Positions 1-35,197 of a stretch of 35,197 nucleotides of DNA are shown here, piece by piece. The stretch is from an uncultured SAR116 cluster alpha proteobacterium. Its GTDB lineage: Bacteria; Pseudomonadota; Alphaproteobacteria; Puniceispirillales; Puniceispirillaceae. The stretch covers positions 1 to 35,197 of the forward strand of contig CABYZM010000016.1 in assembly GCA_902523435.1 (NCBI GenBank), in the 5' to 3' direction. Below the pieces are notes generated by a model. It did no database searches, was not told where the DNA came from, and saw nothing but the letters and a program-made list of their open reading frames with translations. Numbering within the stretch: the first letter of the stretch is position 1; each line of letters opens with the position of its first letter. A program made the translations under genes and the position numbers.

Positions 1-416
1 AGTTTATAAAAGGCACCTGGCGGACAGGTGAGCGTGATTTTTTAGAACAGCGTTTTTCAGAAGAATGCCGGTTTGTTGTATCTGGTGAAGGTTTTACCTG
101 GGAAACACAGAACAGGGCCCGCGATATCGCCGCGGCACAAGCAGGCTGGGAACAAGCAAAGGCCTTGATTCGCACCCCTGAAATCCAGTTTGTGTTATTG
201 GATGAGATTAATATCGCGCTGCGTTATGATTATCTAGATATCGATGAGGTTGTCCAATTTTTGCTGAAAGAAAAACCGCCAGGAACGCATGTGGTGCTGA
301 CTGGCCGAAATGCAAAAGAAGAGCTGATTGCAGCTGCCGATTTAGTGACTGAAATGAGCCTTGTCAAACATCCTTTCCGAGATGGGATAAAAGCCCAAAA
401 GGGTATTGAATTTTAA
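1..416 (+). CDS. cobO: Cob(I)yrinic acid a,c-diamide adenosyltransferase, C-terminal part
   Basis: The window opens inside this gene. The reading frame is open from base 3 and ends at TAA 414-416. The translated part carries the CobA/CobO hallmarks in order: WRTGE, GEGFTWETQ, the strand VLLDEINIALRY, HVVLTGRNA, and the C-terminal KHPFRDGIKAQKGIEF. The family transfers the adenosyl group of ATP to the reduced cobalt of the corrinoid in the cytoplasm. The N-terminal P-loop lies upstream of the window, so this is truncation by the window edge, not a broken gene. The TTG at 165 is an internal leucine codon. The gene lies 12 bases upstream of cobQ on the same strand, which fits one operon and consecutive pathway steps. 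Confidence 0.95.
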   Translation, partial: FIKGTWRTGERDFLEQRFSEECRFVVSGEGFTWETQNRARDIAAAQAGWEQAKALIRTPEIQFVLLDEINIALRYDYLDIDEVVQFLLKEKPPGTHVVLTGRNAKEELIAAADLVTEMSLVKHPFRDGIKAQKGIEF

Positions 417-428
417 GGGTCTGTCGAG

Positions 429-1886
429 ATGCCGGCGATTATGTTTCAGGGAACCGGGTCCAATGTGGGCAAGTCTGTTCTGGTAGCTGGGTTATGCCGG
501 GCCGCAGTCAGACGGGGTCTGCGGGTGGCCCCGTTCAAGCCGCAGAACATGTCTAATAACGCAGCTGTCACAGAAGATGGCGGCGAGATTGGACGCGCAC
601 AGGCCTTACAGGCTAGGGCATGCCGGGTGGCCAGCCATACTGATATGAACCCTGTCTTGCTGAAGCCAGAAACTGAAACCGGGGCGCAGGTAATTGTGCA
701 GGGAAAGCGGCTTAGCAGCCTTACTGCACGTGACTATACCCGGATTAAGCCGCAGCTGATGCCAGATGTGCTGGAAAGTTTCAGACGACTGACAGCAGAT
801 TATGATCTGGTGCTGGTGGAAGGGGCAGGCAGCCCAGCAGAAATAAATCTGCGTAAGGATGATATTGCCAATATGGGTTTTGCGCTAGCCGCAGACGTGC
901 CAGTAATTCTGATTGGAGATATTGACCGTGGCGGGATCATTGCCCAGCTGGTTGGCACAGATGCGGTTCTGCCTGCTGCCGACAGACAACAAATTGTTGG
1001 CTTTATTGTTAACAAATTCAGAGGGGATGTCGAGCTTTTTGACGATGGCTATCAGATGATAAAAGCGCAGACAGGCTGGCCCGGCTTTGGGGTGCTCAGC
1101 TATTTTTGCCAAGCCTGGCAGCTGCCTGCAGAAGACGCGCAGGATATTAGAACACGTCCGTCTTCAGGCCAGATAAAAATTGTATGCCTGAGTCTTTCGC
1201 GCATGGCGAATTTTGATGATCTGGATCCGCTTGTGCATGAAGATAATGTTCAGCTTGTCATGCTACGAGCTGGGCAGGCAATCCCTGGTGACGCTGATCT
1301 GGTTCTGATCCCAGGCAGTAAATCCACCCGCGGTGATTTGGCCTTTCTGCGGGCGCAAGGCTGGGACATTGATCTGCAGGCACATCGGCGGCGCGGCGGC
1401 CATATTTTAGGATTGTGCGGCGGCTACCAGATGCTGGGGGAGGTGATCACTGACCCAGAGGGGCTGGATGGCCTACCAGGAGAGTGTGAAGGGCTGGGAC
1501 TATTGAAGGTGACCACTACGATGGATGCGCAGAAAACCCTGCGTGAGGTGACCGCCCAACATTCCAAAACCGGTCTAACGCTAAAAGGATATGAAATTCA
1601 CCTTGGCAACACAAACGGCCCAGACTGCCAGCGCCCGTTTGCTTTTATCGGGCAAAAAAGAGACAGGCGGGCTGACGGGGCTTGTTCAGAAGATGGTCAT
1701 GTTCAGGGCAGTTATCTGCACGGACTGTTTTGTGAAGATGAATTCCGTCGTGCCTTTCTGACCCGCCTTGGCGCCCCTGTTAGCTCATTATCTTTTGAAA
1801 AAACCGTAGATGATGTCCTTGACCAGCTGGCTGACCATATAGAACAGCAGCTGGATGTGGATGCGATTCTGGCCTGCGCACGCTAA
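429..1886 (+). CDS. cobQ: Cobyric acid synthase (glutamine-hydrolysing)
   Basis: CobQ amidates four carboxylates of adenosylcobyrinic acid a,c-diamide, using ATP and glutamine. The 485 residues match the usual family length. The N-terminal ATPase domain begins with a P-loop-like GTGSNVGKS at residues 8-16, followed by FKPQNMSNN and [12 protein letters not shown]. The C-terminal class I glutamine amidotransferase domain has the nucleophile Cys330 in [10 protein letters not shown] and His431 in GSYLHGLF. Both catalytic residues are therefore present. The ATG at 429 has an AAGGG at about 415-419, nine bases upstream and overlapping the cobO stop. The 3' end overlaps the convergent cobC by four bases: TAA at 1884-1886 here, TAG at 1883-1885 on the other strand. 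Confidence 0.97.
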
Positions 1887-2866
1887 CGGATAATAGCCTG
1901 TTGCAGGCGATCCCACCCGGATGCAGGCGGCAAACCAAGACGCAGCCATTCGTCATTATAGCTGAAAGAACGAGCCCAGATACGTTGTCTTGCCAAATGT
2001 TCCTGCCAGTAGCGGGCATCTGTCATCTGGTAAAGCCGGAACAGGCTGGTCCCCCCAATGGTCTGCCAGCCAGCCAGAGCGGCAATCTGGTCAAGTCGAT
2101 GGGCGTCATGGGCGAGCTGTTCTCTCATGCGGGTGGCCCAGTTCTGGTCTCCCAGAGCGGCTTTGCCGATCGCCAGTGAAGGACCAGATACTGCCCAGTT
2201 GCCAATCCGGTCTGCCATTTTATCAAGCACTGCCTGCTCCCCAATGGCAAAGCCAAGTCTGGCCCCGGCAAGACCATAGAATTTCCCAAAAGACCGCAAG
2301 ACTAGCACATTGTCATGCGCGGCTGTCAGATGCGGACAGACAGACAGGTCCGGCAGCGGATCACAAAAGCTTTCATCGATCACCAAAAACTCCACCCGAT
2401 CAGCTAGCGCAAGCAGTTCTTGTGGCGGCACAGACCGGCCATCCGGGTTGTTTGGGTTAACTATCACCGCAAGATTTGCCCCGACAAGCTGTGAAGCCTG
2501 TGTCTTGCGCGTGACCTGCCAGCCCTGCTGCAAAAGCTGGTACTCATGTTCATTATAGCTGGGATAAAGAACATGTGCTGACAGGCGTAAGCGTTTTTCT
2601 GCCCATAAAAGTGGGTAGATCTGGATCGCCTGCTGAGCACCGGCAAGACAGAGAACGGGCCTTGTGGTCTGATAGCGCGCGGCACCGGCTTTTTCCACAG
2701 CCTTGGACAATTGCTTGTCCGGCAGCGCTGTCCAAACAAAGCTGTCCAACTGAGGCAAGGGATAGGGGTGCGGGTTTATCCCGGTTGACAGATCAAGCCA
2801 TTCGGCACGCTTGCCGCCAAACCTGGCAATGGCCGTGTCTAAATCCCCTCCATGTTCTGTTGTCAC
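1883..2866 (-). CDS. cobC: L-threonine-O-3-phosphate decarboxylase (PLP-dependent)
   Basis: This is a fold-type I aminotransferase homologue that makes (R)-1-aminopropan-2-ol O-2-phosphate, the linker attached to cobyric acid. The evidence is the characteristic start (HGGDLDTA), [14 protein letters not shown], the PNNPDG motif near residues 138-143, Asp164 in VIDESF, and the PLP lysine Lys195 in [16 protein letters not shown]. It is called CobC in Pseudomonas denitrificans and CobD in Salmonella. Its 327 residues fit the family. The start codon is GTG at 2866, overlapping the cbiB stop as GTGA, which indicates translational coupling in a reverse-strand operon (phosphatase, cbiB, cobC). The pairing with cbiB is typical because CbiB uses its product. 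Confidence 0.93.
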
Positions 2867-3834
2867 ACGCCTGCCCCGTTACCCGCCAAAAAAACAAGAA
2901 CCGCCCCAGACAAAAGTAACAGGCTGACCACCCAAAGCAAGCGGCTGTAAAGGCGCAGCGCAAGAGAAATGTCAGCTGCGCTTGGGTCACGCCCAGTTTT
3001 ATTTAACCAAGGGTCCGCTGTAACAGTGTCCTCATAATGGCGTGGGCCGGACAGGCGTATGTCAAGAGCGGCAGCAACAGCAGATTCAGGCCAGCCTGCA
3101 TTTGGTGAGCGGTGGCGGGGCGCATCTGCCACCATTATCTGTACCGCTCGGCACCGTTGTTTGGCCAGCAGGGCGTAGATAAAGCCAGTCAGACGTGCAG
3201 GTATCAAATTGACCAGATCATCAAGCCTTGCAGCGGCCCAACCAAAGGCCACATAAGTCTTGTTTCTATAACCAATCATCGAATCAGCTGTATTAATTGC
3301 CTTATAAACCACAACACCAGGCAGACCGAAAAGAACCCCCCAAAACAATGGTGCCGTTACCCCGTCTGATGTGTTTTCAGCTAGACTTTCGATGGCCGCA
3401 CGGCTGATGCCTGCAGTGTCGAGCTGAACAGAATTCCGGCCTACAATCATCGCCACAGCCTGTCGGGCGGCAGGCAAATCCCCTGCGTGAAGCGGCGTTT
3501 CAACAGCACGGACATGAGAGCACAGTGATTTTGCAGCCAGAAACGGCCATACCAGAACAGCGGTCAGCACGATTCCAGCCCACCCAGAAGGCAGAAAAGA
3601 CATCACAGACAGACAGGCCGCAGCCAGAAGACAAAGCAGCACAGACACGCTGATAAACCCGGTCATATAGCGAACAGGAGCAGACCAGTCCGGGTTGTTC
3701 AGCCTGTTTGCCAAGGCACTGATGATATGCCCTATACCCACAACAGGATGCGAAAAGCGGCGATAGACCGGTTCGGGCCAGCCAATAAGCCGGTCGAGGC
3801 AAAGCGCGAGCAGCATGGAAAGAAAAAAGGACAT
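2863..3834 (-). CDS. cbiB: Adenosylcobinamide-phosphate synthase
   Basis: CbiB (CobD in P. denitrificans nomenclature) joins cobyric acid to aminopropanol phosphate at the inner membrane. The 323-residue protein has several hydrophobic segments and the family motifs LDRLIGWPEPVYRRFSHPVVG near the N-terminus, SLAENTSDGVTAPLFWG, AINTADSMIGYRN, and FGWAAARLDDLVNLIPARLT. DAPRHRSPNAGWPESAVAAAL follows. The ATG at 3834 is preceded by GGTGAG at a suitable distance. The gene ends in a four-base overlap with the cobC GTG. The upstream phosphatase gene ends 35 bases before this start, so all three probably share a transcript. Confidence 0.95.
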   Translation of the reverse strand: MSFFLSMLLALCLDRLIGWPEPVYRRFSHPVVGIGHIISALANRLNNPDWSAPVRYMTGFISVSVLLCLLAAACLSVMSFLPSGWAGIVLTAVLVWPFLAAKSLCSHVRAVETPLHAGDLPAARQAVAMIVGRNSVQLDTAGISRAAIESLAENTSDGVTAPLFWGVLFGLPGVVVYKAINTADSMIGYRNKTYVAFGWAAARLDDLVNLIPARLTGFIYALLAKQRCRAVQIMVADAPRHRSPNAGWPESAVAAALDIRLSGPRHYEDTVTADPWLNKTGRDPSAADISLALRLYSRLLWVVSLLLLSGAVLVFLAGNGAGV

Positions 3835-3869
3835 ATTCTCACCGAAAAGATAAGATCAGAGCCCCAAAA

Positions 3870-4451
3870 TTAGCCACCCTGATTGATGCAGACAAGTGAA
3901 AACTGGTTATCAGGCAAAACCCGCAGATGCGTTATAGACAGCGGGTCAATTTCACATTTCAGCGCCGCTTCAGGACTGTCAAACACCAGCGCAAGCACTG
4001 CGCGAATCACCCCTGCATGGGCAAAGACAGCGATCTGCTGTACATCCACATCCTGTAGCAGGGAGTAAAACGCTGGCTGTATGCGGGCACATAAATCCAA
4101 AAAACTTTCCCCGTTTGGCGGCGTAAACTTGGCCAGTTCCTGTCCATTCATCGAACCCAGATCAGGCAAATCTGGATAAGCGAGGCCTTCCCAGTCACCA
4201 AAATACTGCTCCCAGAACGCCGCGATCAAGTGCGGCGGTGTGTGGTCAGGAAACAGCGCCTGGCAGGTGCGCACACATCGCTTTGCAGGGCTGCTGCAAA
4301 GATACTGGCAGTCAGCTAGTTTCTGCTGCAGGCGTTCTTGCGTGGCAGTTTCAATCTGCCCGATATCAGCATCTGTATGGCCATAAAGATAGCCTGGCGG
4401 GCAAGCGGGCGCATGACGGATAAGCCAGATATCGCGATTGTAATGAGACAT
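3870..4451 (-). CDS. Histidine phosphatase family protein, probable alpha-ribazole-5'-phosphate phosphatase
   Basis: This is a phosphoglycerate-mutase-like phosphatase. LIRHAPACPPGYLYGHTD near the N-terminus carries the catalytic Arg12-His13, and VFAHAGVIRAVLAL near residue 150 carries the second histidine. SSPAKRC and FGDWEGL are also family-typical. By position it is the likely enzyme that dephosphorylates alpha-ribazole phosphate or cobalamin 5'-phosphate (CobC in Salmonella; a different enzyme from the decarboxylase called cobC here). I chose the ATG at 4451 (193 residues) over an upstream in-frame GTG at 4493 because MSHYNRDIWLIRH matches the family N-terminus and the GTG has no ribosome-binding site. 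The substrate is inferred from context; only the fold is clear from sequence. Confidence 0.82.
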   Translation of the reverse strand: MSHYNRDIWLIRHAPACPPGYLYGHTDADIGQIETATQERLQQKLADCQYLCSSPAKRCVRTCQALFPDHTPPHLIAAFWEQYFGDWEGLAYPDLPDLGSMNGQELAKFTPPNGESFLDLCARIQPAFYSLLQDVDVQQIAVFAHAGVIRAVLALVFDSPEAALKCEIDPLSITHLRVLPDNQFSLVCINQGG

Positions 4452-4502
4452 ACTTAAAAAACGTTCCCTTTTTTCCTCAGAATAGAGTAACACCTTATAT
4501 CT

Positions 4503-5030
4503 ATGGCACTGACACTATTGGTAACCGGCGGGACTAGGTCTGGAAAGAGTAATTTTGCTGAAGAGCGGGTCAGAGATTTTGGCCAGCATCTTGGCAAACG
4601 CCTTGTCTATATCGCCACGGCAGAAGCCTTTGATGAGGAGATGGCGGCGCGGATCGCCCGTCATCAGCGCAGACGCGGGCCGGAATGGCACACTGTGCAT
4701 GCACCGCTTGACCTTGTGCGGGCTGTCACGCAGACAGATGGAAAAGGCCCCTGCGTTATTGATTGTCTCACCCTGTGGCTGAGCAATCTGATGCTGGCTG
4801 GACAGGATACAGAAGTCGCAGCAGACGCGTTGGTTGCCTCCCTTGCCAGCCGAGCTGATCCTGTGATTCTAGTGACGAATGAAGTGGGCAGTGGCATTGT
4901 TCCCGAAAATGCGCTGGCAAGGCGGTTTCGGGATGAAGCTGGTCGATTGAATCAAATCGTCGCGCAGGCGGTTGATGAAGTCTATGTCTGTATGTCGGGC
5001 ATACCGGTGAAAATTAAACCGCGACAATGA
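4503..5030 (+). CDS. cobU: Bifunctional adenosylcobinamide kinase / adenosylcobinamide-phosphate guanylyltransferase
   Basis: CobU (CobP) phosphorylates adenosylcobinamide and transfers GMP to it, giving the GDP-activated intermediate used by CobS. The 175 residues are the normal length. Visible motifs are the P-loop GGTRSGKS at residues 9-16, YIATAEAFDEEM, IARHQRRRGPEWHT (containing the guanylylated-histidine region), VIDCLTLWLSNLM, and VTNEVGSGIVPE near the end. It starts 51 bases from the divergent phosphatase gene. I see no convincing Shine-Dalgarno sequence before the ATG. Its TGA overlaps the cobT ATG as ATGA at 5027-5030. Confidence 0.96.
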   Translation: MALTLLVTGGTRSGKSNFAEERVRDFGQHLGKRLVYIATAEAFDEEMAARIARHQRRRGPEWHTVHAPLDLVRAVTQTDGKGPCVIDCLTLWLSNLMLAGQDTEVAADALVASLASRADPVILVTNEVGSGIVPENALARRFRDEAGRLNQIVAQAVDEVYVCMSGIPVKIKPRQ

Positions 5031-6079
5031 TGATCAATAGCAAGACTGAACATAATAGGATAACAGAACAGATGATCACCTTCACGGATCTGAACCAGAT
5101 TTCTGCCTTTGCACACAACCTGCCTGAAAAAGACGAGGTAGTTGAGGCAGCTGCTCTAGCGCACCAGAACCAGCTGACTAAACCGCCGGGATCGCTGGGA
5201 CGACTGGAAGAGCTGGCCGTATTTCTGGCTAGTTGGCAAGGGCAGGTCAAACCCTCCTTACAGACAGCACAAGCGATTATTTTTGCTGGAAATCATGGCA
5301 TCTGCGCGCAACGCGTAAACCCATTCCCACAGAAGGTGACTTCTCAGATGGTGGCCAATTTTGAGGCTGGCGGCGCTGCCATAAACCAACTTTGTGCAGA
5401 AAGCAGAGCTGAACTGAAAGTAGTGCCGCTGACACTTGATGTGCCGACAAAGGATTTCACAAAAGAAGAGGCGTTAAGCGAGTCTGAGCTGTGTGCAGAA
5501 ATGAGTAAAGGTGCAAAGGCTGTGAACTTGGATGCAGATATCCTTATTCTGGGCGAAATGGGCATTGGCAATTCAACAATCTCATCTGCGCTGGCCGCAT
5601 CTGTGTTTGGCGGTGATGTGGCACGCTGGGTCGGAGCCGGCGCGGGATCTGATGCAGCCGGAATTGCCCACAAACAGGCAGTCATACAAAAAGGCCTTGC
5701 CAAAAATGGTGCCCGTCCCGGTTTGGGGGCCCTGCTCGCTTTTGGCGGGCGTGAGCAAGCTGCAATTTGCGGCGCCATTCTGGCAGCGCGTTCGGCGCGT
5801 ATCCCTGTTTTGTTGGACGGATTTATCTGTACAGCAGCAGCTGCGCCCCTTTTCGGGCTGACGCCAGCGAGTCTCGACCACTGCCTAGTCGGTCATATGT
5901 CTGCAGAACCCGGACACCAGCATCTGTTGACGGCAATGGGTAAGTCAGCCATCTTGAACCTTGAGATGCGGCTCGGAGAAGGCAGTGGAGCAGCCTTAGC
6001 TTTATCTATATTGCGCGGCGCGGTTGCATGCCATAACCAGATGGCCACCTTTCAGTCAGCAGGCATAGTTGGCGGATGA
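5027..6079 (+). CDS. cobT: Nicotinate-nucleotide--dimethylbenzimidazole phosphoribosyltransferase
   Basis: CobT makes alpha-ribazole phosphate from nicotinate mononucleotide and the lower-ligand base. The family signatures are LTKPPGSLGRLEELA, IFAGNHGI, LGEMGIGNSTISSAL, GLGALLAFGGREQAA, and LRLGEGSGAALAL-type sequence with the catalytic glutamate at residue 318, counted from this start. The 350 residues match the family. The start at 5027 has no Shine-Dalgarno but overlaps the cobU stop as ATGA, consistent with coupled translation. An in-frame ATG at 5072 would remove only a poorly conserved 15-residue N-terminus and cannot be excluded. The stop overlaps cobS in the same ATGA manner. Confidence 0.96.
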   Translation: MMINSKTEHNRITEQMITFTDLNQISAFAHNLPEKDEVVEAAALAHQNQLTKPPGSLGRLEELAVFLASWQGQVKPSLQTAQAIIFAGNHGICAQRVNPFPQKVTSQMVANFEAGGAAINQLCAESRAELKVVPLTLDVPTKDFTKEEALSESELCAEMSKGAKAVNLDADILILGEMGIGNSTISSALAASVFGGDVARWVGAGAGSDAAGIAHKQAVIQKGLAKNGARPGLGALLAFGGREQAAICGAILAARSARIPVLLDGFICTAAAAPLFGLTPASLDHCLVGHMSAEPGHQHLLTAMGKSAILNLEMRLGEGSGAALALSILRGAVACHNQMATFQSAGIVGG

Positions 6080-6843
6080 AAAGACTGCTCCGGCACATCA
6101 CTGAATTCCAGATGGCTTTTCTGCTGCTGACCCGCCTGCCTGCGGGCCGTCTGGCTGGTAATCCGCCTGAGCTGGCTGCTGCCAGCTGGGCCTTCCCGCT
6201 GGCCGGAGTTGCTGTAGGATGCGGGATCGGCGGCAGTTATATGGGCTTTGTGCTGTTGGGGCTGCCAGCGCTTCTCGCAGCTGTTCTAGCGCTGGCGGTT
6301 GGCCTTGTCCTGACAGGCGCATTGCATGAGGATGGGCTGGCAGATTGTGCGGACGGATTTGGAGGCGGACAGACTCGCGCCCGGAAACTGGAGATTATGA
6401 AAGACAGCCGTGTTGGCACTTATGGGGTATTGGCCCTGATTATAACCATGGCTGCTCGCATCGCGACCCTGTCCACCTTCCCAGCTGACCTAAATAGCCT
6501 GATGCTGATTATCAGTCTAGCTATGTTCAGCCGCCTAAATATGTTGGCCTGTCTGGCCTATTTGCCTGCAGCCCGATCCGACGGGCTGGGACATTCAGCT
6601 AGCAAACCACATTCCCTTTCAGCTGGAATCGCCACTGTTTTTTGTGTGCCAGCGGTGCTGTACTGCAGCAGCCTGATTATTTATGCGCTGCTCGCTGCAG
6701 CCATGGCCGGGATGTGTTTTGCCGTTTTTTCAAGACGACAGATTGGCGGGCAAACAGGTGATGTGTGTGGAGCTGTGCAAGTACTGAGTGAGACAGCAGG
6801 CTGGCTGTGTCTAGCCTCCCTATTTACGTCGGCGTCTGTCTGA
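6076..6843 (+). CDS. cobS: Adenosylcobinamide-GDP ribazoletransferase (cobalamin 5'-phosphate synthase)
   Basis: CobS is the integral membrane enzyme that joins adenosylcobinamide-GDP to alpha-ribazole (phosphate), completing cobalamin assembly. The 255-residue protein is strongly hydrophobic. It contains FLLLTRLPAGR near the N-terminus and the diagnostic loop GALHEDGLADCADGFGGG, followed by KLEIMKDSRVGTYG. The acidic residues of this loop bind the metal in the family. A C-terminal RRQIGGQTGDVCGA motif is also typical. The ATG at 6076 overlaps the cobT stop by four bases, making cobU-cobT-cobS a tightly coupled operon. A hairpin and T-tract about 50 bases downstream may end the transcript. 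Confidence 0.96.
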   Translation: MKRLLRHITEFQMAFLLLTRLPAGRLAGNPPELAAASWAFPLAGVAVGCGIGGSYMGFVLLGLPALLAAVLALAVGLVLTGALHEDGLADCADGFGGGQTRARKLEIMKDSRVGTYGVLALIITMAARIATLSTFPADLNSLMLIISLAMFSRLNMLACLAYLPAARSDGLGHSASKPHSLSAGIATVFCVPAVLYCSSLIIYALLAAAMAGMCFAVFSRRQIGGQTGDVCGAVQVLSETAGWLCLASLFTSASV

Positions 6844-6890
6844 CTTTAGCAGACCTTATGCAGCCAAACACTGAACTGGCAAAGCGTAGT

Positions 6891-6937
6891 TGTCGCCGCC
6901 AGAAAATAAGATGGCGACATTTTACTACTTTTTTTTG
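6891..6937 (+). terminator. Candidate intrinsic terminator of the cobUTS operon
   Basis: A 7-bp perfect stem, TGTCGCC (6891-6897) with GGCGACA (6913-6919), has a 15-base loop and is followed by TTTTACTAC and a run of eight T (6930-6937). The loop is long and the T-run is not immediately adjacent, so the call is tentative. Its position between cobS and the riboswitch would insulate the cobUTS transcript from the regulated permease unit. Confidence 0.45.
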
Positions 6938-6949
6938 ATTCACTGCAGA

Positions 6950-7125
6950 ACTCTTAACCTTGTAAGGAGAGGATCATCTATTTTTAAAAGGGAATCTGGT
7001 GCGGTAAAAACCAAGTCCAGAGCCGCCCCCGCGACTGTAAGTGGAGAGTGCATATCAAAATGCCACTGGGAAACTGGGAAGGCTGATTTTGCATGATGAC
7101 ACACAAGCCAGGAGACCGGCCTTAC
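6950..7125 (+). promoter_or_regulatory. Cobalamin (B12) riboswitch
   Basis: The aptamer's conserved blocks occur in the right order: AAAAGGGAATCTGGTGCGG (6987-7005), the GCCCCCGCGACTGTAA block (about 7023-7040), the B12-box region GCCACTGGG...CTGGGAAGGC (7062-7084), and AGCCAGGAGACCGGCC (7106-7121). The leader lies immediately upstream of a CbiM-like permease gene, so adenosylcobalamin is expected to repress that gene. The outer boundaries are approximate. It does not precede the cobU, cobQ or cbiB units visible here. Confidence 0.95.
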
Positions 7126-7138
7126 CTTTTTTACCAAC

Positions 7139-7156
7139 ACCGTCGGGGAAGACGGT
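7139..7156 (+). promoter_or_regulatory. Hairpin between riboswitch aptamer and ribosome-binding site
   Basis: ACCGTC (7139-7144) and GACGGT (7151-7156) form a perfect 6-bp stem with loop GGGGAA, ending a few bases before the AAGGAG (about 7162-7167) of the permease gene. The location suggests part of the expression platform. No T-run follows, so control of translation initiation is more likely than termination; this is inference. Confidence 0.45.
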
Positions 7157-7173
7157 TAAATAAGGAGACGAAA

Positions 7174-7851
7174 ATGCATATTGAACCAGGCGTCGTTAAC
7201 GAAGTGAAAATGGCTCTCAGCTATGCAACAGCCGCTGGCGCGACCGGTCTGACAATCAAATCTGCGATCGACACAATGCGGCAGTCCAACATTGCAGCAC
7301 TTGCCCTTCGATTCATCATGGCAACTTTATTAACTGTATTTTTCTTTGAGGTTCTGCCAAAATTTCCCGTTGGCGTATCAGAAGTACATTTTATCTTTGG
7401 TTCGACCTTATTCCTTTTATTCGGGGCAGCTCCTGCAGCCATTGGTCTTGCTGCCGGCCTAGCCATTCAAGGCCTGTTTCTTGCGCCAGCTGACCTGCCT
7501 CAATATTTCATGAACACAACCACCCTGTTGTTTCCATTATTTGCGATTTCATGGGTTGCGGGGCGGATTATCGCTCCAAATACGCCCTATGTGGATTTAA
7601 CCTACACACAGGTGCTAAAGCTGTCGGCGACCTACCAGACTGGCATTGTGGCCTGGGTGGCATTTTGGGCTTTCTATGGTCAGGGTTTCAGCGCAGAAAA
7701 TATCAGTGCAGTAACCAGTTTTGGTGTTGCTTATCTGTCTGTGATTCTGATCGAACCCGCAGTTGACGTCGCAGTTCTGGCGATCGCCAAAATGAGACGT
7801 GGCATGGCCAGCAGCAGACTGTTAACACCGAGACTGACACAGGTAGCATGA
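7174..7851 (+). CDS. CbiM-like energy-coupling-factor transporter permease (cobalt/corrinoid-linked)
   Basis: This is a 225-residue inner-membrane protein with about six hydrophobic segments (roughly residues 44-61, 73-100, 107-122, 145-168 and 178-196, with a weaker one near 12-30). It begins MHIEPG, retaining the Met-His start that CbiM/NikM proteins use in metal binding. His72 precedes FIFGSTLFLLFGAAPAA, which resembles the CbiM core. ATG 7174 is preferred to upstream in-frame codons at 7093 and 7096 because it follows AAGGAG by seven bases and those lie inside the riboswitch. No cbiN, cbiQ or cbiO gene is adjacent. Riboswitch control points to cobalt or corrinoid uptake; the substrate is not determined by sequence. 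Confidence 0.85.
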   Translation: MHIEPGVVNEVKMALSYATAAGATGLTIKSAIDTMRQSNIAALALRFIMATLLTVFFFEVLPKFPVGVSEVHFIFGSTLFLLFGAAPAAIGLAAGLAIQGLFLAPADLPQYFMNTTTLLFPLFAISWVAGRIIAPNTPYVDLTYTQVLKLSATYQTGIVAWVAFWAFYGQGFSAENISAVTSFGVAYLSVILIEPAVDVAVLAIAKMRRGMASSRLLTPRLTQVA

Positions 7852-7898
7852 CGGTTGTGAGCTTGAAAGGTACATTTCTGAATATTAAATTATGAAAT

Positions 7899-7928
7899 CG
7901 GAAAGGCTATACAGCCTGACCGGTTTTT
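7899..7928 (+). terminator. Candidate intrinsic terminator after the CbiM-like gene
   Basis: CGG-AA-AGGCT (7899-7908), a loop ATAC, and AGCCT-GA-CCG (7913-7922) form a stem with an internal mismatch. GTTTTT follows immediately. It lies 47 bases after the permease stop and could also serve the convergent aldolase gene, although the T-run on that side is weaker. Confidence 0.55.
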
Positions 7929-7981
7929 GTGAAGCAGAGATGATGAAAAACAAGCCCAGCGGATAAAAGTTTATGCGCAGA

Positions 7982-9046
7982 TTAAGCAGAAATCTTTGGA
8001 TCAAGTTGGCCGTTCGCATAAAAGCGGGCCATATCGGCAAGGGAAATGGGCTTTATTTTATGAGCGTTTCCAGCTGTACCAAACCTCTCAAATCGATTCC
8101 GGCATAACGTTTCCATCGCGTCTTGAGCTGGCTTTAGAAATTTGCGCAAATCAAATTCTGACGGGGCGGTCTGCGCAACTTTACGAATCACGCCTGCCAT
8201 AGCTAGGCGACAATCTGTATCAATATTGACTTTGCGCACACCATGCTTGATGCCCCGTTCAATTTCCTCTATCGGCACCCCATAAGTTTGCGGCATTTCA
8301 CCCCCAAATTCATTGAATATATCCTGCAGCTCCTGTGGCACAGAAGAGGAGCCATGCATAACTAAATGGGTTTGCGGCAGGCGGCGGTGAATATCCTCAA
8401 TTACATGCATAGCCAGAATCTCACCGTCTGGCTTGCGCGAGAATTTATAAGCTCCATGACTCGTACCCATCGCAATCGCTAGCGCATCAACCTGTGTGGC
8501 TTCCACAAAATCAACAGCCTGTTGCGGATCTGTCAGCAACTGCTCTTCCGATAATCTTCCTTCTGCACCATGGCCATCTTCCTGGTCACCCATTCCGGTT
8601 TCAAGAGAGCCAAGAACGCCGAGCTCCCCTTCAACAGACACGCCTCCATGATGGGCCATCTGTGTGACATCAGCTGTAATTCTCAAATTATAATCATAAG
8701 ACGCGGGAGTTTTGCCATCTGCTTCGAGCGAACCATCCATCATTACAGATGTAAAGCCATATTGAATAGCAGTCATGCAGGTTGCTTGTGAGTTGCCATG
8801 ATCCTGATGCATGCAGATAGGAATATGCGGATACATCGCTTCTAAGCCTTTAATCAGAGACTGAAGAATAAGGTCACCTGCATAGCCCCGAGCGCCCCGG
8901 CTGGCTTGAAGAATCACAGGGGAATCCACACTGTCAGCTGCTTTCAGGATCGCAAGGCCCTGCTCCATATTATTGATGTTGAACGCTGGAATCCCATAGT
9001 CATGTTCAGCCGCATGATCCAGAATTTGTCTCAAGGTCACAAGCAT
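7982..9046 (-). CDS. fba: Class II fructose-bisphosphate aldolase
   Basis: This zinc-dependent aldolase interconverts fructose 1,6-bisphosphate with dihydroxyacetone phosphate and glyceraldehyde 3-phosphate. Evidence includes [11 protein letters not shown] near the start, the metal-site MHQDHGNS (His80 and His83), [30 protein letters not shown], and [14 protein letters not shown]. The long form (354 residues) with the MGDQEDGHG-type insertion belongs to the subgroup also found in Calvin-cycle operons, but nothing else here shows carbon fixation. The ATG at 9046 is preceded by GGATGAG. fbp lies upstream on the same strand with 94 bases between, so the pair is likely co-expressed for gluconeogenesis. 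Confidence 0.96.
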
Positions 9047-9140
9047 AGATAACTCATCCGATTAACCGCGTGTTTTCCACTCATATAGTGGTTCTTTTCA
9101 GACAAAACCGCAATTTAAAATTTCTAGGTTGCAGACAAAA

Positions 9141-10124
9141 TCAGCTTGATTTATACCACTCAACCTCATCAGCAGACCCAAAGATAAGCGAGACACGCTG
9201 ATGCAGGTCAGTGGGCTGTATATCTAGAATATCCTGTTCTCCATCTGTGGCAAGACCACCTGCCTGTTCAACCAGAAAGCTAATTGGGTTGGCCTCGTAA
9301 ACAAGACGCAGACGGCCGGATTCATAGCCCCTGCGGCTATCTTCAGGATATAGAAAAATGCCACCACGCCGCAAAATACGCCAGCAATCAGCAACCAGTG
9401 ATCCCGCCCAGCGCATATTGAAGTTTCTACCCCTTTCGCCCCGTCTGCCTGCAAGAAGCTGGTCAATATAGCTGGCTGTATGGTCAGACCAGTGCCGGTG
9501 ATTTGCCGCATTAATAGCAAATTCAGATGTCTGGACCGGAATTCTGACCTGCCAATCCATTAGCCTGTACTGCGTCCCGTCAAAGCAGAATGCAAAAACC
9601 CCATTACCATAGGTCAATAGAAGCGCTGTCTGAGGCCCATAAGCAAAAAAACCTGCGGCAATCTGACCACGGCCGGGGCACAGCAGGTTTGTTTCTGTCT
9701 TATGGTCAGGGGCAGGATAGAGTGAGAAAATTGTCCCAATCGTCAGATTGGTATCAATATTAGATGATCCATCCAGGGGATCACAGGCACAAATCAGCCG
9801 GCCGGATGCCGAAAAAGGTACAGGTTGTTCACGTTCTTCGGACAGATAGGCAAACAGACTAGTTTTTGCCAAAGCCTGTTCAATTAGCTGGTCAGCAAGA
9901 ACATCAAGTGCCTTTTGGTCATCACCATCTGCATTTTCCTTACCTGTCTCTGCCCCCAAGGCAGCCTGGCTTATGCCATTCTGTGCCGCTAACTCAGCGA
10001 TGTTGATTGATGCCTCTGCTAGACAAAGAACCGCTTCCTCCACATCTGGCAGGAGCTCTCCAGCCTGTGTGGCAGACTGCAAAAAAGCAGTCAGGCTGGG
10101 CGCTAAAGTTGAAGACTGAGACAT
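9141..10124 (-). CDS. fbp: Class I fructose-1,6-bisphosphatase
   Basis: The enzyme removes the 1-phosphate of fructose 1,6-bisphosphate, the committed gluconeogenic step. The metal-binding signature CDPLDGSSNID is near residues 112-122, followed by LTIGTIFSLY. RWAGSLVADCWRILRRGGIFLYPED and FLVEQAGGLATDG are the later substrate and metal motifs. The 327-residue length is typical. It begins with ATG at 10124 and is followed on the same strand by fba, which makes its substrate. A terminator-like hairpin separates it from the upstream BI-1 gene, so it probably has its own promoter in 10125-10160. Confidence 0.95.
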   Translation of the reverse strand: MSQSSTLAPSLTAFLQSATQAGELLPDVEEAVLCLAEASINIAELAAQNGISQAALGAETGKENADGDDQKALDVLADQLIEQALAKTSLFAYLSEEREQPVPFSASGRLICACDPLDGSSNIDTNLTIGTIFSLYPAPDHKTETNLLCPGRGQIAAGFFAYGPQTALLLTYGNGVFAFCFDGTQYRLMDWQVRIPVQTSEFAINAANHRHWSDHTASYIDQLLAGRRGERGRNFNMRWAGSLVADCWRILRRGGIFLYPEDSRRGYESGRLRLVYEANPISFLVEQAGGLATDGEQDILDIQPTDLHQRVSLIFGSADEVEWYKSS

Positions 10125-10159
10125 TATGCGAGACTATCCGAGGACGAAGAAAATACAGC

Positions 10160-10200
10160 CAAATAAAAATAGCCCGGAACATGAGTATGATGCCCCGGGC
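10160..10200 (-). terminator. Intrinsic terminator of the Bax-inhibitor-1 family gene
   Basis: Read on the minus strand, GCCCGG (10200-10195) and CCGGGC (10177-10172) form a GC-rich stem with a 17-base loop, followed by TATTTTTATTT. It lies 40 bases beyond the BI-1 gene stop and before the fbp start, as expected for a factor-independent terminator. Confidence 0.6.
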
Positions 10201-10239
10201 CTGATAATCAATGGTGAAAATTTACCACCTCAAAAAGCT

Positions 10240-10959
10240 CTATTCGCGGTTACCAAGCAGCTGGACCATGAATAAGAACATATTGATGAAATCAAGGTAC
10301 AGGGTGAGCGCCCCATGGATGGACTTGCGTCCGGCCACCTCACTGCTGTCACCTGCATAATAGATGGATTTCACTTTCTGCGTGTCGTAGGCGGTCAGAC
10401 CAGCAAACAGCAATACACCAACCACAGAGATTAGAAATTCCATGCCTGATGAAGCTAAAAATATATTGACAATGGAGGCGAGAATTAAACCAACTACACC
10501 AACAATCAAAAACCCGCCAAGCGCGGTCAGATCACGTTTTGTGGTATATCCAAATATTGACAGAGCTGCAAATGCACCTGCGGTGATGAAAAAAGCTCTG
10601 GCGACGCTGGCCCCTGTAAATGCAAACAGAATGGTGGACAAAGACAGACCCATAACTGTGGCATAAATGTAGAATAATGTCCGGGCCTTTCCAGGAGACA
10701 TGCTGTTGATTTTGAAGCTGATCCACATAACCATGGCCAGAGGGGCAAACATGATAACATACATCAAAGGTGTGCCAAACAGCAACTGACCGAAGGCCGG
10801 ATTGGCCTGAACCATAAGCTTTGTGCCAAAAGCAGCAAAGCCTGTGAGGGCAAGAGCGGTTGTCATATGATTGTAGACGCCCAGCATGTAGCCGCGTAAA
10901 CCGGCATCAATCGAAACTGATTGGCCAGTCACAGATGACGCGTAACGGTTTTCCTGCAT
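10240..10959 (-). CDS. Bax inhibitor-1 (TMBIM/YccA-YbhL) family membrane protein
   Basis: This 239-residue polytopic protein has about seven hydrophobic segments after a short polar N-terminus (residues 1-20). Family features are LRGYMLGVYNHMTTALALTG near the start, the central acidic/glycine-rich helices, and the late AYDTQKVKSIYYAGD motif, which includes a conserved aspartate implicated in pH-dependent calcium leak in bacterial homologues. The C-terminus ALTLYLDFINMFLFMVQLLG is highly characteristic. The ATG at 10959 follows AAGGAG by six bases. The physiological role in bacteria is poorly defined; family membership is certain, function is not. Confidence 0.93.
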   Translation of the reverse strand: MQENRYASSVTGQSVSIDAGLRGYMLGVYNHMTTALALTGFAAFGTKLMVQANPAFGQLLFGTPLMYVIMFAPLAMVMWISFKINSMSPGKARTLFYIYATVMGLSLSTILFAFTGASVARAFFITAGAFAALSIFGYTTKRDLTALGGFLIVGVVGLILASIVNIFLASSGMEFLISVVGVLLFAGLTAYDTQKVKSIYYAGDSSEVAGRKSIHGALTLYLDFINMFLFMVQLLGNRE

Positions 10960-11095
10960 TTCAAACTCCTTGGTATGAAAATTTAATGTTAGAGAGAGGT
11001 TGCAGAATGCCCACCACCTCTATTTTACTATTTAATGTCGTTTTGAATGTGTTTCAAGTAGAGATCATCACTTACGCAGCCGTCAAAAAGTCGCA

Positions 11096-12199
11096 TCAGG
11101 CTTGTGCGGCTTGCCTCTCAGAGGCCCGCAAGCGGACAGAATTAGATTTCAGCTGGCCGCAGGCTGCCAGAATATCACGCCCCCGCGGGGTTCTGACAGG
11201 TGAGGCGTAGCCAGCACGCATGACGATTTTCGCAAATTTATCAATGGCCTCATCATCAGAACACTTATGTGCCGTGCCTGGCCATGGATTGAAAGGAATC
11301 AGATTAATTTTTGACGGGATGCCTTTTATTAGCTGCACCAAAGCCTTGGCATCAGCTTCACTATCATTAATTCCCGCAAGCATCACATATTCCCATGTCA
11401 CCCGACGAGCATTTGAAAGGCCGGGATAGGTCCGCACCGCATCAATCAGCGACTTCAGATTATATTTGCGGTTAATAGGCACAAGCTGATCTCGCAGTTC
11501 ATCCCGCACCGCATGCAATGAAATAGCAAGATTCACGCCCAGCTCTTCACCACATTTCTGAATTTCAGGCACAATGCCGGATGTAGATAAGGTCACTCGC
11601 CGGCGCGACAGTGCAATGCCTTCACCGCTCATGATGGTCTGCAGCGCTTTAGCAACATTCTTATAATTATATAATGGCTCGCCCATGCCCATCAGCACAA
11701 TATTAGTCAGGCGGCGGTCAGGCTTACCAGCTGGCCAGTCCCCGAGCTCATCCATGGCCAGAAGGACCTGACCACAAATCTCATCCACGCTGAGATTGCG
11801 CACCAGACGCTGTGTTCCTGTATGACAGAAGGAGCAGGTCAGAGTGCAACCTACCTGTGATGAAATACATAAAGTACCTCTGTCTGAATCTGGGATATAA
11901 ACCGTTTCAGCTTCCTGGCCATCTACAAGTTTAATCAGCCACTTAATTGTCCCATCTGCTGAATTCTGACGGCGAGAGACAATTGGCCGGTCTGCATGAA
12001 AATGCTGGACGAGCAGCAATTGAACAGATTTCCCCAGATCAGTCATATCTGAAAAATCCGTTAGCCCATGCCGCCAGATCCACCGCCAGAGCTGGCGAGC
12101 GCGAAACCGCGGCAATTGCAACTGTTCTATCCGCATCTCCAGCTCGTAAAGAGACAGGCCCAGAAGAGGTATTCTGGTCTCTGGCAGCATAGTATTCAC
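11096..12199 (-). CDS. rlmN: Dual-specificity 23S rRNA (A2503) / tRNA (A37) C2-methyltransferase, radical SAM
   Basis: RlmN methylates C2 of adenosine in 23S rRNA and certain tRNAs. The radical-SAM cluster motif CTLTCSFC gives Cys118, Cys122 and Cys125 from the chosen start. [44 protein letters not shown] and the late Cys in ILAACGQL are all family motifs. The start is set to GTG at 12199 because CTCCT at 12208-12212 (AGGAG on this strand) lies exactly eight bases before it. The ATG three codons later (12190) has no comparable site, and an ATG at 12289 would add 30 unconserved residues. The product is 367 residues, normal for RlmN. Confidence 0.95.
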
Positions 12200-12295
12200 G
12201 AAAGACACTCCTCTGGCTGTCCTGTCACTTAGTTTGCCCAGCTTTATCCGTCTTCTGCAGCAGATGTGTAGACAGACGCTATCATTCACATACTT

Positions 12296-12838
12296 TTAGG
12301 GGCAGGCTTTATCCAGGAAATTTTTTGCTGCGGTGAAGCCAGACAAAGAATATTCATCAATGGTTTTGTTATTGCGTGATGACACGCCTGTCACTATTAA
12401 CTTGGAGCCCCGTTTCATAGCTGCTATCAGTCTCATATCATCTTCCGGCCCCTGTGACCAAGCACGGTTGTCTAATGTGAACAGGGTTGCACTTTTCTTA
12501 TCAATGGAAAAATCAACCTCTGACTGCTTTTTATATCTGTAGCCCGCTAACACAGACACAACATCTCGCTCTGCCTTGCCTGGACCATGCGAGACGAAAA
12601 CACGGGTTTCGCCACGATTGGCCCGGTCATAATCTCCACGCAACTCTTTTGGTACGCTTGACATAAAGCAAATCCGGCCTTTGGCCGTTTCCTGCTTATA
12701 GATCATCCAATCCTTGAATCCCTTAAGCTCTTCAGTTTTTGCCTGAACTTGCCCTATGACCATTGTTACACACAGAACCCAAAGACACAAAACCGCAACA
12801 CCATATCTGCCCGTCATAACTTTCCCCGTTTTTGACAT
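12296..12838 (-). CDS. Invasion-associated locus B (IalB) family secreted protein
   Basis: This 180-residue protein has an N-terminal hydrophobic segment (about residues 12-32, ending QVQA) that looks like a signal peptide. The mature part begins with FKDWMIYKQ, and CFMSSVPKE follows. The later FVSHGPGK region, the YRYKKQSEVDFSIDKK segment and the C-terminal Cys pair up with alphaproteobacterial IalB-like proteins. The name derives from Bartonella invasion, but homologues are common in free-living alphaproteobacteria and the role here is unknown. An alternative start is the Met at residue 8. The gene is upstream of rlmN on the same strand (96 bases apart) and diverges from the ECF sigma gene across 194 bases. 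Confidence 0.72.
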   Translation of the reverse strand: MSKTGKVMTGRYGVAVLCLWVLCVTMVIGQVQAKTEELKGFKDWMIYKQETAKGRICFMSSVPKELRGDYDRANRGETRVFVSHGPGKAERDVVSVLAGYRYKKQSEVDFSIDKKSATLFTLDNRAWSQGPEDDMRLIAAMKRGSKLIVTGVSSRNNKTIDEYSLSGFTAAKNFLDKACP

Positions 12839-13032
12839 AAATTTACCAGATTATGAAAAGACCTGTAGCCCATGTGGTGAAGAATCGCAAAACTTTTGTC
12901 ATGGAGCAAGGCTTTTTCATGAAACCCATATAAAGAAAAAGTGGCATTTTCATGTTTGAATTTCATAATGATGCAAATGAGACATCACTTTTTGTGCAAA
13001 ATCCCCATTTTTGATAGGCGGAAACTAGAAAA

Positions 13033-13695
13033 ATGTATGAAAATCGACCTGAAATGTATTTTCAACTTGTAAGTGAGCTCGCTGTCCCGTTAACTAAAGT
13101 CATGGGAACTGGCTACACAACTGTCAAACCGAACGGTCTGACTAAATGGGATAATTTACTCGTGCGCGTCGGCCGCGAACGCGACAGAGTTGCTTTTGCT
13201 GAGTTATTTGAACATTTTGCACCGAGGATAAAGTCCTTTTTGCTGCGTCTGGGTACAGATGATTCCATCGCTGAAGAGGTTGCACAGGAAGCCATGATTA
13301 TGGTCTGGCGCAGAGCAGAAACTTATGATGTCCGGCAATCAGGGGCCAGCACATGGATTTTTACGATCGCCCGCAACAAACGTATTGATCGTCTAAGACG
13401 TGAAAACAGACCCCTGCCAGATATGAGCGACCCAAGCCTAGCTCCAGATGACGTCGAAACAAGCGATATTTTTGTCTTCAGACAACAAGAAGAGAAGAAA
13501 ATTCGCCACGCTTTGAAAAATTTACCCGAAGAGCAAGCCAAAATGATCTTTTCTGCGTACTATGAAGAAAAGTCACATAGAGAAATTGCTGATGAGAGCG
13601 GAGTCCCTCTTGGAACTGTGAAATCGAGGATTAGATTAGCACTAAATAGGTTACGCGCTCACTTGGACGAGCCTGAAGGAATATGGAAGTCATGA
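13033..13695 (+). CDS. rpoE: ECF RNA polymerase sigma factor, RpoE/ECF11-like
   Basis: This is a 220-residue group 4 sigma factor. Region 2 runs from about residue 50: RVAFAELFEHFAPRIKSFL, then EEVAQEAMIMVWRRAETYD, STWIFTIARNKRIDRLRRE. Region 4 at about 150-215 includes LPEEQAKMIFSAYYEEKSHREIA and VPLGTVKSRIRLALNRLR, a helix-turn-helix for the -35 element. Sequence and the adjoining ChrR-type gene match the singlet-oxygen RpoE/ChrR system of Rhodobacter. About 40 residues precede the conserved region. ATG 13033 has a loose AGGCGG upstream, while internal Mets at 13054 and 13102 are alternatives, so the true start is uncertain. Its TGA overlaps the anti-sigma ATG. Confidence 0.9.
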   Translation: MYENRPEMYFQLVSELAVPLTKVMGTGYTTVKPNGLTKWDNLLVRVGRERDRVAFAELFEHFAPRIKSFLLRLGTDDSIAEEVAQEAMIMVWRRAETYDVRQSGASTWIFTIARNKRIDRLRRENRPLPDMSDPSLAPDDVETSDIFVFRQQEEKKIRHALKNLPEEQAKMIFSAYYEEKSHREIADESGVPLGTVKSRIRLALNRLRAHLDEPEGIWKS

Positions 13696-14357
13696 ACGAA
13701 CAAGCAACATTAAATACGCAAGTACTTGATGCTCTGCTCCTCGATTATGCAACGGGCGCGCTTTCCCGTCCACTTGAGCTATTAGTTGAAACACATCTGG
13801 CGATGAATGAAAAAAGTAGCCGGTCAATGCGAATGCTGATGCAATTGGGCGGCATATTGCTTGAAGATTCAGAGCCCGTTTCGCTGTCAGAAGGCGCGCT
13901 TCAAAACGTAATGTCACAGCTAAGCCAGATTGAAAAAGAGACAGATGAGATATTTTCAAGAGTAAGTGCGCATAACGAATGGTTACCGCATCCCATTGCC
14001 AATTATGTGCCTGAACCAAATTGCAAACAAAGCTGGCGCCGAGCAGGAATTGGCATTCTTGAAACAGATATCAATTTCGGTGAAGTCGGCGGTAAAGCAA
14101 AGATTTACCGAATTGCTTCTGGCACGGCTGTGCCTATCCACTCCCATACGGGGGTAGAGGTAACATTGGTGCTGTCAGGCGGATTCACAGACGAAACCGG
14201 CAGCTATGGTCCTGGCGATATTGCTATCCAAGAAGCTGGTAGTGAACACCAACCCGTTGCTGATGATGATGGGGAATGTATGGTCTTGGCCGTAAATGAG
14301 GGCGAAATCAAGTTAACTGGTCCGCTAGGCCGTGTTTTGAATCTGCTGGTGAATTAA
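13692..14357 (+). CDS. chrR: ChrR-type cupin anti-sigma factor lacking most N-terminal zinc ligands
   Basis: The gene has 221 residues. The start at 13692 forms an ATGA overlap with the sigma stop; a frame-matched ATG at 13683 is less likely. The N-terminal domain aligns without gaps to Rhodobacter sphaeroides ChrR (DALLLDYATGALS, then VETHLAM). However, of the four zinc ligands His6, His31, Cys35 and Cys38, only His35 here is kept; the others are Gln10, Asn39 and Ser42. The C-terminal cupin keeps His150, His152, Glu156 and His186 with the spacing of ChrR His141/143, Glu147 and His177, plus LVLSGGFTDETGSYGPGD. The protein should hold the sigma factor inactive in the cytoplasm. Whether it does so without zinc is open. 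Confidence 0.9.
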   Translation: MNEQATLNTQVLDALLLDYATGALSRPLELLVETHLAMNEKSSRSMRMLMQLGGILLEDSEPVSLSEGALQNVMSQLSQIEKETDEIFSRVSAHNEWLPHPIANYVPEPNCKQSWRRAGIGILETDINFGEVGGKAKIYRIASGTAVPIHSHTGVEVTLVLSGGFTDETGSYGPGDIAIQEAGSEHQPVADDDGECMVLAVNEGEIKLTGPLGRVLNLLVN

Positions 14358-14371
14358 ATCTTTTTTTCTTG

Positions 14372-14833
14372 TCAAAGGGCTAGGCTTGTTAGGCTGGCAA
14401 CAGCGATCAGGCTGAGATGCAGGCGTAATGGCCGCATCCAGACTGGCCATATCTGCTCCCGAAACAACTTCTGATCAATCTGTAAAGCAGCCAGAAAACA
14501 CAGTGACAGAACTACTGCACCAACTTTTACCGGCAGCATCAGGGTCACCCAGCCTAAAAGAGACGGGCAAACAGACCAGATAAGCCAGGTAGAATCAGAG
14601 CTCCCATTTGCATTAGGGCTCGTGATCACCCGGCCCCAATGCAACCCTCCCAAAAAGCTGAGGATAATAGCCCCATAACTGAGCAGAAGTTGGGCTGGCG
14701 CAAGACCCAATACGGCCACCTGCTGGCTTGCAGCAATCGCGCCACACAAAAACGGAAGCGCTCCTCCATAACCTAGGACACGTGCTATTAACACTGTCTT
14801 TACCGGGGCGACGCAAGGATCTGATTTGGTCAT
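14372..14833 (-). CDS. DUF3429 family membrane protein
   Basis: This 153-residue protein has four to five predicted membrane segments. The GYGGALPFLCGAI segment near the N-terminus, LLSYGAIILSFLGGLHWGRVI in the middle, and SVCPSLLGWVTLMLP are characteristic of DUF3429. No enzymatic motif is visible and the function is unknown. The ATG at 14833 is preceded by AAGGA. It starts only three bases after the stop of the upstream TesA-like gene, implying one transcript. It converges on the anti-sigma gene with 14 bases between stops. Confidence 0.82.
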   Translation of the reverse strand: MTKSDPCVAPVKTVLIARVLGYGGALPFLCGAIAASQQVAVLGLAPAQLLLSYGAIILSFLGGLHWGRVITSPNANGSSDSTWLIWSVCPSLLGWVTLMLPVKVGAVVLSLCFLAALQIDQKLFREQIWPVWMRPLRLHLSLIAVASLTSLAL

Positions 14834-14836
14834 TGG

Positions 14837-15490
14837 CTAGTCCTTATCTAAGACAGACAACACAGAAGGCAGCACTGATTTTGTGATCATCGCCACGCCA
14901 GACTTATTAGGATGCAGCCCATCAGGTTGGTTAAATTTTGGGTTCAGCGCGACCCCGTGGAGGAAAAACGGGTAAAACTCTGTATTAAATCTGTCTGCTA
15001 ATTCAGGATAAATCGAATCAAATTGTTGTCTGTAGGCAAGTCCTAAATTCACCGGAGCTAGCATGCCGCATAACAATATCTTAATATTCTGCGCCTGCAG
15101 ACGGCTCAGAATCTGCTTCAAGTTTTCACGGGTCTGCTGCGGGTCAAGGCCACGCAACAAATCATTGCCGCCCAAAATTATCATCACCGCATCAGGCTGG
15201 TCGCTCAGCGCCCAGTCAAGACGGGCTAGACCGCCAGCTGTGGTATCACCGGACACACCTGCATTAAGAACTTTGACATCCCTGCCCGCTGCTGTTAACG
15301 CCTGCTGAAGCTGCTCTGGAAATCCCTCGTCAGCACTCAGCCCATGGCCAGCCACAAGGGAGTCCCCATAGACCATTAATCTCTGCTGAGCAGCAAGGGC
15401 AGGAGTTGAGCCAGCGGTGATTGTTATAAAGACCAGCAGAGTGAAAATCAGGCCGCATATTTTTAGCGTATACAGATTTACAGAAAACAT
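14837..15490 (-). CDS. tesA: Periplasmic GDSL arylesterase / lysophospholipase (TesA-like)
   Basis: This SGNH hydrolase of 217 residues has a signal peptide (hydrophobic stretch about residues 12-30, cleavage probably after LAA). Block I is VYGDSLVAGHGL with the nucleophile Ser, block II contains AGVSGDTTAGG, block III is IILGGNDLLRG, and block V is DGLHPNKSGVAMI with catalytic Asp and His. The family hydrolyses acyl esters, thioesters and lysophospholipids in the periplasm. The ATG at 15490 has GGAG upstream. It diverges from ybbA across 128 bases, the same arrangement as tesA-ybbA-ybbP in Escherichia coli, which supports the assignment. Confidence 0.92.
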   Translation of the reverse strand: MFSVNLYTLKICGLIFTLLVFITITAGSTPALAAQQRLMVYGDSLVAGHGLSADEGFPEQLQQALTAAGRDVKVLNAGVSGDTTAGGLARLDWALSDQPDAVMIILGGNDLLRGLDPQQTRENLKQILSRLQAQNIKILLCGMLAPVNLGLAYRQQFDSIYPELADRFNTEFYPFFLHGVALNPKFNQPDGLHPNKSGVAMITKSVLPSVLSVLDKD

Positions 15491-15618
15491 TTATTGCTCC
15501 GTCTTGGCAGGCCTGCCTGTCATACCCATATACTCGAACAGGATATCAGAAAACAGGCGACTCTTTTTTATCTCAACCCCTCACTCTGCACCATACCATA
15601 AGCATTACAGGAATATGG

Positions 15619-16374
15619 ATGACCCCTTCAAAGCGACATAATGTGTCAGAACAGGCAAATCAAGATAAAGGTCCGCCTGCTGTCATTAAACTGAAGAATG
15701 CCTGGCTGCAGTTGCGTAGCCAGTCAGGTACAACAGATATTCTGAAAGGCATTGATCTGAGCATCCCGGCCGGCCAGCATGTTGCTGTGGTGGGCCCCTC
15801 TGGTGCCGGGAAAACAAGTCTTTTGATGGTCATGTCAGGGCTGGAAGCGTTAACTTCAGGGAAGGCTGTGCTGACAGGTCTGGACACAACAAATATGAAT
15901 GAAGACAGGCTAGCCAGCCTGCGCCGTGACAATGTCGGCATTGTGTTTCAGGCCTTCAGGCTGATCCCCTCTATGACAGCCCTGCAGAACGTCGCTGTAC
16001 CACTGGAATTATCTGGCCAGGCAGATGCGAATGACAAGGCGGAAAAGGCATTGGCCGATCTAGGGCTCTCGCATCGTCTCAATCATCTGCCTGATCAGCT
16101 ATCTGGGGGTGAGCAGCAGCGCGTAGCAATTGCACGGGCCATTGCCCCCCAACCCAAAATTTTGCTGGCCGACGAGCCAACGGGAAATCTCGACAGTACC
16201 ACAGGCCAGCAGGTGATAAAACAATTATTTGCAGCCGCCCGTAAAGTTCAGGCTGCGCTGGTGCTAATAACCCATGATGAGGCCCTGGCCAGCCAGTGCG
16301 AGCGGCGGCTGCGCGTCACTGACGGTCAGATTACAGCAGATACCATGAACCGCCCATCCAAAAAGAGGGCCTAA
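15619..16374 (+). CDS. ybbA: ABC transporter ATP-binding protein, YbbA (LolD-like)
   Basis: This is a 251-residue ABC ATPase of the MacB/LolD type. It has Walker [10 protein letters not shown] at residues 59-67, a Q-loop in [18 protein letters not shown], the signature [14 protein letters not shown], Walker [14 protein letters not shown], and the H-loop [12 protein letters not shown] 15619 follows AGGA by six bases. The stop is immediately followed by the ybbP ATG with no gap. Together they form a two-component membrane complex. The transported substrate is not established, although proximity to tesA is conserved in other proteobacteria. Confidence 0.95.
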
Positions 16375-18936
16375 ATGTCAAATCCCAGAAAAGCAGGCCG
16401 CATGCAGAATGAAAACTGGTCACTGGCCTGGCAGTTTGCCAGATGTGAGCTGCGCCATTCGATTATGCGCTTCAGAATTTTTCTGGCCGCCCTTATGCTT
16501 GGCGTTGCCGCGATAGGTGCTGTTGGTTCTGTTGCTGAGTCGATGCGCTCTGGGATTACAGATAATGGGCGTATGCTATTAGGTGGTGATTTTGAGCTGT
16601 CCAGCCTGCATGTCGCGCCTGACGATGAACTGCTCGACAAAGTCAGACAAACCGCCTCCCTGTCAGAAATTATACAGATGCGCGCAATGTTGGGCAAAGA
16701 GACAGGCACAGAGCATGCAGCTATACGCAAACTTGTTGAGCTGAAAGCAGTGGATGAAGCCTATCCGCTGGTGGGCATTGTTGAGCTGTCACCGCCGCAG
16801 ACATTGAAACAAGCCCTTGCAGACAAGGGAGCCGTGGTTGCCCCGGCCTTGTTGCGGGCCGCAGGCCTGTCGGTTGGAGATAAAGCGCAGCTGGGTGAAA
16901 TAACCATAACAGTAAGAGGGATCCTGGACAGCGAGCCGGATCAGGCAATCAGTTTTGTCAGTTTTGGCCCACGACTAATGGTCAGTGCCGCCACATTGAA
17001 TGAGTCCGGCCTGCGTCAGGAAGGCGCCTTCATCACTTATCGGAACAGAGCTGTGGTCAGGCAGGCCAGGCAGCTTGAAGACATCATCACTGAACTGGAA
17101 AAGACTGTTGAAAACACACACATCCGGCTGCGGACAACAGATTCAGCAGCAGGCGCCTTTGACAGATTTATTGAGCGAGCCGAACGGTTTTTGATGCTCG
17201 TCAGCCTGACCGCCCTCTTGATTGGCGGGCTAGGAATCAGCGGGGCGGTGCGAGCCTGGCTGCAAAGCCGGATGACCGTGATTGCCACCCTGAAATGTGT
17301 CGGCGCTACATCAAACATGATTTTCCGTGTTTATATGCTGCAGGTTCTGGCAATGGCAGGGCTGGGTATTGCCGGAGGCCTTGTGCTGGCCGGCCTGACG
17401 CCATTTGCGACAACACGTTTATTTGCAGATTATGTGAACGTACCACTTGACCCGACTTTCTACCCGCGCCCGTTAGCCATTGCTGCTGCATTTGGCTTTC
17501 TAACTACGCTGGTCTTCGCCCTGTGGCCGCTGTCCCGCACGCAGTTTATACGCGCAGCTCACCTTTTCAGAGCGCTTTCTGAGCCCCCTACTGGCTGGCC
17601 GGGGTATACTGTGTTGGGCGCAATCATCATCTGTTGCGCTGGTCTGCTAAGTCTGGCTCTTCTAGCAACAGGAAATGTTGTTCTGTCCCTCAGCTTTCTT
17701 GTTGGCACAGGTATCGCTCTTCTGTTCTTAAGCGGGTTGGGGGAAGCTGTATTGAGGGGAATGCGGCTGGTCCGCTCGCCGCGTTATATTCCAGCCCGAC
17801 TAGCAATATTAGCGATTACTCGGCAGGGATCACCCCTACGGTCAATCATTCTTGCTTTTGGACTAGGCCTTTCTGTTCTCGTAGCTATTACATCAAGTCA
17901 GCATAACCTGGCCAGCCAGCTAAATGGACGGGCAGAAAATGATGCTCCTGACTGGTTTTTCATTGATATTCAACCTGAGCAGATCACACCTTTCATTACA
18001 CTGGTGCAAGAACAGGCCCCTAATACAGTCATTGAACAAACGCCGATGTTACGCGGGCGTGTCATTGCCCTTGACGGCGTGCCCGCAAGCCAGTTCAGCC
18101 CAGACAATGAAAGCGCTTGGATTCTGCGCGGGGATCGGGCCCTGACTTGGCAGGCTCTGCCACCCGGAGAGACAAAGATTATGACCGGAAGCTGGTGGTC
18201 ATCTGACTATCGCGGCCCCCCTTTGTTATCGATCACACATGAGATGGCTGAAGATTTTGGACTGGCTGTCGGCGACAGTGTTACTCTGAATATCTTAGGG
18301 CGCGAAATTACCGGTGAAATAGCTAACACACGTGAAGTAGCCTGGGAAAGTTTTCGTATAAACTTCGTGTTTATTATGTCACCTGGCTTGCTGGAAGGCG
18401 CCCCACACAGCTGGATTGCTACAACAAAATCTGAGACAGATGACACCGCATCTAAAATTGAACAAGCTGTTACCTCATCTTTCAAAAATATCTCAGCTCT
18501 ATCTGTGCGGCAGGCCGTCAGCACCGTTGAAAAGGTTCTGGATCTACTCGGGAATGCTATTCAACTGACTGCAGCTGTTACTCTTTTGTCAGGGCTGGCG
18601 GTTCTCGCCGGAAGTGTGGCCACATCTGAGGCACAGCGGATTTCTGATTCCATTATTCTGAAAGTATTGGGTGCACGACGCACAGATATCATCTTGTCCT
18701 GGCTGTTTGAATATGCGCTTCTAGGCATTCTGACCGCCCTAGTGGCATCTGTGATCGGCACAGGCGTGAGCTGGACCCTGATCGTTTTGTTTATTGAGTC
18801 TAACTTTATCTTTAATCTACCACTTATCCTGTCCACAGCCTTTATCGGCGCAGGCTTTACCACTTTGCTAGGCCTTATTGGCGCGATGCGCAGCCTGTCT
18901 TTCCGGCCTGCGCCATTTCTGCGGGAAACAGTGTAA
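16375..18936 (+). CDS. ybbP: FtsX-like ABC transporter permease, YbbP
   Basis: The 853-residue inner-membrane permease has hydrophobic segments at about residues 33-52, 270-293, 318-342, 364-388, 407-458 (two), 488-510, 730-752, 772-806 and 815-843. Two large periplasmic regions (about 55-265 and 515-725) separate them. This is the duplicated FtsX-domain layout of YbbP. The first FtsX core contains ATLKCVGATSNMIFRVYMLQ and the second LKVLGARRTDIILSWLFEYALLG, the repeated motif of the family. ATG 16375 abuts the ybbA stop, with GAGGG five bases upstream. It is intact and of normal family length. The substrate is unknown. Confidence 0.93.
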   Translation: MSNPRKAGRMQNENWSLAWQFARCELRHSIMRFRIFLAALMLGVAAIGAVGSVAESMRSGITDNGRMLLGGDFELSSLHVAPDDELLDKVRQTASLSEIIQMRAMLGKETGTEHAAIRKLVELKAVDEAYPLVGIVELSPPQTLKQALADKGAVVAPALLRAAGLSVGDKAQLGEITITVRGILDSEPDQAISFVSFGPRLMVSAATLNESGLRQEGAFITYRNRAVVRQARQLEDIITELEKTVENTHIRLRTTDSAAGAFDRFIERAERFLMLVSLTALLIGGLGISGAVRAWLQSRMTVIATLKCVGATSNMIFRVYMLQVLAMAGLGIAGGLVLAGLTPFATTRLFADYVNVPLDPTFYPRPLAIAAAFGFLTTLVFALWPLSRTQFIRAAHLFRALSEPPTGWPGYTVLGAIIICCAGLLSLALLATGNVVLSLSFLVGTGIALLFLSGLGEAVLRGMRLVRSPRYIPARLAILAITRQGSPLRSIILAFGLGLSVLVAITSSQHNLASQLNGRAENDAPDWFFIDIQPEQITPFITLVQEQAPNTVIEQTPMLRGRVIALDGVPASQFSPDNESAWILRGDRALTWQALPPGETKIMTGSWWSSDYRGPPLLSITHEMAEDFGLAVGDSVTLNILGREITGEIANTREVAWESFRINFVFIMSPGLLEGAPHSWIATTKSETDDTASKIEQAVTSSFKNISALSVRQAVSTVEKVLDLLGNAIQLTAAVTLLSGLAVLAGSVATSEAQRISDSIILKVLGARRTDIILSWLFEYALLGILTALVASVIGTGVSWTLIVLFIESNFIFNLPLILSTAFIGAGFTTLLGLIGAMRSLSFRPAPFLRETV

Positions 18937-19079
18937 ACAGCGTCTGGTCCTGTCCCAGGAATCCAGCCAGAGCGGGACCAAAGCTGAAAAAGCGGTTCCT
19001 CTGTTATTATCTTTTCTGCTATACGAAACAGAGATTTGCGAGCAAACAAATGATGGCGAAGCGATGAGGAGAAAGGAAC

Positions 19080-20309
19080 ATGGCAATCGGTACGGTGAAC
19101 AAGGTTGTTCTTGCCTATTCGGGAGGGCTGGATACATCCGTGATCTTGAAATGGCTGCAAGAAACCTATCGTTGTGAGGTGATAACCTTCACCGCTGATT
19201 TAGGCCAAGGAGAGGATATTGAGCCTGCTCGTAAAAAGGCCGAATTGCTCGGTATCAAACAAATTTTTATCGAGGACCTGCGGGAAGAATTTGTATCTGA
19301 CTATGTCTTTCCCATGTTCAGGGCCAACGCTCTTTATGAGGGGCTCTATCTGCTGGGCACATCCATTGCCCGCCCGCTGATCGCCAAACGGCAGATTGAA
19401 ATTGCGCGCGAGATTGGCGCAGATGCGGTCTCACATGGCGCAACAGGCAAAGGTAATGATCAGGTGAGATTTGAGCTGGGCTATTATGCACTCCAACCTG
19501 ATATCAAAGTGATTGCCCCCTGGCGAGAATGGGATCTGTCTTCACGCACCAAGCTACTCGCTTATGCTGAAGCGAACCAAATTCCTGTTCCAAAAGACAA
19601 GCGGGGGGAAGCCCCGTTCAGTGTGGATGCCAATCTTCTGCATATTTCTGCCGAAGGTAAGGTTCTGGAGGACCCGGCAATTGCTGCAGAAGAATATGTA
19701 TTTTCGCGCACCGTTGCCCCAGAAAAGGCCCCTGATACTCCTACTGAGATCAGCATCACTTTTAAAGGCGGTGATCCTGTTGCCATCAATAATGTGGCAA
19801 TGACACCCGCCACTTTGTTGTTTGAATTGAACAGGCTTGGCGGTGAAAACGGCATAGGTCGGCTTGATCTGGTTGAAAACAGATTTGTCGGCATGAAATC
19901 GAGAGGCATTTATGAGACGCCTGGCGGAACTGTTCTGCTGGCCGCTCGGCGGGCGATGGAATCCATCACATTGGACAGAGGTGCAGCCCATTTAAAAGAT
20001 GAGCTGATGCCTCGTTATTCCGAATTAGTTTATAATGGGTTCTGGTTTTCACCAGAACGCGAAATGCTGCAGGCCGCGATTGATAACTGCCAAGATATGG
20101 TGAATGGCAATGTAAACTTAAAACTTTATAAAGGAAGCGTGGTCATCACCGGGCGTTCTTCACCAAATTCGCTCTATTCAGAGGATCTAGTGACCTTTGA
20201 AGAAGGGACTGCTGATTATGACCATCAAGATGCGAATGGTTTTATCCGCCTCAATGCGCTCAGGCTGCGGGTACTGGGTTCAGCCCGCCGCAAGCTGACG
20301 TCGTCATGA
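19080..20309 (+). CDS. argG: Argininosuccinate synthase
   Basis: ArgG condenses citrulline and aspartate with ATP to argininosuccinate, the penultimate arginine step. The 409 residues are typical. The N-terminal PP-loop AYSGGLDTS is at residues 12-20. [16 protein letters not shown] and APWREWDL, then [14 protein letters not shown], and [24 protein letters not shown] are diagnostic. GAGGAGAAAGGAAC provides the ribosome-binding site before ATG 19080. It follows ybbP by 143 bases on the same strand, in which I see only a weak GGTCC/GGACC pairing and no T-run, so whether it has its own promoter is unclear. Confidence 0.97.
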
Positions 20310-20339
20310 GCTGCTTTGGCCAGTTGGTTACAATCCGTC

Positions 20340-20567
20340 TTATTCACTACAGACAGGCCCTGCCTCTTTACTATTTAGCGGCTTCTGTTTGAACAAGACA
20401 AATTTTGCTGGAGCAAGCGCGTATCCTGTATCTCGTAGACCCGTTTTACAAGGATTAACAAAAGAGATTGAATATGCATCATTACCATTAGAATGTTTTC
20501 TGAATTCTTGATATCCTGGAGATGAAATACCTAAAACTAAGGCAACTGTAAAAACGACTATCGGCAT
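20340..20567 (-). CDS. Possible small exported or membrane protein, unrecognised
   Basis: This is a 75-codon ORF downstream of the sodB terminator on the same strand. The ATG at 20567 is preceded by AAAGGA at nine bases, a good ribosome-binding site. The first 20 residues are hydrophobic (MPIVVFTVALVLGISSPGYQ) and could be a signal or membrane anchor, although no basic N-region precedes them. Two cysteines lie in the rest. An in-frame extension to 20693 would overlap the terminator and is rejected. No family is recognised. It may be a chance ORF. Confidence 0.35.
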   Translation of the reverse strand: MPIVVFTVALVLGISSPGYQEFRKHSNGNDAYSISFVNPCKTGLRDTGYALAPAKFVLFKQKPLNSKEAGPVCSE

Positions 20568-20676
20568 TATGAAATTTCCTTTCTGAATCTTATTCACAAA
20601 ACAGCAAAAAATACATTGTCTCAATTTGAGCATTTTTTGCGATAAATACGTTTGTTTGTAGACAAAAAGACGGCCG

Positions 20677-20705
20677 AAAAAAGGCCCTGCCATAACGGCA
20701 GGGCC
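20677..20705 (-). terminator. Intrinsic terminator of sodB
   Basis: A perfect 9-bp stem, GGCCCTGCC (20683-20691) with GGCAGGGCC (20697-20705), has the loop ATAAC. On the minus strand it is followed by TTTTTT (20682-20677). It sits 28 bases after the sodB stop and is the clearest factor-independent terminator in the window. Confidence 0.88.
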
Positions 20706-20732
20706 CTTTACCTCTTCAAATGAAAATCCGAG

Positions 20733-21338
20733 TTAACCAGATATGCGCGAGGCCACATTCTCCCAGTTCACCAAATTATCCAGGAAGTTTGTCAAATAAG
20801 CAGGCCGTTTGTTGCGGAAATCAATGTAATAAGAATGTTCCCACACATCACAGCCCAAAAGTGCTTTCTGACCGAAACAGAGCGGGTTGACACCATTCTC
20901 CGTCTTTGTAATAGCAAGGCTTCCATCAGCCTGCTGGACCAGCCAGCACCAGCCTGAGCCAAACTGGCCAATACCTGCGGCGACAAAAGCCTCTTTAAAC
21001 TCATTAACAGAGCCAAACTGAGCTGTAATAGCAGAGCTAAGTTCAGATGGCATCTCTCGGCCTGAGGGGCCCATCATTTCCCAAAATTGAATGTGATTCC
21101 AATGCTGGGACGCATTATTAAAAATACCGTTCTGAGCGACAGCACCAGCTTGATAGGTGCCTGTGATAATTTCTTCCAGGGTACTGTTCTCCCACTGAGT
21201 GTCCGCGATCAGCTTATTACCATTATCAACATAGGCCTTATGGTGAAGGTCATGATGAAATTCCAGCGTTTCCTGGCTCATTCCGCCTGCGGCTAGAGCA
21301 TCGTAAGCATAAGGCAGTTCGGGTAATTGAAAAGCCAT
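20733..21338 (-). CDS. sodB: Superoxide dismutase, iron type
   Basis: The 201-residue enzyme dismutates superoxide. The metal ligands are His28 (in LEFHHDLHH), His82 (FNNASQHWNH), and the Asp and His of GCDVWEHSYYID near the C-terminus. Gln78 in the N-terminal domain's NNASQ is the outer-sphere glutamine position typical of iron SODs, so I favour Fe over Mn; cambialism cannot be excluded. No signal peptide is seen, so it should be cytoplasmic. The ATG at 21338 has a strong AAGGAG upstream. It ends before a strong terminator. A palindrome at 21422-21440 may be an operator. Confidence 0.96.
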   Translation of the reverse strand: MAFQLPELPYAYDALAAGGMSQETLEFHHDLHHKAYVDNGNKLIADTQWENSTLEEIITGTYQAGAVAQNGIFNNASQHWNHIQFWEMMGPSGREMPSELSSAITAQFGSVNEFKEAFVAAGIGQFGSGWCWLVQQADGSLAITKTENGVNPLCFGQKALLGCDVWEHSYYIDFRNKRPAYLTNFLDNLVNWENVASRISG

Positions 21339-21421
21339 CTTTATCTCCTTGTTTATAAATTTAAGAGGCCTGCATTGTTGCTGGCTATCTCTTTTGCATA
21401 ATGTTAGGGCAGGTGCACAAA

Positions 21422-21440
21422 TTAGATATGCTACATCTAA
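21422..21440. promoter_or_regulatory. Palindromic candidate operator upstream of sodB
   Basis: TTAGATATGCTACATCTAA has perfect 6-base arms (TTAGAT and ATCTAA) around a 7-base centre. It lies 84-102 bases upstream of the sodB ATG, in the range of the promoter. The form resembles binding sites of dimeric regulators; the binding protein is not known. Confidence 0.35.
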
Positions 21441-21591
21441 GCAAAAAGATAAACCAATTTCTGTAATGTCAATCTCTATGCAGCAGTGGTTATCTGCAAC
21501 TTAAATCCAGCTTTTAGAACTTTAGTCAATACCTTCGATAGTCATGGACCGCATTAAAACCTGCGGCCCCATTTTTTCAAAACCCTAAATT

Positions 21592-22464
21592 CTAAGTACT
21601 GTTTCTGAGCAGCCTGATAAGGCTGGAGGTATCATTTCGCCCACAACCACGCTCAGATAGGGCAGCATAGAACTGGGCTACCAGAGCAGTCACAGGCAGC
21701 TGGGACCTATTGGCAGCGGCTTCTGCCAGACAAATCCGCAAATCTTTGCGCATCCAGTCAACCGCAAAGCCAAAATCAAATTCATCTCTGACCATGGTAG
21801 AACCCCGGTTTTCCATCTGCCATGACTGGGCCGCGCCGCCAGAGACAACCCCCAACACCTTATCCATATCCAGCCCTGCATTCTGACCGAAATTTAGCGC
21901 TTCAGACAACCCCTGAACCAAACCGGCAATACAGATCTGGTTGACCATTTTCGTCAACTGACCTGCCCCTGCTGACCCCATATGGGTGACCCGTGACCCG
22001 TAACAGGACATCAAGGGTTCGGCCTGGTCAAAAGCCGCGGCGTCACCGCCGCACATTACGGTCAGCTTGCCATTTTCTGCTCCAGCCTGACCACCAGAAA
22101 CAGGTGCGTCAATAAAATGCAATCCCCTAGCACGAGCAGCATCATAAAGTACCCTCGCAATATCAGCAGATGCGGTAGTGTTATCAATGAAGACAGAATC
22201 GGCACGCATAGTCTTGAACGCACCATCAGGACCAGTAGTCACAGAGGCGATATCCTTATCATCACCGACACAAGCAAATACAAAATCACATCCTTTCGCA
22301 GCGTCAGCGGGTGTGTCCGCCTTTGCGCCTTCATACTCAGCCACCCATTTATCAGCTTTTGCTGCTGTTCTGTTATAGACAGTAACGTCATGGCCACCTG
22401 CCTTCAGATGCCCTGACATCGGATAGCCCATAACCCCCAGACCTAAAAACGCAACCTTTGCCAA
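21592..22464 (-). CDS. NAD(P)-dependent beta-hydroxyacid dehydrogenase (3-hydroxyisobutyrate dehydrogenase family)
   Basis: This is a 290-residue member of the 3-hydroxyisobutyrate dehydrogenase / tartronate semialdehyde reductase family. The Rossmann motif GLGVMGYPM starts at residue 7 and is followed by DVTVYNRT. The substrate motif IDAPVSGGQAGAENG and the catalytic-lysine motif GQLTKMVNQ are present. The start is TTG at 22464: AAGGAG lies seven bases upstream, MAKVAFLGLGVMG fits the family N-terminus, and there is no nearby ATG. The exact substrate cannot be read from sequence; 3-hydroxyisobutyrate, glyoxylate/succinate semialdehyde or 3-hydroxypropionate are all possible. It stands alone between sodB and hpt. 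Confidence 0.88.
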   Translation of the reverse strand: MAKVAFLGLGVMGYPMSGHLKAGGHDVTVYNRTAAKADKWVAEYEGAKADTPADAAKGCDFVFACVGDDKDIASVTTGPDGAFKTMRADSVFIDNTTASADIARVLYDAARARGLHFIDAPVSGGQAGAENGKLTVMCGGDAAAFDQAEPLMSCYGSRVTHMGSAGAGQLTKMVNQICIAGLVQGLSEALNFGQNAGLDMDKVLGVVSGGAAQSWQMENRGSTMVRDEFDFGFAVDWMRKDLRICLAEAAANRSQLPVTALVAQFYAALSERGCGRNDTSSLIRLLRNST

Positions 22465-22639
22465 AAGAATTCTCCTTAACCTTAAATTAAATCACAAAAC
22501 TAGCCTTTTATTTATATATTGCAGCTTCCCACAGCCATCAGGATAATGAAGAGGGTAAAGACAAGTCCAGCGCTTTTCTTCTCCTCTAGCAGAAAGGCAG
22601 GCTGATCCATTATCAGAATCTGATTTTTGCTGTTCAGCA

Positions 22640-22663
22640 GGGCTGAGCATGTTATGCTAGCCC
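22640..22663. repeat. Hairpin-forming inverted repeat upstream of hpt
   Basis: GGGCT plus AGCAT (with one bulged G at 22645) pair with ATGCT plus AGCCC around a GTT loop, giving ten base pairs. It ends 57 bases before the hpt ATG. No T-run follows, so it is not a standard terminator; it may be an operator or leader-RNA structure. Confidence 0.4.
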
Positions 22664-22720
22664 CTCCTAAAGCGGTCGCTTCAACGTATTGGTTAGGTAG
22701 TACGGCAAAAGAGAGCAGTC

Positions 22721-23263
22721 ATGTCAGTGTTGGTAAATGATGAGCAGATTGAAATTCTGATTTCTGAGTCAGAAATTAAGGCCCGTATAAATCACCTGGC
22801 GAAAGAAATATCGGAGACCTACAAAAAATCTGACCAACTTGTTGTAATTGGGTTGTTGCGTGGTTCCTTTATTTTTATTGCTGATCTGGTGAGGCGGTTA
22901 AACCTGCCTGTCGAAGTGGATTTCATCACAGTATCCAGCTATGGAAATGAGATGGAATCAAGCCGTCAGGTCAGAATCATCAAGGATCTGGAAACCTCCA
23001 TCAAAAACCGAGATGTGCTAGTGGTCGAAGATATTATTGATACTGGACACACATTGGCACAGGTTCTGCAAATCATGCAGACCCGAAAGCCAAAGAGCCT
23101 GTCTGTCTGCACATTGCTTAATAAGCCCTCACGCCGAGAAATAGAGGTTACCGTCCGCTGGACAGGATTTGATATTCCAGATGAGTTTGTCATCGGCTAT
23201 GGCATTGATTACGCACAGCAAGGCCGTAATTTGCCGCATATCGGCTTCGTCCACCGACCTTAG
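22721..23263 (+). CDS. hpt: Hypoxanthine phosphoribosyltransferase
   Basis: This 180-residue purine salvage enzyme converts hypoxanthine (and usually guanine) plus PRPP to the nucleotide. The PRPP-binding motif VVEDIIDTG carries Glu103 and Asp104. [19 protein letters not shown] forms the pyrophosphate loop region, [13 protein letters not shown] the flexible loop, and [22 protein letters not shown] the conserved C-terminus. The ATG at 22721 has AGAGAG-type purines upstream. It stands alone and converges on dddP with 21 bases between, where TTGGAA/TTCCAA (23267-23282) forms a small hairpin without T-run. Confidence 0.95.
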
Positions 23264-23284
23264 TGCTTGGAAACGGTTCCAATA

Positions 23285-24685
23285 TTAGGCTAGGAGCGCA
23301 GTTTCATAAGGATAGCTTGATAAAGGCTCAGCTCCTGTAGCTGTAATCACGATCTGCTCCTCTAGCTTGACCCCTTCATGCCCGCCCTCTGCCCCAACAT
23401 AGGCTTCAACACACAAAGTCATGCCCTGTTCAAGACACCCATCATAGCCATGATGTTTGGCATCTTCAGGATATCGAATAGAGGGATATTCGTCACATAA
23501 ACCAATGCCATGCGCCAGCACACCATATCTGAGTGGCCTAAATGCAGCAGGCAGGCGGTGGGATTTGGCCGTCACCTCAGAAAAGCTCATCCCAGGCTCG
23601 AGCAATTCTATATTGGTCATCACATGGTCATAAGCAACCTGATAGAGATGCTTTTGCTCATCGTTTGGCGGAAGATCACCCACAATCCAGCTGCGTGATA
23701 TATCACAGCAATAGCCATAAGTTGAGACAAGATCTGTATCAAAAGCAAGCATGTCGCCAGCCTGCATCACACGTGGACCACATTCCTGGAACCAGGGATT
23801 CGTGCGCGGCCCAGAGGCCAGAATACGAGTTTCAATCCATTCCCCACCGCGCCTGATATTGCCAGCATGCAATTCTGCCCAGACATCATTTTCAGTGACA
23901 CCCGGTTGCACAACAAGGCGCATTTCATCGATAGCCCGCTCACATGAATGAACAGCACAGCGCATGGCCTTCAGCTCATTCTCATCTTTAATCGATCTGG
24001 CATGTTCACTTAAGACTTGCCCGTCCAAGATCTGCACACATTTAGTCTGAAGGGCCCTGTAGCCTGCATTTTCAACCTTATCCACGGCCAACCGCCGATT
24101 GTTGCCCCCATATTCACGCATGAGATCCGTGATTTGACCCGCAAAGGCCGCTGCATGCTCATCTGTACGGTTGCCTGTTTCAAAATAGAAAAATGATGCC
24201 CCGCCCCGCACCTCACCAACCAGCGGCAAATGTGCAGACAGATGTTCGCAATTATGAAAATCAAACAAAATGACCTTGCCAGTCGGCGGCACAAAACAGG
24301 CCCGAGCAGCATTATGGGCAATCCAAAGCTGCATATTTGTGGTGTCTGTCGCATAGCGAATATTCAGCGGATCAAACAGCAACAGCCCTGCGCAATCATA
24401 TGCGCTGATCTGCTGCTGCAATCGAGACAGACGATAGTGCCGTAGAGAGGGCAGGTCAGGAACACATAAACCAGCCTGCTGCCATTCTGAAAATGCCAGT
24501 TCGGTTGGCCCAATCTCCACACGATCATTCAGGCTAGGCGTGCCATCTGGTTTTAAATGTACACGTCTACTGGGATCAATTTTTCGGTTTGAGCCAACAA
24601 ACACTGAAGACAGAACCTTCTCCCCACACTTTTGATTTAAATCTCGGCTGTTTTGAGATTGGTCAGTCAAAAGGCTTCTGCCCAT
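23285..24685 (-). CDS. dddP: DMSP lyase DddP (M24 metallopeptidase fold)
   Basis: DddP cleaves dimethylsulfoniopropionate to dimethyl sulfide and acrylate. The N-terminal RKIDPSR, VEIGPTELAFSEWQQAGL, FDPLNIRYATDTTNMQLW and GGEWIETRILASGPRTNPWFQ are specific to DddP rather than to prolidases. From the first ATG the metal ligands are Asp316, Asp318, Asp328, His392, Glu427 and Glu442. Each lies 21 residues after the ligand recalled for Roseobacter-group DddP (295, 297, 307, 371, 406, 421), so the site is complete. The 466-residue ORF is slightly long. ATG 24685 lacks a Shine-Dalgarno site, and GTG 24604, preceded by GGAGAAGG, is a plausible true start. acuI lies directly upstream on the same strand. 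Confidence 0.93.
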   Translation of the reverse strand: MGRSLLTDQSQNSRDLNQKCGEKVLSSVFVGSNRKIDPSRRVHLKPDGTPSLNDRVEIGPTELAFSEWQQAGLCVPDLPSLRHYRLSRLQQQISAYDCAGLLLFDPLNIRYATDTTNMQLWIAHNAARACFVPPTGKVILFDFHNCEHLSAHLPLVGEVRGGASFFYFETGNRTDEHAAAFAGQITDLMREYGGNNRRLAVDKVENAGYRALQTKCVQILDGQVLSEHARSIKDENELKAMRCAVHSCERAIDEMRLVVQPGVTENDVWAELHAGNIRRGGEWIETRILASGPRTNPWFQECGPRVMQAGDMLAFDTDLVSTYGYCCDISRSWIVGDLPPNDEQKHLYQVAYDHVMTNIELLEPGMSFSEVTAKSHRLPAAFRPLRYGVLAHGIGLCDEYPSIRYPEDAKHHGYDGCLEQGMTLCVEAYVGAEGGHEGVKLEEQIVITATGAEPLSSYPYETALLA

Positions 24686-24789
24686 TCTGCATGCGACAGA
24701 AAAACATATAAATCCGAACCTAAACGGCCTGTTTTGTCCTTTTAATGCCCATAAAATCGGTCAAGGCTGGTGCTGATTTCCTCTGTCAA

Positions 24790-25779
24790 TTAGAGACAGA
24801 CAACATATCGGCCTTGAATTTTTCCATCAAGGATATCCTTGCCAGCTGTTTTGAGATTTTCAAGTGTAATTTCAGTTGCAATGCTGTCCAGCTTATCCAG
24901 CGGAAAATCATTCACCAATCTCGACCAAGCCTGAACCCGGCTGTCATATGGTTGGTTAACAGAATCAATACCTAGAAGATTGACGCCACGTAGCAAAAAC
25001 GGAATTACACTTGCCGGCATTTGATGGCCACCAGCATTACCAATGGCCGCAGCAGAACAGCCATATTTCAACTGTCCTAGAATACGGGCCAGCATCTCAC
25101 CACCCACATTATCAATACACCCTGCCCAGCGCTCAGACTCTAAGGGTCGTTTAATGGCCTCTGCTAGTTCCTGTCTAGGGACAAGTGTTTCCGCGCCCAA
25201 ACTTTTTAAATAGTCACCTGACTCCTTAATCCTGCCTGTAACTGCAGCCACGGAATAGCCAAGAGTTGCCAGCAAAGCGATTGCAAAAGACCCCACACCA
25301 CCGGCAGCGCCTGTTACCAAAACCTCACCCTTGTCTGGGGTCAGCCCGTGACGTTCAAGTGACTGAAGACCGAAAACAGCAGTAATGCCTGCAGTGCCAA
25401 AGATCATTGACTGTCGCATATCCATGCCTTTTGGTAAGGGCACAAGCCAGTCTCCTTTGACAGATGCTTTTTCAGCATAACCGCCATGCCAAATCTCACC
25501 AATACGAGACCCTGTCGCAATGACTTGATCACCAACAGCATAGCGGTCATCTTGGCTTTTGAGCACTTCCCCTGCAAATTCAACACCAGGAATTCGAGGA
25601 AATTCTCGAATCAAACCGCCTTGCCCGTTCAAACACAGACCATCTTTATAATTCAAACCAGCATAACGAACACGCACAATAACATCACCATCAGCCGACA
25701 GAAAACTATCTTCCAGGTTTTCAATGGTCATAACCGGTTGGCGATCTTCTGTCTGACCCATCAGAACGGCTTTAAACAT
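24790..25779 (-). CDS. acuI: Acryloyl-CoA reductase (NADPH), AcuI
   Basis: This 329-residue medium-chain reductase of the YhdH/AcuI group reduces toxic acryloyl-CoA to propionyl-CoA. Motifs include NYKDGLC at residues 43-49, IPGVEFAG, the nucleotide loop TGAAGGVGS at 156-164, and SAAAIGNAGG. The C-terminal FLLRGVNLLGIDSV strongly matches marine AcuI proteins. The zinc ligands of alcohol dehydrogenases are absent, as expected. ATG 25779 follows AGGAG by eight bases. Its gene precedes dddP with 104 bases between on the same strand. This arrangement is known in DMSP-degrading alphaproteobacteria and supports both assignments. Confidence 0.94.
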   Translation of the reverse strand: MFKAVLMGQTEDRQPVMTIENLEDSFLSADGDVIVRVRYAGLNYKDGLCLNGQGGLIREFPRIPGVEFAGEVLKSQDDRYAVGDQVIATGSRIGEIWHGGYAEKASVKGDWLVPLPKGMDMRQSMIFGTAGITAVFGLQSLERHGLTPDKGEVLVTGAAGGVGSFAIALLATLGYSVAAVTGRIKESGDYLKSLGAETLVPRQELAEAIKRPLESERWAGCIDNVGGEMLARILGQLKYGCSAAAIGNAGGHQMPASVIPFLLRGVNLLGIDSVNQPYDSRVQAWSRLVNDFPLDKLDSIATEITLENLKTAGKDILDGKIQGRYVVCL

Positions 25780-25865
25780 TAGTTTTCTCCTGTGGACTTA
25801 TTCGTGTCCCAGAATGTCACAGCAGACCAAAAATCACAAAGCCCAATTGCACGTTTAGGCCAGAT

Positions 25866-25894
25866 TTGTTACTCGTTAACAAGGATAAAAATCC
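25866..25894. promoter_or_regulatory. Tandem inverted repeats between acuI and the rhodanese gene
   Basis: TTGTTA (25866-25871) and TAACAA (25877-25882) form a 17-base palindrome with centre CTCGT. GGAT-AAAA-ATCC (25883-25894) follows directly. They lie in the 138-base divergent region between acuI and the rhodanese gene, where a repressor for either promoter would bind. No regulator gene is adjacent. Confidence 0.4.
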
Positions 25895-25917
25895 TAGACT
25901 AAAATCAGGACGCGCAG

Positions 25918-26328
25918 ATGAATAGTTTTAACAGACAGCCCCCCAAGATAGCATTTGAAAGACTGCGAGCGAAACCAAATGCGTTGCTGATTGACTGCCG
26001 AACCAAAGCTGAATGGGCTTATGTCGGGGTACCTATGTTGCCGGATAACCCCAAAAAAACAAATTTTATTGAGTGGGTTGACACAGCTGGGCAGCCTAAC
26101 CAAGAATTTTTGTCTGAAGTCAGAAATATTGCCAGCACAGACACGCCCTTATACCTTATCTGCCGATCAGGTGTGAGGTCTGCTGCGGCCTGTCAGCTCT
26201 TAGCCGAATCCGGCTTCACCGCATTAGTGAATATTGAAGACGGATTTGAAGGTGAGATTGGATCAAAAGGTCAGCGTGCCAGCGTAAATGGTTGGAAATA
26301 CTGCAACTTACCATGGAAACAAAGTTAG
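25918..26328 (+). CDS. Single-domain rhodanese-like sulfurtransferase
   Basis: This 136-residue protein is one rhodanese domain. LLIDCRTKAEWAYVGVP is the typical N-terminal strand-loop, and the active-site loop CRSGVRS has the nucleophile Cys82. A C-terminal segment NIEDGFEGE...NGWKYCNLPW is characteristic of small stand-alone rhodaneses in alphaproteobacteria. No signal peptide is seen, so it should be cytoplasmic. AGGACG lies upstream of ATG 25918. It diverges from acuI. The sulfur donor and acceptor are unknown, and a link to DMSP sulfur is only suggested by position. Confidence 0.88.
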   Translation: MNSFNRQPPKIAFERLRAKPNALLIDCRTKAEWAYVGVPMLPDNPKKTNFIEWVDTAGQPNQEFLSEVRNIASTDTPLYLICRSGVRSAAACQLLAESGFTALVNIEDGFEGEIGSKGQRASVNGWKYCNLPWKQS

Positions 26329-26372
26329 ACTCGGTAATTTTTGCGATTACTAGTCGAACTCTAGGTCACAAC

Positions 26373-26492
26373 CTACTTCTTTGGACCAGTTGCTGTAATC
26401 TCAACTGGAAACCCGTTTGTCTTTACATCAAGGATAAAGGGCTTTTCAGGACATTTGGGGACAATGCAAGTAACCAATCCAGTCAATGCCAT
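26373..26492 (-). CDS. Possible 39-residue protein downstream of livM
   Basis: ATG 26492 to TAG 26373 encodes MALTGLVTCIVPKCPEKPFI and a further 19 residues ending in VEITATGPKK. It has a C-x4-C pair and an evenly mixed, protein-like composition. It starts 38 bases after the livM stop on the same strand, so it could be the last cistron of the liv operon. The ribosome-binding site is weak and no family is recognised. The opposite strand of this 200-base stretch holds nothing convincing. Confidence 0.3.
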   Translation of the reverse strand: MALTGLVTCIVPKCPEKPFILDVKTNGFPVEITATGPKK

Positions 26493-26529
26493 GAGCCTGT
26501 GTTTTCTGCTTATTTCAAAATATAGATGT

Positions 26530-27867
26530 TCAACGTTTCGTCTCAGGGATAAGTCCTTGCGGTGCAAATCTTAGCATCAGCAGCATTATTAACCCCATTG
26601 TCATTAGACGCATATGGGCCGCACTGGCCAGAAGGTGACCTCGCAAAGCGCTGGTTTCAGAAAGAGGCGCGGTAAGGACATCCATCAACCACAAACCAAG
26701 CGGTTCTGATTCAATCCAGAAAAACCAAATCACAAAACCGCCAAGAATTGAACCAAAATTATTTCCAGACCCACCCACGATGACCATAATCCAAATCAGG
26801 AAGGTAAATCTTAGCGGCAAATAAGATGCAGGTGTGAATTGGCCATCCAAAGTTGTTAGCATTGCTCCAGCGAGCCCTACAACAGCTGATCCAAGAACAA
26901 AAACCTGGAGATGTTTTGCCGTAACATGTTTACCCATAGCGTTTGCGGCTACCTCATTATCCCGGATCGCCCGCATCATTCTGCCCCAGGGCGAGCGCAG
27001 AGCTGTCTCAAACAACCAAAACAGTATCAGCAACACAATCGTGAACAAGCCAGCATAAGATAGCTTTACGATAATGGAGGACATTTCCGGAACATCTGTA
27101 TCCAAACGACTAGCAAGATTAATGACCCATTGTTCTGCCTGCAGGTCAATTTCATAGGGCACAGGGCGGGGCAATCCGTTGACATTCTTGACGCCCCGCG
27201 CCAGCCAATCTTCATTTTTAAGCACATAGATCACAATTTCTGAGATGCCCAAAGTGGCAATTGCCAGATAGTCTGAACGCAGACCAAGTGAAATACGCCC
27301 AATCACATAAGCTGCTCCCGCCGCAAAAATACCGCCGACCACCCAAGACACCAGAATCGGCAGGTTCAGCCCGCCAATATGGCCCGCCTTGGCAGATTCA
27401 ATTGATTCGATCACTTCGACAGCCGGATCTACAATCGCCCGCATAACAAGATATCCTGCGAGGATCACAGCGGTCATTATCCAGTACCGCCAGTGGGTAA
27501 TGTGCTTAATGCGTCCCCAGACAAAGACCGACAAAACAGAGGTCAGAACGATAATCACAGCGCCCCCTAGAAGACTCATGCCTCCAGCCTGCCAGCCTGC
27601 CTGAACAGGCGGCATAGAGACCAAAACACCAGCAAGACCGCCGAGCGCGGCAAATCCCATAATCCCAAAATTCACAATGCCGGCATATCCCCATTGGATA
27701 TTCGCCCCTAATGTCATTATCGCAGAGATCAGACACAAATTTAAAATGGCCAGGGAAAGGTTCCAGCTCTGCACCTGCCCAACAATCACAAACAAAACCG
27801 CCATGATTCCAAACAGGACATAAATGCGTTTCTTTTCAGAAGACAGATGCGTGGACTGAGGTAACAT
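26530..27867 (-). CDS. livM: Branched-chain amino acid-type ABC transporter permease, LivM
   Basis: The 445-residue inner-membrane protein has about nine or ten hydrophobic segments. The LivM signature GYAGIVNFGIMGFAALGG is near residues 58-75, and the cytoplasmic coupling loop SPWGRMMRAIRDNEVAANAMG is near residue 300. It is longer than classic LivM (about 300-425) because of an extra region at about residues 95-185, with two further hydrophobic stretches before LRSDYLAIATLGISEI. It starts five bases after livH and is the last recognised gene of the importer operon. The substrate is set by the binding protein and is not certain. Confidence 0.92.
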   Translation of the reverse strand: MLPQSTHLSSEKKRIYVLFGIMAVLFVIVGQVQSWNLSLAILNLCLISAIMTLGANIQWGYAGIVNFGIMGFAALGGLAGVLVSMPPVQAGWQAGGMSLLGGAVIIVLTSVLSVFVWGRIKHITHWRYWIMTAVILAGYLVMRAIVDPAVEVIESIESAKAGHIGGLNLPILVSWVVGGIFAAGAAYVIGRISLGLRSDYLAIATLGISEIVIYVLKNEDWLARGVKNVNGLPRPVPYEIDLQAEQWVINLASRLDTDVPEMSSIIVKLSYAGLFTIVLLILFWLFETALRSPWGRMMRAIRDNEVAANAMGKHVTAKHLQVFVLGSAVVGLAGAMLTTLDGQFTPASYLPLRFTFLIWIMVIVGGSGNNFGSILGGFVIWFFWIESEPLGLWLMDVLTAPLSETSALRGHLLASAAHMRLMTMGLIMLLMLRFAPQGLIPETKR

Positions 27868-27872
27868 GGTGT

Positions 27873-28892
27873 CTATATTGTCTTTCCGGCAAACAGCCCG
27901 GTTGGGCGGATTAAGAGCACAACAAGAAGAATAACAAAAGATACAGCGATTTTGTAGTCAGTCGACAGCAACTGCACCAGCCCTTCAGGGGCCCATGCTG
28001 CAGGCAACATATAGGTTGCCACCTTTTTATAAGCAAAAGTAATGAATAATTCTGAAAACGCAATGACATAGCCGCCAATAATGGCGCCCACGGGATTGCC
28101 GACACCTCCCACAATCGCAGACGCAAAAATCGGCAACAGCAAAGACAGGTAGGTAAAGGGCTTGTAACTTTTATCAAGACCATAAAGCGTCCCAGCGAGA
28201 GCTGCCAGGGCCCCCGTAATGATCCAGGTGATCATCACCACTCGTTCTGGATTGATTCCCGATAATAGTGCCAGATCCTCATTATCAGAATAGGCCCGCA
28301 TGGATTTCCCTGTTTTGGTCTTGTTCAAAAACCAGAAAATAAGCGCCACAACAATGACAGCCACGATGATTGTCACGCCCTGTGTTGTTTTTATAGCCAG
28401 CCCTTCATTCAGCCCTGTCATTTTCTTGAAAGCACGTGCTTTTAAAAGGAAACGCTGGCCATCAGTAAACACCCTGTCTGCTGGACCAATGATAAATCGA
28501 ATCAAGCCACCGATTGTAAACATCACGCCAACAGACACAATCAGATAGGTCACTGACTCTGAACGTTTTTGACGGTAATAGGAAAAGACCAATTTGTCAG
28601 TTGCAAGAGCCAGCAAAACCGTCACCACCATCGCAATTGGAAGCGCGATTAGCGCGGTTGGCAAAACGCTAAGGCCGATATTTTGCGCCTGCAGCCACCA
28701 TGTCAACAATACAGTGACCATAGCCCCAAAGGACATCAGCTCACCATGGGCAAAATTGGAAAAGCGCAAGACGCTGTAAACCATGGTCACGCCCAGCGCG
28801 CCAAGGGCCAACTGGCTGCCATAGGCAAGGCCAGGTACAACAACAAAATTCGCAATTACAACAAGGGCATTCAGACTATCCATATCGTACAT
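27873..28892 (-). CDS. livH: Branched-chain amino acid-type ABC transporter permease, LivH
   Basis: This 339-residue permease has about eight hydrophobic segments. GALGVTMVYSVLRFSNFAHGELM is the LivH N-terminal motif, followed by RAYSDNEDLALLSGINPERV (the cytoplasmic loop contacting the ATPases) and ASAIVGGVGNPVGAIIGGY near the C-terminus. The ATG at 28892 directly abuts the livF stop (28893-28895). An ATG three codons later (28883) has a better distance from the GGGGGG of the livF end and may be the true start. It pairs with livM to form the translocation channel. Confidence 0.93.
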   Translation of the reverse strand: MYDMDSLNALVVIANFVVVPGLAYGSQLALGALGVTMVYSVLRFSNFAHGELMSFGAMVTVLLTWWLQAQNIGLSVLPTALIALPIAMVVTVLLALATDKLVFSYYRQKRSESVTYLIVSVGVMFTIGGLIRFIIGPADRVFTDGQRFLLKARAFKKMTGLNEGLAIKTTQGVTIIVAVIVVALIFWFLNKTKTGKSMRAYSDNEDLALLSGINPERVVMITWIITGALAALAGTLYGLDKSYKPFTYLSLLLPIFASAIVGGVGNPVGAIIGGYVIAFSELFITFAYKKVATYMLPAAWAPEGLVQLLSTDYKIAVSFVILLVVLLIRPTGLFAGKTI

Positions 28893-29597
28893 CTACCCCC
28901 CAAGAAACGCCTTGCGCACATCATTATCGGCAAGAAGAGCTTTCCCTGTATCAGTATATTTGTTGCGCCCCTGAACCAGAACAAACCCTTTGTCAGCTAT
29001 GTGCAGAGCTTGTTTAGCATTCTGTTCAACCATCAAAACCGCAATTCCTGTGCGCGCCACTTCGATAATACGGTCAAAGAGTTCATCCATCACAATTGGT
29101 GACACACCTGCGGTTGGCTCGTCCAGCATCAGAACTTTCGGCTGTGTCATCAAAGCCCGGCCAACAGCCACCTGCTGACGCTGGCCACCAGACAGCTCTC
29201 CTGCAGGCTGAACAGCCTTTTCCTTTAATACTGGAAACAACTCAAACACCTGGGAGAGGGTATTTGAGAAATCATCTGCACGCACAAAGGCGCCCATTTC
29301 AAGATTTTCAAGCACTGTCAAAGATGGAAACACATTATTTGTCTGTGGCACAAAGCCCATACCTTTGCGCACCCGTTCTTGTGGTTTCAGGGCAGTGATA
29401 TCCTCGCCATCCATCATCACCCGCCCAGACCGCAACCCCAGCATACCAAACACAGCTTTCATCGCTGTTGATTTGCCAGCCCCATTCGGGCCAACAACCA
29501 CAGCAATTTCACCCTCATCCACGCCAATGGTGCATTCATGCAGAATATCTGCATCCCCATACCCACCTGTCATTGCCTCACCGACCAGATAATGCAT
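28893..29597 (-). CDS. livF: ABC transporter ATP-binding protein, LivF
   Basis: This 234-residue ATPase has the LivF layout: Walker A GPNGAGKST, a Q-loop at FVPQTNNVFPSLTVLENLEMG, the signature LSGGQRQQVAVGRAL, Walker B VLMLDEPTAGVSP, and the switch region VLMVEQNAKQAL. It lies 14 bases after livG and abuts livH, consistent with one polycistronic mRNA. It dimerises with LivG on the cytoplasmic face of the LivHM channel. Confidence 0.94.
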   Translation of the reverse strand: MHYLVGEAMTGGYGDADILHECTIGVDEGEIAVVVGPNGAGKSTAMKAVFGMLGLRSGRVMMDGEDITALKPQERVRKGMGFVPQTNNVFPSLTVLENLEMGAFVRADDFSNTLSQVFELFPVLKEKAVQPAGELSGGQRQQVAVGRALMTQPKVLMLDEPTAGVSPIVMDELFDRIIEVARTGIAVLMVEQNAKQALHIADKGFVLVQGRNKYTDTGKALLADNDVRKAFLGG

Positions 29598-29611
29598 TTG
29601 CCTGCCGTCCT

Positions 29612-30379
29612 TTATCTGTTCTTCAAACCCGTGCCGAGATAAGCCTCGATCACATCTTCATTATTCCGGACCTTGGTAGCAGAACCTTCTGCAAGAACGC
29701 TGCCCTCAGCCATCACAATCACTGGATCGCATAAGCGGCTGATAAATTCCATATCATGCTCAATCATACAAAATGTATAATTTTTTTCCGCATTTAAACG
29801 TTGAATTGCATCACCAATTTTCTTGAGTAGGGTGCGGTTAACCCCTGCGCCAACCTCATCCAAAAAAACGATTTTCGCATCGACCATCATCGTCCGGCCA
29901 AGTTCCAGCAATTTTTTTTGCCCTCCAGATAGGCGACCGGCTAGTTCATCAGCAACCAATTCCAGCTGCAGAAACTGAATCACCTCTTCTGCCTTTTCAG
30001 CCAGTCTCTGCTCTTCTTCACGGACCATAGATGGCCTGAACCAAGCATCCAAAAGCCGTTCGCCCGACTGACCAGCGGGCACCATTTTCAGATTATCACG
30101 CACCGTCAATGTAGAAAATTCGTGTGCTATCTGGAAAGTGCGCAACAGACCTTTGTGAAATAGCTGATGTGGCGGCAGACCGGTGATATCCTCACCATCA
30201 AGCAATACCTGACCGCTGTCAGGATTGTACAGGCCAGCGATTACATTAAACAAAGTAGTCTTACCCGCTCCATTTGGGCCAATAAGACCTGTGATTGACC
30301 CTGATGCGATATCTAAAGAAGCATCATTCACAGCACGAATGCCGCCAAAGGATTTATGGATATTACGGATCGAAATCAT
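29612..30379 (-). CDS. livG: ABC transporter ATP-binding protein, LivG
   Basis: From ATG 30379 the protein has 255 residues: ISIRNIHKSFGGIRAVND, Walker A GPNGAGKTT, the signature LSGGQKKLLELGRTMM, Walker B IVFLDEVGAGVN and CMIEHDMEF. The usual Pro after the Walker B Glu is Val, a mild variation. The upstream in-frame TTG at 30403 lies inside the livK terminator stem and is rejected. No strong Shine-Dalgarno precedes 30379. The gene is separated from livK by a hairpin, so its expression probably depends on readthrough. Confidence 0.93.
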   Translation of the reverse strand: MISIRNIHKSFGGIRAVNDASLDIASGSITGLIGPNGAGKTTLFNVIAGLYNPDSGQVLLDGEDITGLPPHQLFHKGLLRTFQIAHEFSTLTVRDNLKMVPAGQSGERLLDAWFRPSMVREEEQRLAEKAEEVIQFLQLELVADELAGRLSGGQKKLLELGRTMMVDAKIVFLDEVGAGVNRTLLKKIGDAIQRLNAEKNYTFCMIEHDMEFISRLCDPVIVMAEGSVLAEGSATKVRNNEDVIEAYLGTGLKNR

Positions 30380-30389
30380 CAGACCAACC

Positions 30390-30433
30390 AACAAATAAAA
30401 CAAAGCCCAGGCATGAAAGTCAGCCTGGGCTTT
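30390..30433 (-). terminator. Terminator/attenuator between livK and livG
   Basis: On the minus strand AAAGCCCAGGC (30433-30423) and GCCTGGGCTTT (30412-30402) form a perfect 11-bp stem with a 10-base loop, followed by GTTTTATTTG. It starts 18 bases after the livK stop. Partial termination here would give more binding protein than membrane components, as is usual for ABC importers. Confidence 0.75.
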
Positions 30434-30450
30434 ACATAGGAGTTTTATGT

Positions 30451-31632
30451 CTAGCGATAACCGACAGTAACGTTTTTACCACCCTGAACTTCGATCTCAG
30501 CGTAGTTGCCAGCTGATTCACCTGCGCCAACAAGTTCAACTGCTGAGGCCCCGACGTAGTCAATAGAAAGGCCTTGGCGTAGATATTTCAAACCCTTTGC
30601 AAGTTCGCCTGGAAAAATCTTCTCACCTGGTGCGTTAGCAACATTCATCATGTGAGATTTGAAAACCTGGCTATCTGAAGATTTTGCTGATTGCATGGCC
30701 AGCAGGATCAATGCAGCTGCATCATAACTCTCTGGAGCAAACGGACCAGACGCAAAGCCGGCTGCTTTTGCCATATCAGAAAATTTAGCTGCACCGGGGC
30801 TATCTGTACCAGGCACTGTTCCAATTGAGCCATTCAGATCAGAGCCAATAGCTGCAGGTAAAGCGTCACCAATCATACCATCTGGCATAAAGAACATATC
30901 AAACGCACCCGTGTCCAATGATGCTTGAATGATACCTTTACCACCTTGATCCAAATATCCAGCCACAATCAAAATATCACCGCCAGCCTGTGCAAGTGCC
31001 GCAACTTCAGCGTTGTAGTCACCCTTGCCATCTTCATGCGCTGCTGAAATGGTAATTTTGCCACCCCGGCTTTCAAAGTTGGCTTTGATGCTATCTGCCA
31101 ACCCTTTCCCATAATCATTATTTACATATGACATTGCAGCAGACATCATTCCCTTCTCGGTTAAAATGTCGGCTACAACCTCACCCTGACGAGCATCAGA
31201 CGGAGCAGTCCTGAAGAAAAGATCATTATCTTCAATTGTAGATAAAGCAGGTGACGTTGCTGACGGTGAAACCATAACCACGCCGTTAGCCATTGCCACA
31301 TTTTGCAGAATTGCGGTGGTTACACCCGAACAGTCTGCACCTACCATGGCATTAATTTTATCAGAGGTAATCAGTCGTTCAGCAGCTGCGGTGGCAGCAG
31401 CTGAGTCAATACAAGTTGAATCACCTCTAACCGAACTAATATTAGTTCCACTCATAAACTCACCACTCTCATTAGCCTCAGAAATGGCCAGTTCAGCGCC
31501 CATTGCCATATCAGGGGTTAGTGATTCGATGGGGCCTGTGTAACCCAGAATAATACCCAGTTTTACATCAGCTGCAAAAACGGGTGTTGCCATCATGGCC
31601 AAAGCCACAGATGCGCTTAATAGTTTTTTCAT
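30451..31632 (-). CDS. livK: Periplasmic amino-acid-type substrate-binding protein, LivK-like
   Basis: The 393-residue protein has a clear signal peptide: MKK, hydrophobic core, cleavage after PVFA (residue 20). The mature protein starts ADVKLGIILGYTGPIESLTPDMAMGAE-like, as in the Peripla_BP_6 / leucine-binding family. DSTCID and GADCSGV could form a disulfide, and VMVSPSATSPALS is the substrate-loop region. ATG 31632 follows GGGAG; an in-frame upstream codon at 31650 lacks support. As the first gene of livKGFHM it defines specificity, but homologues bind branched-chain amino acids, other amino acids, amides or small osmolytes, so the ligand is open. Confidence 0.9.
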   Translation of the reverse strand: MKKLLSASVALAMMATPVFAADVKLGIILGYTGPIESLTPDMAMGAELAISEANESGEFMSGTNISSVRGDSTCIDSAAATAAAERLITSDKINAMVGADCSGVTTAILQNVAMANGVVMVSPSATSPALSTIEDNDLFFRTAPSDARQGEVVADILTEKGMMSAAMSYVNNDYGKGLADSIKANFESRGGKITISAAHEDGKGDYNAEVAALAQAGGDILIVAGYLDQGGKGIIQASLDTGAFDMFFMPDGMIGDALPAAIGSDLNGSIGTVPGTDSPGAAKFSDMAKAAGFASGPFAPESYDAAALILLAMQSAKSSDSQVFKSHMMNVANAPGEKIFPGELAKGLKYLRQGLSIDYVGASAVELVGAGESAGNYAEIEVQGGKNVTVGYR

Positions 31633-31708
31633 TTCTTTCTCCCAGAACAATTCATTGTTCGCATCGCGTCAGGACTCCACATTTGCCCATCCACGCCGAA
31701 CCTACGCC

Positions 31709-31737
31709 ATCTTACAAATCAAATGTAATTCTGACAA
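31709..31737 (-). promoter_or_regulatory. Candidate sigma70-type promoter of livK
   Basis: On the minus strand TTGTCA (31737-31732) and TAAGAT (31714-31709) are separated by exactly 17 bases, matching the -35 consensus in 5 of 6 and the -10 in 4 of 6 positions. The -10 is about 77 bases before the livK ATG. A second TTGTCA occurs 18 bases further upstream. Confidence 0.45.
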
Positions 31738-31776
31738 TATTTATGCAACTGACAATGATTTTCCCACTTAGCTTGC

Positions 31777-33159
31777 TTACTTGGCTACCTGAGGGGCGAG
31801 CAGATCAATCTGGCCGATGATCTTGCAGGATGGGCAGTCCATCTGCCATTGCGAGACAATTGTCTCACAAGCTCCACATTGCCAGCGTCTAGCCCGCGGT
31901 GCATGTGCAGCTGCAAGTAAAGCTCTTTCGCGCTCAGCAGCAGATTGATCATCTGGAAGCTGCCCTAGTGATTCTGCCCGCTTATCAGCCAATTCCGCAT
32001 TCAGAAGATAATACTGATTTGAATGGCTATTTTGTGATACCGCATGCAAGGCGGAAGATGCAGATGCCCAAATCCCTCTTTTCAGGGCAGCTTCGGCAAC
32101 AATCAGGCGGGCTTCATCCTTATATGTTGCCTGTTCAGCAAGGCCAGACAGGCGAGCAACAAACTGGCCGTCATTATCCGAAGCCACTTCTGCTATCTGA
32201 TCAGCCAGACGCTGATGCGGGACCGCTTTGAAAGCTGTCTCCAAACGTTTTAATGCTTTACGCGAAGAAGAGGCGGCCTCCAATCGGGCCAGCCTGATGA
32301 TTGCTTCAAGAAAAGACGGGGACCAGTTGAGAGCTTTGGCCAAATAGCATTGTTGGCTTTTGTCATCTTTCTGCTGTTCAGCCAAACGCAAGCACAGATG
32401 GGCTGCCAGCAATTCGGGCTTATTTAGCTGGCCAGCAGCAAAATGTGCCGTATCAGGCGACAACAGAGGTTGAGTGTATTTCTGACTGCTAGCTACTGTG
32501 AAAAAGCTGTCCTTGGGTGAGAGAACTCTCTCAAGCCGATCAAGGGCTGATTTCCAATTCTCACGGTTTAGATCTTCTGACAGCAAGACTAAATTCGCAG
32601 GTGTTGAATCCGCTTTTATGGTTAGGGCTGCGCGGGCAGCCATACAGCCTTTTTCAAGTTCACCCTGAGCCAGATGCAGCCGCATCAATCCCAAATGTCC
32701 AAAATAGGCGGTGCCAGATTGCGCAGATAGGGATTTGAAATAACGACGCGCTGCCCTGTCATCTCCAGTGGCATTAGCTGTCTGCGCAGAAAGTAAATCA
32801 GGCAATACACCTTGCCCCAGCAACCGTTCTGCCCGTCGGGCCAACTTACGTGCCTCTGCTACATCACCTGCAGCAAAAGCCACCATGCCCTGCCCAAGCG
32901 CCTCATCACCGCGACGACGACGACGGGCTCGCCAATTATATCCCAGCCAGGACGGCCAACTGATCACACTAACCAATAATTTAACAATCAGGAAGAGTCC
33001 CCCAAAACTCATTAGAAGACCTGTGACCAGCAAGCTTGTCATCATCTCAACCCGCCAGCCCAACCAGTTAATAATCGTCACACCCTGCTGTGCAGAAAGC
33101 CAGCTGGCAATAAGCGCGGTCAATACGCAAAAACCTAAAAATGCTATCAGTCGAATCAT
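31777..33159 (-). CDS. hemY: HemY-like TPR membrane protein of the heme operon
   Basis: The 460-residue protein begins with two membrane helices (about residues 4-24 and 40-64), then a basic stretch RRRRRGD. A long alpha-helical region follows, with TPR-like repeats (for example GDVAEARKLARRAERLL). This is the HemY_N architecture. A C-terminal zinc-ribbon-like CGAC...CPSC pattern, with tryptophans before each pair, is seen in alphaproteobacterial members. It should not be confused with HemY protoporphyrinogen oxidase of Bacillus. Its function is unclear, probably in organising heme-synthesis enzymes at the inner membrane. It begins eight bases after the mitofilin-like gene. Confidence 0.88.
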   Translation of the reverse strand: MIRLIAFLGFCVLTALIASWLSAQQGVTIINWLGWRVEMMTSLLVTGLLMSFGGLFLIVKLLVSVISWPSWLGYNWRARRRRRGDEALGQGMVAFAAGDVAEARKLARRAERLLGQGVLPDLLSAQTANATGDDRAARRYFKSLSAQSGTAYFGHLGLMRLHLAQGELEKGCMAARAALTIKADSTPANLVLLSEDLNRENWKSALDRLERVLSPKDSFFTVASSQKYTQPLLSPDTAHFAAGQLNKPELLAAHLCLRLAEQQKDDKSQQCYLAKALNWSPSFLEAIIRLARLEAASSSRKALKRLETAFKAVPHQRLADQIAEVASDNDGQFVARLSGLAEQATYKDEARLIVAEAALKRGIWASASSALHAVSQNSHSNQYYLLNAELADKRAESLGQLPDDQSAAERERALLAAAHAPRARRWQCGACETIVSQWQMDCPSCKIIGQIDLLAPQVAK

Positions 33160-33167
33160 TGCTGCTC

Positions 33168-33848
33168 CTAGTCGGGCTGCACGCGTTCAACAGACACCAG
33201 GCTGCCGAACCATTCTGATACATCTTGCCACCAGCCAGATATAGACGGCAGAGATAAATTGGGCACAGCCAGTTCAGGCAAATTTTTTAGAAGGCTGTCT
33301 GCTTTTGGCTGCGTGTCAGATGAGACTGTGCTGTCAGCTTGCTGCGCAGATTTTTTTTGTTCAGACCCAAAGGTATTCAATGCGGCCAGCTTCTCAGCCA
33401 CAATAGCAGATTGCGTATCAATTCTTTCGATATCTTTAATCAAGGCTTCACTAAACTGAACAACCGAGCTGGCCGTATTTTTTATCTGGCGATCAAGGTC
33501 AGAAAGATTATCCTGAACAGCCTGCAACTTACCTGTAAGTGCCACCTGTTGATCAGACAGCATTTGCACATCTGTATTAAGTTGAGTGATCCTTATTTCC
33601 ATATCTGCCTGCCAGCGATCATCTGACGGAGGAAAAAAAATTGGGGCAAGATAAGGCCATAGGGACAAGGCAAGGGTCAAAATCACCGCACAAATCAGCA
33701 CCAATGTTACAGGCGATATTTGGCGCAGCCTCTGCAGAGCAGGCGCAGCAGCAAGCTGGCCTTCAACAACGGTTTCGGCAGCAGAGTGCTGTTTTGTTTT
33801 TGCCTTCTGACCGTTTGTCTTTTTACTGGAGGTCCGTTTTAAAACCAT
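33168..33848 (-). CDS. Mitofilin/HemX-like membrane-anchored coiled-coil protein
   Basis: From ATG 33848 (226 residues) there is a basic, Lys/Ser-rich cytoplasmic N-terminus (about 1-22). A single membrane helix (about 45-65) and a heptad-like region (about 75-160, MEIRITQLNTDVQMLSDQQ onward) rich in Gln, Leu and Asp follow. The C-terminus SEWFGSLVSVERVQPD resembles the conserved mitofilin end. It is short: alphaproteobacterial mitofilins are usually longer, with a larger C-terminal domain. It sits between hemD and hemY, the standard location for the alphaproteobacterial homologue of mitochondrial Mic60. Orthology to Mic60 is inference. Confidence 0.75.
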   Translation of the reverse strand: MVLKRTSSKKTNGQKAKTKQHSAAETVVEGQLAAAPALQRLRQISPVTLVLICAVILTLALSLWPYLAPIFFPPSDDRWQADMEIRITQLNTDVQMLSDQQVALTGKLQAVQDNLSDLDRQIKNTASSVVQFSEALIKDIERIDTQSAIVAEKLAALNTFGSEQKKSAQQADSTVSSDTQPKADSLLKNLPELAVPNLSLPSISGWWQDVSEWFGSLVSVERVQPD

Positions 33849-33921
33849 CTGCACTGCAGCTCTACTGAATAATCAAGGACGTAATTGTCCATTCTGATTA
33901 TTCCTGCAGAGGGCTTTCAGG

Positions 33922-34683
33922 TCAATTTTTGTGAGCTTTTTTTGCAAATTTTCGCTGAAACCAGTCTACGGACAACTGCAGAACCGCATGTCTGTCAGGG
34001 CTGTCTGCCTTAAAGGCTGGATAGCCTGCTGCACGCGCCTGTTCTGCTAGGCCTGCACTGGCCGCCAGAACTGTCAGCTGAACCGGTTTTGCTGTCGGGA
34101 CATATTCAGCAAGCCACAGCTGAAACTGTTCTAGCGTCCGCGCTGAAAAGACAATTACGGCTGCTGGTTGTTCAGACAACAAATGATCCTGAACCACTTG
34201 GTAAGGGGTGAGCAGCCCGTCTGCATAATAGACAACCTTCCTTTTCACCGTTATCCCCCGGGCTTTTAGACAAGCTGTCATATCCAGATGAACATCCCGG
34301 CCAGACAACCACAGAAAGGACCCAGCTGCCCCCTGCTGGCAAACCTGATCAGCAAGGTCAGCCGCATTGCCCTTGCCCGCATAAGCGATTGCAAACCCCG
34401 CCTCGCGCAAGATATTTGCACTTCCGCTGCCCACACACCATACGGGCAGACAACGCAATTCAGATGAGTCTTCTAGCTGATCTGCGAGATAGCGACTGGC
34501 GTGTTTGCTAGTTATGATGATGCCCTGATAATCGCCAGGCTGGTCTGCACTGCTGAACAACTCAGGGGGACCAGACAGAAAAGCCACCTGCAGCATGGGC
34601 AAGGCCACTGACTGCACAGCCCGCCTTGTTAGCTCTGCCACATCCGCATCACAGTCAGGCTGAGGGCGAAGACAGATGATCAT
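33922..34683 (-). CDS. hemD: Uroporphyrinogen-III synthase
   Basis: HemD cyclises hydroxymethylbilane with inversion of ring D, giving the last common precursor of heme and cobalamin. The 253-residue protein has the two-lobed family pattern with low overall conservation: GIIITSKHASRYL, PVWCVGSGSANILREAGF, FLWLSGRDVHLDM, and AAVIVFSARTLEQF. The late ASAGLAEQARAAGYPAF is also typical. It lies 52 bases after hemC and before the mitofilin-like gene on the same strand, the canonical order. Confidence 0.92.
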   Translation of the reverse strand: MIICLRPQPDCDADVAELTRRAVQSVALPMLQVAFLSGPPELFSSADQPGDYQGIIITSKHASRYLADQLEDSSELRCLPVWCVGSGSANILREAGFAIAYAGKGNAADLADQVCQQGAAGSFLWLSGRDVHLDMTACLKARGITVKRKVVYYADGLLTPYQVVQDHLLSEQPAAVIVFSARTLEQFQLWLAEYVPTAKPVQLTVLAASAGLAEQARAAGYPAFKADSPDRHAVLQLSVDWFQRKFAKKAHKN

Positions 34684-34735
34684 TTAAAGCCTCCTGAAGC
34701 TGTTAGCTGAGTGTGGCTACTTTCAGGCCAGACCA

Positions 34736-35197
34736 TCAGGCAAGGAAGGCTTTGCCGCCACACATTTGCAGCAAGCGCTGTCCAAGTTCTGTACCAATCT
34801 GTTGTGCCTGTTCGCGGCTGCCTTCAGCCTCAGCTGCAAATTTCTGCTGCCCATCAGCAGATAACACCGCTGCCGATACCGATAATCTGCCTGCAGCATC
34901 CAGATCAGCCATAGCCGATATAGGAGTGCGACAGGACCCGTCCAAAGCAGCAAGAACCGCTCTCTCAGCAGTGATGCAATCTGCTGTCTCTGCACAATGG
35001 GCAGAAGCGAGGCAAGACCTTACCGCATCTGACCGGCTGCCAGACGATTTGATTTGTACGGCAATCACACCCTGGGCGGCAGCTGTTGGCATAATCGTCT
35101 CATCCAGACGGTGATAGTCGCAGTCAAGCTGAAGCCGGTTTAACCCTGCCATAGCCAGGATGATAGCTGCAAATTCTCCTTCAGCCAGTCGGGCTAG
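34736..35197 (-). CDS. hemC: Porphobilinogen deaminase (hydroxymethylbilane synthase), C-terminal part
   Basis: The reading frame is open to the window edge, and 153 residues are visible. LARLAEGEFAAIILAMAGLNRL, the LPTAAAQGVIAVQ-like segment (here IMPTAAAQGVIAVQ), the TAERAVLAALDGSCRTPI motif with the cysteine that carries the dipyrromethane cofactor, and GQRLLQMCGG near the end identify HemC. The N-terminal half is outside the window, so the start is not seen. It heads the hemC-hemD-mitofilin-hemY operon. Confidence 0.95.
   Translation of the reverse strand, partial: LARLAEGEFAAIILAMAGLNRLQLDCDYHRLDETIMPTAAAQGVIAVQIKSSGSRSDAVRSCLASAHCAETADCITAERAVLAALDGSCRTPISAMADLDAAGRLSVSAAVLSADGQQKFAAEAEGSREQAQQIGTELGQRLLQMCGGKAFLA

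Follow-up and report, generated by a model that had tools for sequence, protein, structure and literature searches.

The genome of an uncultured SAR116 cluster alphaproteobacterium contains a cobalamin riboswitch followed by a single CbiM-family gene, and we consider it likely that the pair is a B12 OFF switch on a stand-alone CbiM-type Co2+ importer, serving corrin synthesis without CbiN, CbiQ or CbiO. Both elements lie in the window, that is, the whole stretch of DNA that was analysed (35,197 nucleotides). In the proposed mechanism, plentiful adenosylcobalamin would act through the aptamer to lower the expression of the gene behind it, whose product would bring Co2+ in for corrin synthesis, with His2, His72 and the amino group of its N-terminus as ligands of the ion and with no need of CbiN, CbiQ and CbiO. 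The cell would in this way limit the entry of cobalt, rather than the transcription of the nearby cob genes. The direction of this regulation is assumed by analogy with known B12 riboswitches.

The aptamer (RF00174) occupies positions 6948-7138 of the forward strand and was recognised at full length (model positions 1-189 of 189) with 106.1 bits and an E value of 8.2e-26, the gathering threshold of the family being 31.5 bits. It was the sole RNA-family match when the whole window was searched with cmscan, and it is also the one RF00174 match in the assembly to which the window belongs (1,500,303 bases, 64% complete), which may lack further aptamers for being incomplete. The original prediction, made from the sequence alone, that all conserved aptamer blocks are present was thus borne out, and its coordinates were correct to within a few bases. 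The same result bears on the possibility that the element is a decaying remnant, leaving cbiM in this lineage with what amounts to constitutive expression. Although a sibling, the SAR116 single-cell genome AG-325-M05, has only a degenerate remnant in the 251 bases upstream of its own homologue (88% identical, among the matches listed), the window aptamer matches all model positions at 106 bits, and we consider its decay very improbable. The AG-325-M05 locus (L065:1-251), where the central block of the aptamer has been deleted and a search with RF00174 finds nothing even at E values as high as 5, can itself be regarded as a natural riboswitch loss.

The end of the aptamer is separated from the ATG at 7174 by 35 nt, and an AAGGAG Shine-Dalgarno sequence is found at 7162-7167. 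A possible expression platform spans 7128-7167 (forward strand), where a weak stem (7128-7133/7161-7166) closes around a hairpin at 7139-7156 and could mask the Shine-Dalgarno sequence. In the fold of 7127-7200 this stem is no better than in shuffled sequences (z -0.92), and its role as expression platform is only suggestive. According to PMC10203341, B12 riboswitches of Gram-negatives control translation and, by analogy, this is the level at which the window aptamer should act. Between cobS and the aptamer there is a terminator-like, T-tailed hairpin with a run of eight T (6890-6936, forward strand; -15.8 kcal/mol and z -2.86 in the fold of 6880-6945). A pattern scan of 6780-8020 for terminators flagged neither this hairpin nor the one found 3′ of cbiM, and the terminator/promoter scan was uninformative.

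The open reading frame behind the aptamer (7174-7851, forward strand) starts with Met-His and encodes a protein of 225 aa that reaches 49.5 bits with the CbiM profile PF01891 (cut-off 23.1) and 18.9 bits with the NCBI CbiM equivalog (NF004905 and its kin; cut-off 173), so that, judged by profile scores, the product is a divergent CbiM. As had been proposed, it is the only gene that follows the aptamer, and no cbiN, cbiQ or cbiO comes after it: on its strand no ORF of at least 90 aa is present before the convergent fba (PF01116; 7982-9046, reverse strand). The terminator-like hairpin predicted 3′ of cbiM was observed as a T-tailed structure (forward strand, approximate ends 7894-7927; z -3.95 in the fold of 7845-7985), but the pattern scan did not register it. 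Upstream, the region 429-6843 carries cobQ, a cobD-type decarboxylase gene, cbiB, a phosphatase gene, cobU, cobT and cobS, the last three (PF02283, PF02277 and PF02654) forming a unit at 4503-6843 on the forward strand. The cmscan search of the whole window gave no second aptamer for any of these genes, and the cobU, cobQ and cbiB units therefore lack one, as originally stated. With a single cbiM under the aptamer and the cob genes devoid of it, the view that uptake, and not late synthesis, is what stands behind the switch is supported at this locus.

In CbiM and NikM, a Met-His N-terminus and an internal histidine have a metal-binding role, and both are found here: M1, H2 and H72 are invariant in an alignment of 38 sequences, all of which match PF01891 at E up to 0.001. 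Aligned through a distant homologue (L049) as intermediate, H72 falls on the residue numbered H67 in CbiM of PDB 4m58/4m5b, which we take to be a metal ligand. PMC6828968 states the role of these CbiM/NikM residues to some extent. The predicted structure is middling (pLDDT 75.2, pTM 0.72); its resemblance to the M chain of 5x3x is weak (TM 0.49, Z 5.8, 183 residues) and exceeded by that of unrelated chains, and the family profile found no match among PDB sequences at E up to 1.

With the CbiMNQO group I ECF cobalt transporter, the window gene shares CbiM homology (PF01891), the Met-His and internal His residues and the B12 context; it differs in having no adjacent CbiN, CbiQ or CbiO and in that no CbiQ-type T component, which CbiMNQO would contain, was found in the genome. 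In the search for a separate CbiQ that the original prediction had suggested as a check, the family (PF02361) was detected in 0 of 41 order-level relatives, of which 29 are of good quality and one is the window's own genome (64% complete). Of the genomes that encode a close homologue, 15 are of good quality, and among these CbiQ-family proteins were missing in 8 and found elsewhere in the genome in 7; considering all carriers, the search was positive in 9 of 22, and it was so in 10 of 14 control genomes. CbiN was present in 3 of the 22 carriers and missing in 19. As the CbiQ family was detected in none of the 41 relatives and is missing from 8 of the 15 carriers, we consider it probable that the CbiM-family protein needs no ECF motor to function. 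A tblastn search for CbiQ near the best 80 loci (see below) also gave 0 matches, a weak result given that some query ORFs were poorly chosen.

These same data can be read as the traces of an ordinary CbiMQO whose parts have been dispersed, the T and A components of its ECF motor being either supplied by a different ECF system or encoded in that third of the genome which the assembly lacks. The incompleteness of the window's genome and of that of another SAR116 carrier, G004 (77% complete), leaves room for such a motor, and the CbiQ-family proteins that 7 of the 15 carriers encode elsewhere could be shared. We nevertheless consider a dispersed CbiMQO unlikely, given that PF02361 was detected in none of the relatives and is missing from the other 8 carriers, in a search that did recover it in 9 of 22 carriers and in 10 of 14 controls.

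The linkage between riboswitch and gene extends across the protein family. At the class level, matches were obtained in 24 of 385 genomes, its own included, 16 of the others being close (56-63% identity), and a scan of GTDB genomes confirmed at least 571 relatives, the best 80 of which were kept. The nearest named homologues, among the matches listed, are those of UBA2954 (97% over 211 residues, at a contig edge) and of AG-325-M05 (88%), which assigns the window to the SAR116 cluster or a near relative of it. An aptamer is located 30-151 nt (median 46.5) 5′ of cbiM in 64 of the best 80 loci, or 64 of 78 assessable ones, as 2 of the 16 riboswitch-less loci have almost no upstream DNA. In the class set, a riboswitch precedes 11 of the 16 close homologues and 4 of the 4 distant ones scanned (L053-L055 were outside the aptamer scan). 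The latter four (L049-L052) form a distant CbiM-like group with 32-33% identity that also starts with Met-His. In addition, a second cobalamin riboswitch was observed just 3′ of cbiM in Cereibacter johrii (L129:2480-2695), and another one about 2.5 kb downstream in four Bradyrhizobium loci (L089, L092, L104 and L118).

The loci without a riboswitch are informative about the substrate. Among the 14 assessable ones in the best 80, six (L075, L077, L112, L119, L122 and L136) are near nitrile/thiocyanate hydratase genes, with the CTLCSC motif in five of them, and L077, which has split beta subunits, is taken to be a thiocyanate hydrolase. Three more are near corrin/tetrapyrrole genes (L107, L128 and L116, the last with one tetrapyrrole methylase only), four (L079, L106, L117 and L143) show no evident connection with cobalt, and the last one is L065, with its degenerate aptamer. 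The hydratase link requires at least three changes on the protein tree. Since these hydratases use non-corrin cobalt, the riboswitch-less homologues near them point to cobalt ions as the substrate. The protein is also present in 87 plasmid records; in four that were examined, an aptamer was found 47-175 nt upstream in three, and the fourth has a hydratase operon. In this fourth one, a Klebsiella pneumoniae plasmid record, the order is amidase, nthA, nthB, accessory protein and cbiM homologue, and this nitrile hydratase operon (L161:1192-5178), with CbiM as its last gene, lies between IS elements; a Citrobacter freundii plasmid has a CbiM homologue with a score equal to that of the Klebsiella one.

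A second line of evidence comes from the 41 genomes up to the order level; the protein is encoded in only two of these, which belong to one genus. CobN was found in 17 of them (that of G004 being a fragment below the cut-off), and all 17 have one recognised importer, as compared with 1 of the other 24, which is the window's own genome, G000 (Fisher p 1.2e-10). The importers of the CobN genomes are HupE in seven (above a 100-bit line that was drawn after viewing the table), CbtA in seven, CbiM in one and, in two, riboswitch-linked ZnuABC-type systems, which were recognised only directly behind a riboswitch (complete in G012; only the ATPase, at a contig end, in G002). Eight HupE rows of 22.9-42 bits were not counted (G001 twice, G002, G003, G012, G014, G015 and G037); if they were, two CobN-less genomes, G001 and G003, would gain a HupE-family match. 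The relatives have 32 riboswitches, one per genome, 14 of them before an ion importer and 18 before a TonB receptor (TonB targets were recognised by eye, one Pfam check excepted). Ion-importer riboswitches are in CobN genomes in 13 of 14 cases, the other being that of G000, whereas 0 of the 18 TonB riboswitches are in a genome with detected CobN; conversely, the riboswitches of CobN genomes are before an ion importer in 13 of 13 cases and never before a TonB receptor. As the switch precedes known or predicted cobalt importers in CobN genomes and TonB receptors in CobN-less ones, cobalt is again favoured.

The possibility that the protein carries not cobalt but a different metal, for example nickel, or a corrinoid has to be weighed against these patterns. 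B12 riboswitches also control corrinoid receptors (18 of 32 in the relatives), CbiM and NikM are close kin within PF01891, and some homologues have no clear context. By contrast, the links to CTLCSC hydratases that use non-corrin cobalt, the exclusive association of CobN-genome riboswitches with ion importers, and the conservation of the Met-His start and of H72, features shared with metal-binding CbiM/NikM, all speak for cobalt, and no hydrogenase or urease neighbours were noticed in passing when the 14 riboswitch-less loci were inspected by eye. We thus find a substrate other than cobalt quite improbable. Where the original prediction left the choice between cobalt and a corrinoid, the genomic evidence favours the former.

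Other observations in the relatives concern what is placed behind the switch. Two siblings in which CobN gave no match, G001 and G007, have a riboswitch, a TonB receptor and a DUF6580 gene near fba, with neighbours that are also those of the riboswitch-cbiM pair in the window (by eye). As riboswitch-TonB stands in the siblings where the window has riboswitch-cbiM, the locus would hold an uptake gene under B12 control, of one type or another according to lifestyle. The DUF6580 (PF20221) membrane protein encoded with the TonB receptor behind the riboswitch in siblings without a CobN match (L153:10372-13251 and L154) is a candidate for the inner-membrane step in the uptake of corrinoids. Similarly, the ZnuABC-type system (PF00005, PF00950, PF01297) that follows a cobalamin riboswitch at L156:15-2985, and of which only the ATPase is visible behind the riboswitch at L155:179-952, is a candidate B12-controlled cobalt ABC importer. 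Additionally, CobN matches in two blocks (from about 1 to 700 and from about 810 to 1220 of the model, some 100 intervening positions being unmatched) in G002, G012, G014, G017 and G022; the two blocks are within one frame (with one TGA in G017), and we regard them as a CobN variant whose middle part is divergent or missing.

As to corrin synthesis, cobQ is present in the window's genome, and its cut-off was passed in 16 of the 41 genomes, namely 15 with CobN plus G000. CobN was not found in this 64%-complete genome, which has one TP_methylase, like its non-maker siblings; the other two SAR116 carriers, G004 and G421, have three and four corrin-type methyltransferase matches, respectively. The original prediction had also denied control of the synthesis operons, which is correct for the window locus but not as a general rule. 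The aptamer of the relative G008 has hupE, cobW and cobN behind it, and a cobF-like gene comes next after cbiM in 9 of 56 loci (the next-gene counts cover 56 of the best 80, the gene picker having missed cbiM in 24), so the riboswitch may reach synthesis genes in such cases.

The switch and the gene were also placed on trees. In that of the riboswitches, built with the window aptamer, 32 of the 64 cbiM-linked aptamers (every second one) and 29 from relatives, the window lies beside hupE riboswitches with an unstarred support of 89/85. Groupings tested were chosen after seeing the tree: those of the window with all sampled cbiM riboswitches (p 0.009) and with the TonB riboswitches of its genus (p 0.003) were rejected; a grouping with only the seven cbiM riboswitches nearest to it was compatible with the data (p 0.37). 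On the protein tree, the SAR116 proteins are placed beside Rhodobacteraceae L072 (SH-aLRT 89), which suggests that SAR116 cbiM was acquired by transfer.

B12-controlled cobalt uptake is already known, and what is less usual in these results is a CbiM subfamily without partners. CbiMN as a minimal set, B12-controlled cobalt importers and motor-free BioY and BtuM are covered collectively by PMC7689651, PMC2667541, PMC4820897, PMC11109136, PMC6828968, PMC4771312, PMC7299338, PMC10203341, PMC12456174 and PMC7142416. For instance, PMC11109136 names BioY and BtuM as ECF-independent S components, and PMC4820897 cites Kirsch and Eitinger 2014 in this context. Solitary BioY and BtuM, as well as CbiMN without QO, resemble the present case in that a protein of an S-component family is encoded without a motor; compared with CbiMN, CbiN is also missing here in 19 of 22 carriers. 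HupE, CbtAB and ABC-type cobalt importers, each found behind RF00174 in the relatives, have the same switch and the same genomic role, but belong to transporter families unrelated to CbiM; PMC7689651 describes HupE of cyanobacteria as importing cobalt under the control of a riboswitch. It also reports a NiCoT transporter of the NhlF type whose gene lies near that of a cobalt nitrile hydratase and which supplies cobalt for a non-corrin enzyme, a likeness to the hydratase loci described above, although there a CbiM-family protein takes the place of NhlF. Finally, PMC2667541 mentions CbtC and other predicted Co transporters (Rodionov and colleagues) that are B12-linked and frequent in Alphaproteobacteria. 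Going by this description, the partnerless CbiM subfamily may be the already-named CbtC. A literature search, which left most subscription journals outside, returned no description of this CbiM subfamily.

If the protein does act alone, it would provide a minimal model for S-component transport without ATP hydrolysis, a process that PMC11109136 calls unclear for solitary S components, and the annotation “energy-coupling factor ABC transporter permease” on several plasmid records would be corrected. For these marine bacteria, an ecological rule for B12 emerges, in which an ion importer or a TonB receptor behind the riboswitch corresponds to the presence or absence of CobN. More broadly, we lean slightly towards the view that the proteobacterial CbiM subfamily is a widespread one-protein cobalt importer, freed from CbiN, CbiQ and CbiO, that would supply B12 synthesis as well as enzymes with non-corrin cobalt and would be one of several interchangeable uptake modules behind the B12 riboswitch as lineages shift between making and scavenging the cofactor.

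Follow-up and report, generated by a model that had tools for sequence, protein, structure and literature searches.

Here, we show by homology searches, alignments, phylogenetic trees, dN/dS estimates, predicted structures and promoter searches that the ChrR protein of SAR116 bacteria, which lacks the N-terminal zinc site, is a real, clade-wide variant of the known ECF11 sigma/ChrR system. The protein is described from the window, the whole stretch of 35,197 nucleotides that was analysed, which is contig C16 of a fragmentary assembly that is 64% complete. We favour, with a probability of roughly 0.7, a reading in which this variant of the pair combines metal-free sequestration of the sigma factor with signalling through a metal-bound cupin. 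Protein contacts would hold the helical anti-sigma domain in shape, helix 3 being capped by Asn39 and Ser42 in place of the Cys35, Cys38 and zinc of ChrR, and the domain would sequester the sigma factor without metal; the metal-bound cupin domain would take up the stress signal, singlet oxygen or an organic hydroperoxide, after which ChrR would be turned over and the sigma factor set free.

The chrR gene (13692..14357, forward strand) encodes 221 residues, arranged as an N-terminal anti-sigma domain (approximately residues 1-80) and a C-terminal cupin-like domain (approximately 98-221). Its product begins with MNEQ, and its ATG shares four bases with the stop codon of the sigma gene (ATGA, 13692-13695). 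The ChrR family profile TIGR02451 matches residues 12-220 with 154.3 bits against a cut-off of 124.5, the Pfam profile Cupin_7 matches the C-terminal domain (E 7e-12) with its His-His-Glu-His set, and the closest solved relative is ChrR of R. sphaeroides (2z2s_B, phmmer E 6e-33). The overlapping SigE-like gene provides the ECF11-type sigma partner typical of ChrR family members. The ZAS motif, H/C-x24/25-H-x3-C-x2-C, is absent, as its positions read Gln10, His35, Asn39 and Ser42 in a domain with at most one Cys. Sequence thereby places the protein inside the ChrR family and, on the motif that defines them, outside the ZAS proteins.

Both phmmer and a multiple alignment concur with the gap-free N-terminal alignment to ChrR given in the first-pass annotation. 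Gln10 (codon 13719..13721) stands in the place of zinc ligand His6, His35 (13794..13796) matches His31 and is the sole survivor of the four N-terminal ligands, and Asn39 (13806..13808) and Ser42 (13815..13817) replace Cys35 and Cys38, all four codons being on the forward strand. The cupin metal ligands (14139..14249, forward strand) were likewise described correctly as intact, since His150 (14139-14141), His152 (14145-14147), Glu156 (14157-14159) and His186 (14247-14249) align with H141, H143, E147 and H177 of ChrR.

Full-length ChrR was found in 25 of 136 genomes of the order Puniceispirillales, all 25 within one family, and every one of these orthologues reads x-His-Asn-Ser at the four columns, where x is Gln, Thr, Glu or Asp. 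The loss is thus clade-wide, and none of the 25 keeps the cysteines, so that the check on homologues proposed in the first-pass annotation came out in favour of its reading. With the four columns left out of the tree, the 25 proteins form one clade with support 100. His35, Asn39 and Ser42 do not vary across the 20 orthologues that were aligned, some of which are as little as 55% identical to the window protein, and this invariance is, as judged on the alignment, beyond chance. For SAR116 pairs where dN/dS was estimable, it is 0-0.03 in the N-terminal domain, 0.15-0.44 in the linker and 0.05-0.13 in the C-terminal domain, which indicates strong purifying selection on the N-terminal domain as the most constrained part of the protein. 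The earlier description of the zinc site as dismantled holds with regard to the loss of ligands; the decay it implied does not, as a conserved H-x3-N-x2-S is found instead.

What receives the stress signal in a ChrR of this kind? In R. sphaeroides, zinc in the N-terminal domain is needed for inhibition and zinc-ligand mutants fail, according to the part of a 2019 review that cites Newman 2001 (PMC6852236). The same review describes that ChrR without its cupin inhibits and gives no singlet oxygen response, and that cupin residues Glu147 and His177 are required for this response, and it states that what the N-terminal zinc does in the response is not known (PMC6852236); ChrR is degraded upon stress (PMC6852236; PMC3818230). 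Singlet oxygen reacts rapidly with a model peptide of the N-terminal zinc site, and in 2019 the site was put forward as a sensor (PMC6432622). The N-terminal zinc and the cupin are the two candidate sites of singlet-oxygen sensing, and SAR116 ChrR makes the choice between them testable, as homologues that naturally lack the zinc site, keep the cupin and have an apparent ECF11-type regulon separate the two candidate sensors without mutation. SAR116 ChrR has no N-terminal zinc-thiolate that could act as the sensor, so the cupin would be the receiver of the signal. Signalling via the cupin only, an option raised in the first-pass annotation, is plausible by analogy, since the ligands that R. sphaeroides needs are retained and target promoters persist. 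More tentatively, and at somewhat below even odds, the repeated natural loss of the N-terminal zinc with cupin and regulon kept might mean that this zinc is structural and not the sensor, and that singlet oxygen or its lipid products are read by the cupin alone; SAR116 ChrR would then offer, ready-made, a variant minus the rival sensor.

A changed response logic, in which the pair has lost its sensing of singlet oxygen while the cupin reads another signal such as organic hydroperoxide or superoxide, is less likely. The N-terminal site is a proposed singlet-oxygen sensor, so a protein without it may have given up that function; the Stenotrophomonas ChrR pair protects against superoxide and not against singlet oxygen (PMC11832516); and no autoregulatory promoter of the ECF11 type was found ahead of the SAR116 sigma operon. 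Nonetheless, the cupin ligands for the R. sphaeroides singlet-oxygen response are all retained, and both the target promoters and the cfa/DUF3833 cluster are still in place.

This conserved SAR116 cluster of lipid-modification genes encodes an FAD oxidoreductase, DUF1365, cyclopropane fatty acid synthase, DUF3833, a SnoaL-like protein and an SDR; in Shewanella, the phr-cfa operon is part of the predicted core regulon (PMC4336711). The promoter form tested, T[AG]ATC[CT]-N16-CGTAA, is the ECF11 type with the Shewanella spacing of 16. Ahead of DUF3833, agreement at spacing 16 averages 9.95 matched positions out of 11 across 22 genomes with ChrR versus 7.08 across 12 genomes without, these being related genomes in which promoter and ChrR presence may reflect one lineage event. 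The gain occurs only at spacing 16, with a rank-sum p of 1e-6 that is partly post hoc, as the position was spotted in a small number of genomes before further ones were tested. Exact copies are found in the window genome ahead of DUF3833 (C20:1608-1634, forward strand) and ahead of the SDR operon (C20:4244-4270, reverse strand). Genome-wide in SAR116, the canonical TGATCC-N15-17-CGTAA shows no enrichment over reversed controls and the total counts of the relaxed form are not clearly enriched, and for this reason the promoter claim rests on position. DUF1365 was rejected as a ChrR-linked marker, as it occurs with or without ChrR. The complete SAR116 genome G013 (2753527 bases, one contig) has the cfa/DUF1365 cluster, and neither a full-length ChrR nor an ECF11-type promoter before DUF3833 was found in it. 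Overall, the SAR116 sigma/ChrR system looks functional on these sequence features.

The sigma gene (13033..13695, forward strand), whose stop overlaps the chrR start, has SigE of R. sphaeroides as its best PDB match (2q1z_A, E 2.5e-47), and its ECF11 label reflects this match and not a call by the official classifier; region 4 of the SAR116 sigma is intact. Its start is uncertain, lying at 13033 or at a conserved internal MG(T/S)G methionine at 13102, and the N-terminal extension (13033-13110), approximately 35 residues ahead of the SigE-like part, differs between genera. The order ialB / sigma-chrR / DUF3429 is retained in every SAR116 locus of sufficient length, with the IalB-family gene (12296-12838) always divergent from sigma and the DUF3429 gene (14372-14833) always convergent after chrR. 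Between the divergent ialB and sigma genes lies an element, AATCGCAAAACT...GCAAG (12883..12910, no strand assigned), that is shared by most of the SAR116 genomes carrying sigma-chrR. Its single copy per genome in this form rules it out as a promoter of the regulon, and it is not an ECF11 promoter; possibly it is a promoter or regulator site for ialB or sigma. A second conserved block, TTTACC(A/G)GATTATGAAAAGACC (12840-12870), lies near the ialB start, and its complement resembles an ialB -10 region. Rfam gave no RNA element within 12800-14400.

We infer from family, operon and constraint that SAR116 ChrR inhibits its sigma factor and releases it upon stress. Could the N-terminal domain instead have ceased to inhibit, the protein having another role or partner? 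The failure of the R. sphaeroides zinc-ligand mutants speaks for this, as does the existence elsewhere in the family of zinc-free members without an adjacent sigma gene. It is nevertheless improbable, considering that every SAR116 chrR copy overlaps or abuts the sigma gene, that the N-terminal domain is where constraint is highest, and that sigma-type promoters co-occur with the pair. As inhibition in R. sphaeroides requires the N-terminal zinc, its loss in SAR116 would have to be compensated.

Such compensation may be provided by the fold itself. The AlphaFold2 model of the window protein shows the class I anti-sigma fold, a ChrR/RseA-type helical bundle, and its top Foldseek match is ChrR 2q1z (E 3e-14, whole chain), with a loose placement of the two domains (rmsd of about 8 Å to 2q1z). 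Predicted helices span residues 6-21, 26-38, 40-58 and 69-91, which leaves Asn39 as the lone non-helical residue ahead of helix 3, at its N-cap, and Ser42 at position N3. In the model of a zinc-type relative, L035, with helices at 22-34 and 36-53, Cys35 is the lone residue between the helices and Cys38 is at N3. Given these matching positions, Cys35 and Cys38 appear to have been replaced position for position by residues capable of capping a helix, in models of moderate confidence (mean pLDDT 74.5 for the window protein and 72.3 for the relative) built without sigma. In other zinc-free ChrRs the Asn39-equivalent column is Asn, Asp, Ser or Thr in 26 of 44 cases against a background of 18%, with a nominal p of 2e-9 that is too small as the sequences are related. 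Helix capping by Asn39 and Ser42 thus probably stands in for the zinc clamp. That the subfamily folds without zinc, one of two options put forward in the first-pass annotation, is well supported by the clade-wide loss, the near absence of Cys, purifying selection and the predicted ChrR fold with both residues at the helix-3 cap.

The N-terminal domain might still hold a metal through other residues, for instance His35 together with acidic side chains and Gln, Glu or Asp at position 10, and the invariance of His35 despite the loss of three ligands would fit such a site. We regard this as very improbable: with 0-1 Cys and 1-2 His in the entire SAR116 domain, no alternative Cys2His2 site is possible, and position 10 is Thr in nine orthologues. 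Sequencing error or gene decay, for which only the fragmentary state of the window genome speaks, is refuted by the agreement of 25 separate genomes, near-complete ones included, by synonymous differences among orthologues at the four site codons and by the low dN/dS.

The oddity implied in the first-pass annotation proves overstated, as the loss recurs across the ChrR family and zinc-free anti-sigma domains are common (PMC7406223). Sampled Proteobacteria gave 176 distinct ChrR-family proteins; HHCC is present in 104, and the full site is missing from the other 72, of which 47 come from outside SAR116, a proportion that gives no prevalence because weak hits were deliberately over-sampled. A few of the 47 may still hold metal via altered ligands (e.g. 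HHKH, YHCS). The cupin ligands are kept in all 176, in searches that favour proteins with an intact cupin. The ChrR tree requires 16 changes between zinc and zinc-less states, at least five of them forced by well-supported branches, the exact number of losses being uncertain as deep branches are often weakly supported; with a smaller sequence set, a single clade of all zinc-less proteins was rejected (AU p 2e-5). The trees indicate that zinc-free anti-sigma domains arose repeatedly within the family, and zinc-free ChrRs would show a route from a zinc-stabilised to a zinc-free domain. No sigma gene was found immediately ahead of a set of zinc-free ChrR-like proteins (L071, L072, L074-L076, L185, L186, L189, L190, L196 and L197); many of these cluster in the tree, possibly as a ChrR subfamily whose partner or role differs. 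We found no earlier report of a zinc-free SAR116 ChrR in the literature searched, which covers few subscription papers.

How does the SAR116 pair compare with known systems? The other zinc-free TIGR02451 proteins (e.g. L126, L109, L072 and L036) resemble SAR116 ChrR in having lost the zinc site and in having the cupin ligands, but differ in their replacement residues and hold separate tree positions. In class I anti-sigma domains, approximately 44% (28% of soluble ones) lack Hx3Cx2C and some groups are mixed (PMC7406223); that survey concerns class I domains generally and is not specific to ChrR/cupin proteins, whereas here the loss is traced inside one family in which a second metal site is retained. 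The anti-sigma domain of E. coli RseA (1or7) is zinc-free with the same helical fold as ChrR (PMC6852236) and reads His-Asn-Pro-Glu at what seems to match the start of helix 3 of SAR116 ChrR, a correspondence drawn by eye and not by superposed coordinates; RseA is, however, membrane-bound, cupin-less and of another sigma group. Shewanella, unlike SAR116, has an ECF11-type promoter at its sigma operon (PMC4336711). In conclusion, SAR116 ChrR and the ChrR of the R. sphaeroides ECF11 sigmaE-ChrR pair (2z2s, 2q1z) share full-length homology, the two-domain layout and the cupin HHEH set, and in both cases the operon includes a SigE-like sigma, the target promoters are of the same type and the target genes are similar, while SAR116 differs in the replacement of three of the four N-terminal zinc ligands and in a sigma operon that lacks the ECF11 promoter.
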